NCBI GenBank assembly: GCA_028713325.1
Contig: JAQTON010000001.1
Span: forward strand, 385,454 to 449,453
Direction of reading: 5' to 3'
From: Candidatus Altimarinota bacterium
GTDB lineage: Bacteria; Patescibacteriota; Gracilibacteria; BD1-5; UBA2023
DNA length: 64,000 nt
Both the position numbers and the translations under genes were made by a program. The number at the start of each line of letters is the position of its first letter. The stretch's first letter is position 1. The notes under the pieces are model-generated. The model was given only the letters and a program-made list of their open reading frames with translations. It searched no databases and was not told the DNA's origin. Shown one piece after another: positions 1-64,000 of this stretch.

Positions 1-198
1 GAGTGCCAGGCATCCGGAGTTATCAAAGCCGAGATGAATATCATGGGTATCAATACCTCGCCGGCACAGTTCGCGGAACAGATCAAAAAAACAGTGGAAG
101 ATACACGAAAAGGGGAGGCCATAAAAGATGCCGATATCCTGAAGGTTCGCGAAGATCTTCAGAAGACCAGTTCGGTGAGTGATCTTTTTAATTCTTAA
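1..198 (+). CDS. C-terminal end of an unrecognised protein (partial)
   Basis: The first 65 codons of the window are open and end at TAA (196-198). The start lies outside the window. The visible part is polar and probably helical, rich in Lys, Glu and Asp, with no motif I recognise. The next gene starts 24 bases later on the same strand, so the two are likely cotranscribed. No function can be assigned. Confidence 0.6.
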   Translation, partial: ECQASGVIKAEMNIMGINTSPAQFAEQIKKTVEDTRKGEAIKDADILKVREDLQKTSSVSDLFNS

Positions 199-222
199 TA
201 TTTATTTCCTAATAACCTTTTT

Positions 223-657
223 ATGATAGGTAAAATATTTGCGAGCATCGTCCTTATATCGGTTCTCTATGTTTTCGGCGTTTTTTTCGCACCGAATCTG
301 AGCGACAATGTCGCTGAGAAGCTCGGAATCACCTCGGTCAACACTCTTGTCCGTCAGTTGAAAAACGGGGCCGATTCCACTTCCGAAACACTTTTACAGA
401 TCAGGGATGCCTCGGGAGCCATCAATAATGTTCGCGGAATAGTCGATCAGGCAAACGAAAAAATCAACAAGACCACTGAAATGATCAATACCATCCGTCA
501 GACCTGAGAACAGAAGATAGGACAGGTGCAGAAAACGGCCGAGTCCATCAAGAAAGCGGGGGAAGCCATAACAGAGGTACAAAACAATATTTCCAATCTC
601 ACGAGTCTCTCCGGAAGCATTGCTGAAAGCGGAGTGATTACGGGGACGGGAAAATAA
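223..657 (+). CDS. Membrane-anchored coiled-coil protein, unknown function
   Basis: 144 residues when the UGA at 505-507 is read as glycine; the frame then runs to TAA at 655-657. Residues 5-22 form one hydrophobic segment (IFASIVLISVLYVFGVFF). The rest is polar and made of heptad-like stretches such as NEKINKTTEMINTIRQT, which suggests a coiled coil outside the membrane. The layout resembles small membrane-tethered coiled-coil proteins, but I recognise no family. It follows the partial gene by 24 bases and is closed by a strong hairpin terminator. Without the recoded codon the coiled coil would be cut in half. Confidence 0.7.
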
Positions 658-671
658 GAAAATGAGCAGTG

Positions 672-700
672 AAAAACCGGATTTTTTATCCGGTTTTTTT
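672..700 (+). terminator. Rho-independent terminator after the coiled-coil gene
   Basis: The arms AAAACCGGAT and ATCCGGTTTT flank a short T loop and are followed by a T run. It lies 15 bases after the stop codon at 657. Confidence 0.85.
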
Positions 701-780
701 GACTGTCTTTTTGGCTCGCGAAGAAAAATTTTACTTTTCCGGTATTTTCCATACTATTCTCTTGTAGAAAAATACAATCA

Positions 781-892
781 GTCATACTGAACCTGATTCA
801 AGTATCTTCAGCTTTTTCTTAAATAATATGAAAAGATAGCGGAAGATTTTCCCGAAGGCAATCCTTTGGGGTTGAAATGAATTCAAGATGAC
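781..892. repeat. Short element with GTCAT...ATGAC termini
   Basis: The left end GTCATACTGAACCTGATTCA and the reverse complement of the right end GTCATCTTGAATTCATTTCA match over most of their length, so this is a roughly 112-base element with terminal inverted repeats. Similar ends occur at 45073, 47244, 48324 and 53931. No gene lies inside. The 700-921 gap otherwise shows nothing. Confidence 0.55.
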
Positions 893-921
893 AAATCAAT
901 TAATACATCACTCCTTTTCTT

Positions 922-1269
922 ATGAATCTTCTTCAGGCATTCTTCATCGTTTCCGGTTTTATCATCTCCATCATCGCTTTCGATATCGCGAAACGACAGA
1001 AGTTCAATGCACTCCATTTTCTCGTGTTTATCGGAATCGGGGTTGGACTCCTCGTTTTTACGTTTTTTCCAAGTTTTCTGGAAAAAACGGGACAGTTATT
1101 TGGAATTCCCCGCGGTGCGGATGTGCTCGTGTATGTGAGTATTATTTTTCTTTTTTATTTCGTCCTTCTCCTTCTCAATAAATCGGAAAAGAATCGTGAA
1201 GACATCACCCGGCTTGTTCGGGAAATAGGGGTTTTAGAAGATAAACTTCACCAGCATGACCATAAATAA
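922..1269 (+). CDS. DUF2304-family membrane protein
   Basis: 115 residues with no UGA. Three hydrophobic segments (about residues 3-20, 30-48 and 64-85) are followed by a charged tail with the pattern LLLNKSEKNREDITRLVREI. This organisation, and a GT2 glycosyltransferase immediately downstream, fit the DUF2304 family, whose members commonly sit beside polyprenol-linked glycosyltransferases. Its role is not established; an auxiliary part in membrane-linked sugar transfer is an inference from context. A short palindromic repeat separates it from the next gene. Confidence 0.7.
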   Translation: MNLLQAFFIVSGFIISIIAFDIAKRQKFNALHFLVFIGIGVGLLVFTFFPSFLEKTGQLFGIPRGADVLVYVSIIFLFYFVLLLLNKSEKNREDITRLVREIGVLEDKLHQHDHK

Positions 1270-1312
1270 AAATAGAGAAGTTTATAGAAAATGATGAAAT
1301 TTACATGAAAAA

Positions 1313-1369
1313 CGAGTACCGGAGCGAGCTGTACTAAATAGTACAGTGAGTGATGGAGCGGAGTTTTGA
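1313..1369 (+). repeat. REP-like palindromic repeat, copy 1
   Basis: CGAGTACCGGAGCGAG is followed by a GTAC...GTAC palindrome and by GGAGCGGAGTTTTGAAT. The same pattern occurs in reverse orientation at 23173-23228 and 23794-23850. This copy runs into the start codon of the next gene. Confidence 0.5.
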
Positions 1370-2092
1370 ATGAAAAGTTCGCATTTTATAAAACCTTCTG
1401 AGATTATCTTTTTGATAAGAGCCTACAACGAAGCTTCGCGTATCGCTCCGGTTATAGAGTCGATTTTACATGCGGGTTTTATTCATATCCTCGTGGTGGA
1501 CGACGGATCGAAAGACGACACTCTCGAGGTATTGTCGCAGTTTCCGATCCTCCATGTCGTGCATCATCCGTTCAATCGATGAGGCGGTGCGGCACTCGAA
1601 ACCGGGTTTGAGTATATTCGCCGTAACGGAGAGGAAATGGGTATCGAGTATGTCGTGACTTTCGACGCGGACGGACAACATCACATCGAGGATATACCGG
1701 CTTTTATCAAGGCTTTTCAGAAAGATCCGTCGCTTGATCTCGTTCTCGGTTCCCGCTTCATCGTCAAAACCCACAGCAATGTCCCTTTTTTCCGGAGACT
1801 CATCCTCCTCGGCGGGCAGTTCTTTACTCTCTTTATCAGCGGAGTATGGTTGACGGACGCACATAACGGATACCGCATGATGCGACTCGAAGCGGTAAAA
1901 AAGATTCGCCTCACTATGGACGGAATGGAATACGGTTCGGAGTTCGTCGATGAGATGCGAAACCAAAAGTGCCGATTCGCGGAAGTGCCGGTCAATGTCA
2001 CCTATACGGAGGATACTCTTGCGAAGGGTCAGCACCTCGGAGGTGCCTGGAGAATCGTCACGAAGATGCTTTGGAAGAAGTTTTTTAATTAA
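1370..2092 (+). CDS. GT2-family glycosyltransferase (dolichol-phosphate-mannose-synthase-like)
   Basis: 240 residues with one UGA (1580-1582) read as glycine. The GT-A fold motifs are clear: AYNEASRIAPVIESI near residue 20, the acceptor motif VVDDGSKDDT near 42, HPFNRGGGAALETG near 65 where the first G is UGA, and FDADGQHH near 95. Together these match polyprenyl-phosphate hexosyl transferases, which move a sugar from a nucleotide donor to a lipid phosphate at the inner membrane. There is no C-terminal membrane domain, so the adjacent DUF2304 protein may supply the membrane link (inference). The donor sugar cannot be read from the sequence. Confidence 0.9.
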
Positions 2093-2102
2093 AGTAAAGT
2101 AC

Positions 2103-3284
2103 ATGAAAAAAGGAATAAAAGTACTCAAATTTCTCCCATATTTTCCTCCCCACAAGGGATGATTGGAGGTTCATGTTCAGGAATGGAGTAGATGGTGGGT
2201 TCGATCCGGATACGGGGAAGTGCTGAATATTACCTTCTCTGTTTGACAGTCGGAAGGTGTTTTCGAGTATAGTGAGAATGGGTATCGTGTCATCATACTC
2301 CCTGCATTTGATCTGGTTCCGAACTTTCCTTTTCCTACTTTCTGGACTCGGGATTTTTGGAGAGGATTGAACGAGGCGAAAAAGTTTGGAGCCGACATTA
2401 TTAATACGCACACCAGGTTTTTTCTCTCGAGCCTCATCGGATGAATATTTGCAAAAATATACCGGATTCCGTGGATTCATATCGAACATGGTTCCGATTA
2501 CGTACGACTCGATTCCTCCTTTAAGACCTGGATTGCTTGGGTATTTGATCAAATAATAGGACGATGGATATTTTGGTCCGCAGATGCTGTTATCCCTATA
2601 AGCGAGGCGTGTAAGAAATTCGTGGGATGGTTTATTACCCGTGAAATGTCCGTCTTCTATCGTTGATTGGATGTGGTTGAAACTGGGATCGACAAGAGTC
2701 TTTCGGATATAAAAGATAAATTTCCATGAAAGATTATCGTCGGATTCATTGGGCGCCTCTATAAATGGAAGAATGTCGAGAGTTTCATTCGTGCCTATTA
2801 CGAGCTGGATACGAAAATACGGAAGAAAATCCAGCCGGTTATCGTCGGGTATGGAGAAGATCTCGAAAGACTCAAGATACTTGATCGGGATAATAAATTT
2901 TATTTCACCGGATGAAAGAATAGTTCGATTGATATTGCAACCCAGAGCCAGTTCGATATTCATATCCATTCCTCGTCCCCTGGATGAGGACTCGCGACCA
3001 CTCTCTTACAGGCGATGTACCTCGGTTGCTTCATAGTTGCAACACCGTATGAAGGAGCGGATGAAGTGATCGTGAATGGTGAGAATGGCATCCTCCTGAA
3101 TGGAGATAGTGTGGATGATATTCGAGAGGGAATTATACAGGCAATAACAGAACTGGAGCCGAAACGTGAAACATTCGCGCGGCTCAATGCCAATATTATC
3201 GTAGAGCGTTTTAGTTGGAGTTGAAACATAAAAAAATACTTTCATTTCTTTAACCAGTTTTTACAAACATGAAAAAAATTATAG
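2103..3284 (+). CDS. GT4-family glycosyltransferase
   Basis: 393 residues with about nine UGA codons read as glycine. The N-terminal donor-side signature FPPHKGGLEVHVQEW and the C-terminal SPGGGLATTLLQAM and ATPYEGADEVIVNGENGIL belong to retaining GT4 enzymes of the GT-B fold. UGA codes the second G of KGG and one G of PGGG. The enzyme should add a sugar to a growing surface glycan in the cytoplasm. The true stop is TAG at 3282-3284. The start codon of the next gene lies inside this frame at 3269, giving a 16-base overlap and probable translational coupling. Confidence 0.9.
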
Positions 3285-4120
3285 AATTCCTTTTGAAGAT
3301 AAAGGCCACGAAAGTAATGATCGCGATCGTGAGCAGTATCATACAATGAGTATCTCCTTCTTTATGGAAGAAAATAGAGACCCATTTTTATAATCCCTAT
3401 GATTTCGATGAGAGAAATATCGAATACTCGAAATGAATTTTTACAAGAGTCGCAGATTTTTGCAAAAAATATGATTTCCCAATCGATGAGAAAGATTTCC
3501 TCGAGCTTGGTCCCTGAGGGTTCCTTGGTACTGGAGCGTTTTTGAAAAAAGCTGGAGCAGCATCGTACAGTGTGGTTGATAGTGTGAATCATTTCGAGAA
3601 GCTCGATGCAAAAACTATTGGCTACTACCAGACCATTGACCCGAGTTTTTTAAATAGAGATACATTTAATGATACATTTGTTCATATTCTCAAATATAAT
3701 GAGCAGGGGATTCAATGCACAAATGAGAGTATAGATGTAGTGTTCTCCAATGCAGTATATGAGCACGTATCAAATCCGGCAGAATCTATACAGGATCTCG
3801 CTCGGATTACAAGAAAGGGGGGAATAGGTATCCATCAGATCGATTACCGCGACCATATTTTCGATCAAAAATCTCTCTTTTTCCTCACAGTTCCGAAATT
3901 CTTATTTGATCTGCTTTTTAAGAATTGTGGTGGGTGGACGAATCTCAAACGTCATTCATTTTTTAGGGAAGCGTTTATAAAGAATGGATTTGAGATTCTC
4001 GAAGAGATACCACAGAGTGAGTATAGTCGAGAGCATATTGCGAAGTATCGAGAGAAACTTTCGCTCTCTCTCGAAGATCTGTCCACTTCCTCTGGGTGTT
4101 TTGTAGTTCGCAAAAAATAA
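3269..4120 (+). CDS. SAM-dependent methyltransferase
   Basis: 283 residues. Motif I reads DFLELGPGGFLGTG (about residues 75-88) and the glycine after PG-, coded by UGA at 3513-3515, sits in the SAM-binding loop. The later motif SIDVVFSNAVYEHVSNP, followed by ARITRKGGIGIHQIDY, is typical of class I methyltransferases of the type-11/12 kind. Three UGA codons split the N-terminal third if read as stops. It overlaps the GT4 gene upstream and is followed 4 bases later by another GT4 gene, so it is part of the glycan operon and probably methylates a sugar (inference). Confidence 0.85.
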
Positions 4121-4124
4121 CTTT

Positions 4125-5243
4125 ATGACTCGAAAAAAGATCTATTTCCTGATAAATTCACTCGGTGCCGGTGGTGCAGAGAGGGTGGTGAGCAATCTCG
4201 CCACAAATCTTTCTTGAACGCATGATATCACCATCATCACCCTCAAAGAGGATAGATTTTTTGATCTGCCCGAAAATGTCAAACATTTACCTCTATCTCG
4301 TGCCAAGAATAATCTCGTAATGGTGGCTCTTATTCCTTGGTTTTATTTCCAACTGAGACGTTTGCTTCCAGAGTATGACAATGGGGTGAGTTTTCTCGAG
4401 ATATCGAACTTCCTTCACATCTTCATTCGGAAAGATGCGATAATATCTTTCCGAATCCACATTGATTTCTTCCGTGGATTTGTAGGGTCTGTATATCGCT
4501 TACTTATCAAACTGCTCTATCCGAAGGCAGGGAAAATCATCGTAAACTCAGAAGAGAATCGGTATGATCTTGCCGAGTTTCTCCATATATCAATTGATCG
4601 TATTGTTACTCTCTATAATCCGATTTCGATGGCGGAAATAGAACAGAAAAGAAAAGAGTCCGCTGAGGACTGGATTTTGGAGAAGACAAAGGGCAAGAAG
4701 GTCTTTGTAACCACAGGTCGTCTGGAATGGCAGAAACACCATGAAATCATCATTTGAGCATTTCAGAGGCTCTATTGATCGGGAGAACATGATTTTATAT
4801 GGCTCGTTATAGGAGATGGAGTGGAACGGAATCGGCTGGAGAAAATGGTTTCGGAGTCCTGATTGCAGGAAAATATAATATTTCTCGGAACACAACGAAA
4901 TGTTTTCAAGTACCTGAATGTTGCGGATTATTTCCTCTATGCATCCGAGATAGAATGATTCCCGAATGTGCTCATAGAAGCTATGGCGTGCAACCTTCCG
5001 ATTATTACAAGTGATTTCAAGAGTGGGGCAAGAGAGTGTGTTCTTGGAGAATATAATAAAAACTTGAAAATTGAAAAATATCCATATCATTGATCGAACT
5101 GAGTTTTGCTTGAGCTCAATGATTTCGAAGAGGGGTTTGTTAAGGTTTATAAGAGTATAACCAAGGTGAAGCAAAATAAATCAGGTTTTGAAAGATTTGA
5201 AACTGGTATGGTTTCTGAAAGGTGGCTTGAGTTATTTAGATAA
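4125..5243 (+). CDS. GT4-family glycosyltransferase
   Basis: 372 residues. The start MTRKKIYFLINSLGAGGAERVV carries the GT4 N-terminal glycine loop GAGGAERV. Residues near 200 read TTGRLEWQKHHE, and the nucleotide-binding signature YASEIEGFPNVLIEAMA contains a UGA-coded glycine exactly where the family has EGFPN. Several further UGA codons lie in the C-terminal half. The gene sits 4 bases after the methyltransferase and belongs to the same operon. The last 40 residues are lower in GC than the rest and lead into the AT-rich genes that follow. Confidence 0.9.
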
Positions 5244-5289
5244 TATAATATATGTTCTTTTGGATTTAATTCTTTAATCTATTAATATA

Positions 5290-6018
5290 ATGACACCATT
5301 AAGTTTGCTTCGATGATTATATCTAGCTTTTTTTAAAAAAGATGAATATTATCGTTTCTTAATTTCAGAAAAAATCTGATCATTATTTTATGATAAACTT
5401 GTTTATTGAGAATTTGGTAAACTTTTTCTAAATAATCTTCCGTTTATTAAAGACTACAGAAAATTCGAATGATGAAACAATCATTCATTGGATAGGAAAT
5501 GGGCTGTTGTGGAATTTTTGAAATTAACAAAATGACTTGATGGGGATACTGTTGAGTGTTGATGTTTTAAGGGTGCCACATCATATTTTATTTTAAAAAA
5601 TATTAATCCAAATAAGAATCATCATATTTTTGATTCATTTGATGGCTTAAGTGAGCCAAATGAAATAGATTGAATGCATTGGAAAAAATGAGACTTAGTG
5701 TCTACAGAGGATGAAACTAGAAGAAATCTTTCAGAATTTAATAATGTGAAGTACTATAAATGATGGATTCCTGAAAGATTTAACGAAGTTGAGAACTTAA
5801 AATTTAGTTTTGTTCATTTGGATGTAGATCTATACGAACCCACAAGAGATAGTTTGGATTTCTTCTATCCTAGATTACAGAAATGAGGAATAATAATTTG
5901 TGATGATTCTGGATTTATAACTTGTCCTTGAGCAACAAAAGCCATGAATGAATTTGCTGAAGAGAATCATATAGAAATCTTAAATCTTCCTACATGACAA
6001 TGAATCATTATTAAATAA
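5290..6018 (+). CDS. TylF/macrocin-O-methyltransferase-like protein
   Basis: 242 residues with 14 UGA codons against 6 GGN codons for glycine by hand count, an unusual bias. Conserved stretches include VECGCFKGATSYFI (SAM loop), HIFDSFDGLSEP, YKGWIPERF, FVHLDVDLYEPTRDSLDFF and GGIIICDDSG, the order seen in the TylF family of metal-dependent O-methyltransferases acting on sugars. It therefore probably O-methylates a glycan residue. The base composition is far richer in A+T than the flanking genes, which points to separate ancestry from another UGA-glycine organism (inference). The next gene starts 14 bases downstream. Confidence 0.85.
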
Positions 6019-6032
6019 TTAAATAATAAATT

Positions 6033-6728
6033 ATGTCCGATAATACATTATGGGATTACCATCAAAAGGAAAATAGAAAACACTTGGTTAGTGGTCATCC
6101 AAGACAAGAAATACTACTAAAGTATATAAAAAAATACTTGAGAAAAGGATCCAAAATTATGGAAATCGGTTTTGGTGATTGATTTCTTTTAAACAAACTT
6201 GCTAGTAGCTGATTTGAAGTAATGTGACAAGACATATCTGGAGAAAACATTCAAATATCTAAATGACTTTTTTGAGAAAAGATAGACTTTTTACTCTGAG
6301 ATACTTCATGAAAAATTCTGACTAAAGATGAATCTTTAGATTGATTCATAGCATTAGAGGTTTTAGAACATATGGATGATGCCCAATTACATATATGTAT
6401 TAGTGAAATAAATAGAGTTTTAAAAAAAGGATGACTTGCATTTATAACTGTGCCAGCTAAAGAAAATCTAAAAAATTATGAATGCATATGTCCAAACTGT
6501 TCAGAGGTTTTTCACAGATGGTGACATAAGCAATGTTTTGATATGCCAAAATTAAAAAATAGTTTCAATAAATTTTGAATTTTAGTATGTAAAGAGTTTT
6601 TTATTAGACATGTTGGTAAAAATTTTATTGAAAATTCTATTGGATGGATAATGTTTTTTTTGAGAAATATCTTGAATTTTTTCATAGATATTGATAATAA
6701 AAGTTATTTATTGATTATTAAAAAATAA
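6033..6728 (+). CDS. SAM-dependent methyltransferase with CPNC motif
   Basis: 231 residues with 11 UGA and 8 GGN glycines by hand count. Motif I is IMEIGFGDGFLLNKL, followed by FIALEVLEHMDD and INRVLKKGGLAFITVPA, the class I methyltransferase order. After the core lies CICPNCSEVFHRWGHKQCF; the cysteines and histidines could bind zinc, and such an insert is common in Methyltransf_23-like proteins of polysaccharide loci. The C-terminus is hydrophobic (residues about 205-222). The gene is AT-rich like its neighbours. Its stop and the stop of the convergent gene on the other strand are one base apart. Confidence 0.8.
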
Positions 6729-6729
6729 T

Positions 6730-7872
6730 TTATATAACGTTAACCCAATTTTTAATAGTTGCTTCAATTTCAAAATCCTTAGTTCTTTCTAAGGATTTTT
6801 GTTTGTAGTTGCCTCTTAACTGTTCGTCCTCGTATATCAACATCATTGCCTTAGTCAAGGTTTCTTTGTTTCAACTTGGCGTTAGTATGCCATAATCACA
6901 ATGTTCCAAAGTGTTAACTGCCAGAAAATTTTTTACTTCATTTTTTAGTATTTCTTTCGGACCAGTTTTGCAATCAGTTGAAATAACTGGTAATCAACAG
7001 GCCATTGCTTCAATAATAACATTAGGGAATCATTCAAAGAGACTACTGAGTACAAAACAGTCAGAGTTTGATAGATATTTATAAGGATTATTAGTATTTC
7101 ATACGAAAATAACATTCTCATTTATTCATAGACTTGCAGATAGATCTATTAAATCTTGTTTTAATGGTCATTCTCATAAGATAAGTAGTCGTGTGGAAGG
7201 ATGAATGTTATGCACTGTATGAAATGCTCGAATAAGAAGTTGTTGATTTTTTTGTTCTAAAAGTCTCCCAATTGTAATAAAAGTGAAGTGATTTTTATAT
7301 GAAACATCTCCAGGTATTAACTCTTCCTGAATTTTATCTTTCACAAAAAATGTATCTATACCATTGTATATGGTCTCGATATTTTTGAATTTTATGCCGT
7401 AGTTTTGTATGAGGTTATCTTTTTCTTCTTTTGATACGGGTATTACCATATCAGCAAATCTATAAAGTATATAGATAAGAGATTTGTATAAATTTCCATA
7501 GGTTTCTTCGATGGAAGCTCTTATGGAGACTAGTGTACGTGATTGATTTCCAAATAATTTACTGAGTATATTCGGAAAATTGGATTCTTCCATAAATGAG
7601 ATAGAGGAATCTATATCATATTGTTTGCAGATACGGCTTATATGATAGGCTCTATGGAAGAATTTATAGAATTTTATGAAAATATTATCAGTAGGGGATT
7701 CATTGAGGCATATTTTCTGTCAGAGAACTGAATGTTCAGTGGAGGTATTATAGAAAGTTAAATATGATACATTATATCATTTTTCAGACAATTTGTTTCA
7801 TACAGTAGTTGCCACTTTTTCAGCACCTCATCATAACTTAAGAGAAGAAATGGCTATGAGTATATTTTTCAT
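6730..7872 (-). CDS. GT4-family glycosyltransferase
   Basis: 380 residues on the minus strand, with UGA-coded glycines in the N-terminal LKLGGGAEKVA loop. The middle carries IYNGIDTFFV and TIGRLLEQKNQQLLIRAF, and the C-terminal donor site reads LFEGFPNVIIEAMACGLPVI, both hallmarks of GT4 enzymes. It is AT-rich, with many UGA glycines, like the two genes it converges with. It leads 5 bases after the start-proximal methyltransferase gene on the same strand and probably belongs to the minus-strand operon running from 12599 down to 6730. Confidence 0.9.
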
Positions 7873-7877
7873 AAATT

Positions 7878-8732
7878 TTATTTTTTAACAAAGAGAAGTT
7901 CATTACATCCGATACTTCTCGCTCTAAAGGTATTTGTCATCGCATATCAGAGGTCTGTATAGAACTTCTCAAGCTCTTCTACACTCGCATATTCATACGG
8001 ATGCCCACCGAGCCAGTCCTCTATATCTCGGAAGAAATCCATTCATCGCATAGATTCGCTCTTATACTCGCGGATATAGCGAATCGGATTGATTCCATTG
8101 GTTAGGAGTCCAAGGATGTAGTAAGAGGTGTAGATGAGTTTGAAAAGGGGCCGTATCAAGCGATTTTTCGCATAGATTCTTTTAATCTTCTCCCAAAAAC
8201 CACTGGTTCATTCGATGAGTATATTCGATTTGTTATAGATTGCAATATACAGGAGACCACCAACATCGACCAATTTTGATATATTCGCGAGTCATTTCCA
8301 CATGTTCCCGGTATGGTGGATTACTCCCCAGCTATAAACGATATCGAATTTTCAGAGACTCGAGACAAATTCCTCATCAAGAATTGACCCCTTCTGAATC
8401 TCCCATATATCCTCAGATATCTCGTACTTTTTACGTAGAATTTTAGCACACTCGATACTATTGTCATCGATATCCACACTCAATACCTTTTTGGCTCAAA
8501 GCAGGACAAAACAGAGCGACATAAGCCCGCTCCCGGAACCGAAATCGATAACCGTTTTTCCGGTGATATCGTTCTTAATAAAGTTCTGTAAGTGTTCTTG
8601 TGCTTTTGCTACCTTGGACTCATCAAGAGTTTCTAGAAACAATTTCCAATTCTCTCAGAAGCTGAAGTTTTCCTTGTAAGAATTCTCGTAGAGTTCGGCA
8701 TTATTGAATTGACTTGATCGAGAGTGTGTCAT
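7878..8732 (-). CDS. SAM-dependent methyltransferase
   Basis: 284 residues. TVIDFGSGSGLMSLCF is motif I, VLSVDIDDNSIECA is the acidic SAM-ribose-binding strand, and IVYSWGVIHHTGNMWKGLANI followed by VGGLLYIAIYN completes a class I methyltransferase fold. About seven glycines are UGA. The C-terminal 120 residues have no motif I know. It lies between asnB (4 bases upstream) and a GT4 gene (5 bases downstream), so its substrate is probably a glycan or its lipid carrier (inference). Confidence 0.85.
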
Positions 8733-8736
8733 ATTT

Positions 8737-10641
8737 TTAGGTGTGTTTTATATAAATATTATACCATTTGATAAATAAAAACATGCGAACTTTTGCCACA
8801 TTGAATACGGAGTTATTTTTTGTGAGAACTTCTTCTGTGTAGAATCGATACCATTCAGGAGAAAGGATATTTTCTCTATGAAGTTCTTCTATTCCACTGC
8901 GAATCTCCTGCATATGTTTTTCTGCCAGTATCCAGTCCTTGATTGGTGGTTCGAATCCTTGTTTTCCGCGATTCCATATCGCTTCCGGAACGATATCGCA
9001 GATAATATCTCGCATAAGAATTTTTGTCTTTCTCCAGTTTACTTTCCACTTCACTGGAATCTTTCGAGCATATGCTATGAAACGATAGTCGAGGAAAGGG
9101 GAGCGAATCTCAAGAGAACATGACATACTGGCGCGATCGGTTTTGACGAGGAAATTATCCCCGAGCGTATTATAGAGGAGATCATAGTCGATGAGCGCCT
9201 GGGTGAAGTCACCATTTGTCCGCTCGAGACAGTATCGGAGTTTTTCTCTTGTCCACTCTTGAAAGACTTTTGGTTTATAGAGAGAGGTTCCTGCAATTTC
9301 AGCGTAAAAGCTTTCTTTTGGCAAGAGTGATACTCGCATCGCCTCCTTGAGCTTCGATAATACAGAGAGATTATTTCCGGTCTTCGGAATGATAGTATGG
9401 AGCATGGTTCGTATCCACATTGGGATCTTTCGTATCACTGACATCTGGGCACCAATCTGGTGCATCATATATCCACCAAATACTTCATCTCCTCCATCTC
9501 AGGAGAGGCTCACGGTAACATGTTGTCTTGCAAGTTTTGAGACGAAGGTTGTTGGGAAATTTGAGTAATCTCCGAATGGTTCATCATAGATTTGGGGGAT
9601 CTCATCGATCATAGATTCAAAATGTTCTTTTTTGAAGTATGCATGATGATGATTCGTACCGAAAGCATCTTTTACTATATTGATATACGGAGTCTCATCA
9701 TACTTCCCTTCAAATCCTATCGAGAACGTATGGAGATGTTCTTTTTTAACGAATTTTGTCATCTCGGCCACGACACTGGAGCTGTCGAGTCCTCAGGAGA
9801 GAAATGCTCCGACGGGGACGTCCGCGAACATTCGTATTTTTGTCGCATTTTCGAGGAGGTTTTTTCCTTCTTGGATGAGTGCTTTGCGATCATAGCTTGG
9901 CGTATAGTAGGGGATTTCGTAATAGCGTTCGTTACGAATTGCAAGAGTCTTGGTATCGATTATAAGACTGTGTCCCGCTTCGATTTTTCGGACATTTGTA
10001 TAGATACTCCATGGAGCCGGGATAAATCCAGTCGTGAAGTAGAAATCAACTGCCTCTGGATCGATTTCTTGAGGAATATTATGTGTAAGTATTCCTTTGA
10101 TCTCACTCGAGAAGATAAAGTATTCTCCATCATGATAATAGTAAAACGGCTTTTTCCCGAATCGATCCCGCGAACACAAAAGGATATCGTTTTTCTCATC
10201 ATAGAGAGCAAGTGCCCACATTCCATTGAATCGATTAACACAATAGGCTCCCCATTCGAGGTAGCTTGCGAGAATGACTTCTGTGTCCGAATGAGTGGAG
10301 AAATGATACCCGAGAGCTACGAGCTCGTTTTTAAGGTCGTGGAAGTTATAGATTTCTCCGTTGAAAACAAGTGCAAGGCTCTGATCGTCCGATGGATGAA
10401 AAACACTGGAATGGGTTCCAGATTCTTTTGTATAGAACATCGGTTGATGTCCAGCAGGAGAGAGGTCCACAATCGAGAGACGGACATGTCAGAGTCCAAG
10501 AGTTCTATTATTTTTTTCGTGCATAAAAACACCCTGATCATCCGGACCTCGATGTCGAATCGAGGCATTCATGTTCTCAAGCAACTGGATTGCGGTATTT
10601 TCTGAGATATTTTGTTTCAAAAAGCCATTGATTCCACACAT
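8737..10641 (-). CDS. asnB: Asparagine synthetase (glutamine-hydrolysing)
   Basis: 634 residues, the family's usual length. The first codons give MCGINGF, with Cys2 as the glutaminase nucleophile, and NASIRHRGPDDQG follows. The synthetase half begins at VGAFLSGGLDSSSVVAE, the PP-loop, where the first G of SGG is UGA; SLSGDGGDEVFGGY also uses UGA. These two invariant glycines are the clearest proof of recoding in the window. In polysaccharide loci AsnB-like enzymes often transfer amide nitrogen to sugar acids, so its substrate may be a uronic acid made by the neighbouring epimerase and dehydrogenase rather than aspartate (inference). Confidence 0.95.
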
Positions 10642-10645
10642 GGGT

Positions 10646-11599
10646 CTATTTTGTTAGATAGGATTTAAGCCATGTCATTGTTTTTTCCATACCTTCCTCT
10701 ACGCGAACTTTTGGTTCCCAGTTAAGCATCTTTTTAGAGTACTCAATATCTGCCCAAGTTTCATCAACATCTCCCGGTTGCGCAGGAAGGTAATTTTTTT
10801 CCGCCGTTTCCCCGAGACCTTTCTCAATTAAAGAAATCATGTATTCAAGTGTTATAGGATTGTCATTTCCGAGATTAAATACCTCATACTGAAAGGAATT
10901 ATCGAGACACCTAACTACTCCATCAACTATGTCGTCGATATACATGAGATCACGAACGGATTTCCCATGGTTAAAAACATCAATGATCTCTTTCTTGAGT
11001 ATTTTTTTTGAAAAAGAAAAATATGCCATATCTGGTCGCCCGTATGGTCCATAAACCGTGAAAAATCGAATCCCGGTTGTAGGAAGATTAAAAAGATGAG
11101 AGTATGCGTGAGCAATAAGCTCATTGGATTTTTTGGTTGCCGCATAGAGGGACATAGGGTGGTCTACCTTGTCTTCCACCGAATAGGGTTGTTTTTTATT
11201 TTTCCCGTATACACTGGAACTTGAGGCATAGACGAAGTTTTTCACTGCATACCGCTTAGAAAGTTCGATGATGTTGTGAAATCCCACAAGATTCGTCTGA
11301 ACATATGTGAAAGGGTTTATGAGAGAATATCGAACCCCAGCCTGAGCTGCAAGATTGAGTACTTTTTCTGGTTTTTCTTTCTCAAATACACTTTCCATAA
11401 AAGAAAAGTCAGACAAATCTCCCTTGTAAAAGAAAAAATTCGGATACTGTTCCAGTATCGCTCTTCGTTCTTCCTTGAGATGTACATCATAATAGTCATT
11501 TTCATTATCGATCCCTATAATTATATCGCCTCGTTCAAGGAGGAATCTTGCTGTATGAAATCCGATAAATCCACTGGTTCAGGTGATGAGTATTTTCAT
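10646..11599 (-). CDS. UDP-glucuronate 4-epimerase-like NAD-dependent epimerase
   Basis: 317 residues. The NAD loop ITGTSGFIGFHTARFL has UGA for its first glycine. DNENDYYDVHLKEER is the insert that marks UDP-glucuronate 4-epimerases. ASSSSVYG and SLYAATKKSNE supply the Ser/Thr and the Tyr-x3-Lys catalytic residues. The product would be UDP-galacturonate from UDP-glucuronate for the surface glycan. asnB starts 4 bases downstream, and a terminator with a dehydrogenase-like gene lies upstream, so the pathway glucose, glucuronate, galacturonate and amide is plausible (inference). Confidence 0.9.
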
Positions 11600-11704
11600 A
11601 GGTTCGTGTTAATATGATAATATTATCTGGTAATACTTACTATTTTTATAGCAAGAAACGCTTTGTAGTATATAGAGAACAATAAAATATCAAAAACTTC
11701 TTTT

Positions 11705-11738
11705 CAAAAACCTTCTCGGTAAACCCGAGAAGGTTTTT
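11705..11738 (-). terminator. Hairpin terminator between dehydrogenase and epimerase genes
   Basis: AAAACCTTCTCGG and CCGAGAAGGTTTT flank a four-base loop, with A and T runs on either side, so it can work on both strands. It sits just downstream of the minus-strand gene ending at 11769. Confidence 0.85.
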
Positions 11739-11768
11739 GAAATTAAAAGTCAAGATTAATTTTATCAA

Positions 11769-12599
11769 TTATTTTTCATTATTAATATTTAAATCACCAT
11801 ATACTTCTTCAAGTATTTTTAGATTTTTTCAACTTTCTTTATTTGTCTGAAGATTATACATTTCCATTGCTTCCAGTAGAGCATCTCAGAGATGATTTGT
11901 ATTATTGTAATGTTCGTGAAGAGTTGCTATGTCTTTCGGAAAACAGTGTCCGTTTGCTCCTCGTCCCCCATCCATACTTACTGTCAAGTGACTTCCTCAA
12001 ATTCTTGGGTCCAGGGAAGCAATGGTTTTGATTTTTTCATAATCTACACCATCTCTCTGGCACATATCAAACATAAGATTTGCCATAATAACTTTTCAGG
12101 TCAAAAGAAAATTACTGAAATATTTTCATAATTCACTTTCCCTTGCAGTACAATACACTTCCTCTGCTTTTGGCAGCAAGCTCATTATTTCTTCAACAAA
12201 TTCTTTTGTCTTTTCAGTATATCCAAGAACATTTCTTGCCGGATTTTCTACATCAAATGCTGCTGTTTTTTCTGCAAGAAATTCTCCACTATGAAAAAAG
12301 AATCTATCTGGATAGAGTTCTTGAAGTTTATCCGTAGTTCCGGGGATAACGGTGGATTTTATGATGATTTTTTGTCAAGCGACGGTATTTTTTATTGCCT
12401 CTACTAGGATATCTCCCGAAAATTTTCTATTAATCGTTGGAGTTGGAACAGCCACGAAAACCACCTCTGATTTTTTGAGTTCTTCTAAATTCTTCTTGTA
12501 TTTTTCTATATCGTACCTTACTATGTCGAATCATCTTTTTTCAAAATCATTCGCCATGTTTCCCCCGATGAATCATTGTCCGATGAAACCTATTTTCAT
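11769..12599 (-). CDS. Short UDP-glucose/GDP-mannose dehydrogenase-family protein
   Basis: 276 residues. GFIGQGFIGGNMANDF is the NAD-binding loop with one UGA glycine; VVFVAVPTPT, KSTVIPGTT and NGHCFPKDI follow in the order of the UDP-glucose dehydrogenase family. The last carries the catalytic cysteine. Usual members have about 400-450 residues with a third, UDP-binding domain; this one lacks most of that domain, so it may be a short subfamily or have changed specificity. It may feed the adjacent epimerase with a uronic acid. Seven or more glycines are UGA. Confidence 0.75.
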
Positions 12600-12638
12600 A
12601 TTTCTGATATAAATGAATAAAATAACAAAATTTTCGTT

Positions 12639-12755
12639 TTAAAAACATTTCCCCAAATACCACTCATAATTCTTCTTTACCCCTTCTCCCAAATCCACGC
12701 TATATTTCCATACTAACTCTCTGAGTTTACTTATATCGAGAAATCTTATGAAATG
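12639..12755 (-). pseudogene. 3'-terminal remnant of a GDP-L-fucose-synthase-like gene
   Basis: Only the last 38 codons survive: RFLDISKLRELVWKYSVDL, then GVKKNYEWYLGK and TAA. This is the C-terminal signature of the fcl/GDP-fucose synthase family. A second, diverged copy lies at 13704-13881. The rest of the gene is absent; the AbiEii-type gene occupies the upstream position. Confidence 0.6.
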
Positions 12756-12768
12756 TGGTATTGCTCGG

Positions 12769-13386
12769 TTATCATTCGTTTATCGCTTTGTCGCATAGAT
12801 ATTTTTCTACCTCCCCATTCGTGGTGCCTTTCCCTCTATATTCGATTTCTTCCGTATAATCGATATCTTCGAAATAACACAACTGCTCTCGTAAAAGTTT
12901 CTCATTATATCATCCTTGGAATATTCGTTCCGCGATTTGGGAAATCTCTTTGAGGGTGTATCAGGAGCTGAGTATATGGTATATATCGACATAATCTTTC
13001 CACTTTCCTCTTCTTCCGAGAGTATAGAATTTCATAGCTCACAAGGTGAGTATATCTGGTAATGAAATTCATTCGAAACTGAGTTTTCGTTCCACCTGAA
13101 AAGGATAATAGAGAAAAGTGATTTTCACTCAGCCGCTTATTATTGTGAGTTCCTCTCATTTATTGTCAACCAAAATTCTATCGACAGAGTATCAACTCTC
13201 TTTGAGTTTCATGAGAATCTTTGTATTCTCTATCTTCTTTGACGAAAAGAGATCGAAATCGAGGCTTTTTCTGTGTCAGAGTTGCAGAGCTATGGCAGTT
13301 CATCCTGCGAGATAAAAGCTTCTGGAAAATGTTTTTAGAATCCCGATAAGATTCAACTGATTTTCATAGAGAATCTCTTTAAACAT
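12769..13386 (-). CDS. AbiEii-type nucleotidyltransferase toxin
   Basis: 205 residues, with about ten UGA glycines. SFYLAGGTAIALQLGHRKS followed by LDFDLFS is the nucleotidyltransferase core (GG...D-x-D) of the AbiEii/AbiGii family; in known members this enzyme transfers nucleotides to tRNA and halts growth. The C-terminal region with ILTLGAMKFYTLGRRGKWKD and DYVDIYHIL also matches the family. The stop is UGA-glycine followed by TAA. It overlaps the small upstream gene by 8 bases, which fits a coupled toxin pair. AT-rich, UGA-rich and between fcl remnants, it looks transferred. Confidence 0.8.
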
Positions 13387-13651
13387 GAAAATATAAGTTA
13401 AAAAAATGAATAGTTTTTTTCGATAAATCACTTCTTTCCCGGTCTCTTATTTTGATATAATCAGCTTTCAGTTTTTCCATTCAGAAAATATGGAGCATAT
13501 CTTGTATGTTTTTCCAGTTTCCATATTTCAGGAATCGCTCTTCTATCGCTCGGTCATCGAGTTTTGATACATCAGAAATATCCCAGAATAGCTCTCGGTT
13601 TTCTTTTAGGAGTGTGTCTCTTGATTGCATATAATTCATATTATGAAACAT
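13379..13651 (-). CDS. Small partner (putative antitoxin) of the AbiEii-type toxin
   Basis: 90 residues with one UGA glycine. The start used is the ATG at 13649-13651; ATGs at codons 5 and 8 are alternatives. Sequence features are SRDTLLKENRELFWDISDV, LDDRAIEERFLKYG and FGMEKLKADYIKIRDRERS. It is helical and charged. Its position directly before, and overlapping, an AbiEii-type toxin gene is what suggests an antitoxin role; it does not look like the classic AbiEi winged-helix antitoxin. Small proteins of this kind are common beside AbiEii genes. Confidence 0.6.
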
Positions 13652-13703
13652 AATTTTATTATACGGAAGTTTATGGATAATTCAATTATAAAATAACTAA
13701 AAA

Positions 13704-13881
13704 TTATTTCACATTTTCCAAATACCACTCATAACTCTTCTTCGCTCCATCCTCCAATTCCACACTATAACCCCATCCTAATTCCTTTAATTTGTTCACA
13801 TCGAGGAGTTTCCGAGGAGTGTCTCGTATCCCAAACTATTTCTCACTCGTATCAGACAGTTTTTTGCACCGTGAGAGCGAG
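13704..13881 (-). pseudogene. Frameshifted remnant of a GDP-L-fucose synthase gene
   Basis: Reading the minus strand with UGA as glycine gives LALTVQKTVGYEGEIVWDT, then a small deletion changes the frame and PRKLLDVNKLKELGW with KKSYEWYLENVK and TAA follows. The family motif normally reads WDTSKPDGTPRKLLDV, so a piece is missing at the junction. In-frame stops lie upstream. The C-terminal part is similar to, but clearly diverged from, the remnant at 12639-12755. 13882-13991 shows nothing more. Confidence 0.7.
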
Positions 13882-13991
13882 TTATTATAGTCCCGGATGA
13901 AGAGGATTTGCATACATGGAGGTGATGGCGAGGGTGGGCATAGATGAATAATTATAATAAATGAATAAGTCAGATTTTATGTTAAACCTTA

Positions 13992-14498
13992 TTATCTTCC
14001 CATTGCTTTCATCGCTTCGTTGACCCTATTTTCCACACTTCCTGTGAGAATGGTATATTTGAACTCTCATTCCTTGAGAAATCGTTCGTATCGATCCTGA
14101 ACTCATTTCTGAAATTCCGGATTGGTACTTCGAACACCGTCGTCTTCGATGGCAAACTCCGGTCGGATATAGAATATATGGTCGTAGTTTCCGTTACGGA
14201 GTGCAACTTTTTGCACCACGGAAACTACTTCGCTATCCATACCGAGAACATCGGCATACACGAAATAATCGAATATACATTTGTCGGCAACGAAGACCGT
14301 ATTGACTTTTTCATTCTCGAGTTGCTTCCCTGTGAGCCAGAGCTGTGTTTCGATGGGCGTATTCTCATTAATCTCGAAACCGAGACGGAAGGCATCTACG
14401 ACGATATCGGGAAGGATGGGGAGATTCAGTTTCTCCGAAAGAATCCGAGAAAGAGTGGTTTTCCCCACTCCATGTGCTCCGCAAATAGCTATTTTCAT
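13992..14498 (-). CDS. P-loop nucleoside-triphosphate-binding protein (AAA_28/NadR-kinase-like)
   Basis: 168 residues. The start MKIAICGAHGVGKTTLSRIL is a Walker A loop at the very N-terminus. The acidic segment HIFYIRPEFAIEDDGVRS and the end VQDRYERFLKEGEFKYTILTG resemble the AAA_28 and NadR ribosylnicotinamide-kinase families, which phosphorylate small molecules. Two UGA codons (14103-14105, 14067-14069) are glycines. It starts 3 bases after the stop of the HD-domain gene and so shares its operon. The substrate is unknown. Confidence 0.8.
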
Positions 14499-14501
14499 GT
14501 A

Positions 14502-15467
14502 TTACCAGGTGAGGTTAAAATGTAGAATATACCGATGTATCAAATTTTCCATTTCTTGTATGTCTCCCTCGGAAAATTCTTCCTCTCGTGCGATTTCTAG
14601 GATTGTGACAATAGCATCGTGCTTGTCTTTTGCCCATTCGTTGTATATCTCCTTCATAACGGGATGAGCGAAGTCATCGCCCGACATAGAGAGGAGAGTG
14701 AGGAAGAAAGTGAATTCATCGAAATTCCCGGATTTTATATAGTTCCGTATCTTCGGAAAAGAAAAATTCACCCGATCCTCAAAAGATATATCCTCTTTGA
14801 AATAAGGGGTCTTGAGTCGTTTTCCGGTTTCCCAGTATCGTCGTGCCTCGGTGGATATATCGGTACTCATACGGTCCGCGAGCCTCGTGATTTGCCCTTC
14901 AAGACTTTTCGGTTCTTGGTAGGTATCTCCATCGAGACGGGTGTTGAAAAAGTCGTGATTATAGACATAGTCCATGAGATCCGCTTCCTGTTTCGGAGGA
15001 ACAACCATTCATAGGTTTTTGAGGTTTCGAATCGCTTTTTGAATCTGTCCCATGCCGCACTTATTATGACTACGCTCACAACGAATCTGCTTCTTCTCGT
15101 TTTCGCTTATATGAAAACGCCCGCTGTCATGAGTGATAGCCATAAAGTAGAGCATTCCTCGATTTACCTGTTCTTTTGTTTCCAGTTCCACTGTATCCGC
15201 AATCTCCATCGCCTTTTTATATACATGGAACGCATGAAGTGCTCCATGATCCGTATTCTCCAAAAATGCCTCCACGGATACGTTTTGAGTGTTGTTGTCG
15301 AGTGAGAAAATTTCTGTGACGCTATTTCGTATGAGCTGTTTAAAGTTCTCAAGAGTGGCAGTTTGCTCGCTTGTTATGAAATCCGATTTATTATTTATCT
15401 CCATGCTATTGCTATTGATTAGAACAATAATTGTCGCTAAGTATACAAAAATCTCTTTTTTTTCCAA
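14502..15467 (-). CDS. HD-domain phosphohydrolase-like protein
   Basis: 321 residues with a UGA glycine at 15009-15011. HGALHAFHVYKKAMEIAD, then FMAITHDSGRFH about 30 residues later, and a later YNHDFF have the histidine and His-Asp spacing of metal-dependent HD phosphohydrolases. LADRMSTDIST follows as in HD proteins acting on nucleotides. The first Met gives a short hydrophobic leader (EIFVYLATIIVLI); a Met at 15402-15404 would remove it, and the choice is open. With the P-loop kinase-like neighbour it suggests a small-molecule nucleotide pathway (inference). Confidence 0.7.
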
Positions 15468-15533
15468 AAATTAATATATTTTTAATAATTCGCCATATAA
15501 TTCATACTATTATCACCCCATAATATATGGATT

Positions 15534-18500
15534 ATGAAAAAGCTCCTCGCTTTTCTCGCTCTCACTTTTACATCGTATCTTTCTCTGCCTCTTTTCGCCT
15601 TCCCTACTTCCGATTTCTCTCTCGATCCCACCCTTTCGAATCTTCTCCAGAATAGTGGGATTTTTTATACGAGAACCGGGTCGATCAGTCTCTCGGGAAC
15701 GGTTTCTCCGAGTGTTGCGATGATAGAGTTTTCCGGTGCCACTTCGGTGGGAAGCGGAGTGTATTTCTCCGGGAACACGCTCTCGGATATCAACGCCCAT
15801 TTTTCATTATCCACCTCTCTCACGGGAGGAGTTTATACTCTCTCCGCTTTTGACGGTTCCGGAACACTGCTCGGTTCCGAGGAACTGGTCGTCGACAAAA
15901 CTCTGCCGAAGGCACAGAGTATCACCTATTTCGATGATAACCGTAACGGGAAAATCGATAGACTCGTGATGGCGATGGACGAAAATATCACGGGAAATAT
16001 CCCGCTCCCGTATTCGGGCGGATTAACTCTTTCGACCCGTAAGAACGGTCTTTTCTCGTATGCTATCTCATCCGTGGAATCCTCCGATTACATACAATCG
16101 GTGTCTTTGAGTGGACAAGATATCGTCATCGGACTCATCGAAGGAGATATGATCAAAAACAATCTCTCCATCAATACCAATCCCGGATCGAGTGCGAGCG
16201 ACCTCAAAATCGGCGTGTATACTAATGCGAACATCACCGATCTTGCGGGAAATGTATTTTCCCTCGCTTTGAGCAAGTTTCCGAACAGTTCAACGGGGAT
16301 TATCAACGGTACGACCGCCATCGACTCGCTCGATACGGGATTTCTGAACGGAGCGTATTTTTCCTGAGTGATCGCCGTGCCGAAAATCGATTCGCGCGGA
16401 TATTCGGGAAGCCTTATTTTAAGCGGAATCACTCTCTCGCTCTCCGTAGATTCTTTTCTCTGAGACGGAGATATTCTCCGAATCGCATCGGGATCGGTTG
16501 TTTCCTGAGATATCACTCTCTCGCTCGGTTCCGGAAGTTTCATAGAGGACGGGAGCGGAAATACCCTCTATTCCAATGCAGGATACAATCCGTTTCTCGA
16601 GACATTGTCCGGTACGCTTATTTCAAGCGGTGCAATTCTCTCGGAAAGCGGTATGATTCTTTCTCAGGGCGGTCTCGTCGGTTCCGGACTCTTGCTCGAA
16701 GTTTCGTATGAAACTCTGAGCGGATCGGAATCGGTGTATTCGGGAAGTCTCTCCGGTGCGAGTACGATTATTCCGTTTTCACACGCTTTTTCTTCCGGGA
16801 GTTTTCGGGCAAAAGTATGGAAAGAAGGAGATGTAAATAATGTACTTCTCCCGGGAATTAAAATCCTTTTGGGTGACAGAATCCTTTCCGCGGTGAATAT
16901 CTCGACCGAGATAGTGTCGACGGGTTCCGTTTCCGACATTACGAGTTCCGGTGCGACCTTTTCGGGGGCCGTTTTCAGTCCTGCTGAGGGAATCGGAAAG
17001 ATATACTATGGAACGGGAACTTTGTCGGAAAGTGGAACTCTTCAAAATGGAGGTTTTGTCTTTTCTTGACTTGCCGGTAATGCGACATACCTCTACCGAC
17101 TCTGATTCACACCCTTTCCTTTCTGGGACGAGATATACTCTGCAACGGGCTCGTTTCAGACCCCGAGAGCTTCACCCGATGTCGTTTTCGCTTTTCAGCA
17201 ATGGAGTTACGTGACTAACCAGGATACAACTCTCTCGGACTATACTTGCGACACGACCCATACGGATTGCAAGGTGAATTTCGATCTCTCTCCGTCGTTC
17301 ACCGGAGCATTTTCTTCCTCGGATTTCGATTGCGAACTCGATTTCTGAATCGGAACACCGACGGGACAGGAATTGAAATGTAATCCTGCCACGGTTATCT
17401 TTCCCCGAGGAGCGGATTATATTGTCCGATTTAAAATCCTCAAAAAATCGGATACGAGCATATTTTCCGAACGCATATTTACCTTTCATTCCCCGAGTAT
17501 ACCGGTGGCGGTTTCTTCCGGGTGAGGCGGAGGATACACTCCTCCCGTAACGCCCGTTTCTTCCACGGGAACGGCTCTTCTGTCTATCGCCGAACCGACC
17601 ATCATTATCCAATCGGGACTCGACGCGAACAATCGTTGCATGAAATCCGACTGTACGCTGAATTTCGAATACAAAGTGCTCGGGACGAAAGAAGCGTGTC
17701 ATTGGGATTTCTCGGGAGGATCGTACCTTTCGGGAACGCAAAACAAATGCAATCCCGGGTATATTCACTATCCGTTCGGTGAATTTATGGTGACGCTTCG
17801 GGTTTTTGAGCAGGGGAATACATCCAACTATCGCGAGAAGATTCTTCGTTTTTTCAATGGAACCACCGGAGAGATACACCAAGCGACGACAAGTCCCGTA
17901 AATCACCCGCCCGTGGCGATGATCAAACTTCAGGGAACGCTCGGGAAAACGAAGAAACAGCAAGGGAAAAATGTGGTTTGTATGTGAGTCGATGAGTGCA
18001 GCATCAATCTCTCTGGAGAAGAGAGTTACGATCTCGACCACGACAAACTCTCCTATTCTTGGAACTTATGAAATGGGAGTACAAGCGATAAGGAAAATCC
18101 CATGATAGTGAAGTATGGAATAGGGGAGTACTTTGTGATTCTTCGTGTATCGGACACGAGGGGTTCATCGAGCGAAGATACTTTTCGGGTATCCGTACTT
18201 GGTAAAGACAAAAAAGAGGTGCTGTCTGCAAAACCGCTCGACCCGAATGTCTTCTCTCTCAGAATTACCGGAGTGAGTCCGAATCCACTCGGAAACGACG
18301 GGGTATCCGAGTGGGCGGAGATTACGAATCCTCTCGGAGTCGATATTTCCCTTGCCGGCTGCATTCTCGACGATGATGCGGAGAAAGGGAGCAATCCCTA
18401 TTATTTCCAGGATTCTGCGGTTATTCGGGCAGATTCCAAGAAGCGTTACTATAAACTCCAAACCCTCCTCAGCTTCAACAACACGGGCGACTCGACAAAT

Positions 18501-19721
18501 CTCTCCTGCGGTGGAAAACTCGTGAGTACGCTTGTTTGGGATTATTCCGTTCCGGAAGGATTCGTCGTTTCTCTTAAAAACTGACCGTATAGCGGGAAAA
18601 TTCGCACGAAAGTGCTTCGGGTGGTGGACGGAGATACCATCGAGATAGAACTCTACGGGAAAAGGGAAAAAGTCCGACTCATCGGAGTGGATACCCCCGA
18701 GACTCTCGATCCCCGAAAGAGCATTCAGTACTTCTGAAAAGAGGCTTCCAACTTTACCAGAAACCAATTGGAAGGAAAGGATATAGAGATGGAATTCGAT
18801 TTCAATCCGCGAGATAAGTATGACCGCCTTCTCGCGTATGTATGGATAGACAGTGTGAACTTCAATTCGGAGCTCATTCGTCTCGGATACGCCCGGGCAT
18901 ATCTTCGGTTTCCGTTCCGGTACTTCAAAGAGTTTGAAAAAACAGGAAAGGAGGCAGGAAAAAACAAGACGGGAATGTGGGCAGATCCCGAAATGAAAAA
19001 ACTGCTCGATGCCGATACGAAAGAGGACAAGAAGGTACTCGAAAATCAACTGAAGGAGGAAGATGTGGCCATTCTCGATGATCTTATCGAGGTGGCAAAA
19101 GATCCCAAAATAGCTTCGGAAAAGCTCGATGCGGAAGTTTTCGACAGACTCTTTTTATTTGACGAAGAAGAAAAACCGGATGCTCAAAAATATACAAAAC
19201 TCCGTGAAGTTTTGGAAGAGAAAGGAATCGAAGACATCCATATCTCGCTCCAGTGAGCACTTTCTAAAAACCGTCGTCTTGTCGGAAATACATTCACTTG
19301 TTATGCGAAACTTACCTGCAGTGTGAATCTCACCGCTGGGAAAGTTCGGAAGGATACTTTGTATCTCTGGAATTTCGGGAATGACGAGACTTTCTATGGA
19401 GCCAATCCCTCGTCTCACAAATTCCCATTCGGGAAACATAGAGTGAGTTTGAGAATTTTCGATACGAAAACCGGTAATATCCGAGAAGAAAGTTTTCAGA
19501 TTGCAGTCAACAGGCTTGTGACTGTCAAAAAAACAAAAATTCCCAAAGCAACGGCCGTAAAAATCGAAAAATCTTTGACGGTAAAATGACAGGATTTTTT
19601 CATTCCGCCACCGATCCGCTCTTCAAGAATCTCCACTACGCAGGCTTCCGCTTCGGCGGGAGTTATCGCACTACTCTTTTTCTGAGGAGTGCATGTGATC
19701 GTGAGAAGGAAATTTTTATAA
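15534..19721 (+). CDS. Giant surface-anchored protein with PKD-like, lamin-tail and staphylococcal-nuclease domains
   Basis: 1395 residues once about 14 UGA codons are glycine; no TAA or TAG interrupts the frame. A signal peptide (MKKLLAFLALTFTSYLSL) is followed by about 650 residues of Ser/Gly/Thr-rich beta repeats, a Gly-rich linker near 660, two PKD-like domains (about 700-890) and a lamin-tail-like domain (about 905-1010). A thermonuclease domain (about 1020-1150) has VVDGDTIEIEL, RLIGVDTPE and DKYDRLLAYVW, which keep the Arg, Asp, Glu and Arg catalytic set. Another PKD-like domain (about 1250-1330), a membrane helix and RRKF end the protein. It probably cuts external DNA or RNA at the cell surface for uptake (inference). 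Confidence 0.9.
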
Positions 19722-19740
19722 ATCTTTTGGTAAATACTTT

Positions 19741-19768
19741 TTGCTTTTAGATATTATTAAACTATAAT
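19741..19768 (+). promoter_or_regulatory. Promoter of the fibre-like adhesin gene
   Basis: TTGCTT (19741-19746) and TATAAT (19763-19768) are 16 bases apart. The -10 box overlaps the first unit of the 14-base tandem repeat, and the gene starts 60 bases downstream. Confidence 0.6.
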
Positions 19769-19806
19769 ACTGAGGTATTAATACTGAGGTATTAATACTG
19801 AGGTAT
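19765..19806. repeat. Three perfect 14-base tandem repeats at the promoter
   Basis: TAATACTGAGGTAT occurs three times without a mismatch. Each unit is nearly palindromic (AATAC-TGAG-GTATT). The array begins in the -10 box and covers the likely transcription start of the gene at 19828, so it could bind a repressor or vary in copy number. Confidence 0.9.
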
Positions 19807-19827
19807 TATTTTAATTTCATTTTTTCT

Positions 19828-20601
19828 ATGAAATCATCTCACTCTCTCTTCTCTCGTCTTAAGAACTCTATTATTTCTGGTATTACCTTCTTTGTAACCG
19901 TGTGAATACTTTCAATCGGGTACTCTAATTATGTTTCCAATTATCCAGCGAGTGTCGGAACTGGTTCTGGACTCTCTGCAAATGAGTGGAACAAGATGAT
20001 TTCAGCTCTTCAGACACTGGATTTGAATCTTTCCAATCTCTCATTCTTGGCAGGAAAAGTAGGAATCGGAACAACAAATCCCGGACAAACCCTCTCGGTT
20101 TCTGGGACGATTGAATCCACGAATGGAGGAATCAAATTTCCAGACGGAACAACTCAGACGAGTACTTCCAGAGGAGCGACTCGAATCGCACGATTTTCAG
20201 GTTCGTCACTCGGTGGTACTGGTGGTGTACGGCAATTGGAACTTAATGTAACGGAATACAATACGAGCGGATATACCCTGGCAGGAAATACGGTCACTAT
20301 TCAGAATGCGGGATATTATCGGATTTTTTCGGCATTTGGTTTTGATGTGGTGGACAATGCAACATCAAACTATAATTGATTTTATCTTTATAAAAATGGA
20401 GTATTACTTAGGAATCTTGATTTTTGGTATGGAGTTGGATATAGTGGTGGTTTATATTACACTGATGCAATGAGTCTCAAAGGGCAATATACCGGGTATT
20501 TTAATATTGGTGATACCGTGAGTCTTTATACGAATTGTGTAACAGCAGGAAGTGTTAGTGCTTGGACTATTCCAATTACTCTTGAAATCCAAGCCCTGTA
20601 G
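19828..20601 (+). CDS. Secreted fibre-like or C1q-like adhesin
   Basis: 257 residues with UGA glycines at the signal segment (TVGILSIGYSN) and in the C-terminal domain. After an N-terminal hydrophobic segment comes KVGIGTTNPGQTLSVSGTIE and GGIKFPDGTTQTS, a beta-helical repeat found in phage tail fibres and many bacterial surface adhesins. The C-terminal 130 residues (YTLAGNTVTIQNAGYYRIF through NIGDTVSLYTN) have the pattern of a C1q/TNF-like jelly roll, which usually forms trimers. It is likely exported and acts in attachment (inference). It has its own promoter with a repeat array. Confidence 0.7.
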
Positions 20602-20932
20602 AAAAGCAATAGAAATACAAAAATCTTTTGGTAAAATTCACTTTTTCTATATACTCTCGGTACTCGATTTTGAATTAAGAGGACAACTATTGTCTATTCT
20701 TTCTCTCTTGGACTGTTTCGTACTTGCTCGAAACCATAGTCCCCCTCCTCGCTTTCTTCTCCTTATTTAAGAGAAACTTACCGCGCGGATGGAATATTCC
20801 GTGTGTCATCCCTTTTGAAATTATTCAAATCTCTCCAAGATACTTTTTTGGAAAAATGATACGTGGCTTATGTAAGAAAGAATCCCTCTTTCCTAAATTA
20901 CTCGAGCTTTTATTATTTTTCTTTTTTACACT
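20602..20932. other. Intergenic region without a recognisable gene
   Basis: No frame here shows coding character, no hairpin terminator is obvious and no repeat family seen elsewhere occurs. It presumably holds the promoter of the DEAD-box helicase gene. Confidence 0.4.
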
Positions 20933-22660
20933 ATGTTATTTTCAGAACTCGGTCTCGACGAAAAAGTACTCGCGGCTCTTACAAAAAACGGCTATACGGA
21001 GGCTACAAAAATCCAGGAAGAAGTTATCAAAGCTGCTATGGCAGGGAAGAGCATTATCGGACAATCTCAGACGGGAACCGGTAAGACTGCCGCATTCGTC
21101 ATTCCTCTTCTTCAGAAGCTCGATGCGAATATTCGAAAACCTCAGGTTATTATCCTCGCTCCGACTCGCGAGCTTGCTATGCAGATTCGAGAAGAGTTCT
21201 TCAAACTCTCTTTTGGTACGAATCTTCGATCCATTGCGGTGTACGGAGGATCCAATATCCGATCTCAGAGAGAAGCGCTTGAGGGTGGAGCTCAGATTGT
21301 CGTTGCTACGACCGGTCGTTTGATCGACCTCATCGAACGACGATTTATCGACCTTTCACAGGTACAGTACCTCGTTCTCGACGAAGTGGATAGAATGCTT
21401 GATATGGGATTCATCGACGACATCGATATGATCTGGTCTCGTCTCGGGAACGTGAAACAGTCCATGACATTCTCGGCAACGATTCCACAGGAAGTAAATA
21501 ACCTCCTTGCAAAATACGTCGGAGATGGGTATGAATCCATCAAGGCGACCGAAGAACTCATGGTATCGAAGATTGACCATGCCTTTATCGAAGTTCCACA
21601 CTTTGAAAAGTACGAAATGCTCAAAAAGTACATTCAGGATCACAAAGATTCAAAAGTGGTGGTATTTTGCCGAATGAAGCACGAAACGGAGGATATCGCC
21701 GATATGCTCGAACGAGACGGATTCTCGACCGGGTGTCTTCATGGAGACATGCAACAGAGAGATCGAACTCGATCCCTCAAAAGATTCCAGGACGGATTCT
21801 GCAATGTTTTCATCACCACCGATGTTGCGGCACGCGGACTCAATATGAAGGACATCAAACTCGTGGTTAATTACAATGTACCGGAAGATCCGGAAGCGTA
21901 TATTCATCGAATCGGTCGTACCGGTCGAGCGGGTGCCGAAGGAAAAGCCATTATGTTCGTAACAAGCGGTGAGCGTAATCTCCTCGGAAACATCGAACGT
22001 CGAAACAAGATTATCTTGAAACAAATCGATATTCATGGAAATGAGGTGGTTCGAATCGGTCGTGGAAGTATCGGAGGAACAGGAGGACATCACCGTGCCG
22101 GAAGTCGCCGAACTTTCGGTGGCGGAGGAAGTCGATCTGGCGGAGGGTATCAAGGAGGTCGTTCTTCCGGAGGTGGGTACGCTCGTCGTGACGAGGGAAG
22201 TTCTGAACGTCCAAAATACGGAAGCGATCGTCCACGAACAAGCAATTTCGGTGGAGGTGAACGTTCTTCCGGAGGTGGGTACCAGGGAAATCGTTCCAGT
22301 GAAGGAAGTTCTTCCAATCGTCCTTCCTATGGAAGTGACCGTCCACGATCGAGTGGTGGGTACCAGGGAGGTGAACGTTCTTCTTCTAGTTCGAGTGGTG
22401 GTTACCAAGGAAGCCGTCCGCAGTCGGATCGACTCCGAAGCGGAGCGGAAACATTCGGTGGAGTTTTCGGTGGAGGAGCTCCTCGAAGTTCCGAATCTTC
22501 CTATGGAAGCGATCGTCCTCAGTCGGATCGTCCAAAATTTGACGGTGAACGAAAAGAGCGAGGAAACTATGAGAAGAGAACTTACGAAGCTCCCCGTAAT
22601 CGAGACGATGCGGGAGGAACTAAAAAAACCTGGCCAGCTCGAGAGAGAAAAGATATATAA
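20933..22660 (+). CDS. DEAD-box RNA helicase (RhlE/CsdA-like) with Arg-Gly-Ser-rich tail
   Basis: 575 residues without a single UGA. The core has the Q motif, SQTGTGKTAAF (motif I), PTRELAMQI, VATTGRLIDL, VLDEVDRM as motif II (DEVD instead of DEAD), FSATIP, VFCRMKHETEDIADM, TTDVAARGLN and HRIGRTGRAG. The final 200 residues are a low-complexity tail with repeated SYGSDRPR, GGYQGG and ERSSGG, an RNA-binding style tail. It unwinds structured RNA, probably in ribosome assembly or mRNA decay. A perfect hairpin terminator follows immediately. Confidence 0.95.
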   Translation: MLFSELGLDEKVLAALTKNGYTEATKIQEEVIKAAMAGKSIIGQSQTGTGKTAAFVIPLLQKLDANIRKPQVIILAPTRELAMQIREEFFKLSFGTNLRSIAVYGGSNIRSQREALEGGAQIVVATTGRLIDLIERRFIDLSQVQYLVLDEVDRMLDMGFIDDIDMIWSRLGNVKQSMTFSATIPQEVNNLLAKYVGDGYESIKATEELMVSKIDHAFIEVPHFEKYEMLKKYIQDHKDSKVVVFCRMKHETEDIADMLERDGFSTGCLHGDMQQRDRTRSLKRFQDGFCNVFITTDVAARGLNMKDIKLVVNYNVPEDPEAYIHRIGRTGRAGAEGKAIMFVTSGERNLLGNIERRNKIILKQIDIHGNEVVRIGRGSIGGTGGHHRAGSRRTFGGGGSRSGGGYQGGRSSGGGYARRDEGSSERPKYGSDRPRTSNFGGGERSSGGGYQGNRSSEGSSSNRPSYGSDRPRSSGGYQGGERSSSSSSGGYQGSRPQSDRLRSGAETFGGVFGGGAPRSSESSYGSDRPQSDRPKFDGERKERGNYEKRTYEAPRNRDDAGGTKKTWPARERKDI

Positions 22661-22663
22661 TCT

Positions 22664-22699
22664 AAAAAATCTTCCTGTACATGTACAGGAAGATTTTTT
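22664..22699 (+). terminator. Perfect palindromic terminator after the helicase gene
   Basis: AAAAAATCTTCCTGTACA and its reverse complement form an uninterrupted 36-base palindrome ending in a T run, 4 bases after the stop codon. Confidence 0.9.
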
Positions 22700-22780
22700 A
22701 TGAGCGGAAAAATTTGGATTGCATGGAAAAATAGATACAATCGGTTCAGAAAAAGACATTCTATTGTTTTTCAACACACT

Positions 22781-23143
22781 ATGAAACATCTCTTGTATAT
22801 ACTCGTAACTATTCTTACATCGTTTCTCTCAAAACAAGTTTTTGCGGATGATACATGAATCCTCTGAGGTGGTGGTGCCGTAACGAATTCTGATCTCCGG
22901 AACGGAAATATCGGTTTTGACGATATCCCGAAGATCATCAATTACGCTACGACATTCATTCTCGGATTTGCGGCAACGGTTTCGGTTATCATGATCATCT
23001 ACGGAGCTTTTCAGATGGCTCTCTTCGGTCTGACTTCTCAGGAAAAGAAAAAAGGGGCGGAAACGATCGAACACGGTATTATCGGTTTCGTCATAGCCGT
23101 TTCGGCATGGTTTATAATTAATATGGTCATGAGCAACCTCTAG
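22781..23143 (+). CDS. VirB2/TrbC-like pilin
   Basis: 120 residues. A signal peptide ending QVFADDT is followed by a Gly-rich stretch with UGA glycines and two membrane segments (about residues 45-70 and 94-116) separated by the charged loop TSQEKKKGAETIEHG. This is the VirB2/TrbC pilin layout found widely in candidate-phyla bacteria, where it is assigned to type IV secretion or DNA-uptake-like machinery. No other secretion genes lie next to it here except a 151-residue membrane protein downstream. Confidence 0.75.
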
Positions 23144-23172
23144 TAAAATCTCTGAAAAACTCGTTCTTCAAG

Positions 23173-23228
23173 CTTAAATCTCCGCTTCCTCGTTCTCCGT
23201 ACAGTCGTACGGTTCACTTCGGTTCTCG
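23173..23228 (-). repeat. REP-like palindromic repeat, copy 2
   Basis: The minus strand reads CGAGAACCGAAGTGAACCGTAC, a GTACaGTcGTAC palindrome and GAGGAAGCGGAGATTTAAG, aligning with the copy at 1313-1369. Confidence 0.45.
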
Positions 23229-23309
23229 ATTTGCACTTGAATTACTTCATTTTTGAGAGATTTTGGAAATTCCCCCTTATAGAATTTTTGTACTACTAAT
23301 AATATCACT

Positions 23310-23765
23310 ATGTTTTCTTGGAATATCGCGACGCAAAACACGAAAGGTCCGGGTTGGTATACGACCGCCGGTGTTTTTTCGCTCGCTTTCATCATCTGGG
23401 GGATTTTCGTTGGGCTCTATGCTCTCTCTATCGTCGTCTTCATATTTGTCGGAGTATATCTGATGATGGAGAACAATGCTCCGGAAACGACTCAGATAGC
23501 AGTGGATGAAAATGGTATCAATATTAACGGGAGTTTCTATGATTATCCGTCCATTGAAGAATTCTCCATCGTGTATGATAACAGAAAACCGATATTTCTT
23601 CGGCTTCGCCTCAAGAAAAAGTGATTGAGCACGATAGATATCGATCTTACCCAAGATGTGAACAGTTCCGAGCTTCGAAACTTTCTTCTCGGATATCTGC
23701 AAGAATCGGAAACATGAGGAGAATTGACAAGCAATGAAAGGCTGATGCGATACTTAAAGATATAG
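23310..23765 (+). CDS. Small membrane protein with a C-terminal PH-like region, unknown function
   Basis: 151 residues with UGA glycines at 23622-23624 and near residue 136. Two hydrophobic segments (about residues 20-38 and 39-54, around FSLAFIIWGIFVGLYAL) are followed by a predicted beta-rich cytoplasmic part (TQIAVDENGININGSFYDYP, FSIVYDNRKPIFLRLRLKKK). Similar small proteins follow VirB2-like pilins in related genomes, but I cannot name the family. It sits 166 bases after the pilin gene with a repeat between them. Confidence 0.65.
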
Positions 23766-23793
23766 AGAAATGTGAAATAACCTCAATCTTCAT

Positions 23794-23850
23794 ATTCAAA
23801 GACTCCGTTCCTTGCTCATCGTACAGTAGTACGCCTCGCTACAGTACTCG
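23794..23850 (-). repeat. REP-like palindromic repeat, copy 3
   Basis: The minus strand reads CGAGTACTGTAGCGAGGCGTAC, then GTAC and GGAACGGAGTCTTTGAAT, matching the copy at 1313-1369. It is flanked by GAAATGTGAAA (near 23767) and TTTCACATTTC (near 23876), so a hairpin of about 115 bases is possible. Confidence 0.5.
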
Positions 23851-23910
23851 CTTTTTATACGAATATTATCGTTCTTTCACATTTCTTAAAGAACCACTAA
23901 AAAATCTTTT

Positions 23911-24591
23911 CTAATCTTTCAAATACATCCCCATTTTCCCATAATCAAAATTCGTGCGTGATTTCGGTATAAAATGAACGACATCGTACATTCCTTCGTC
24001 TTTTTTGTAGCCATTGACGGTACGTTCCAATCGATAGGAACTTGAGGATGGAGTCGTTGTCGTGGTCTTTGTGTCGAGAGTATACCGGACATCTCCTCAT
24101 AAAGGATCTACAACGAGGATATGCGTACTGAGCGAAGAAGAAAGGGGAATGATACCGTTTGTCGTGATAACTCCGGAAGAGATGAGTATGGAAGATGATT
24201 CGGAACCGGAATTAAATGCAGCGAAGCGGTAGGAGATAGGTCCTCATTGAGTGATATTGAGAGTGATAGAAGTTGCTCATCCTGTCGAGGTTATCTGGTA
24301 TTCTTGCGGATCACCTCACCCCAGAGATTCAGAAAAAACAGCACCGATCTGACTCAGGGATATGAGCGAGAGATTTGCGTTTGAACGTATGGATGTATTT
24401 GCGGTTGGTGTATTTTTCAGGAGAATAAGAGCATCTTGTATGCCGGATATATCCTGAACACTCCTCTCCGAATTTTTTGCTCACTCAAGCATTTTTTCCA
24501 ATTCTCCTTGAAAAGAGATAAAAAATAGTACCAAGAAAGAGGAGAGAAAGAGGACATACAAGAGAATAGATCAAGTTTTATTTTGTTGCAT
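23911..24591 (-). CDS. Pilus/pseudopilus-like protein with one N-terminal membrane helix
   Basis: 226 residues with about eight UGA glycines. The N-terminus MQQNKTGSILLYVLFLSSF with further hydrophobic residues to 27 resembles PilX- or GspK-like minor pilin anchors (G-S-x-hydrophobic), though the cleavage motif is not canonical. The remainder is Ser/Thr-rich with beta character (TSTGGATSITLNITQGGPIS, VVDPLGGDVRYTL). It would sit outside the membrane. It runs away from the FapA-like gene, whose end is 40 bases upstream. Role in type IV pili is an inference. Confidence 0.55.
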
Positions 24592-24630
24592 CTTCAGTAT
24601 ATTTAAATGGGTATTTATCGATCTTTTCAT

Positions 24631-26787
24631 TTATACAACCTTCCAATGAAATTGCCCGACAGTCGGAGCAGGTATTTTTTCAAGAGTACAGATGACGGAA
24701 TTATTTCGTACGGCCAACAGTTTGGATATATCAATCATTTCTTCCATCGTGAGACTCAGAAGTTCTTTATTTTCTAGAAATTTGATTCGTTGAATATGGG
24801 TAATTCACTGAATATTTTTTATTTCTATAGAAAGTTCCTGATGAGTCGATTCCATAATCATTACTGCCGTTGCTATTTCTTTTTCGATTTTTTCTTTGTT
24901 CTCCTTGTAATTTTTGTATCTTCTCCAATCAATGGTAATTCGGTTTAAAACCGGTTTCAGTCCCGTAAAAAGTGCAACATAATTCTTATATTTTTCTTCA
25001 TCAATAGTTTTTGGATTTGCTAACATCTCTATAAGGACTTTCGTTACTCATACCCGCCTTTTTTTGTCGGAAAGGATAGTTGCTATTTTTGAAAATCTTA
25101 ACATATCTTCATCGATTTTATCCTCTTTTTCATTAAGTTTTTTCCCTATATCCTCAAGAGCTTTCCGTTTCTCTTCTATAAAAAAACTCAGATCTCGAGA
25201 AAAAAGACTGAAAACGTTCTCGAAGTTTCCTTTCTCCGTAGATTCGGCTATATTGATACTTTTCCCAGATATTACGGAACATCCTATTATCTTCTTTTTG
25301 CTGACTATCTTGTTGGCGATAATGATACAATTAGACATGTCTCCGACTATCTCGACTGAGTCCGCGATAATGCTCGAATTTGCAATATTTGCAACGGTTA
25401 CCGTTCCTTTTCTTGCTTCCAGATAAGCACTATAGACATGTCCTTTAACGGTGATATTCCCTTCATCACTTATGATTTGTCCTTTCGGCAGTGCGCCAAA
25501 TTTTTCATATTTTCCTGAAAACGGACTGCTATTGGCATTTCCAATAACATTCCCCTTAACGGAAATATTTTCCGATGCATAAATATTCGCTTCGACATTT
25601 TGATCGGCGAAAATATTTTTTCCCGATGTATCCAAGAGAATATCCCCCCCGGATTTGAAATCATTATCTTTATTGACCTTTCCGCTTTCCCGTACATTGA
25701 TTCCTTTTTCAAATGTTTTTTGTTCGTCGACGTGAATTTTACTCAGTTGGCTTACTTTCTGCTTTCATCTTATGATTTCCACCTCCTCCATACGCGGAAA
25801 ACCGCTGTAAATAGAAACGAGATAGTCTATTCCGTTTCTTGTTTCTACTCGTACGCCTATGCCGACATAGGAATCGATAGAAAAATCTTTTGGTGTTTCC
25901 GGATCGATCTGTTCCCCATGAATAGTCCATCCGAGACTCCCTTGTTCCCGAGGTATTTTTTTATACAAAGGAATATCTTTTTCTATGTGCACATAGGATT
26001 GTTCGTATACGAGCATATCGACCTTTGCTCTATTGGTTTCTTTTATTCCGAGTTTTATATCAAAGGATATCGCCGGTTCCAATACTGCGTCTTTCCCGGC
26101 AATAGGATTTTTTTCTCTGGCTATTATAATCCGAACCTGTTTATCCTCATGAATCGCCTGTTTTATATCCCTAATCTCCAGTCCGAAGCGAATCCCCTGA
26201 CTCCACATGGCAGCGATAAATTCATCCATATCTATTTTTGTCTGAACTTCTTTCATTTTTCCATTTTCCCCTATTTCTTCGATATAAGCAGGTCCGAAAA
26301 AGTACTCGGCACTTTGTCCATTTTTCGCTATTATCGGTTTGCGATAGAGAGGAATTCTTTTTTCATCGAATTTTTTAATACCGGAAGCGATTTTTATTTC
26401 TGGAGTTTTTCCTAATTTTTTCATATTTTGACAGAAGTCTGTTTTTGTTTTTTCGAAATCATAAAGAATCTTCATAATTCCGATATAATTCATATCTGAA
26501 AAATAGTATTTTTCATCGAAAATATAATTCAGGAATTGAAGGAGTACTTCTCTATCAAATAGAAATTCGAGATTGATAGAGAAACCACTTTCATTTTGCA
26601 CTACAAAACTCGGAAATCGTAAATCGGATACTTCCGATGATGAATTTCCCTGTAATTCCTTGTCCAATAAAACACCCCCCACCTGAGTCCTCGTATGGGA
26701 AGTTGTTACACCGCTTCCATTACCAGAGAGAGGGTTCTTATTCTTGATTTCCCCCAATCAAGACGGTACGAAAACTGCCTGAATCAT
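24631..26787 (-). CDS. FapA/DUF342-family protein
   Basis: 718 residues with UGA glycines at 26758-26760, 25765-25767, 25045-25047 and 24802-24804. The start MIQAVFVPSGLGEIKNK is chosen because UGA extends the frame by ten codons. The middle shows a beta-helix with regularly spaced ANIYASENISVKGNVIG, NITVKGHVYSAYLEA, ANSSIIADSVEIVGDMS and SCIIIANKI-like turns, which is the FapA/DUF342 fold. The C-terminal 200 residues are coiled coil. FapA proteins occur with pili, flagella and other envelope machines; the exact role is unknown. Confidence 0.8.
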
Positions 26788-26842
26788 TTTTTACTATTTT
26801 TACATGATATAATATGACGGTATTATACTAATAATGCCTTTT

Positions 26843-26950
26843 ATGTCAAATAATGAAGTCTTTCATAGATGTTGTTGTTGCGACGATTGTAATGGAAAAG
26901 AAAATCAAGTTTCTTGATTTTCATCGATTTTTCCGTATTATCTCGTGTAA
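26843..26950 (+). CDS. Possible Cys-rich micro-ORF
   Basis: 35 codons from ATG to TAA with one UGA glycine. The striking part is EVFHRCCCCDDCNGKENQ, five cysteines and a histidine in eleven positions. A hairpin (GAAAATCAAG...CTTGATTTTC, 26900-26922) lies inside the same stretch and could be a terminator or attenuator instead. There is no clear ribosome-binding site. It may be a metal-binding micropeptide, a leader, or chance. Confidence 0.25.
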
Positions 26951-29134
<2,184 letters not shown>

Positions 29135-29197
29135 ACTTGTATTCCTTTTAATTCCTGTTAGAATCTCTTTCATTGTTTTAAGTTTTAATTTCTTTCT

Positions 29198-30550
29198 ATG
29201 AAAACAAAGAGTAGTTCTTTTTCACGAAAACTTCGGGGTTTCACTCTCGTCGAACTCATCGTCGTCATCACCATTCTTGTGATTCTCGGAACCATCGCCT
29301 TTGTCTCACTTCAATGATTCGCAGGTTCTGCTCGAGACAGTTCTCGTATCTCTAATCTCTCCAATCTCCAGAAATGACTCAATCTCTTTCAGATCAAGTC
29401 TGGGAACTATCCGATGCCAGAATCGAGTGTAATCATCACCGCTTCCGGAACGATTATCGGATATCAGGGATTTGCCGGAGACCAAATAGGAAGTATTGTA
29501 AAACTCTCACCCGAAGCAACCAGAGACCCTCTCGATACCACCATATACACCACCTACTCCGTCAATGCGAACCGAACCAAGATGCAAATCATGGCTTTTC
29601 TGGAAAACGGAAACATCCTAACTGCTTATGTGCCAACAGCTTTTGCTAATATCGGTTCTGATTACAGTAAGAGAATTCCGACAGTGAATGGAGATACCCT
29701 CGGGATACTCCTCGCTTCCGGAAGTCTGCAACCGATACAGGAGACTGGAACGGGAGTGGACGTAGTGAATACTACCACAGGATACACGGCATATTTTGGA
29801 AAGAACAGTAGTATTTTTGGAAGTGGATTCGCATTAAAACGAATGGAAGTAATCTTTACTTCCCCAAGTGGAAAAATAGATAATTCTACCCTTTCTGATA
29901 TCATTAATGGTTCCCTTGTCGGTTATTGGGATATGGAAACTACAATTTCTGATTGAAAATTGAAAGATATGAGTGGTAATGGAAATAATGGAACAACGAG
30001 TGGAGGGATGGTAATTTGATGAGATCGAAAGACTGCGAAATCTTCAAATTTTGACTGAATAGATGATTTCGTGAATATGGGAAATATTGCTAATGCTGGT
30101 GCGAATAGTTTTATGCTTTCTGCATGGGTAAAGTTAAATATAGCTCCAGATGGACATTATCATATGATAATAAACAAACATCAATCAGATTGGAAAAATT
30201 ATCAATTAGGGGTATCGCCTCTTAATAAATTTTATTTTTCCGCTCAATATCAGTCAAGTGAACTGGATGGAGTGGCTTCTATCACCCTTCCAACAACAGG
30301 AATTTGGTATCAAGTTATTGGAGTGAGAGATGTTCAAAATTGTAAATTAAAAATTTATATCAATGGAAAGTTAGAAAATGAAGTAACACCAACCACTTGT
30401 TCTGGAAATTTAACAAACGGATCGAATTTGTATGTCGGTATTGGGGATAATTCATTCAATATCTGGAATGGTTCTCTCGATGAAGTCCGCATCTATAACC
30501 GTGCTCTTTCTGCTTCTGAAATTTCTGTGCTTCATGATGCGACGAAGTAA
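29198..30550 (+). CDS. Type IV pilin-like protein with a C-terminal LamG-like domain
   Basis: 450 residues with about seven UGA glycines. The class III signal is KLRGFTLVELIVVITILVIL, with the G-F cleavage site and Glu5. The pilin part ends near residue 235. From residue 240 (GSLVGYWDMETTISDG, FDGIDDFVNMGN, FMLSAWVKL, LDEVRIYNRALSASEI) a concanavalin/LamG-like jelly roll follows. Such a domain usually binds sugars or proteins, so this is probably an adhesive pilin on the cell surface (inference). It follows ligA by 63 bases. Confidence 0.85.
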
Positions 30551-30555
30551 AAGAC

Positions 30556-30605
30556 AAAAAGCAATCCTCCTGCCGAGAAAAAACGGAAGGAATGAATTTT
30601 TTCAA
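30556..30605 (-). pseudogene. Very short relic similar to the acyltransferase gene
   Basis: GACAAAAAGCAATCCTCCTG and the following 30 bases resemble 31960-32010 inside the acyltransferase gene at roughly four bases in five, with a frame change. It looks like a leftover of a second copy, but the stretch is short. Confidence 0.3.
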
Positions 30606-30632
30606 ATCGGGTTCAAGTTTTTGAATTTTCTT

Positions 30633-30660
30633 TTGACAAAAAATACTATTTCTTTATAAA
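30633..30660 (+). promoter_or_regulatory. Promoter before the gene at 30703
   Basis: TTGACA (30633-30638) and TATAAA (30655-30660) are 16 bases apart, a standard sigma-70 layout. Confidence 0.6.
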
Positions 30661-30702
30661 GATGTGCCTATTTACTTCTCCGTCTCTCCATTTTTACCGT
30701 AT

Positions 30703-31353
30703 ATGAATAATTTTGTTACCTACTCTTCCCGAAAAGTTCAGAATAGCTTTTTCTCACTTCCAGAGGATGACCAGCAGGCCCTTAGAATGTTTCACGAAAC
30801 GGAGGCTCGTATCATGAATAATGCCATAAAATCCAAAATCGATTCCATAATAAAAGAAGAAGTTCTCGCAGAAACTCCCCGATACTTCAAGATTGCCGGA
30901 TATCGTCTTGAATGTGAGAATCATTGAATGCCGCAATGTCCGGACATCGCACTCGATGAAGAAAAAGCCTCTTGAACCAAACCTCAGGCGTGGTCAAAAG
31001 AAATAAACGGTGTGAAGCACTGGGTTTATAACTATCCTTGAGCCATTGCCGAGGCGAAATATCTTGGAAAAAATATCCCCACCATCGATCAATGGATGGA
31101 AATGATTACAAGGGTTCGGGGGAATGCTAAAGAAGTAGCGAAAGCTCTCAATATACCTTTTGACTGACATCGTTTTGCCAATCATGAGAGGTTTTATGAC
31201 GTCGGACATTGAGCGGTTTTATGGTCTTCTTCCTCGGAGGAAGAAGAGGGTATCCGTTGCGTGTCCCTGGATTGTGACAATGCCCGCGTAAATGCCACTT
31301 GGTACTATCCGGAACAGGGTATATCACTGCGTTTTTTTTCGAATGAAAAATAA
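30703..31353 (+). CDS. Unknown protein with a C-terminal FISUMP/SUMF-like segment
   Basis: 216 residues from the ATG at 30703; a GTG at 30664 is a less likely start. UGA glycines stand near residues 75, 91, 110, 150 and 167. The C-terminal part FANHERFYDVGHGAVLWSSS, RCVSLDCDN and YYPEQGISLRFF resembles the end of the Fibrobacter-type paralogous domain and formylglycine-enzyme-like surface proteins. There is no signal peptide, which makes an outside role doubtful. I assign no function. A good promoter lies 43 bases upstream. Confidence 0.6.
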
Positions 31354-31358
31354 ATATC

Positions 31359-32522
31359 TTATCGTAAGCTCTCCGTTTTCTTCCTCTCGCATCGCACTCT
31401 CCACCAATTCGATACCGGTATCTCTATGTAGGTATAACTGATCCACGCAAGAGAGAAGGATCCGACGAATGCCACTCCCGCGAGAATAAGCCACTCCGGC
31501 ATCGGAAGATCGTGTTGTCCGTCAAATGCGAATCGTGTCATAAGAACGATAACGATGGCGTGCCAGAGATAGACGGAATAGGAGAGACGGGCGATTCTGC
31601 GAAAAATGTAGTTATCGAGCCATTTTCCGATATATTCCGTACTCGGAGCAAGAAAAACAAGGAGAGCAAGGGCAATCGTGGCAAGAGGAAACCGATGGGC
31701 TCCATGGAGCCAGCTGTAGTCGAAATCACTCGCTTCGCGGATTATCCAAAGAAAAGAGAAAAATACGAAGGTTATAAGAACAAAAAGCAGGTCATACCAA
31801 AGAGAACGGGAACTGTGATTTTTTTCTTGCCATACCAGAGCTCCAGCGACAAGGATTCCGATGAGAAAATGGATTCCGAAAATAAACGGATTATAGGCAG
31901 GAAACCATTCCGATACGATTCCGTCAAGTTTTGGAAAGGGAAGTCCCATAAACCACAGATGAAGTGCAAAAAGCAATCCTCCTACCGCGAGAAAAACGAG
32001 GGGAATGAATATTTTCCGTACCCGAACCAGAATGCTCATGGTTCCCATAACGAGAATCGCCCCCATCATATCGTAGGAGATATACCAGAGCGGGCCGTTT
32101 ATATCTACCGGGAAAAAAGTGAATGGGTGTGTCCATGCGAGAAAAGTCGCACCGGACATAAAACGGAGGAATGCCCCGTCACTATAGCCATTGAGAACGA
32201 TCGTAAGAAGAAAAGTGAAGATGAGCACCGCATAATAGGCGGGAGCGATTCGAAAAAAACGACCGATGAAGAGCTCTCGAGTTTTTGGTGCGGGTGTGTC
32301 TTTCAAAATGGCACGCCAAAAAGGAAGAGAACTGGTGATGGCAGAGAGTATGAAAAAAAGACTCACGGCAATCGGCCACATCTCGACAAATTGGTAGAGA
32401 TCCCAGTTCCAAAGGGCGAGGTCGGTAACTGATCGGTGTTGATTTAAGTGGTAAATAATGACACTCAGACAAGCGAGTGCTCGAAGTCCGTTGAACCCCG
32501 GAAGTGGGCGTGCTTGAGACAT
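31359..32522 (-). CDS. Membrane acyltransferase 3 (OafA-like)
   Basis: 387 residues without UGA, ending at TAA. The start LPGFNGLRALACLSVIIYHL has the catalytic Arg/His layout of acyltransferase 3 enzymes (R-A-hydrophobic-H). About ten hydrophobic segments follow, including FIGRFFRIAPAYYAVLI with the conserved RxxRIxP-type motif. These enzymes O-acylate extracytoplasmic sugars. It probably decorates the surface glycan made by the genes at 1370-12600 (inference). It is monocistronic and convergent with the gene upstream in the window. Confidence 0.85.
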   Translation of the reverse strand: MSQARPLPGFNGLRALACLSVIIYHLNQHRSVTDLALWNWDLYQFVEMWPIAVSLFFILSAITSSLPFWRAILKDTPAPKTRELFIGRFFRIAPAYYAVLIFTFLLTIVLNGYSDGAFLRFMSGATFLAWTHPFTFFPVDINGPLWYISYDMMGAILVMGTMSILVRVRKIFIPLVFLAVGGLLFALHLWFMGLPFPKLDGIVSEWFPAYNPFIFGIHFLIGILVAGALVWQEKNHSSRSLWYDLLFVLITFVFFSFLWIIREASDFDYSWLHGAHRFPLATIALALLVFLAPSTEYIGKWLDNYIFRRIARLSYSVYLWHAIVIVLMTRFAFDGQHDLPMPEWLILAGVAFVGSFSLAWISYTYIEIPVSNWWRVRCERKKTESLR

Positions 32523-32778
32523 GAAATATTGATAAGCTTTTGATGTAAAAAGAAGTTTTATAGTTTTATATACTTGTTATATTTTGGTTTCCAGGTTTCT
32601 TGAATTCTCCAGTATCTCCGGAACTTAACCGTACCGCCTTGCGGTACTGGGATTCGAACACGACCTCGATACTTCCGAAATACAAGAAAACCAGAAAACC
32701 AATTTCTGTTGGGTATATATCTTGATACTGAATATACTAAAATAAAAAGTAAATACAAGATGATTTTGGAAACAATTC
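32523..32778. other. Intergenic region with a GTACCGC/GCGGTAC hairpin
   Basis: No coding frame is convincing. GTACCGCcttGCGGTAC (near 32630) can form a hairpin without a T run. It may be the transcript end of the metallopeptidase gene. Confidence 0.4.
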
Positions 32779-33450
32779 CTAAAACCCGGGAAGCGTATAT
32801 TTCCATCCTTCCTCTCGTAGATGTGCACGATGTGTTTTCCAGTCGGGTAGAATCGATTCCACAAGTTCCCAGAAACGAGGCGAATGGTTTTTATGAACCG
32901 TGTGGGCGAGTTCGTGCACCACGACATAATCGATAATCTCCCGAGGTGCCATGAGAAGTCTCCATGGGAAGTTGAGGTTATTTCGACCGCTGCACGATCC
33001 CCATCGGGTGGTGGCACCGGTGATGCGGATTTGTTCGTATCCGAGTCCGTGTTTTTCCGAAAAATGAGAAACTCTTTCTGACATGTGTATTTGTGCTTGT
33101 TTACGATACCATCGGGTAAGTGTCGTCTGTTCCGATGAGATATCCTGTACTTTTCCCGAAAAAACGAACATTCACTCAGACTGTGCAATAGCTTCTTTTT
33201 GCACGAGATTGTACTCGAACGAATGCGGTTGTCCGAGATAATAGAGAGTGTTACTCCTCCGTTCCTTTTGTTCCGTATGTCGAATCAAGTGTTTCGCAAT
33301 CCAGTCGGATTTTCGCTCCACAAAGGCATGGATGATATCCTCCGGCACGGAAAAAGGAGCCCGAACGATGAGTCCGTGAGTTTTGGAAATCTGGATCGAG
33401 ATAGACCGTCGGGACGCCCGTATGATCTGGAAAGGAGGAGTTTTGGACAT
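32779..33450 (-). CDS. YgjP/DUF45-type metallopeptidase
   Basis: 223 residues with a UGA glycine at 33172-33174, ending at TAG. The N-terminal half is a beta-rich domain (RRSISIQISKTHGLIVRAP). The C-terminal half contains TRWGSCSGRNNLNFPWRL and VVHELAHTVHKNHSPRFW, the HExxH zinc site with the third ligand further on, as in the YgjP-like (SprT/M48-related) family. It is cytosolic. The biological substrate of this family is not known. Confidence 0.85.
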
Positions 33451-33511
33451 AAAGAAAGAGAAATTACGATGTGTATCGTACGATTTTTCTTGAGGAAATC
33501 AAGGAAAACTT

Positions 33512-33539
33512 TTGACAATCCCTCTATTTTTGGTAAGTT
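33512..33539 (+). promoter_or_regulatory. Possible promoter of the ABC exporter gene
   Basis: TTGACA (33512-33517), then TAAGTT (33534-33539) with 16 bases between. The -10 box is imperfect. Confidence 0.4.
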
Positions 33540-33568
33540 TCATACAATATTTTTCTCTTCTTCTGTTT

Positions 33569-35296
33569 ATGAGCTCTCGTTTCAAACTCTTTTTCTCTCC
33601 CTACAAATACGCAAAAAAAGACCTCTTCTTTATGGTACTCAGAATCGCGGTATTTTCGTTTTTCGGAGGAGTGCTCATCAGTTTCCTTTTATCACGTTTT
33701 TCCGCATTGTTGTTGGAACGCGATGTACTGGCTTTCGAACGGCTCATATTCGGATTTATCGCTTCACTTGCGGTATTTTATCTCTTTGCTTTTCTCATAC
33801 GACATACGGGAAGTCCTAATATCCGTGCGAAAACATGGGAATTTATTCATCGACGATACATCACCATGGTATGCGAACTCGATAATAATTATGCGGAATC
33901 TCTCGGATCCTCCCGTATATTTTCGATAATCGACAAAGGGTGACAGGCTTGGAATACGGCTCTTACGAGCATATTTCAGGAATCCGCGAGAGTGCTCGTC
34001 ATCGGACTTCCGACCTGTTTTCTCCTTGCGAGACAATCTATGTCTATCATTCTTGTTTCATGAATCATTCTCATAATCGGAGCCATTGTTATCTATTTTC
34101 TCAACAAGCGTCTTCGTATATATAAATTGGAACGCGTTAAGGCGGTTATGGAATATGATCGAAAATTTATCCGCTCAATCCAGTCTCGGTTGGAAATCAC
34201 ACAAAATCTGAGCTTGGAACAAAACCTTCTCTCTCTCGACAAGAGCAATGAGGTCTATCGAAAAGCTTCTCAGAAACAGATGGGAATTCAGGTACTCATA
34301 TTTCAATGAGCTCGGGTTTTTTCTTTTCTCATCCTTATTTTTCTCTATTGGACACTCGGACATTCCTATCTTGCTGGCGGGATTTCATTGCCTCACCTCA
34401 TACTCCTCGCCTCTCTTGTGGGAACATTGTCCGGGCTTTTCAGCGATATAACGGAGCTCTATATGAATCTCTCAGACCAGATTGTCAGTATCGAACAGCT
34501 CTGGAATAAAATCGAAGATGCTCCGAAAACCAAGAATCTTTTTGCCGGAGATGTTTTTGAATATAAAAAATGAGCAATTTGCTTTCAGAATGTTGATTTC
34601 TTCTATGCTTCCAATACTCCGATTCTCGGAAAATTTTCGTATACGTTTGAAGCGGGGAAGAAGTATGCTTTGGTTGGACCATCAGGAGGGGGGAAGACGA
34701 CGATTATGAAGCTCGCATCCGGGTTTCTCTCTGCGAAAGGTGGGAAAGTTTCGGTCGATGGATTTGATCTCACGACCGTGAATCTCTCGACGTTTTACTC
34801 GAACATCGGGTACTTGACCCAAGATCCGCAGATTTTCGACGGGACGATCCGTGAGAACCTCATGCAGGGAAAAACTGCCAATGCTCAGGAATCGGACATC
34901 GTGGATGCACTCAAACAGGCTCATACAGACTTCGTATTCGATCTGCCGGAGTGACTCGAAACGGAGATTGGGGAACGGGGAGTGAAACTCTCCGGTGGAC
35001 AGAAACAGCGTCTCGCTATCGCGAAGATATTCCTCAAAAATCCCCACATTATCCTCCTCGACGAACCGACAAGTGCTCTCGATAGTTTTTCGGAAGAGAA
35101 AATCAGTCAGGCATTCCATAACCTCTTTGCATGACGCACGGTTCTCATTATCGCCCATCGTCTCCAGACAGTGAAAGAAGCGGATGTGATTCTCGTTCTC
35201 GAAGGCGGTCGTATCGCTGAAGAGTGAAATCATGCCGAACTCGTGGAGAAAGGTGGAATCTATGCGAAGATGTTGGAATTGCAGAGCGGGTTTTAA
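33569..35296 (+). CDS. ABC transporter, fused permease and ATPase (MsbA/exporter type)
   Basis: 575 residues with six UGA glycines, so read in the standard code it breaks into pieces. The N-terminal half has about six membrane segments. The ATPase half has [16 protein letters not shown] (Walker A), [16 protein letters not shown] (Q loop), [14 protein letters not shown] (signature), [12 protein letters not shown] (Walker B) and IIAHRLQTV (H loop). Such half-transporters work as homodimers and export lipids, peptides or drugs. It has its own start and no linked peptide gene, so the cargo is unknown. Confidence 0.9.
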
Positions 35297-35304
35297 AAAA
35301 CATT

Positions 35305-35472
35305 TAAAAAAAACCCAGGAGCAAAAAGCTCCTGGAAAAAGTGCAGTCATACGAGAGAATCGACACTGAACCGGAATTATGAAGAAGATTCACGCTGCCG
35401 GTCGGGCAAGTACCCCATAAAAAACCTCGAGCCCCACACGGGACTGTCAACGGCGGAAAGCTATGACTGCTT
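35305..35472 (-). ncRNA. Structured non-coding RNA of unknown class
   Basis: On the minus strand a promoter (TTTACA, 16 bases, TATAAA) places the transcription start at about 35470, exactly where a 9-bp closing stem begins (35462-35470 with 35343-35351). An inner helix GTTGACA/TGTCGAT contains G-U pairs that only exist on the minus strand, which favours this orientation. A CCGG/CCGG hairpin lies in the middle, and the transcript ends at CCAGGAGC-TTTTT-GCTCCTGG plus a T run (35305-35335). It carries no reading frame of note. I see no SRP, tmRNA, RNase P or 5S signature. 6S-like or reverse-transcriptase-associated roles are possible. Confidence 0.6.
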
Positions 35473-35476
35473 AGTA

Positions 35477-35504
35477 TTTATATATAAAAAACTTGATTTG
35501 TAAA
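35477..35504 (-). promoter_or_regulatory. Promoter of the minus-strand non-coding RNA
   Basis: On the minus strand TTTACA (35499-35504) and TATAAA (35477-35482) are 16 bases apart; the start would fall at about 35470, the first base of the closing stem. Confidence 0.6.
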
Positions 35505-35557
35505 TACTTTCTGTATACTTTCTGGAGAAATAGCTATTTTCTTTCATCGTATACACC

Positions 35558-37006
35558 TTGGAAAATCTCGAGAAAGCTTGTCCGGAAGACAAAAACGAAA
35601 AAAGACTATACCGAATCGGTGCAGAGCTTTTGTTGTCTTTGCAATTAATGGATTCGACTTTCTCGTGGACAAACCCGAAAATATACTTCGATTCCGACGA
35701 GATAGAAGGGCTTGCCAACGATTTGGAAGAAGCGGATAATATCCTTCGGAATTCTCCTGGGGGTGCGTATCGGGTGTTTGAAATTCCGAAAACAAACGGA
35801 ACTTTTCGGACTATCGAATCTCCGACCGGTACTGCTGTTATGAGGAAAGTACGAACTCCTGAGGGAGAAGAAAAAATAGAAAGTATCCTTGAAAAAGTCC
35901 AATCTTGAATCGGTCGAGCACTTCAGAGCGTTCCTTTCGGGGACTCCGCCATCTGTGCTTTTCGGAAAAAACACAGTGCGTATTCGGGACTTCGGTTTAT
36001 GACGGATCAGTTTCTCTGGCAGGAGGGAGTTTCATTTCGGGAGAAGAGCAATGCCGATTGGTCTCGGTGAGTTTTGAAAGTGAGATCTGCGAATATAGAA
36101 CGTTATCCAAAGAAATCGAGAATCATAGCGGGAGTATATCAGATCGATATCCGAAACTTCTTTCCTTCGGTTCTCTCGGAGTGGGGAGAGGAAACTTTGT
36201 TGAAGAAACTCGATTCTTTTCTCCAAAACCAGCAGAAAACGATTGATTCGAATGATTTGAAAAATGTTATTGCACTCATCATACGGCTTACAAGTTACGA
36301 AGGACGGCTTCCTCAGTGAGCTCCATCGAGTCCCATCCTCGCCAATATGGTCGCCAATGATCGGTTCGACCATAAAATACCCTCTCAACTCGGCTGGAAA
36401 GAACAGCGGGTGTATGGACGGTATGCGGACGATATCGTGCTCCTTTCCAATGTCCCCATCTCTCAGGAGATACGAGAAAGAGTCGATTCCATCGTGCAGG
36501 ATGCAGGATTCCAAGTTCACGAAGACAAACGAGAATACAGAGAAGGAGAATCAACCTACCCCATCTGGGGGACATCTCTCCTTGCGGAACGACGGGATGT
36601 GCTTGATCGTGGAGGATATAAGTCTCATACCTTCCGTATTCGTCCGCTCGTAGCAGACAGGATGGCTCAGGGGATTTTCTCTCTCATGGACCGGATAAAA
36701 TCCGAAGATATTGCGGATACGAAAGCGTTCCATGAAAATGCCGAAGTGAAGCGGATGCTCGGGCTTTTTTCCCACGCATTCAATGTCTCCCGATTCGGAG
36801 GGGAGTGGCAGGAATCGAAAAATATACACGAGTATCGGAGATATGCCCTTCCACGCCCCATGCTCTTTGCATGGGAGATGTGCAGGAAGAACTTCTGACA
36901 TTTCCTTTCCGAAACAGAAAAAGAAATTTCATTCACGGTCGCTCGTGGAGATCCTGTTTTCGATATTCGTCGTACGAATGCGATGACAACAAGAAGGAAA
37001 AGTTAG
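35558..37006 (+). CDS. Reverse transcriptase, retron-like
   Basis: 482 residues with four UGA glycines, ending TAG. The fingers region has FEIPKTNGTFRTIESP, the palm VYQIDIRNFFPSV (first catalytic Asp), LPQGAPSSPILANMV with UGA for the G after Q, and RVYGRYADDIVLLS (the YxDD box); PIWGTSLL sits where retron enzymes have the VTG motif. LPQGAPSSP plus RYADD is close to retron reverse transcriptases and unlike the SQ-type motif of diversity-generating enzymes. No maturase or HNH domain is present. Only TTG at 35558 opens the frame; ATG at 35648 is the next choice. A structured RNA lies 86 bases upstream on the other strand. Confidence 0.85.
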
Positions 37007-37031
37007 GATTTGCAGTTTCTCTGCGGATTTT

Positions 37032-37066
37032 AAAAAATACCTCCAAAATCTTGGAGGTATTTTTTA
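37032..37066 (+). terminator. Bidirectional terminator after the reverse transcriptase
   Basis: AAAAAATACCTCCAA and TTGGAGGTATTTTTT flank a 4-base loop. It also serves the convergent gene ending at 37078. Confidence 0.9.
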
Positions 37067-37077
37067 TGAAAATGTTT

Positions 37078-37305
37078 TTATCGTCCTCTGTTGGCGGCTC
37101 GTCCGGGACGTTGACGGTTGTTCATAGCACCTGCCTGTGATCCTCGGAACTGGTTTCCCATAGGAAATACTGGTCCAGATCGGGAAATAGGAGGTTTCGG
37201 AGGAAGGGGTTTTGGTTTCTCTTCCGCTGTATCGACTGCTTCAGAAAGTACTTCTACTTCTTTTGGAGTGAGGAGTTCTTCTTCTTTTTTAATAGGTTTT
37301 GGCAT
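37078..37305 (-). CDS. Small basic Pro/Arg-rich protein, unknown
   Basis: 75 residues without UGA. The N-terminal half is acidic (EEELLTPKEVEVLSEAVDTA), followed by KPKPLPPKPP and a basic tail (NNRQRPGRAANRGR). It is probably disordered, and the tail could bind nucleic acid. The gene ends just before the shared terminator. Its coding status rests on start-stop-terminator context alone. Confidence 0.5.
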   Translation of the reverse strand: MPKPIKKEEELLTPKEVEVLSEAVDTAEEKPKPLPPKPPISRSGPVFPMGNQFRGSQAGAMNNRQRPGRAANRGR

Positions 37306-37369
37306 AGAGAGTAATTATGAAATATAAACATGGATATGGTATATCAAACGGACTTTTATGCAAGATTAT

Positions 37370-37636
37370 TTATACTTTTGCTTCTTCCTCAAGAGCATAC
37401 TCATGGAGATCGTTCCAGAGTTTTTCTATGAACTCGGGAGAAAGTCCTCTCTCGACAGCCCATGCCGTTCGAGTTCGGACGACTTCGGCCCAACGACCCG
37501 GTTGAAGAGGTGGGAGATTATGCTCTTTCTTATAAATACCGACCTGTTTTACGAACTGGAAACGTTCTCCGAGAAGTTCAATCAGAGCTTCATCGATCTC
37601 GTCTATTCGTTCTCTGTAGGATAATAACTGGGACAT
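37370..37636 (-). CDS. Chorismate mutase (AroQ type)
   Basis: 88 residues. SYRERIDEIDEALIELLGER, RFQFVKQVGIYKKEHNLPPL and ERGLSPEFIEKLWNDLHEYA match the three-helix AroQ fold; the first Arg, the Lys near residue 37, Asp/Arg of helix 2 and the Glu near the end line up with active-site positions. A Met at MSQLLSYRERI is used because earlier codons do not fit. The enzyme turns chorismate into prephenate. No other aromatic-pathway gene lies near it. Confidence 0.8.
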   Translation of the reverse strand: MSQLLSYRERIDEIDEALIELLGERFQFVKQVGIYKKEHNLPPLQPGRWAEVVRTRTAWAVERGLSPEFIEKLWNDLHEYALEEEAKV

Positions 37637-37658
37637 AGAAGGATATGAAAATAATTGA

Positions 37659-37871
37659 CTATTTCTTTTTCTTGATGAAACATGTCTTGAGTACGAGTCC
37701 ACCGGGAGCATCCACAAACTCTGCATCGTCTGTCAATCGAATCTTGTATACGGTTCCTTGTTTGAGGATAGTTTTGGAACCCTTTACTGGGAGGTCCTTA
37801 ATGAGGAATACTTGGTCTCCATCGGCAAGAAGAACTCCGTGTGCATCTTTGGTTTCTACTGTTGAATCCAT
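37659..37871 (-). CDS. PhnA/YjdM-like C-terminal domain protein
   Basis: 70 residues. VLLADGDQVFLIKDLPVKGS, then TVYKIRLTDDAEFVDA and LVLKTCFIKKK match the C-terminal domain of PhnA/YjdM proteins. The N-terminal zinc ribbon found in full members (about 110 residues) is missing, so this is a single-domain version. Despite the name, a phosphonate role has not been shown for the family. It is 22 bases from the chorismate mutase gene and probably cotranscribed. Confidence 0.8.
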   Translation of the reverse strand: MDSTVETKDAHGVLLADGDQVFLIKDLPVKGSKTILKQGTVYKIRLTDDAEFVDAPGGLVLKTCFIKKKK

Positions 37872-37949
37872 GATATTTTGAGATAAATGGTTAAAATACG
37901 GGAATAAATATATGGAAAACTCCTTGAAAGACAAATAAAAAATATTTGT

Positions 37950-38786
37950 CTATCTCTGCCACTCGTAATCTTTCGCCCAAGTGTGGATGACGGGAGAGCC
38001 TTTTTGTGTATCCGTTCACTTGATAACAACTCATTCTCTCTCCTGTTTTTCGAGTATCGCCAACGGTGTACAAACAATGGTATCTTTTAGGGAATCGCAC
38101 TGCAATAATGCTCGGAAAAGAAAGTGTCCGTCTTCGAAATCCACATACGCATGACTCGCGGAAGTGAATCCGAAGCCGTCGGCAAACCATGCACCGTTGG
38201 TCGCTTTTTTCGGAGAAAATTCCCCGATAATATCCGTGATATTTTCATCGATAAATCGTATAATATCTTCATAGGAAGGATTTTTCAAAATACTTTTCTC
38301 AGAGTCCGCACTCCCGAATATCACCGGAACCTTGAGAGCATCGTCGTTCTCCGGCAATCCGGAGGGATTATCCCTCTTCAATACGAGTATTCCTTTGCTC
38401 CCCTGTGCCGTATCGCTCTCGAATTCCAACACCGCCTCGAACGGCACGAATTCTTCCGTCATCCAGTCGCTCTGGGCAGTTGCGATGGTTCCCGTCAGAA
38501 CCCGTCACTTTTCATCGACGAACTCTACCGGAAAACTTGCCTCGAAAAACCAGTACCCCCGTGCCTCGCCACGAATCGTGAGAGGACTCGTAACAACCTC
38601 GCCCGGTCGCGGAGATGAGAGTCGGATAAGGTCGCTTTTCTCCCGTGCATTCCCGATATCCTCGGTCAAAACCCGGTCGACGGGCTTTTCCGGTTTCTGT
38701 TCAGGGAAGAGGGAAAATACCAAAAACGCGATACACGCGAGAACGGTTATCGCAATGAGCGTGAGGATGACCTGGTTGGTTTTCAT
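37950..38786 (-). CDS. Membrane-anchored Gmad2-domain protein
   Basis: 278 residues with UGA glycines at 38505-38507, 38031-38033 and 38016-38018. One N-terminal membrane segment (VILTLIAITVLACIAFLVF) is followed by a Gmad2 domain (about 50-150) with LIRLSSPRPGEVVTSPLTI, GEARGYWFFEASFPVEFVD and GILVLKRDNPSGLPE. The last 110 residues (FIDENITDIIGEFSPKK, FADGFGFTSASHAYVDFEDG) are separate. Gmad2 is an immunoglobulin-like extracytoplasmic domain known from spore-germination proteins and candidate phyla. The protein faces outward; its task is unknown. Confidence 0.75.
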
Positions 38787-38884
38787 ATACAAGCGTTAAA
38801 GATGAAATCTACGATTCGTACGAGAAGGTGAGTCGGTCGGCAATCACGGAGGCTTCGGGGTCGAAGAGAGTGGAGAGGTGTATA

Positions 38885-39940
38885 TTAATCGGAATCAGCG
38901 ATTTTATTATTTTTATAGTCTTCAAATTTTGATAACATAAAGAGAGAGATTTCAATTCATATATTTCTAGCAAGTCTAAAATACTTCTTTTCTGAAAGTA
39001 AAGAATGAGCACCATTATTATTAGTAATCTCAGTATATCATTTAAGTAATGTTTTCTCATCTGAAGATAACCCGAACTCTCTTCAGATATAATTAACAGC
39101 ATGTCCTATTTCAGTAGTAGGGCCTGTATTATGTGGTATTTCAGTCAATCCATTAAGATTGATAATCTTTTTTGCCAAATCTATATAGAAATCCTTAAAA
39201 AATTCTCTTAAAATTCATATTATTCATCAAGGTATTACCGTTTCATCGAATTCCTCATTTGCAATAAATTTATCAAGTTTATTAAGAGTGATATTATATT
39301 TATCTTCAAATCAAAATCGTTTTAAATATTCTATTACTTGTTTTTTGTCTGAATTTATTTCTATGTTAAAAGAATTCAGTCTTCTTTTTAAATCGTTATA
39401 TCTTATATTAATAATATCTTCTATTATGAGTGTTAATTGATTAACTAATTCAAAATCTCACTTAAAAGTATCTTTAATTTTTTTAAGTACATTCAAAATG
39501 ACTCATAAATCATTACTGTCAAAATAACTAGTTTTAGTTTCAATTATTTCTTTAAGTGGATTTATTATAGTTAATGGATTAGTTGCCTTATTCAAGTTGC
39601 CGATTGCCTCGTCAATAAAACCTATTTTACAAAGTCAAAAAAAACAAACTGATGTATATCATATATGATAGTTATCATATATTTCATCTTGAGAGGTTTC
39701 CCCTCTTACTAATATTCAAAGAACATCGAGCATTGCTTCTTTTTTAGCTATTTCTTGAGTATTAGTATATATTGTAAGTATATCATCAGCATGCTCATAC
39801 TGTATATCTCAATTATTGATGATCCATGTTTTTTTTCCTTTTTTTAATTCGATAATCTCTTTATCTAGAATAATTTTTAATGTCTGGAAGAGTGTTTTAT
39901 AATAGGCTGTTCTTTCATGTTCGTATGTAGTTCTGCGCAT
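38885..39940 (-). CDS. AT-rich orphan protein, unknown; C-terminal HEPN/Abi-like segment
   Basis: 351 residues with 13 UGA and 9 GGN glycines by hand count, and low GC. It is a single complete gene only when UGA is glycine. The protein is mostly helical. The C-terminal quarter reads EIGHAVNYIGREFG, LKGYTEITNNNGAHSLLSEK and YFRLARNIGIEISLFMLSK; a similar Arg/His-containing tail is found in some abortive-infection-like proteins, but I do not assign a family. It stands alone between the Gmad2 gene and lepA, with codon use foreign to both neighbours. A transferred, possibly defence-related gene is a guess. Confidence 0.65.
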
Positions 39941-40075
39941 AATTGTTTTATAATTTAAGTAATTTTTTTTTATCCTATATAAACCTTAATCTCTCCCTTG
40001 ATTTTTCCCTCCTTTTCCATATGATGCACGGGTTTTAGAAACTATATTCAAATACCTGATAAATACAACATTTTT

Positions 40076-41950
40076 ATGACCCAAATCCGCAACTTCTGTA
40101 TCATCGCCCACATCGACCATGGGAAATCGACGCTCGCCGACCGTATGCTCGAAATCACGGGGACGATGGAGAAGCGTAATATGCACGCACAAACGCTCGA
40201 TACCATGGATATCGAACAGGAGCGGGGAATCACCATCAAGCTCACGCCTGTTCGTATGGCGTGGAAGGGAGTGGAGCTGAACCTGATCGATACCCCTGGA
40301 CACGTGGACTTCCAGTATGAGGTTTCGCGGTCTCTGGCTTCGGTAGAAGGGGCGATTCTGGTCGTGGATGCGACTCAGGGAATCGAGGCTCAGACTCTGT
40401 CGAATGTGTATCTCGCTCTCGAGAACGATCTGACGATTATTCCGGTTCTCAATAAAATCGACCTCCCTTCGGCGGATGTGGAGCGGGTGAGTAATGAGGT
40501 CATCTCGCTTCTCGGGTGCAAACGCGAGGATATCATCCCGGTGTCTGCGAAAACAGGGGAGAATGTGGAAGCGGTGCTCGACGCGGTTCTGAAGTTCGTT
40601 CCCGAACCGCAGAAACTCGATCGAGAGGCGAACCTTGTGAAGCACGACGACCCGACGGCGACGACCGACGTTACCAAAGCTCTTATTTTCGATAGCCAGT
40701 ACGATACCTACAAAGGAGTCGTAGTTTACACGAAGCTCTTTTCCGGGCAGATCAAGAAAGGGGACAAACTCGAATTCTTGAATACCGGAGCGAAGATTGA
40801 GGCTCTCGAAGTCGGGTGTTTTTCTCCGAAATACAATCCCGTGGGAGTCATCAACGAGGGGGAGATCGGGTATGTGGTAACCGGGCTCAAATCTCTGACC
40901 GACGCACGTGTGGGGGACACGGTATTTGCCGGAAATCAGGAACTCAAAAACCCGATTAAGGGGTTCAAACGAATCACTCCGTACATCTTCGCGGGAATCT
41001 ACCCGGTCGACACGGACGAATATCCGAAATTGAAGGAATCGATCGAGAAACTCACTCTCAATGACTCTTCTCTCGTGACCGAGAACGAGGTGAGTCCCGC
41101 ACTCGGACACGGTTTCCGATGCGGATTTCTCGGACTTCTCCATCTCGACATCGTGAAGGAACGCCTCTGGCGAGATTTCCAGATGGACGTGATTATGACG
41201 AGTCCGCAGGTGACCTACCGACTCCTCCTTCCCGGGGACAAAGTACAGGAATACGGACGAATGCACCCGGAGCTCATCGATTACCAGGGACAGACGTGTA
41301 CCTATATCTCCGTCAGTAATCCGGAGGATCTCCCGAAAGCCGGAACCTACAAGTTTATGGAGGAACCGATTGCGAAAGTGGAGATGATCACTCCGTCGGA
41401 GTTCATCGGAAACTGTATGCAACTCGCTCAGGAGCGACGCGGAACATTCGTCGGGCAGACGTTTCTCGATACCAATCGGGTCATTCTCAGTTATGAGATT
41501 CCGATGGCGGAGCTTATCGGGGATTTCTACGACGATCTCAAGTCGCTCTCGTCCGGGTATGCGAGCCTCTCCTATGAATTTCTCCGTTATCAGGAGGATG
41601 ATCTCCAACGGCTCGATATACTGGTTGCTGGGGAGCGAGTGGATGCATTTTCCATGATCGTCCATTCGGCTCGTGCCCGCTACCTCGGAGGGCGAATATG
41701 CACCAAGCTCAAGGAACACATCCCGAAGGCCCAGTTTGCCATATCCATCCAGGCGGCTCTCGGAGCGAATATCATCGCCCGCGAGGATATCTCCGCGATG
41801 CGCAAAGATGTGACCGCCAAGCTCTACGGAGGGGACATAACCCGGAAACGGAAGTTATTGGAGAAGCAAAAAGAGGGAAAGAAAAAGATGAAGCAGTTCG
41901 GAAAAGTGTCGATCCCGAGCGAGACGTTTGTGAATATACTGAAGAAATAA
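40076..41950 (+). CDS. lepA: Elongation factor 4 (ribosome back-translocase)
   Basis: 624 residues, slightly above the usual 600, and no UGA codon. RNFCIIAHIDHGKSTLADRM is the P-loop; the switch region QERGITIKL, then DTPGHVDFQYEVSRSLASVEG and NKIDLPSADVE complete the GTPase. The C-terminal LepA domain (SGYASLSYEFLRYQ, KDVTAKLYGGDITRKRKLLEKQKEGKKKMK) ends with the conserved basic tail. It acts on stalled ribosomes. The lack of UGA in a presumably highly expressed gene contrasts with its orphan neighbour. Confidence 0.97.
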   Translation: MTQIRNFCIIAHIDHGKSTLADRMLEITGTMEKRNMHAQTLDTMDIEQERGITIKLTPVRMAWKGVELNLIDTPGHVDFQYEVSRSLASVEGAILVVDATQGIEAQTLSNVYLALENDLTIIPVLNKIDLPSADVERVSNEVISLLGCKREDIIPVSAKTGENVEAVLDAVLKFVPEPQKLDREANLVKHDDPTATTDVTKALIFDSQYDTYKGVVVYTKLFSGQIKKGDKLEFLNTGAKIEALEVGCFSPKYNPVGVINEGEIGYVVTGLKSLTDARVGDTVFAGNQELKNPIKGFKRITPYIFAGIYPVDTDEYPKLKESIEKLTLNDSSLVTENEVSPALGHGFRCGFLGLLHLDIVKERLWRDFQMDVIMTSPQVTYRLLLPGDKVQEYGRMHPELIDYQGQTCTYISVSNPEDLPKAGTYKFMEEPIAKVEMITPSEFIGNCMQLAQERRGTFVGQTFLDTNRVILSYEIPMAELIGDFYDDLKSLSSGYASLSYEFLRYQEDDLQRLDILVAGERVDAFSMIVHSARARYLGGRICTKLKEHIPKAQFAISIQAALGANIIAREDISAMRKDVTAKLYGGDITRKRKLLEKQKEGKKKMKQFGKVSIPSETFVNILKK

Positions 41951-41985
41951 AAAAATAGTCCCGAGGACTTGGGACTATTTTTTTT
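41951..41985. terminator. Bidirectional terminator between lepA and a convergent gene
   Basis: AAATAGTCCC and GGGACTATTT flank a short loop with A and T runs on either side. The gene on the minus strand ends at 41984. Confidence 0.85.
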
Positions 41986-42508
41986 AATACCAACAAATTC
42001 GAATCGGTTGATCTTCCACGAGAAGACGCTCAAACGGTTTTTTTCCTCCGTCTCTGGAATAATCGCAGGAGTTATAAAAAATGACGCGAAGCCTTCTTCA
42101 AGCATGTTCTCATAGATATTCATAAAAAGCAAGATCATCATGATTCGTCCATCGAATCACTTTCTCGCTTTTATAGAGGTTTTTAATCATTCCATTCATG
42201 TGGAATGGTATAAAAGATTGAAGAGAGGATATCTTCATACACCATTCATCTCGAGCACCGGAGTGTTTTTGATAAAAACGACTATCTTCATTACGATCTT
42301 TCATCTGGGGGAATTTTCAATCGTATATCATAAACAGAAGAGCTTCCTCGAGGGAATCCGACGGAGCATCCAATACATCCTTGGTATTATTTTTCACTCT
42401 TCAAAAGAGCCGTGAAAATAGAGCTTCTTTTTCAGAATTTCCCCGTTGATGTTCCGGAAACTGAATACAAGTGTTCATAAAGCGGTGAGAGATAGATGTA
42501 GAATACAT
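41984..42508 (-). CDS. Unknown protein
   Basis: 174 residues with four UGA glycines, ending TAA at the lepA terminator. Features are the Cys/His-rich end (VIFYNSCDYSRDGGKKPFER, RICWY) and helical parts. No motif is recognised. It starts 6 bases after the stop of the gene at 42514-43083, so they form an operon. Standard-code reading breaks it into pieces. Confidence 0.6.
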
Positions 42509-42513
42509 TCCTT

Positions 42514-43083
42514 TTAACAACAATCAGGACAATGTGCATCAATCAATGCAACTATACCTTCTCTGATGGTACTCATAGAGGAACAAGGAAAGACGAATTT
42601 CTCGAAAGCTTCTTTCAAAGTGTCTTCGAGAAGATTCGGAACTCTATACTGTTGAATATAGGATTCGGGAGTATCTCCGTGATTGAAGTAAATTTTTTGC
42701 ACTTCATCGTTTGAAAAAACGTCGTTTTCGAGTCCGTATGCGAGATAATCGGTATCCCAGATATGATTCGCGTATCCCTTGGTTGCCGAAATATAAGATC
42801 CCTGTACTCTTTCCAGGAATTTCAAACGAAGCAATTCGTATACCTCCTCTTTGGTGACGATTCTCCATTCTGGGGACATAGCATAAAAAATAGGATAGAA
42901 CGAGGTCTTGGATCCGTCCGTATGCGAGATATCATATCTTGGAGCCCCTATTCAAAATAGGCTGTTTTTAATGAGCACTATAACCTGCTTTTTGAATTCT
43001 TCCCGAGTCGGCCCCCATCCTTTCGGAAAACTGGGAACACTTTTCGTTCAGATTTCGGTATCTTGCATAAGTACTTCGGTCAT
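42514..43083 (-). CDS. Unknown protein
   Basis: 189 residues with UGA glycines near residues 12 and 45. The start used is ATG at 43081-43083. Conserved-looking parts are FPKGWGPTREEFKKQVIVLI and GYANHIWDTDYLAYGLENDV; the end DAHCPDCC holds two cysteine pairs. I cannot name a family. It leads the two-gene operon with 41984-42508. Confidence 0.6.
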
Positions 43084-43173
43084 TTTCCGTAAAAGTAACG
43101 ATATAATATACCGTTTATATCGAAAAAATTTGTTTTGTCAAAACTATCTCGGGCATTACCATTTAGGACATAT

Positions 43174-43206
43174 AAAAAGCCCCAGTTTCGTGGGGCCTCC
43201 TTTTTT
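43174..43206 (-). terminator. Terminator of the gene at 43207-43584
   Basis: On the minus strand GGCCCCAC-gaaac-TGGGGC is followed by a T run; the stop codon lies directly upstream. Confidence 0.8.
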
Positions 43207-43584
43207 TTACATATCATCCAACATCTTCAGGATGTTCTCTGTATTCTGATCGTCTTTGTCGTCTGCTTCCGCTTTCTTGATCTTGTCTCGACTTTCCTTG
43301 GATTGAAACTCCTGCCATTCGATAAGATGTCGTTCGTTGAGAGTCTTGATTTCCTCCTGGTACTTCACTTCCAATTCTTCGAGTTTCTTGCGTTCCGTCT
43401 CGAGGATATCGAAGAGGCGGTCTACCTGCTCATCCGTCATAGAGGGAAGTATGTCGAACCAGTATTGTTTCTCGGTATTATCCATCGACTCGGTCGCGAG
43501 TACGAGTTTTACGAGTTCTCCATACTGGGACTGAATTTCGTCCAGTATCGTGAAAACATATCCATCCTTTGTGATTTGTGCCAT
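43207..43584 (-). CDS. Small helical protein, paralogue of the gene at 60721
   Basis: 125 residues without UGA, almost wholly helical. FDILPSMTDEQVDRLFDILE is followed by TERKKLEELEVKYQEEIK; the protein at 60721-61116 has the similar VIDAVPTLSQFQIDELTKVF followed by VDEREEFKKLLAKEG. Both have a 60-residue N-terminal part, this motif, and a coiled-coil tail. Such small proteins are common in candidate-phyla genomes without known function. Confidence 0.65.
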   Translation of the reverse strand: MAQITKDGYVFTILDEIQSQYGELVKLVLATESMDNTEKQYWFDILPSMTDEQVDRLFDILETERKKLEELEVKYQEEIKTLNERHLIEWQEFQSKESRDKIKKAEADDKDDQNTENILKMLDDM

Positions 43585-43723
43585 AGTCTGACTTTTAATT
43601 AAAATAGTATAAGTGTGGAGTTTCTATTTCTCGCTTATTATATAGGCTTTTTAAAATTATCAAATTTTTCTTTTAAAAGAGGCTTGGAAAGAAGGAATAT
43701 CTTTATATTTTCTGAGATTTTTT

Positions 43724-44992
43724 TTACGATACTTTTGCTCCATCTGCTTTTTCCGCCTCACGAAGAGCTTTAAATATACTCTCTATCTCTATGAGAAATG
43801 TCCGAAAGTTCGCTATATCTGCATGGAGATTGATACTTATGAGCAAAACCGAGATCCCAAGAATGATCCCGATTATATGCCACCATGCTGGATTCCAGCT
43901 GAAAAAGAAGGTAGTGAGGAAAAAGTATGCCGAGATGACTGTGAGATAGATGAGAATGTACACGAGGCAAAAGATGGAGAGAAGAAGCGGTCCGGGAAGG
44001 ATTCCTCGGGATATCGTGAAATCGATGGACGCGAATATATATCGAGTGGAAAGTTTGTAGATGACGTAGTTATAGATGGCAAATATCGCATGAAACACTA
44101 TTTTTAAGATAGTGCCCACAGTAGCAAAGGTTTTCACGAGAAAGGAGTTGACGAAGAGATTGGTGAAACCGGTACGAAGGGATTGGAATATAACCGCCAT
44201 GAGAGCTACAATCAATATGTTTTGTAGACCGAATCCCTGAAGGGTTCCATTAACCCCATCAGTGAGACGTCCGAGGAGGAGCGAGTCCATCGCTACTTTC
44301 CCGAATACAAATCCATCGCCAGTTCCAGTTACTTGTACCGCGGAAGTTATGTCAGCCTGGAGATTCGAAGCCATAGGTCCGTACTTCCAAGAGATAACAC
44401 TGAAAATGATGACACAAAAGAAAGTAAGTGCCATCAGAAGGGAACGAGAAGAGGGGAGGCGATGTCTTCTCTGAAGACGGTGAAGAATATTCATGAAGAT
44501 GACCGAAAGAGGATGAAGATGTTTATCGTCCATTCCTATGATATTGGCACGCATGGAGTCATCCAGACGATTCCGGTAGGTGATGATCAAAAAATAGAGG
44601 TAAATAGTCTTGAAAATCGCCTTCCCTTGAAGATGTTTGTGATTCCTAAGATAGAAATAGAGGAGAAAACCAGAGAGGAGATTATTCCGCTTTTTCGGTA
44701 TCTCATAGATCTCGAGAAGGAGGCTATTCACCTCCATGCTATCCTGCTTGTCCAGGTTTTTGATATCGGAGATATTGGTCTTGAAATCGTCAAGATACGT
44801 GACGTACTTCAGTCGATTCTGTTCGAAAATCTCCTCATTTCCTTTCTGGAGAAAGCGTTTGAACTGAACGATCAAGTCATCCAGTATATTTTCGTTCTGG
44901 TGAGATTTTTCGAGAAGAGCATCGACGAGATGCACAAGCTTATTGCTGCGGATAACCGAGTGGATGAATCGGGTGATTTGGTAGGTAATCAT
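43724..44992 (-). CDS. Polytopic membrane protein, unknown
   Basis: 422 residues without UGA. The N-terminal 170 residues are soluble and helical (LVDALLEKSHQNENILDDLI). From about residue 185 there are six or so membrane segments, for example SLLMALTFFCVIIFSVISW, NILIVALMAVIFQ, LLLSIFCLVYILIYLTVISA and IIGIILGISVLLISINLHA. A Gly-rich loop (TGTGDGFVFGKVAMDSLLLG) lies between. No family is recognised. Confidence 0.7.
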   Translation of the reverse strand: MITYQITRFIHSVIRSNKLVHLVDALLEKSHQNENILDDLIVQFKRFLQKGNEEIFEQNRLKYVTYLDDFKTNISDIKNLDKQDSMEVNSLLLEIYEIPKKRNNLLSGFLLYFYLRNHKHLQGKAIFKTIYLYFLIITYRNRLDDSMRANIIGMDDKHLHPLSVIFMNILHRLQRRHRLPSSRSLLMALTFFCVIIFSVISWKYGPMASNLQADITSAVQVTGTGDGFVFGKVAMDSLLLGRLTDGVNGTLQGFGLQNILIVALMAVIFQSLRTGFTNLFVNSFLVKTFATVGTILKIVFHAIFAIYNYVIYKLSTRYIFASIDFTISRGILPGPLLLSIFCLVYILIYLTVISAYFFLTTFFFSWNPAWWHIIGIILGISVLLISINLHADIANFRTFLIEIESIFKALREAEKADGAKVS

Positions 44993-45072
44993 AGAGAGAA
45001 ATTACAGGTATTTCCTCAAGTGTAGCATATTTCGGATGAGAAGGCAAATTCCTGGAATGGTTTTCTTGTTTC

Positions 45073-45161
45073 GTCATCCTCGGTCGAAGTGGAACGAAGA
45101 ATCGGGGATTCAGCCAAGAAAGGGGAATGATTAATTGGATCCCCGCATTCGCGAGAATGAC
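45073..45161. repeat. Element with GTCAT...ATGAC termini
   Basis: GTCATCCTCGGTCGAAGTGG on the left, CGCATTCGCGAGAATGAC on the right; the reverse complement of the right end, GTCATTCTCGCGAATGCGGG, is a widely seen bacterial repeat sequence. A short tandem echo (GCGAGAATGAC) follows to 45179. Confidence 0.6.
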
Positions 45162-45234
45162 AAAAGACGCGAGAATGACAAAAGAGTGTAGATATAGAGA
45201 TTCGCCCCTACGAAGAATATACCCATAGAATGAC

Positions 45235-45260
45235 AAAACCCCCGATAAATCGAGGGTTTT
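45235..45260 (-). terminator. Hairpin terminator after the micropeptide genes
   Basis: AAAACCCCCGAT and ATCGAGGGTTTT flank a short loop. On the minus strand it lies downstream of the two tiny genes at 45308-45508. Confidence 0.6.
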
Positions 45261-45307
45261 GGTTGGTTATGGAAAGCTTCACAAGAATGGGATATCTCTT
45301 GGAGAAC

Positions 45308-45352
45308 TTACTCGGGACGACCACGGATGGCGTGGTTTTTGTAGCGTTTCAT
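45308..45352 (-). CDS. Possible micropeptide (14 residues)
   Basis: MKRYKNHAIRGRPE followed by TAA, preceded by AAAGGA about 7 bases before the ATG. It is basic. It follows the 38-residue peptide gene by 39 bases in the same GC-rich patch. Too short to prove by sequence alone. Confidence 0.35.
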   Translation of the reverse strand: MKRYKNHAIRGRPE

Positions 45353-45391
45353 GATTTTATCCTTTACTGACAGTTACCGGGCCGGTTTTGG

Positions 45392-45508
45392 CTAGGAGAT
45401 GACGATGGCGAGGACGCCGCCGGCAACCTTGCCGAATGGCGATGCGTGAGCGGAAGTGGCAGTAGAAATGTGTGAACTCATGGCGATACTGTGCAAACTG
45501 CGTTTCAT
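45392..45508 (-). CDS. Possible small secreted or membrane-active peptide (38 residues)
   Basis: The peptide begins MKRSLHSIAMSSHISTATSA and ends with a Gly-rich hydrophobic segment (GKVAGGVLAIVIS) and TAG. AAGGAG stands 6 bases before the ATG, a stronger ribosome-binding site than those of most genes here. The surrounding 250 bases are clearly richer in G+C than the rest of the window and have no UGA. The layout (short Ser/His leader, glycine-zipper-like end) resembles bacteriocin-like or toxin-like peptides, but I know no homologue. Confidence 0.4.
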   Translation of the reverse strand: MKRSLHSIAMSSHISTATSAHASPFGKVAGGVLAIVIS

Positions 45509-45754
45509 GTTGTACTCCTTGAAGTGATTGATTTTGGTTTTTGTGGGTTGTCTCGAAGCAATCCCGGGGATATATTACATCCAGTTTAATCTCTGGACTG
45601 ACGATTGATTATGCCGAAAGTGGCCGTTCCCGTGAAATGTCTCGACGACAAAAATGTTTATATGGAAATAATGAATTTTGTCAAAACTTTTTTCGAAAAG
45701 TTCATAAAAATTCCTTTGCTCAAAGAATTTTATCCGGTTCTTTTGGAAAATTTT
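45509..45754. other. Intergenic region without a convincing gene
   Basis: Two opposite open frames occur but neither has a start site, family or codon pattern that supports it. Confidence 0.35.
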
Positions 45755-45782
45755 TTGCAACTTTTTGATTCTTGCATATAGT
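45755..45782 (+). promoter_or_regulatory. Promoter of murF
   Basis: TTGCAA (45755-45760) and TATAGT (45777-45782) with 16 bases between; murF starts 88 bases downstream. Confidence 0.5.
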
Positions 45783-45870
45783 GGGCGAACTATTTGAGAA
45801 CGGTTTTCAAATGTCCGTACCCCTTTTTTGTTTACGATAAAGAGATACTGTCTATTCTTTATGTACTCAC

Positions 45871-47223
45871 ATGAAACAAATTATACTCATCCTGCTTTGA
45901 AAACTCACGAAACAAATTATCAAAAAACATCGTCCTTTTATCATAGGTGTCACTGGGACTGTTGGAAAAACCACCGCAACGAATTTCGTCTATGATTTTC
46001 TCCGAACTCTTCATGGGGATCGGGTTTATATGTCCCCGTATAATTACAATGGAGAATTCGGTATCCCCATGACTATTCTCCAGACGAAGTCTCCCTATAG
46101 CAATCCGTTCCTCTGGATCTGGATTTTTATGAAAGGTATTTTCGTATTTTTCCAGAAATCCTACCCGAGATACCTGGTTCTCGAATATGGAATCGACCGT
46201 CCGGGAGAAATGGATTTTCTTGTCGATATAGCCCCTCCGGACATCGCGATCATTCTCAATATATCCAAAAATCACGTCACGTCATTCCCGGTCTTTCGCG
46301 ATTACATAGAGGAAAAGATGAAGCTTGCGAAGGCTGCGAAACAGGTTATCTATAATAAAGACGATAAATTTATCGGAGTTCATATCGAAAAGCTTTCCGG
46401 AAAAGAAATCATCAGTTACGGCATCAAAAATACGGACGGGGATATTTTCGCGCAAGATATCCATGCTCGTCTGGAAGACCTTTCTTTTTCTCTCGTAAAA
46501 GCCGATGAATCTCACGAAATGCATTATCCGCTCATAGGAGAGTTTCAGGTTTACAATATATTGCCGGTTTTCGCCCTTGGAATGAGCCTTGGTATGGACA
46601 TTCAAAGCATACGCGAACGCATCACCGACATTCATCCGCAAAAAGGACGATGATCCATCTTGAAGGGAATTCATGAATCGGTGATAATAGACGGAAGCTA
46701 TAACGGCGGATTCAATTCCATTTCTGGAGGTATAGAGTACTTGGATGGACTCGGAAGCGAATACGATAAGATTCTTTTTATCGGCGATATGAGAGAGCTC
46801 GGTGACGATTCCAAAGAACTCCATACCGAGATAGCGGAGAAAATCATAGCATCTTCCATACAATCCGTGGTGCTCGTCGGTGAAGAGATGAAACGATTCG
46901 TTTATCCTCTCCTCCTCGAAGCATGGGGAAGCGTTCCTAATGAACCCACAGAAGGCATTGTTCCTGAATGTACCAGCGATAGAGTATTTTCTTTCCTCCA
47001 TTCGCGGCTTGCCGGGAAAAAAGTTCGAGATATCATCATGGCAGCTCCCGACGAAGTAAAAACGGTTATTTTCGTCAAGGGAAGTCAGAACAGTATCTAT
47101 CTCGAAGAAGGAATCAAAGAATTTCTCTATGATCTCCGCGATGTCGAAAAACTTTGTCGCCAGTCCGACTACTGGATGGAAATAAAAAACCACTTTTTCG
47201 AAAGCGTCATAGCGGAGATATAG
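45871..47223 (+). CDS. murF: UDP-N-acetylmuramoyl-tripeptide--D-alanyl-D-alanine ligase-like Mur ligase
   Basis: 450 residues with UGA glycines near residues 10 and 261. The ATP loop FIIGVTGTVGKTTATNF, YLVLEYGIDRPGEMDFL, AIILNISKNHVTSF and DGSYNGGFNSISGGIEYL are the successive Mur ligase motifs; the last replaces the usual D-x-YNANPxS of MurF. The N-terminal substrate domain of typical MurF is very short here, so specificity is by family resemblance. The enzyme adds D-Ala-D-Ala to the peptidoglycan precursor in the cytoplasm. mraY is about 6 kb downstream on the other strand. Confidence 0.8.
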
Positions 47224-47243
47224 TCGGAAGTTGATGGTAGTAT

Positions 47244-47394
47244 GTCATACCGACCGGAGTGGAGGAATCCCTATAAGTCAAGTTGTTTGGAGTAGAAATA
47301 TTTAATCTTGTGTAAAATACAGTTTAGTACTTTTTATAAAGTACAGAGTCAATGTAGCGATCTAAAGGGATTCCTCGATTGCACTCGGAATGAC
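47244..47394. repeat. Element with GTCAT...ATGAC termini, 151 bases
   Basis: GTCATACCGACCGGAGTGGA followed by GGAATCCCT at the left matches the reverse complement of the right end GTCATTCCGAGTGCAATCGA followed by GGAATCCCT. The element at 53931-54078 has the same ends and size. The start codon of the next gene is inside the right end. Confidence 0.75.
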
Positions 47395-47665
47395 GAAAAT
47401 ATTAATTCATAACTTCTTGCATATGTTCTGGCTTGGTTTTGGAATTTATACCATATTCATGGTGCTTATTTTCGGTTTTTTCATCGTTGCGAAGATTCAT
47501 ACGTACAAATTCCGTCATTATAGCGTACATATTGAACCCGTTACAAAAGCTCTTGCAATAGTGCTCCTTATTCTCGCTCTCGTCGGGTACTACCTTATTT
47601 TTTCAGGAGACACGGGAAATGCTCCGATTCAAACCGTAGAGACTGCAAACACACAGATATACTAA
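47390..47665 (+). CDS. Small two-helix membrane protein, unknown
   Basis: 91 residues without UGA. Two membrane segments (about residues 12-34 and 53-72) are separated by a basic loop (KIHTYKFRHYSVHIEPV), with an extracytoplasmic tail SGDTGNAPIQTVETANTQIY. The first ATG (47390) lies in the repeat end; the ATG at 47423 is an alternative that would leave the first helix intact. No family recognised. Confidence 0.6.
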   Translation: MTKILIHNFLHMFWLGFGIYTIFMVLIFGFFIVAKIHTYKFRHYSVHIEPVTKALAIVLLILALVGYYLIFSGDTGNAPIQTVETANTQIY

Positions 47666-47771
47666 TTCTCTGGAAATAAAAAGAACCTCGTTTTCTGCAA
47701 AATAATTTCCATTTTTTCCATACTTCCATATAATGTTTGAGAAAAAGTTTATCTCATATGTTTTATAAGAT

Positions 47772-48314
47772 ATGCAGGAACAAATCACGGAAATTGCTCG
47801 CAATTTTTTTACACTCATGGGACTTAACCTTGAGGATGTAATTGTGGAATGTCAGGATGAAAAAAAGGGAATTTATCTGGTACAGGTAAAAACTTCCGAT
47901 TCCAAGATGCTCATCGGTGTCCATGGACAGACTCTTGAGATGACGAAACACCTTCTGACGAGGATACTGGAGAAGACACTCGAGACATCTCTCCTCATTC
48001 ATCTTGAGGTCAACGACTACCTCCAGGCGAAGGATGAGAAATTCTATCGATACCTCGATGGTCGTATCGCTTATGCGATGCGTTCCGGAGAAGAAATTTC
48101 CCTCCCGAACCTCACTTCGTATGATCGCAAGAAGGCTCACGGATATATATCGGATAAAAAAATAGAAGGATTCAAGAGTTTTAGTGTCGGAGAAGGAAAA
48201 GATCGAGAACTTCATCTCAGTTATACCGGACCGAGAATCGAAACTCGAAGTTCTGTCTCGGTAACAACAAGAAAGGTAGCACCCTTGATAGATGATGACG
48301 GAATAGGGATTTAA
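47772..48314 (+). CDS. jag: Jag/KhpB-like KH and R3H RNA-binding protein
   Basis: 180 residues without UGA. A KH-like part (YLVQVKTSDSKMLIGVHGQTLEMTKHLL), with GVHG for the usual G-x-x-G loop, is followed by an R3H domain (EEISLPNLTSYDRKKAHGYI and RELHLSYTGPR) with the Arg-x3-His motif as DRKKAH. The family binds RNA and in firmicutes acts in cell-division control together with KhpA. A -10 box TATAAT lies at 47729-47734, and a hairpin terminator follows the gene. Confidence 0.85.
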   Translation: MQEQITEIARNFFTLMGLNLEDVIVECQDEKKGIYLVQVKTSDSKMLIGVHGQTLEMTKHLLTRILEKTLETSLLIHLEVNDYLQAKDEKFYRYLDGRIAYAMRSGEEISLPNLTSYDRKKAHGYISDKKIEGFKSFSVGEGKDRELHLSYTGPRIETRSSVSVTTRKVAPLIDDDGIGI

Positions 48315-48323
48315 TATATTTCT

Positions 48324-48358
48324 GTCATTCCTGCCTTCAAGGGAATGACATTTTTTTT
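48324..48358 (+). terminator. Terminator built from a short GTCAT...ATGAC repeat
   Basis: GTCATTCctgccttcaaggGAATGAC followed by eight T bases, 10 bases after the jag stop. The stem has the same ends as the larger repeats at 47244 and 53931. Confidence 0.8.
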
Positions 48359-48377
48359 GATAATAAAACAGTAAAAT

Positions 48378-49529
48378 ATGTTTTCTAAACTTCTCACTTT
48401 CCTCCTCGTTATCGGTTCCACACTATTTTTTGTCTATAGTTCCTGAATCAACTATCAACAACATATGGAGATCAAGCGAGCATTTGTTGACCATCCCGAG
48501 TTTATCCCGAGTTCCGAGATGACAGGGCTTTCTTCCGGAGGATTTCAAAATATCATCGCCGATTCCTATTGGCTTTCCGCAATCCAATATATAGGCTCCA
48601 ACGCACTCGGATCGGAGTATAAAGCCTATCTGTATGCGATGCTCGATCTTATCACGGATTTGAACCCCCATTTCACTTTTCCTTACCAGATTGGCGAACT
48701 CCTGTTGCCGTCATATAATGAACGATACGAGCGACTTTCCGAGGTCGAGATACAAAAAAACACCGATCAAGCGATACGGATTGGTCTCAAAGGGATAAAA
48801 AATAACTGCGATGCGACCAAGGTGGAAAAGGCGAGAAATGAATACGACCTCAAGAAGCTTTGGACCGACGAAACATATAAAAATGCTTGTCGTGACCCGA
48901 TGATTCCGTACTATCTTGCGTATATTTATTACTGGAATCTGCGGGACGGAAGAGGGTCTTCCGAGTACTATCGCATCGCCTCAACGAATACCGATGCTCC
49001 GACAGGAGCCCGCACCATGGCTGCCATTATGCAGGGGAAATCGGGAGACCGCGAAAAAGCCATTATTATGCTCCTCTCTCTCGCGGAGAGTATAGAAGGA
49101 CAAAAAAATACCCTCTGTCAGGAACTCTCTCGCGAACTTGGGACAAATCTCCTCGATGCTTTTTCTGCCAATGCCACGCTTTCCGGAAACGGACTTCGGA
49201 TAATAGAAACGGAAAGACAGGAAATCGTCAAAAAACTCGACGAACCGGGAATCGACAAGGAAAATTTGCAGAATATGGATAATTTCTGTTCCACGTATCT
49301 CAATAAAGCGGTTCGAGAGATGAACCTTTCCTATCTCGAACAAGCGGATGCCCGATATTTCGAGGCCAAAAAAGAACATGCCTCGACTCCATCGGTACTT
49401 CTCCAGAACAAATACATCGACTATATTCCCAAGGATTTCCAACAAGATACCGAGAATAAACAAGGAATCGAATATTTTTACGACCGGGAAAACAGGAATT
49501 GGGATTATCGGATGGGGGAGATGAAGTAA
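48378..49529 (+). CDS. Membrane-anchored TPR-like protein, unknown
   Basis: 383 residues with one UGA glycine (codon 23, end of the signal anchor MFSKLLTFLLVIGSTLFFVY). The rest is helical with repeats such as PYYLAYIYYWNLRDGRGSSE, ASTNTDAPTGARTMAAIMQG and AIIMLLSLAES, which suggest tetratricopeptide-like helices. It faces outside the membrane. Protein-interaction role is an inference from the fold. Confidence 0.65.
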
Positions 49530-49603
49530 AATCCAATTTTTCTTGCCTTTTCCCCACTTTTCTGGTACAATTACTCCAATTCGTAGTATATAACACTTTC
49601 TCT

Positions 49604-50932
49604 ATGGTACATACTCCATCAATCAATCACACTCATGAGCTCTTCGGAATCAGAGGAACTGGGGATAAGCCTGAGAATCTATCAGAACAAACTCCTGAAT
49701 CAGAAAGATTTGCGATTATCGGAAAAACTCGCGAAAAAGTAACTCGATTCGGAACCGTCCTCGGATTCACCGTCGCACTCGCTGGAGCCCCAGCGATGGC
49801 AACAGAATCCCCCTACGAACCCCTCGCCGACACGAGTGGGAAGACGATGTTGGTGGTGAAAGAGACTGGAGGAGATACTCTTATGAAATCCCTCGAACAG
49901 AGAGGGTTTTCTCCTGCTTTTGCACAGGAAATAGCTCGTCTGGAGCGCGAGAATCGTGAGCAGAGAGCTCGTGGGGAAGTGCCAAATGAGTCGGATTATA
50001 CGGTTTCAGTGGAGTCTGTAGTACTGATTAAGGATGCAAAAGGAATGACTGTCCTCGACACAGAAGGGAGGTCTCTTGAAAGAGCAGATGAGAAAGCACT
50101 CGGGCTTCCGAGTGAACTTAGTGAAACAACCATTGTAGATACTCTGAACCGACTGTTTGAGGGGGATGAGAGTGGTAAATCACGATACTCCAAACGTATT
50201 ACGAAACTTCAATCGACCCCGAATGGTACCGAAGCTCTCGCGACATTTTTTCGCATGTACAATGAAGGAAAGAAAACCCTTGCATACCCATCTCGTGAGT
50301 CGTACCGCCATCTTTTGATCGCATCGCTTTCGATTGCTTCATTTTTTGCGGAGACTTCTGAAAAGAGACAAGGTCTCGTCCCATCCGTTGTGTCCCCAGT
50401 AGGAGAGTTTATACTCCTTACTGATCCGAAAACAGATACCATAGTGCACGTTCGAATCGGTATCCCCAACTATCTTGTATCACCATCTTCATCCATTCAG
50501 AATAACTCAATTCTTGGAAAACTTCCATCTGTTGCGGAACTTCAGAATATATCCGATACTATCCTGGGAAAGTTTCGAAAAGATGAGGAAAGGATGGTAA
50601 AAAATGGGAAATTACAGGCGGAAACCGCACAAACGAAGGCGGAAACCGCACAAACGAAGGCGGAAACCGCACAAAGAAAACAAGAACTTATGTTGCATAC
50701 AAATATCTGAAATGCTTCAGATAGAATTGGAGAATATTTTGATACTTACGAGAAAAAGTGAGATGAGAACACATGGCAGAAAATCGAACAGGAAATCAGT
50801 ATACTTCAGGATCTCCAAAAACAACTTCAAAATTTCCCAAAAACAGAGGAGAATAAAAAAGGTATTGAAATATCTATGACTCTTATAAGGAACATATTTG
50901 CGGTTTATGGAGTTTTGATGAGTAGAAGATAA
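49604..50932 (+). CDS. Unknown protein with internal membrane segment and tandem repeats
   Basis: 442 residues with two UGA glycines in the tail. ATG at 49604 is used. Residues about 48-68 (FGTVLGFTVALAGAPAMA) form a hydrophobic segment with an A-x-A end like a late signal peptide. Further on are ELARLEREN-like helices and a globular middle. Near residue 340 comes AETAQTKAETAQTKAETAQ, from three 21-base DNA repeats, and then a coiled-coil tail. It is followed by a terminator, and the next gene has the same style. No family recognised. Confidence 0.6.
50618..50680 (+). repeat. Three 21-base in-frame tandem repeats
   Basis: Unit GCGGAAACCGCACAAACGAA plus G, the third slightly changed at its end. 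It encodes AETAQTK three times and keeps the reading frame. Confidence 0.9.
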
Positions 50933-50944
50933 TCTTTTAAAATC

Positions 50945-50972
50945 TAAAAAGAGCTAGATTGGCTCTTTTTTT
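50945..50972 (+). terminator. Hairpin terminator
   Basis: AAAAAGAGC and GCTCTTTTT flank a loop (tagattg), with further T residues; 12 bases after the stop codon. Confidence 0.85.
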
Positions 50973-51023
50973 GCAAATCGTTTCGATATATGATATTATG
51001 AACACATAATTATATTATTTCTA

Positions 51024-52730
51024 ATGATCAAGATTATGTCTGTCGAAGGAGGATTTGAATCCTATAGAGAACCAGCTCCAAGTATTTCTCCAGAGGATCA
51101 GGAGATCCTTCGTCAGGATCGAGAGCGTCGTGAGTTTGAGGGGAAGTTTGGTGAAGAAGGGTGGGAGAATATTTCTGATGTTGCTAAGGAATTGAAGATT
51201 CCCAAACAATGGCTCATGAATGAAATCAAAAAGAGTCCGACATTTGAATCTGAACTGCTTGATAATATTCAGCTCAAAGACGATATTACAGTGGTATTGA
51301 AAGGACATTTAAAGTTTATAGATTGACAAGAGGCTAAAATAGATTGACAAGAGGCTAAAATAGATTGACAAGAGGCTAAAATAGATATTAAAGAGTGACT
51401 TAATAAAAACAAAGAATCTAGCGATGAACACCTTAATTATTTTTATAAACTCGTCGGTTCCAGAGAAAAACTTGATAAATATCTCGGAAAAGGAAAAGAG
51501 GGAACGCTCGATACATGGAAAAAAGAAATCCAGTCGAAGCGACCGGATTTGAAACCCGAAGATGCTGAAGTATTGGCTCTTCAGGAACATAGAACAGAGA
51601 TTACAGAATCGCTAAGACAAAATGGATTTAGCTCGGAAAAGATTCGAGAGATCGAGAATAGTCTCGATGCGTTCCAAGTTCCAAAATCCGTTCCGAATCT
51701 TTCGGATCTCCATAATACGCTTAAAAGTGAGCCAATTTCCCAGCGTCACCGCGAAGCAATCGAGAATGGCTTTACTGATGCCGAGAAAAACCATGGAATT
51801 AATGTCGATGCCCGGGCTCAGCACATCAGTCTCGCGGAAGGGGGCGAGATCTACCAGACCTACGAGTACGACAAACTCCCTCCGGTCAAGTACATAGAGA
51901 ATCGAGGACTCCGTATCCGATCAGGGGCTGAGTACGAGCCACGCTATCGAATCGAAGCCCACGAACAGGAATTGAATCACGAGAATGAAGTTCTGAAGGA
52001 GGAAATAGGGAAAAAATGAGATCGAGTGGAGCGACTCCGTGAACAGACTATCCCAGCACTCCGTGAACAACTCGCCACTCTCGATAAATGAATATTTACA
52101 CCCGATACCGTCTCCCTTCTCATCGAGGCACATGAAATCCTCCCCGGAAGTGGACCAGAACTTGCTCAGGAGCTTGCAAAGAGTCCCGGACTCGCAAGCG
52201 ATAAAGAGTTTCTCCGAACCCATATACAAGGACTTTTGTGAGAAATCGAAGTATTCGAAGCAAGAGAACAGCGTCGAGCAGAAGTTCTCTGAGAACTTAC
52301 CGAAGTGAAGAGAGAAAAAGAAAGCCGAGTAGGTGATTACCAAGATCGAGTGAAAGATGCCGATAAGACCGCTCGCGACAATCTGAATACGCTTGTTGGA
52401 TATGGATTTCATCACTTCGGACAAGCATCACTCGAGTCCATCATTTCCATCGCAAATAATGATCTCGGTCTATCGAAGCAGTATCCTATCGATCTCGAAC
52501 AGCCATTATCTCCAAATAATCATCGTATCCTCGCCGAGACACTCTCTCGACTCTCTGGTATTCCGAAAAATGAGCTTTTCGAATCGGATGGTCTCACACT
52601 CCGCAAAGAGATGAATGAGAAACGTCTCGTTGCTGCCTTCAAACAAACGGGAGTCATCAATGAAGGCGTTGTCGATGAGATGAAAGTGGGAAAGGTATTA
52701 TGAAAAGGGGTGAAAAAAGACGGTGAATAA
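51024..52730 (+). CDS. Long coiled-coil-rich protein with UGA-containing tandem repeats, unknown
   Basis: 568 residues with nine UGA glycines; the ATG at 51036 is an alternative start. Three identical 21-base units give IDGQEAK three times, each G being UGA; a cell that stops at UGA could not have amplified this in a gene. The rest has helical, charged parts (EEWENISDVAKELKIPKQWL, RVERLREQTIPALREQLA) and a possible DNA-binding or helix-turn-helix-like N-terminal part. Similar layout to the preceding gene. Function unknown. Confidence 0.6.
51321..51383 (+). repeat. Three identical 21-base repeats, each with an in-frame UGA
   Basis: Unit GATTGACAAGAGGCTAAAAT plus A, three times. In frame it reads IDGQEAK with UGA for glycine in each unit. 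Confidence 0.95.
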
Positions 52731-52756
52731 TGGAAAAACAGGACAAAATAATGGCA

Positions 52757-52787
52757 TAATAATACTCTCGAATAGAGAGTATTATTT
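52757..52787 (+). terminator. Perfect hairpin terminator
   Basis: AATAATACTCTC and GAGAGTATTATT flank GAATA, followed by TTGTTTT. A half-copy of a GTCAT-type repeat (52794-52821, ATTGGATCCCCGTATTCACG...) follows. Confidence 0.8.
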
Positions 52788-52834
52788 GTTTTCATTGGAT
52801 CCCCGTATTCACGAGGATGACGAAACGGAGATAT

Positions 52835-53893
52835 TTATTTCATCACGAAGCTCACGATGAGTCCGATGCTGGAAAGTATCATCCCCACGAGCCAGAAGCG
52901 CATAACGACGGTTTCCTCGGACCATCCTATGGCTTCGAGGTGATGATGGAAAGGAGCGATTCGGAATATTTTTTTCCCGTTTCTAAGCTTCTTGGACGTG
53001 AGTTGGATGATGACGGAACATATCTCGAGGATATAGATCCCGGATATGATGATGAGAACCGCGAGAGTATCGGTCATCATCGCCATGATTCCGAGGTTTG
53101 CCCCGAGGGCGAGAGAGCCTATGTCGCCCATATAGAAACTCGCGGGTTTTATATTGAACCAGAGAAATGCTATGAGCGCTCCGACGATGAGCATGCAAAT
53201 AGCTGAGAGGATCATAAGCCCTTGATTGTAGGTAATGAACGCATACACGACGTAATTAAAGAGGAGGAGTCCGCCTGCGAGCCCGTCGAGTCCATCTGTG
53301 ATATTTACCGCGTTTGCCATCGCGATGATGATGAAGATAAAAAGGGGAATATAGAGAATACCGAGGCTCACTTCACCGAAAAAAGGGAAGTTAAGTCCGG
53401 TGTGTCAGAGTTTCACATAGAACCAATAAGCTCCGATGAGAGCGAATATTGTCAATAAAATCATCTTGACTCGAGCGGACAGTCCCTTGGTTCGACCGAT
53501 TCCGCGGACATTCAAATAATCGTCTACGAGACCGATGAGTCCGACGGTTGCAAGTGTGAAGAGGGCGAGATAGGTTTCATTTCGGTTCCAGAGACTGTAT
53601 TTTATCTGTATACCGAATAGATACTGTATATCTGCAGCGAAGAAATGTACGATGACGGAGAGGATGACGAGTGAGAAGATGGAGATGAGGATGATTCCCG
53701 CTCCCATGGTCGGTGTCCCTGTTTTATTCTTGTGGAGTTTGGCAAATTCGGTAGCCTTTCCCATCAGTGCTTCCTCACGAATCTGTTTCCCGAGTTTATA
53801 TCGGTGAAGAAACCGAATATATGGGGGGATAAGAAGGAAAGTGAGGAGAAACGAAAGAAGGAGGTATGTAAGGAGAAAGCCGAGATTTCACAT
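52835..53893 (-). CDS. mraY: Phospho-N-acetylmuramoyl-pentapeptide transferase
   Basis: 352 residues with about ten membrane segments; codon 2 is UGA (Met-Gly) and another UGA lies at 53402-53404. Catalytic motifs TPTMGAGIILI, LVDDYLNVRG, NAVNITDGLDGLAGG, FYMGDIGSLALGANLG and FRIAPFHHHLEAIGW are complete. It transfers phospho-MurNAc-pentapeptide to undecaprenyl phosphate at the inner membrane, the first membrane step of peptidoglycan synthesis. Not next to other division genes here. Confidence 0.95.
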
Positions 53894-53930
53894 ATATTTA
53901 AGTGGTTATTTTGATTAAAATAATATATTT

Positions 53931-54078
53931 GTCATTTCGAGCGATAGTCGAGAAACCCCTTTTAACTACCACATTTGATACAGAATTTTATAGATATAGA
54001 AAACATACTTTGTAATTTCTTTGAATACAGTACCATGATGTTAAGATAAAGTGATTCCTCCACTTCGGTCGGAATGAC
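53931..54078. repeat. Element with GTCAT...ATGAC termini, 148 bases
   Basis: GTCATTTCGAGCGATAGTCG on the left and CCACTTCGGTCGGAATGAC on the right. Same type and size as 47244-47394, in inverted orientation relative to some ends. Confidence 0.7.
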
Positions 54079-54081
54079 AGA

Positions 54082-55137
54082 CTAACCTCATTGGATCAAT
54101 ACGTACAATTCCCGTATCTCCTGCTTCGTTTCAGGGTCACCGTTTCGGAAAATTTCTTGGAGTAGAATATCGTTATTTTTTACGAATTCTCGAATTTTTT
54201 CTTTATTCTCCGGCGTGTCTATATTCTCTATTCCTATTTCTGCACTGAATTTTCTAAGGAGAAGATTCACATCTTTTTCCATACTGCTGAAATCTTTCAC
54301 CAGTACTTTTTGTATTTCTTTTACGGTTCCTATCGGATCTCCGACATAATCCATATCCATCTGTCCGTTTCCTCCCTGATCTCATTCGGTGAGAACGATG
54401 ATATTTCCATAGTTCATAAAAGAGCTGAAAAGTCACGGATGTGTCGCATTGATGGTCTTTATCTTTTCCGCAACCATGGATTGAGAATCTCCAAAAACTC
54501 ATCGTTGGTTATAGAAGAGAATTTGACCCGGTATAACTACTTTGAAATCCATTTCCTGATTGATCATAGCATTGAGGTATCCGTAAAAAAGCCCGAGTTG
54601 AATAATGAGGAGAAAGGCATTGATAATCCCAAAGGAAAACTCTGCATTTCCCGTGAGAAATATATTGGTAATGCTCGTAAAAAGGGTGAAAATCGTGATG
54701 ATGAATAGAAGAATAAGAAGAAGAATGGTTTGATTGAAAAAATTGACGAAAGCCTCATCGGAATGTTTACTTTTGGCGATGGCGAAGTAGATATCTTCCA
54801 CATAGGGCCTATTTCCTTGAATTCGACGAAAACGTAGTATATAAATCACTAATATAATAAGCCACCAAATAACATTGAGGCTCAAAAGTGAGGCAATGGA
54901 GACGGTAATGGCATCGGGATTGGATACTGAAAACACGAGAAGATAGACATTCACACAGGCGATTATTACTAGGAACAGCACTCGCCAAGAAATAAGAATC
55001 GCATATATCCAGTGCTTTTTGATAATCATCAGGAAACGAGTCCCGTCTTTTTCGAGTTTTTCCAGGAGTTTCGTATCCCCGCTGATATCGAACGATTTGA
55101 ACATCCACGAGAGAATATTGCTGAAATTAATGAACAT
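54082..55137 (-). CDS. Membrane protein with PH-like or secreted domain, unknown
   Basis: 351 residues with several UGA glycines (54499-54501, 54088-54090 and others); true stop TAG at 54082-54084. Four membrane segments (about residues 40-60, 65-90, 140-165, 170-195: AILISWRVLFLVIIACVNVY, ILLLILLFIITIFTLFTSI) are followed by a helical tail (ATHPGLFSSFMNYGNIIVLT; EGDQGGNGQMDMDYVGDP). No family recognised, though the tail resembles a PH-like domain in size. Confidence 0.65.
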
Positions 55138-55233
55138 AGGGGAGGGGGTAAAGAAATATGAAAGGAGTATAGATTTTTTGGAGAGAAAAGCAAGGGTTTT
55201 GCTCGGAAAAATTTAACAGAAGAAGCTCTCGGT

Positions 55234-56832
55234 TTATTTCAGGAGTTTCGTTTTACCCAAAAACCAAACTCCTCCAATACCCCCGAGATAGATGAGGGAA
55301 AATACTGTCGCACAAATGAGAAGCGAGAGAAATATTCCCATTTGAAAAATCTGCAGAATATACCAGTTTATCCCACTTGCAAGGATGGCGAAAAAAATCG
55401 TGGAGAGCGTGAAACTCGGGAGGAAATTGAATCGCACTAAGTTTCGTGTTGCACGATAGGTGAAGAGTAGGAGAAATACCTGACACGCGAGCGTGACCCA
55501 AGCGGATCAGACGAACGAGTAGAATGGGATGAGTGCGATATTTCCGACGAGATTGGCAACAGTGATAATGAGATTGATTTTCAGAAGTTTTTTCTGTTCG
55601 TCGTGGGCGATGAGCAGGTAGGTGAAGAGGGAAGAAAGAAAATAGAAGAGAAAGATGAATACGACGATTTTCATCGCATCAAGCGAAGTGTAGAGGTACT
55701 TCGTCTGTTCGATGTATTCCGGGGTCGCGATGAAACTCAAAACATTCGCGTCGTTCACGAAGAGAAACGAGGCGATTCCGACCCCAAAGATAAGGAGTAT
55801 TTTATACGCTTTTGCGACATAGGAAAGGAGTTCGGGATTACTATCACCTCATCCCCCGACCTCCTTTCCTATAAGTAGAAGGGGAGATATTGTCCCCTCT
55901 CCTTTTAGGAGAGGGTTGGAGAGAAGTGAATTTTTCTTTATCGCTTCGGTGAAGAGCGGGAGCATGGAGTTCAAGAACAGGGTTCCGAACATCATCCCGA
56001 CCTCGACGATCTTCATGGGAACCGAATAGAGAGCGATAGAGATATCTGCAACCGTTTGCGGTTCAAGAATCGACAAGAGGACGATATCAACCTTGAAATA
56101 GATGACGTTCAAGAAAAGAGCAATCCCGTACGGAAGTGATATTTTCAGAATATGTTTCATATACACGGGATCGAATCGGAACCGAATCGGTTCGATTTTT
56201 CGGGCATAGAAATAGAGGAGTCCCGTCATAACGACGTTTCCGAGAAGTCCCGCGAGAAGTATGGCGACGAAACCCCAAAACTGGAGAATGGGATTTTCCG
56301 ACATAAGTCCTTTCGGAAGCAGGACGAAAACGATCAAAAGTATCGCGAGGAAATTCACCATTTTCCCGGTCGTTACGGAAACGAAGGAAAATTCCGTTTT
56401 GAGGTGTGCCTGGAGGAGAGACATAACGGAGCTGTTCATGAGTCCGAAAAGTGTAAAGACTCCCGTGATGAGTATCCCCGCCATCGCCATAGGCGAGTTA
56501 TATCCGGGGAGGAGAAATCCGATTGCAAGCGAGAGGAAGATGATCATTCCTCAGAAAAACGTTCGAAGAGTCAGGATATTTCCGACGATACCCTGAACTT
56601 TCTCGTGATTATCCTTGTGTGCGGAAATTTCGCGAACGGTGATAGTATAGAGTCCAAGATCGGCGATGACCGAGAAAATAGAGAGATAGTTATATACCTT
56701 CGAATAGAGTCCGTATCCCGCGACATCGAGATAGTTCGTGAGGATCTTGATGAGGAATATCGAGATGAGTGCGGTCGCCACTTTTCCGGCGATCTGTGCG
56801 AGAGTATTGGAGTAGACTTTTTTGGTGGCCAT
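55234..56832 (-). CDS. Oligosaccharide flippase (Wzx/MurJ superfamily)
   Basis: 532 residues, about 14 membrane segments, with UGA glycines at 56548-56550, 55846-55848 and 55504-55506. The N-terminus SNTLAQIAGKVATALISIFL, LDVAGYGLYSKVYNYLSIF and PLFTEAIKK match the MATE/MVF flippase pattern. It should move lipid-linked sugars across the membrane for the surface glycan or for peptidoglycan. The segment LLSNPLLKGEGTISPLLLIG, then KEVGGGD, comes from an 84-base palindromic repeat inserted in frame in a loop. Confidence 0.85.
55845..55928. repeat. Palindromic repeat inserted in frame in the flippase gene
   Basis: 84 bases, 28 codons. CACCTCATCCCCCGACCTCC on one side and CCTCTCCTTTTAGGAGAGGG near the other; ends are inverted copies of each other with the consensus CACCTCA-CCCC. 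It is related to the inserts in ligA and cysS, and encodes SNPLLKGEG in the flippase frame. Confidence 0.75.
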
Positions 56833-56932
56833 TTCTGAGTGGAAATTTGTAATAGAGGAATGGTTGCAAGTATAGGGAAAATGGAGAAAAAGCAAGACAG
56901 GAATGTTTTATGTTTTTTTAGAGAAAATTCAA

Positions 56933-56960
56933 TTGACAATATATAACTTTTCAATATAAA
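56933..56960 (+). promoter_or_regulatory. Strong promoter before the gene at 57020
   Basis: TTGACA (56933-56938) and TATAAA (56955-56960) with 16 bases between. Confidence 0.65.
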
Positions 56961-57019
56961 GCTTTAGCCACATCTAAGGTATGCTTTTTGGTCAATCACT
57001 GCGAGAAAGGAATATTGTT

Positions 57020-57676
57020 ATGAAAAACATAGTCGTTGTACCACAGGAAATCCGTGAACAATCGGAAAGGCTTCACGAATTTTTTCCGAATACCGTCGGA
57101 CACATCAATCATGATCTGTTGCAAAGATTCGAAAATACCCATCCGATACTTCCATCCGGTGCCGTATGGTCCGTTATCCCCATTTGGATATTTACCGGGG
57201 ATTCGTATGAGAATGCACTGATGAAAGTATTGGAATCTCTCAAGATTGCCTATGGCAGTCTCAAGAATTACCGTGAAGATACGCTTGGGAACGGAAATTT
57301 GCGAGAAACCGTCGGAAAAGCTTCGGCAATGCAAATGGTGCTGGAAAAACAAGATACCGGCATTACCACTCTTTTTCCGATACATTTCTTTTGCGATATC
57401 GGGGAACAAACCGATATGAACGATAGCGATCCAAGCAAGAGTATCGCTTTCCCTATCGGTGCATACGAAGTTGCCATGGCGTTGTTGGTTCATCGGGAAT
57501 ATTTCCAATCATTGGGAGACGTTCGAATCTTCTGCTCGGGCGACCAATATCGGGAAACGCATAACCGGGATTCCACCCGCGTCCCCTATTTTGAATTCAA
57601 GGAAGGGAAGCTCGAATTCGGGACGGATTTTGCCAGAAACATACCAAATACGGCCATGGCATTCATCCTGCCATGA
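57020..57676 (+). CDS. Unknown protein with a problematic end (TGA)
   Basis: 218 residues to the TGA at 57674-57676, no other UGA before. Parts such as VPQEIREQSERLHEFFPNTV, WIFTGDSYENALMKVLESLK and VRIFCSGDQYRETHNRDSTR show a compact globular protein; no family recognised. If UGA is glycine the frame runs with no TAA or TAG through the terminator at 57749-57778 and into recG, leaving an mRNA without stop. Either TGA is used as a stop, or an indel hides a TAG at 57748-57750, or the gene was recently acquired from a standard-code organism. Confidence 0.6.
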   Translation: MKNIVVVPQEIREQSERLHEFFPNTVGHINHDLLQRFENTHPILPSGAVWSVIPIWIFTGDSYENALMKVLESLKIAYGSLKNYREDTLGNGNLRETVGKASAMQMVLEKQDTGITTLFPIHFFCDIGEQTDMNDSDPSKSIAFPIGAYEVAMALLVHREYFQSLGDVRIFCSGDQYRETHNRDSTRVPYFEFKEGKLEFGTDFARNIPNTAMAFILP

Positions 57677-57748
57677 ATACAGAAGACCGATTCTCGAATG
57701 TTTCATCCTTTTGGATTTTCGCATTTCGAGTTTGGCTCACAAACTTTT

Positions 57749-57778
57749 AGGAGTACTTTCGAGTACTCCTATTTTTTT
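57749..57778 (+). terminator. Hairpin terminator before recG
   Basis: AGGAGTAC and GTACTCCT flank a short loop, followed by ATTTTTTT. It starts right where a TAG stands in another frame. Confidence 0.8.
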
Positions 57779-57830
57779 GCTTTCTCTCCATTTTTCCGTA
57801 TTATTCTCTCAATTCTTCATCATCATTTTT

Positions 57831-59819
57831 ATGACCCTCCTTACCAAAACCCTCCTCCATACGACCGACGCCTATATCAAACGCCTTCAGAAAGGCGGGA
57901 TTTCGACGGTGGAGGATCTCATCGGGTATTATCCGCGGACGTATAAGGATAAGTCGGATGTACTGGAGTATTTCAGTTTCGTGAATATCAAGGAGCCGAA
58001 TACTCTGCGAGTGAAGATCGAATCCATCACGACGGAACGTACCAGAAATAATAAAGAGCTCTCGAAGGCGGTTCTCTGCGACAAGGGGGGGTTTCTCTCG
58101 GAAGCCGTGTGGTTCAATAGGAAGTTTATGCTCCAGAGATTCCATACGGGTGATACGGTAAAAATCTATGGAAAACCGAAGTACGAGTATGGGAAGCTCT
58201 CGTTCCCAAGTCCCGATATAGAGTTCGTAAAAGACGAAGGTGCTTCGATCATCCCAGTATATCCAGAGTGCAACTATATCCCATCGGCTTGGTTCGAGGG
58301 GAAGATGGCCTACATTCGCGAATATCTGAGAACTATTCCCGAAGTGCTTCCAGAAGAAATCCGTAAACAGAAAGGATTTCGCACGAAAGCGGTAAATCTG
58401 ACGGCGATTCATTTTCCATCGTCCAAGACGGATTTCGAGCGAGCGAGAACCGAACTCGCGTACGAGGAACTCTTCTCTCTCCAGTACGAGGGAATTATGC
58501 GAAAAAAGAATGGAGAACTCTTGAGTGCAGGGCGAGCAACTTCTATTTCGATGAATCCGGAAACCGTGAAGGAGATTATTTCCAAGCTTTCATTTCCCCT
58601 GACAAACGGACAAAAAATTGTTCTCTTTCAGATTCTGAGAGACATGGAACGACCTTTTGCGATGCAACGCCTGCTTCAGGGAGATGTTGGAACCGGGAAA
58701 ACGATCGTTGTCATAATTGCCGCTATTCATGCGATACTCGAGAGTAGAAGAGAGAAGAAAGAAATCCAAGTCGCCATTCTCGCTCCGACGGAGATTCTCG
58801 CTCGTCAGCATTTTGCGAGTTCCATGGAACTTCTGTCGAGCTTCGGAATCACCTCCGATTTTCTTGTCGGGTGACTGACCCCGAAACAAAAAACGGATGT
58901 CAAAGCCCGTCTCAAGAACGGAGATTTGTCGGTCGTGATCGGAACGCATGCACTTATAGAAGACACGGTGCATTTTAAAAACCTCGGATTTACTATTGTG
59001 GATGAACAACACCGATTTGGAGTCGAGCAACGTCGGGCGTTGGAACAGTACAGTTCGCACGCAACGGGAGGCCTTCCGCATGTTTTGAATATGACCGCGA
59101 CCCCTATTCCTCGAACCCTTTCCTTGACGATCTATGGCGATCAGGATATATCGGTGCTTTCCGAGTATCCGATCGGTCGCAAACCGATTCATACGAAAGT
59201 GCTTTCGGAATCGGAGCGAAACGAGGCATATAATTTCATAGCAACCGAGGTGCAAGCGGGACGCCAGGTCTACTGGATATCGCCTCTGGTCGAGGAATCC
59301 GAGACGCTTGATATCGCGAGTGCGGTCAATATGCAAGAGATTCTTCAGGGTGTATTCCCGAACTTTCGAATAGGACTTATTCACGGGAAGATGAAAGCGA
59401 AAGAAAAAGATGCGATTATGCAGGCTTTTTACGATCGGAAAATCGATATACTTTCCTCGACTTCCGTGGTGGAAGTCGGAGTGGATAATCCGAACGCCTC
59501 GGTAATCTGTATCGAAGCGTCGGAACGTTTCGGACTCTCTCAGCTTCACCAGTTCCGCGGACGTGTCGGTCGCGGAAAGGATCAATCGTATTGTTACCTT
59601 TTTACGACGAAATCATATACCGGAGAGCGACTTCGTGCTATGGAACGAACCAATGACGGATTCGAACTCTCGGAGATAGATCTCGAGCTCCGATGACCCG
59701 GGGAAGTCTATGGAGTTCGTCAGAGCGGAGTTCCCGAGTTCAAGATCGCCGATCTGAAGGATCTGGAACTCGTGAGTGAGATACGAGAGGATATCGAGGA
59801 GTGGATGGCGAGAAAGTAG
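57831..59819 (+). CDS. recG: ATP-dependent DNA helicase RecG
   Basis: 662 residues with two UGA glycines. The wedge domain is N-terminal. Helicase motifs: LLQGDVGTGKTIVVIIAA (I), APTEILARQHFASSM (Ia), FTIVDEQHRFGVEQR (II), MTATPIPRTLSL (III), GLIHGKMKAKEKD and SSTSVVEVGVDNPNA (V), HQFRGRVGRGKD (VI). LRGPGEVYGVRQSG near the end has UGA for the first G of the conserved RGPGE. It remodels stalled replication forks. It follows the terminator by 53 bases. Confidence 0.95.
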
Positions 59820-59878
59820 ATTTGATTTTTTTCTTTGCCTCTATATACTGCGTATCTTATTTTTTCTTCTTTTCTAGT

Positions 59879-60658
59879 ATGTGACGATGACCTGTGGTCG
59901 GACCCAAGAAAACACTCACTGACAATGCCCGTGGTAAAGTATTCGCCATACACGCAAAACTCATTGCTATCGCAGCACGTTCCGGAGGAGATCCGGCTAT
60001 GAATCCGGCACTGTATGATGCTCTCGAAAAAGCCCGAAAAGCCAATGTGCCCGCCGATAACATCGAACGGGCGATTAAAAAAGGAACCGGGGCGGACAAG
60101 GATGGTACGGAAATCGACGAGATTATCTACGAGGGCTACTCTCCGGGCGGAGTGGCGATTGTCGTGAAGACTCTGACCGATAATCGAAACCGAACCGCGA
60201 AAAATATGCGACACACTTTCTCCAAATACGGAGGAAATCTCGGAGAAACCGGTTCAGTCTCTTCTTTTGCTTTCAAGTACCAAGGATATGTCGAAGCTCT
60301 TGTCGGTTCCCATTCGATGGATCAGATCGAAGAATGGATCATAGAATCCGGAGCGAGCGATTACGAATTCCTGGATGACGATAAAAAAGTGCGAATCTCT
60401 ACGGAGCGAACGGATCTGATGAGGGTGGTGAAATTCCTCAAAGGACAATGACTTGCTGCCGAGAATTATGGACTTGAATACAGTGCCACGAATGTCGTGA
60501 GCGTGGACGATCCGGAAAAAATACTCAAACTCTATGCTCTCCTTGCTGATTTCGAAGACGATGACGATGTGGAACAAGTCTGGCACAATGCCGATATTTC
60601 TCCCGAACTTTGGCAACAGGCGGAAGAGGCGATGATAAAGACTCGATTCAGGACTTAG
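59879..60658 (+). CDS. yebC: YebC/PmpR-family translation or transcription factor
   Basis: 259 residues. The start MGRGP uses UGA for codons 2 and 4, matching the family's conserved N-terminal glycine; RAI-type motifs follow: NARGKVFAIHAKLIAIAARS, GGDPAMNPALYDALEKARKA, NVPADNIERAIKKGTGA and EGYSPGGVAIVVKTLTDNRN. A UGA glycine (60449-60451) precedes LAAENYGLEY. Family members help ribosomes on difficult sequences or act as regulators. It sits between recG and the small helical protein. Confidence 0.9.
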
Positions 60659-60662
60659 ATTT

Positions 60663-60690
60663 TTGACAAAGACGCTAAAATCCATACACT
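60663..60690 (+). promoter_or_regulatory. Promoter of the gene at 60721
   Basis: TTGACA (60663-60668) and TACACT (60685-60690) 16 bases apart, 5 bases after the yebC stop. Confidence 0.5.
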
Positions 60691-60720
60691 ATCCGCATAC
60701 TATTTTTTCATATATTCCCC

Positions 60721-61116
60721 ATGTCCGATTCTCCTGCAATTACTTTGCAAACAACCACTATTTTTTCGGAACTTGTATCGGTTCATCCTCTCTCGGAATT
60801 CGAGGAGAGTGTGTTTCTCGACCTCCTCGAACATTCCCTTTCTCTCTCTGTGACCGAGAAGAAACGAGTTATCGATGCTGTTCCAACCCTTTCGCAATTC
60901 CAGATCGATGAACTGACGAAAGTATTTGTCGATGAACGCGAAGAGTTCAAAAAGCTTCTTGCAAAAGAGGGAGACACTATCAAAGAACTCGTGGTAAAGG
61001 CCCGAGACGGATGGAAACAACTCGGAGAAATCTACGCTCAGGAACGGGCACAAGCACTGAAATCCGGGGAGGATCAGACGAAAATCGACGATCTGAAAAA
61101 GAGTCTCTGAATTTAA
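60721..61116 (+). CDS. Small helical protein, paralogue of the gene at 43207
   Basis: 131 residues; the apparent TGA stop at 61108-61110 is glycine and the true end is TAA two codons later. Helical throughout: EESVFLDLLEHSLSLSVTEK, RVIDAVPTLSQFQIDELTKV and EREEFKKLLAKEGDTIKEL share layout with the protein at 43207-43584. Unknown function. Confidence 0.7.
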
Positions 61117-61163
61117 TTCGGAATGAAGAATGAATAATTAAGAACTAAAAATCGCTTTTTTCT

Positions 61164-62741
61164 ATGCCCCTTCATCTTCAAAACACTTTCTCCCAAACGA
61201 AAGAACGATTCAAACCCATCCGACAGGAGCTCGTGAAGGTGTATTATTGCGGACCGACTCCGTATAATTTCGCACATATCGGGAACCTCCGTGCATACCT
61301 GTTTTCTGACTCGGTCGTGCGGACGCTCCGATACCTCGGGTACAAAGTGCAGACGGTCATGAATGTGACGGATATCGATGACAAAACTATCCGCGATTCG
61401 CAGAAGGCTGGGATGGATTTGAAGGATTTTACCGAGAAATACACTGCACTTTTCTTGGAAGACATCAAACATCTCGGGATTATTCCCGCGGATACGATTG
61501 TGCCAATCTCGACCGCGATCGATACGATGATTGAGATTATTCAGAAACTTTTGGACAAAGGCTATGCCTACCTCGCGGATGACGGAAGTATCTATTATTC
61601 CATCAAAAAATTCTCGAAATACGGACAATTGGCTCACTTGGATTTGAAGGGAATGAAATCGAGCGTCCGAATCAATAACGACGAGTACGAAAAGGAAAGT
61701 GTTGCGGACTTTGCACTCTGGAAAGCGTACGACGCAGAAAAGGACGGACCGAGTTTTTGGGAGGCAAAGTTCATGATTTCTACACCTCACCCCAACCCTC
61801 TCCTATGAGGAGAGGGAGTAAAAGAGGATGAAAAATCCTCTCTTCTCCTTTTAAGAGAAGGGTCGGGGATGAGGTGAAAAGAAGGGGTCGTGGGATGAGG
61901 TGAAAAAGAAGTCATAATAAAAGGTCGTCCCGGGTGGCATATCGAGTGCTCCGCTTGCAATCTGAAGCACTTCGGTCCGGAGATCGATATCCATATGGGA
62001 GGAATCGACAATATTTTCCCACACCATGAGAATGAAATCGCCCAAAGCGAGGCATATAGCGGGAAGAAATTCGCCCGGTACTGGATGCACGCGGGACACC
62101 TACTCGTGGACAACAAGAAGATGGCGAAATCCGCCGGCAATTTCTATACGCTTGCGGATATCGTCGCAAAAGTTCCGAGCGAGAAACCGGAGATGGTATA
62201 CCGAGGATTCCGTCTTATGAATCTCCAAACGCGTTATCGAGAGAATTTCAATTTTACCTTTGATCGTCTTACCGTGGCTATTCAAACGGTCAAGAGTTTT
62301 GACGAAGTCGTAAAACGTCTCAAACACTATAACGCACCTTCTCGGAAAATATTTCGAGATTTTCGGGAGATGATGCAACAGTACATTCAGGCATATATCG
62401 AGTGTCTTGAGGATGATATAGGAACTCCCGAGGCTCTCGCCATCGTTTTTGATTGCTTTGGATTCATTAACAGTGGAATCGATAGCAATGCTTTTTCTCA
62501 GGAAGAAAAAAACGCTATAATAGATATTCTTCACTCTTTTGATGCAGTGCTTGGACTTTTTGATTTTTCCCTTCTGGAATCCACGGAAATTCCCGAGGAA
62601 ATAGAGCTCCTGCTTATGAAACGAAATGAGGCGAAGGCACAAAAAAACTATCCGCTTGCGGATAGTTTGAGAGATCAGATAGGGGAGAACGGGTATAAAA
62701 TTGTGGATGATAAGGGGGGGAGTCATGTAGAGAAACTTTAA
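61164..62741 (+). CDS. cysS: Cysteinyl-tRNA synthetase
   Basis: 525 residues. YYCGPTPYNFAHIGNLRAYL carries the first zinc Cys and the HIGH-type motif; GRPGWHIECSACNLKHFGPE and FPHHENEIAQSEA give the other zinc ligands; KKMAKSAGNFY is the KMSKS loop. Between DGPSFWEAKF and KGRPGWHIECSA lie about 50 extra residues, coded by a palindromic repeat containing three UGA codons; the normal enzyme has only a few residues here. The frame is intact only with UGA as glycine. The stop overlaps the stop of the convergent LemA-like gene. Confidence 0.95.
61783..61902. repeat. Palindromic repeat inserted in frame in cysS
   Basis: 120 bases, exactly 40 codons. CACCTCACCCCAACCCTCTC opens it; GGGTCGGGGATGAGGTG and then GGGTCGTGGGATGAGGTG close it, both inverted relative to the start. 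The centre can form CCCTCTCCT/AGGAGAGGG and AGGAGAAGAG-type hairpins. It encodes HPNPLLGGEG in frame, like ligA. Confidence 0.85.
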
Positions 62742-63253
62742 GAACTCGTTTTCATGCGTTTCTTGAAAGGAAAGAGAAGGCCTACGAGAGTGAGGTCTTT
62801 TTTTCGTAAAAGCCCATTGTACCGCTCTATATCGCTATTGAGAAAAAGGAGTTCTTTCGAGATGGTATTTTCGTAGAAGATAATGAAATCGCGTATATAG
62901 AGAAAATTCCCATTTTTATGAAGGTCCCGTATATGTGCAGAAACTTTCATGAGAAAGAGAAATTCTCGATGGATGCGACTGTTGTTCTCCAATATATCAT
63001 AAATACTTCAAATATTGGAAATGATAGCTATCTTATGGAGATGAATGATTTCCAAGAATATATCTTTGTAAACGGTGTTTTTGGACATTATCTCTATAAA
63101 AGCAGGAATCTTGTCTATCTTTTCTTTATAGAGAGCAATAATCTTTTGTTCACGTCTCTGTATGGCTTTCTTGAGAAAAATGGCTTGAAAAAAGAACACA
63201 ACGAAAGTTATGAATATAAGGCCTATAAAAATAAAAAAAACAAGCAGATACAT
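62738..63253 (-). CDS. LemA-like membrane protein
   Basis: 171 residues with one UGA glycine (63008-63010). A long N-terminal hydrophobic segment (LLVFFIFIGLIFITFVVFFF) is followed by helices: RREQKIIALYKEKIDKIPAF matches the LemA pattern of R-R followed by a long helix with I-P, and FLNSDIERYNGLLRKKDLTL the final Y-N motif. LemA proteins are anchored in the membrane with a four-helix outer domain; role unknown. Its end overlaps the cysS stop. Confidence 0.7.
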
Positions 63254-63271
63254 ATAAGTAAAAGGAAAGTA

Positions 63272-63298
63272 GGTATACTCCTAATTCAGGAGTATACG
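63272..63298. promoter_or_regulatory. Perfect hairpin between divergent genes
   Basis: GGTATACTCCT and AGGAGTATACC-like arms flank AATTC. No T run on either strand. It stands upstream of the LemA-like gene and of the sugar transferase, so it may be an operator. Confidence 0.4.
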
Positions 63299-63408
63299 GA
63301 AAAAGAAAGATTTTGGAAATTTTTTTATCTAATCCCTATGAGATTTTTTTTCTTTTTTAGATATTTTACATATACTCTTGTGCATATATACATTGAACAC
63401 CCATTTTT

Positions 63409-64000
63409 ATGAAACGGCATGAACTTTTTTTCTGAATGATTAAAGTACCAATCGAGGGGCTCATTGTCTTTATGTCGTTCTTTCTGGCTCGTGATATTCG
63501 CCGAATCACGGATCTTATTCCCGACGTTCACCTTCCGATTCAGACAATCGATACGCAAAACCTCCTCGGTTTTGCTCTCGTGGGATCCCTCGTGTATATT
63601 ATCCTTTCGACCTTTTCCGGTCTCTATAGGATGCGAATGTATCAATCGTGCATTCAGGAGTTTCAAAACATCTTGTTCGTATCGCTCTATTGGTTTTTTA
63701 TCTACATTGCTATTCTCTATCTGTCCCTTGGTTTTATCTACACGGAACAGATTCCGCGTCTCATCGTGCTATTCTCGGTTATAATTGCCACTTTTTTGGT
63801 TATATTAGAACGTGGTATTCTCGGGAAAATTGAAACGGTACTCATGCAAAAATGAATACTCGAAAAAACCAAGATTCTCCTGCTTCTTCGAACAAAGGAT
63901 GAAGATATCATCGAAATTATACAAGAATCTCCTATGTACGAGCTTTTTTGATATGCACACAAAGAGAATATTCCCCTCATGAACATCCCCTATGTTTGAT
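63409..64000 (+). CDS. Polyprenyl-phosphate sugar (glucose/galactose) phosphotransferase, N-terminal part
   Basis: The visible 197 codons begin MKRHELFFGMIKVPIEGLIV and contain five membrane segments (ALVGSLVYIILSTFSGLYRM, LFVSLYWFFIYIAILYLSLG) followed by LERGILGKIETVLMQKG and KILLLLRTKDEDIIEIIQE, the CoA-binding-3-like region. This is the N-terminal half of WbaP/ExoY-type initiating transferases, which attach the first sugar phosphate to undecaprenyl phosphate. The catalytic half lies beyond the window. Several UGA glycines occur. It would start the glycan completed by the genes at 1370-12600. Confidence 0.8.

What the first reader, a model, noticed from the sequence alone, without database searches (positions are those of the whole stretch)
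35558..37006. Retron-like reverse transcriptase next to the structured RNA
LPQGAPSSP and RYADD with a WG/VTG-like segment resemble retron enzymes, with no intron maturase domain. The RNA 86 bases upstream has a closing stem like retron a1/a2 arms, but its promoter, terminator and wobble pairs favour the opposite strand from usual retrons. So this may be a divergently encoded RT-RNA pair, a novel layout, or two independent genes.
Basis: partly seen in the sequence, partly recalled or inferred. Interest (0 to 1): 0.75.

Follow-up and report, generated by a model that had tools for sequence, protein, structure and literature searches.

The report
Retron-like RT with divergent RNA partner
A tiny uncultured bacterium carries a reverse transcriptase beside an RNA gene that looks like the template of a phage-defence 'retron' but is encoded on the opposite strand, and two distant relatives of the enzyme come with rows of four to six such RNAs whose template halves all differ.

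Summary
The RT is real: 482 aa, 35558-37006 +, readable only with TGA=Gly (code 25). Profiles, solved-structure sequence search and fold search place it nearest retron RTs, but it is divergent. The RNA (35470-35343, minus strand) has 9-bp closing arms, a canonical retron priming motif UAGC at the inner end of a1, CG before a2, and its own terminator. Such an element under strict thresholds occurs once in the window and never in 40 random 64-kb sequences. RT and RNA are both absent from six congeners and fill one variable slot. The RT clade has four members in 353 class genomes. A second member (G238) also has a closing-stem RNA plus terminator divergently upstream (moderate support). The other two (UBA4473, a Peribacteria MAG) carry arrays of 4 and 6 RNAs with a1-GC...CG-a2 arms, compensatory changes, conserved 5' halves and 3' halves alike only at about chance level, beside RT-AAA+-vWA operons. 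Best reading: a retron-like msDNA system whose RNA is an independent transcription unit, here inverted. The single-cassette feature of classical retrons is not met, so I call it a retron-like variant. msDNA is not shown. Window and array RNAs share architecture, not detectable sequence.

The parts
35558..37006 (+). Reverse transcriptase, 482 aa, code 25 (4 TGA=Gly); motif A YQIDIRNFFPS, motif B LPQGAPSSP, motif C RYADD, IWG at the VTG position
35343..35470 (-). Structured RNA (putative msr-msd), 128 nt
35462..35470 (-). a1 arm GCAGTCATA
35460..35463 (-). UAGC, putative priming motif; predicted branch G at 35461
   Evidence: motif definition from PMC6868368
35424..35454 (-). msr-like hairpin (folded)
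35369..35403 (-). msd-like hairpin GACCGG...CCGGUU (folded)
35352..35353 (-). CG dinucleotide before a2, predicted start of reverse transcription by analogy with Ec86
35343..35351 (-). a2 arm TATGACTGC
35314..35336 (-). intrinsic terminator of the RNA (9 pairs, T8 tail)
35471..35557 (.). intergenic space, inferred divergent promoters (not confirmed by consensus scan)
33563..35296 (+). left flank: ABC transporter, 85% identical (protein) in congener G194, where alr follows instead of RNA-RT
37078..37305 (-). right flank: conserved 75-aa gene, also found on the far side of the slot in G194

Best explanation
A two-gene retron-like element. The minus-strand RNA is transcribed as its own unit, folds with a1/a2 paired, and ends at its terminator. 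The RT, made from the divergent gene, binds it, primes on the 2'-OH of the G in UAGC (35461), starts copying at the CG beside a2, and makes an RNA-linked single-stranded DNA from the 3' half. By analogy with retrons the product would sit in a guarded complex that responds to phage. Shown here: RT, RNA anatomy, predicted pairing, terminator, joint presence/absence, relatives with RNA arrays. Inferred: transcription, binding, DNA synthesis, defence role. In two relatives one RT would serve 4-6 RNAs with the same msr and different msd, beside AAA+ and vWA proteins.
For: RT: best PADLOC hits are all retron RTs (RT_III-A 6e-26), NCBIfam retron_St85_RT 6e-25 well above group II (7e-11) and Drt2/3a, PDB sequence hits retron Kva2/Ec86/Ec67, Foldseek top hits retron Eco2 and Ec86 (low-confidence model). 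RNA: UAGC plus arms and CG before a2, the arrangement of Ec86 (query found 100% in 48 E. coli genomes, RT 82 nt downstream), own terminator, 0 of 40 random 64-kb sequences. Pairing: RNA absent from 26 other family genomes, RT absent from congeners; the slot holds alr in G194 and another gene in G287. Relatives: RT clade of 4 (100/98 without long branches); arrays of 6 and 4 RNAs with a1-GC..CG-a2 + terminator; all cells paired, 7 of 11 pairs with two-sided changes, 0/500 shuffles; array RNA in 2 of 353 genomes, both with the RT. G238: stem + terminator on the anti-RT strand about 95 nt upstream (5 of 400 random regions as good).
Against: RT is far below the curated NCBIfam cut-offs (88 vs 235 bits) and its clade lies outside the 50 sampled retron RTs, near a UG-type outgroup (long branches). 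The array covariance model does not find the window RNA (2.9 bits). G238's RNA lacks the GC..CG motif. No adjacent effector gene; no homologue of the AAA+ gene in the window genome or G238. Minus-strand promoter not confirmed. The window RNA has no second sequence relative, so covariation cannot be tested on it. Mean model pLDDT only 52.
Confidence: 0.7

Rival explanations
1. Two independent genes: the RNA is an unrelated small RNA (6S-like, antisense or regulatory) that happens to lie beside the RT.
For: Opposite strand; no sequence similarity to the array RNAs; single copy without relatives.
Against: No Rfam match at gathering score; not conserved in congeners whose flanking ABC gene is 73-78% identical in DNA, unlike a housekeeping RNA; only strict retron-type element in 64 kb and it lies 87 nt from the RT; same divergent layout in G238.
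Confidence: 0.13
2. A conventional retron with the RNA on the RT strand (plus), upstream in the same operon.
For: The closing stem is also predicted on the plus strand (P 0.91-0.97 for 8 of 9 pairs); canonical retrons have this order (PMC6868368).
Against: No priming AGC after the plus-strand arm; terminator and extra G-U pairs fit the minus strand; minus strand folds 7.6 kcal/mol better.
Confidence: 0.07
3. A DRT/UG-like RT that uses a neighbouring RNA for another product (for example repetitive cDNA), not branched msDNA.
For: Tree places the clade next to UG-type rows and outside sampled retrons; no separate effector.
Against: UG/DRT profiles score far lower than retron profiles; UAGC and a1/a2 arms are retron features; outgroup branches are long.
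Confidence: 0.1

Closest known systems
Retron Ec86/St85-type and PADLOC type III-A retron RTs
   Same: RT motifs, profile best hits, a1/a2 arms, TAGC priming motif, CG before a2
   Different: RNA on the opposite strand with its own terminator, larger RT with an insertion before motif A, IWG in place of VTG, no adjacent effector, RT below curated cut-offs
Canonical OLD-effector retron in the same genome (L029)
   Same: TGA-coded retron RT, closing-arm RNAs beside the RT
   Different: RNAs upstream on the same strand (two in tandem, 17-bp arms), effector gene follows, RT of another clade
UBA4473 and Peribacteria nzgw389 RT loci (unnamed; found here)
   Same: RT clade (about 31-36% identity), a1-GC..CG-a2 RNAs each with a terminator
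   Different: 4-6 RNAs in an array on the RT strand, RT about 110 aa longer at the C-terminus, AAA+ and vWA genes
DRT2/UG systems
   Same: RT plus neighbouring structured RNA
   Different: profile scores far lower; retron arms and priming motif not part of those RNAs (own knowledge)

Membership tests
Retron | Retron-type RT (profile and motifs) | tested here: inconclusive
   Best hits are retron RTs but below curated cut-offs, and the clade lies outside sampled retrons
Retron | Complementary 8-30 nt arms closing the RNA | tested here: met
   9-bp perfect arms, pairing probability 0.81-1.0
Retron | Priming guanosine in (T)AGC at the inner end of a1 | tested here: met
   UAGC at 35463-35460; definition in PMC6868368
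Retron | msr-msd and RT in one transcriptional cassette on one strand | tested here: not met
   RNA on minus, RT on plus, RNA has its own terminator
Retron | Production of branched msDNA | not testable with these tools
   needs experiment
Retron (tripartite defence) | Effector gene or fused effector domain | tested here: not met
   Slot contains only RNA and RT; Pfam finds only RVT_1
Group II intron | Maturase/X domain and intron RNA | tested here: not met
   Only RVT_1; TIGR04416 at 42 of 300 bits; no Rfam match
DRT/UG | Best match to UG/DRT RT profiles | tested here: not met
   Top 25 PADLOC hits all retron; Drt2/Drt3a 37-38 bits
6S or other Rfam RNA | Rfam match | tested here: not met
   none at gathering score; only weak sub-threshold hits

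The most novel reading that the evidence does not exclude
A deep branch of retron-like systems in candidate-phyla bacteria in which RNAs are free-standing transcription units: inverted single copies here and in G238, and in relatives arrays where one RT reads 4-6 RNAs sharing an msr but with unrelated msd hairpins, i.e. a repertoire of different DNA decoys or sensors coupled to an AAA+/vWA (possibly metalloprotease) effector pair.
Probability: 0.5. Interest if true: 0.88.

Novelty: new variant of a known kind. Interest (0 to 1): 0.74.

Why it matters
Retrons are described as one cassette with one RNA. A divergent layout, and above all arrays of RNAs with a constant 5' half and freely varying template half served by one RT, would mean that one system can make a set of different DNA hairpins. 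That makes 'what does msDNA sense?' testable by comparing natural templates, and offers multi-template DNA production as a tool. It also adds a system in candidate-phyla bacteria, whose phage defences are little known.

Tried and rejected
Rfam scan: nothing. Covariance model of array 5' halves on the window RNA: no match. DNA search for the RNA in 27 family genomes: own genome only. Genome and viral contig scans with the RT: only the two known relatives plus ordinary retrons and other RTs. Phage and plasmid collections: no close relative. AlphaFold models too uncertain to read the C-terminus. Array DNA against the two host genomes: no further copies. Literature: within the searches made in the open-access library, no report of divergently encoded or arrayed retron RNAs; the main retron classification paper (PMC7736814) is not held, so this absence is weak evidence.

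Full report
Observation. The window is from a genome that reads TGA as glycine (code 25). In that code 35558-37006 (+) is one open frame of 482 aa with four TGA codons. The RNA beside it is a 128-nt element on the minus strand, 35470-35343, closed by a 9-bp stem and followed by a terminator. The minus strand folds better than the plus strand and uses twice as many G-U pairs. A minus-strand promoter was not confirmed by the consensus scan.

What the RT is. All 25 best PADLOC profiles are retron RTs; the best NCBIfam profile is retron_St85_RT, well above group II, Drt2 and Drt3a, though below its curated cut-off. Sequence search of solved structures gives retron Kva2, Ec86 and Ec67. A low-confidence fold model (pLDDT 52) is nearest retron Eco2 and Ec86. 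Across 353 genomes of the class, a profile finds four members of one group: the window, G238, G029 (UBA4473) and G228 (Peribacteria nzgw389); the next hits are ordinary retrons at 6e-28 (the four built the profile, so their own E-values there are not independent evidence). The four form one clade (97/83 with outgroup; 100/98 without long branches). With a UG-type outgroup the clade falls outside the 50 other sampled RTs of retron type, but the branches are long, so its exact place is open.

What the RNA is. Read 5' to 3' it is a1 GCAGUCAUA, with UAGC at the inner end, a hairpin, a second large hairpin, then CG and a2 UAUGACUGC. Retrons prime on the G of a conserved (T)AGC at the inner end of the closing stem (PMC6868368). 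Ec86 has the same arrangement, CCCTTAGC...GACGTAAGGG, present in 48 E. coli genomes with its RT downstream. Elements with at least 9 bp of arms, GC and CG inside them and an immediate terminator occur once in the window and not at all in 40 random 64-kb sequences.

Do RNA and RT belong together? The congener G194 has the left flank (ABC gene) and the right flank (75-aa gene), with alr between them; G287 has another gene after the ABC gene (the gene names are my reading of the sequence). So the slot in the window holds just the RNA and the RT, 35297 to about 37078. Neither the RNA nor the RT is in the congeners. In G238 a closing-stem RNA with a terminator lies about 95 nt upstream of the RT on the opposite strand, the same layout; about 1% of random regions do as well on one strand (5 of 400), and it lacks the GC..CG motif, so support is moderate.

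Relatives with arrays. Upstream of the Peribacteria RT six RNA units lie in tandem on the RT strand (one partly masked); in UBA4473 four units follow the operon about 5 kb downstream of the RT. Each unmasked unit has a1-GC...CG-a2 and a terminator. The closing stem and an inner hairpin are paired in every cell, with two-sided changes in 7 of 11 pairs, reached by 0 of 500 shuffles. Within an array the 5' halves are 90% or 64% identical, whereas the 3' halves (35%, 34%) are close to shuffled sequence (28%, 35%). A covariance model of the 5' halves finds these RNAs in 2 of 353 genomes, exactly the two with the array-type RT, and the neighbouring AAA+ gene is in the same two only. Next to it lies a 665-aa protein with a weak vWA match and an HEFGHH/HELGHH stretch resembling a metalloprotease site (my reading of the motif). 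The window genome and G238 have no homologue of the AAA+ gene.

Limits. The array model does not recognise the window RNA; the link between them is architecture plus RT kinship. No DNA product has been shown. No effector sits beside the window RT; the system may use a distant effector, the RT's own extensions, or have another role.

Verdict. A retron-like RT-RNA pair in divergent layout, part of a rare clade with free-standing RNA units. Because the single-cassette feature of retrons was tested and not met, it is reported as working like a retron and as a variant, not as a classical member.

Noticed in passing
L082:2848-4267 minus (G228, Peribacteria): Six tandem ncRNA units upstream of the RT: constant 5' halves (90% identity), 3' halves at about chance identity, each with its own terminator.
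   Followed up: yes
L081:3863-4853 minus (G029, UBA4473): Four ncRNA units after the RT-AAA+-vWA operon, same architecture.
   Followed up: yes
L027:907-2904 minus and L198:2253-4253 plus: 665/666-aa proteins with HExxH-like motif and vWA domain next to an AAA+ ATPase and the RT; candidate effector pair with no clear PADLOC or NCBIfam name.
   Followed up: partly
L029:5380-8540 minus (window genome, G000:C1 near 170 kb): A second, canonical retron in the same genome: TGA-coded RT, OLD-type ATPase/TOPRIM nuclease, and two tandem closing-arm RNAs with 17-bp arms upstream.
   Followed up: partly
L010, L012, L013, L015, L017: Another RT group in the class (about 480-580 aa) with a long insertion after the YxDD motif, matching retron profiles; one clade with 100/100 support.
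   Followed up: no
window 35297-37078: Variable slot after the ABC transporter: RNA-RT here, alr in G194, a glutamine-amidotransferase-like gene in G287.
   Followed up: yes
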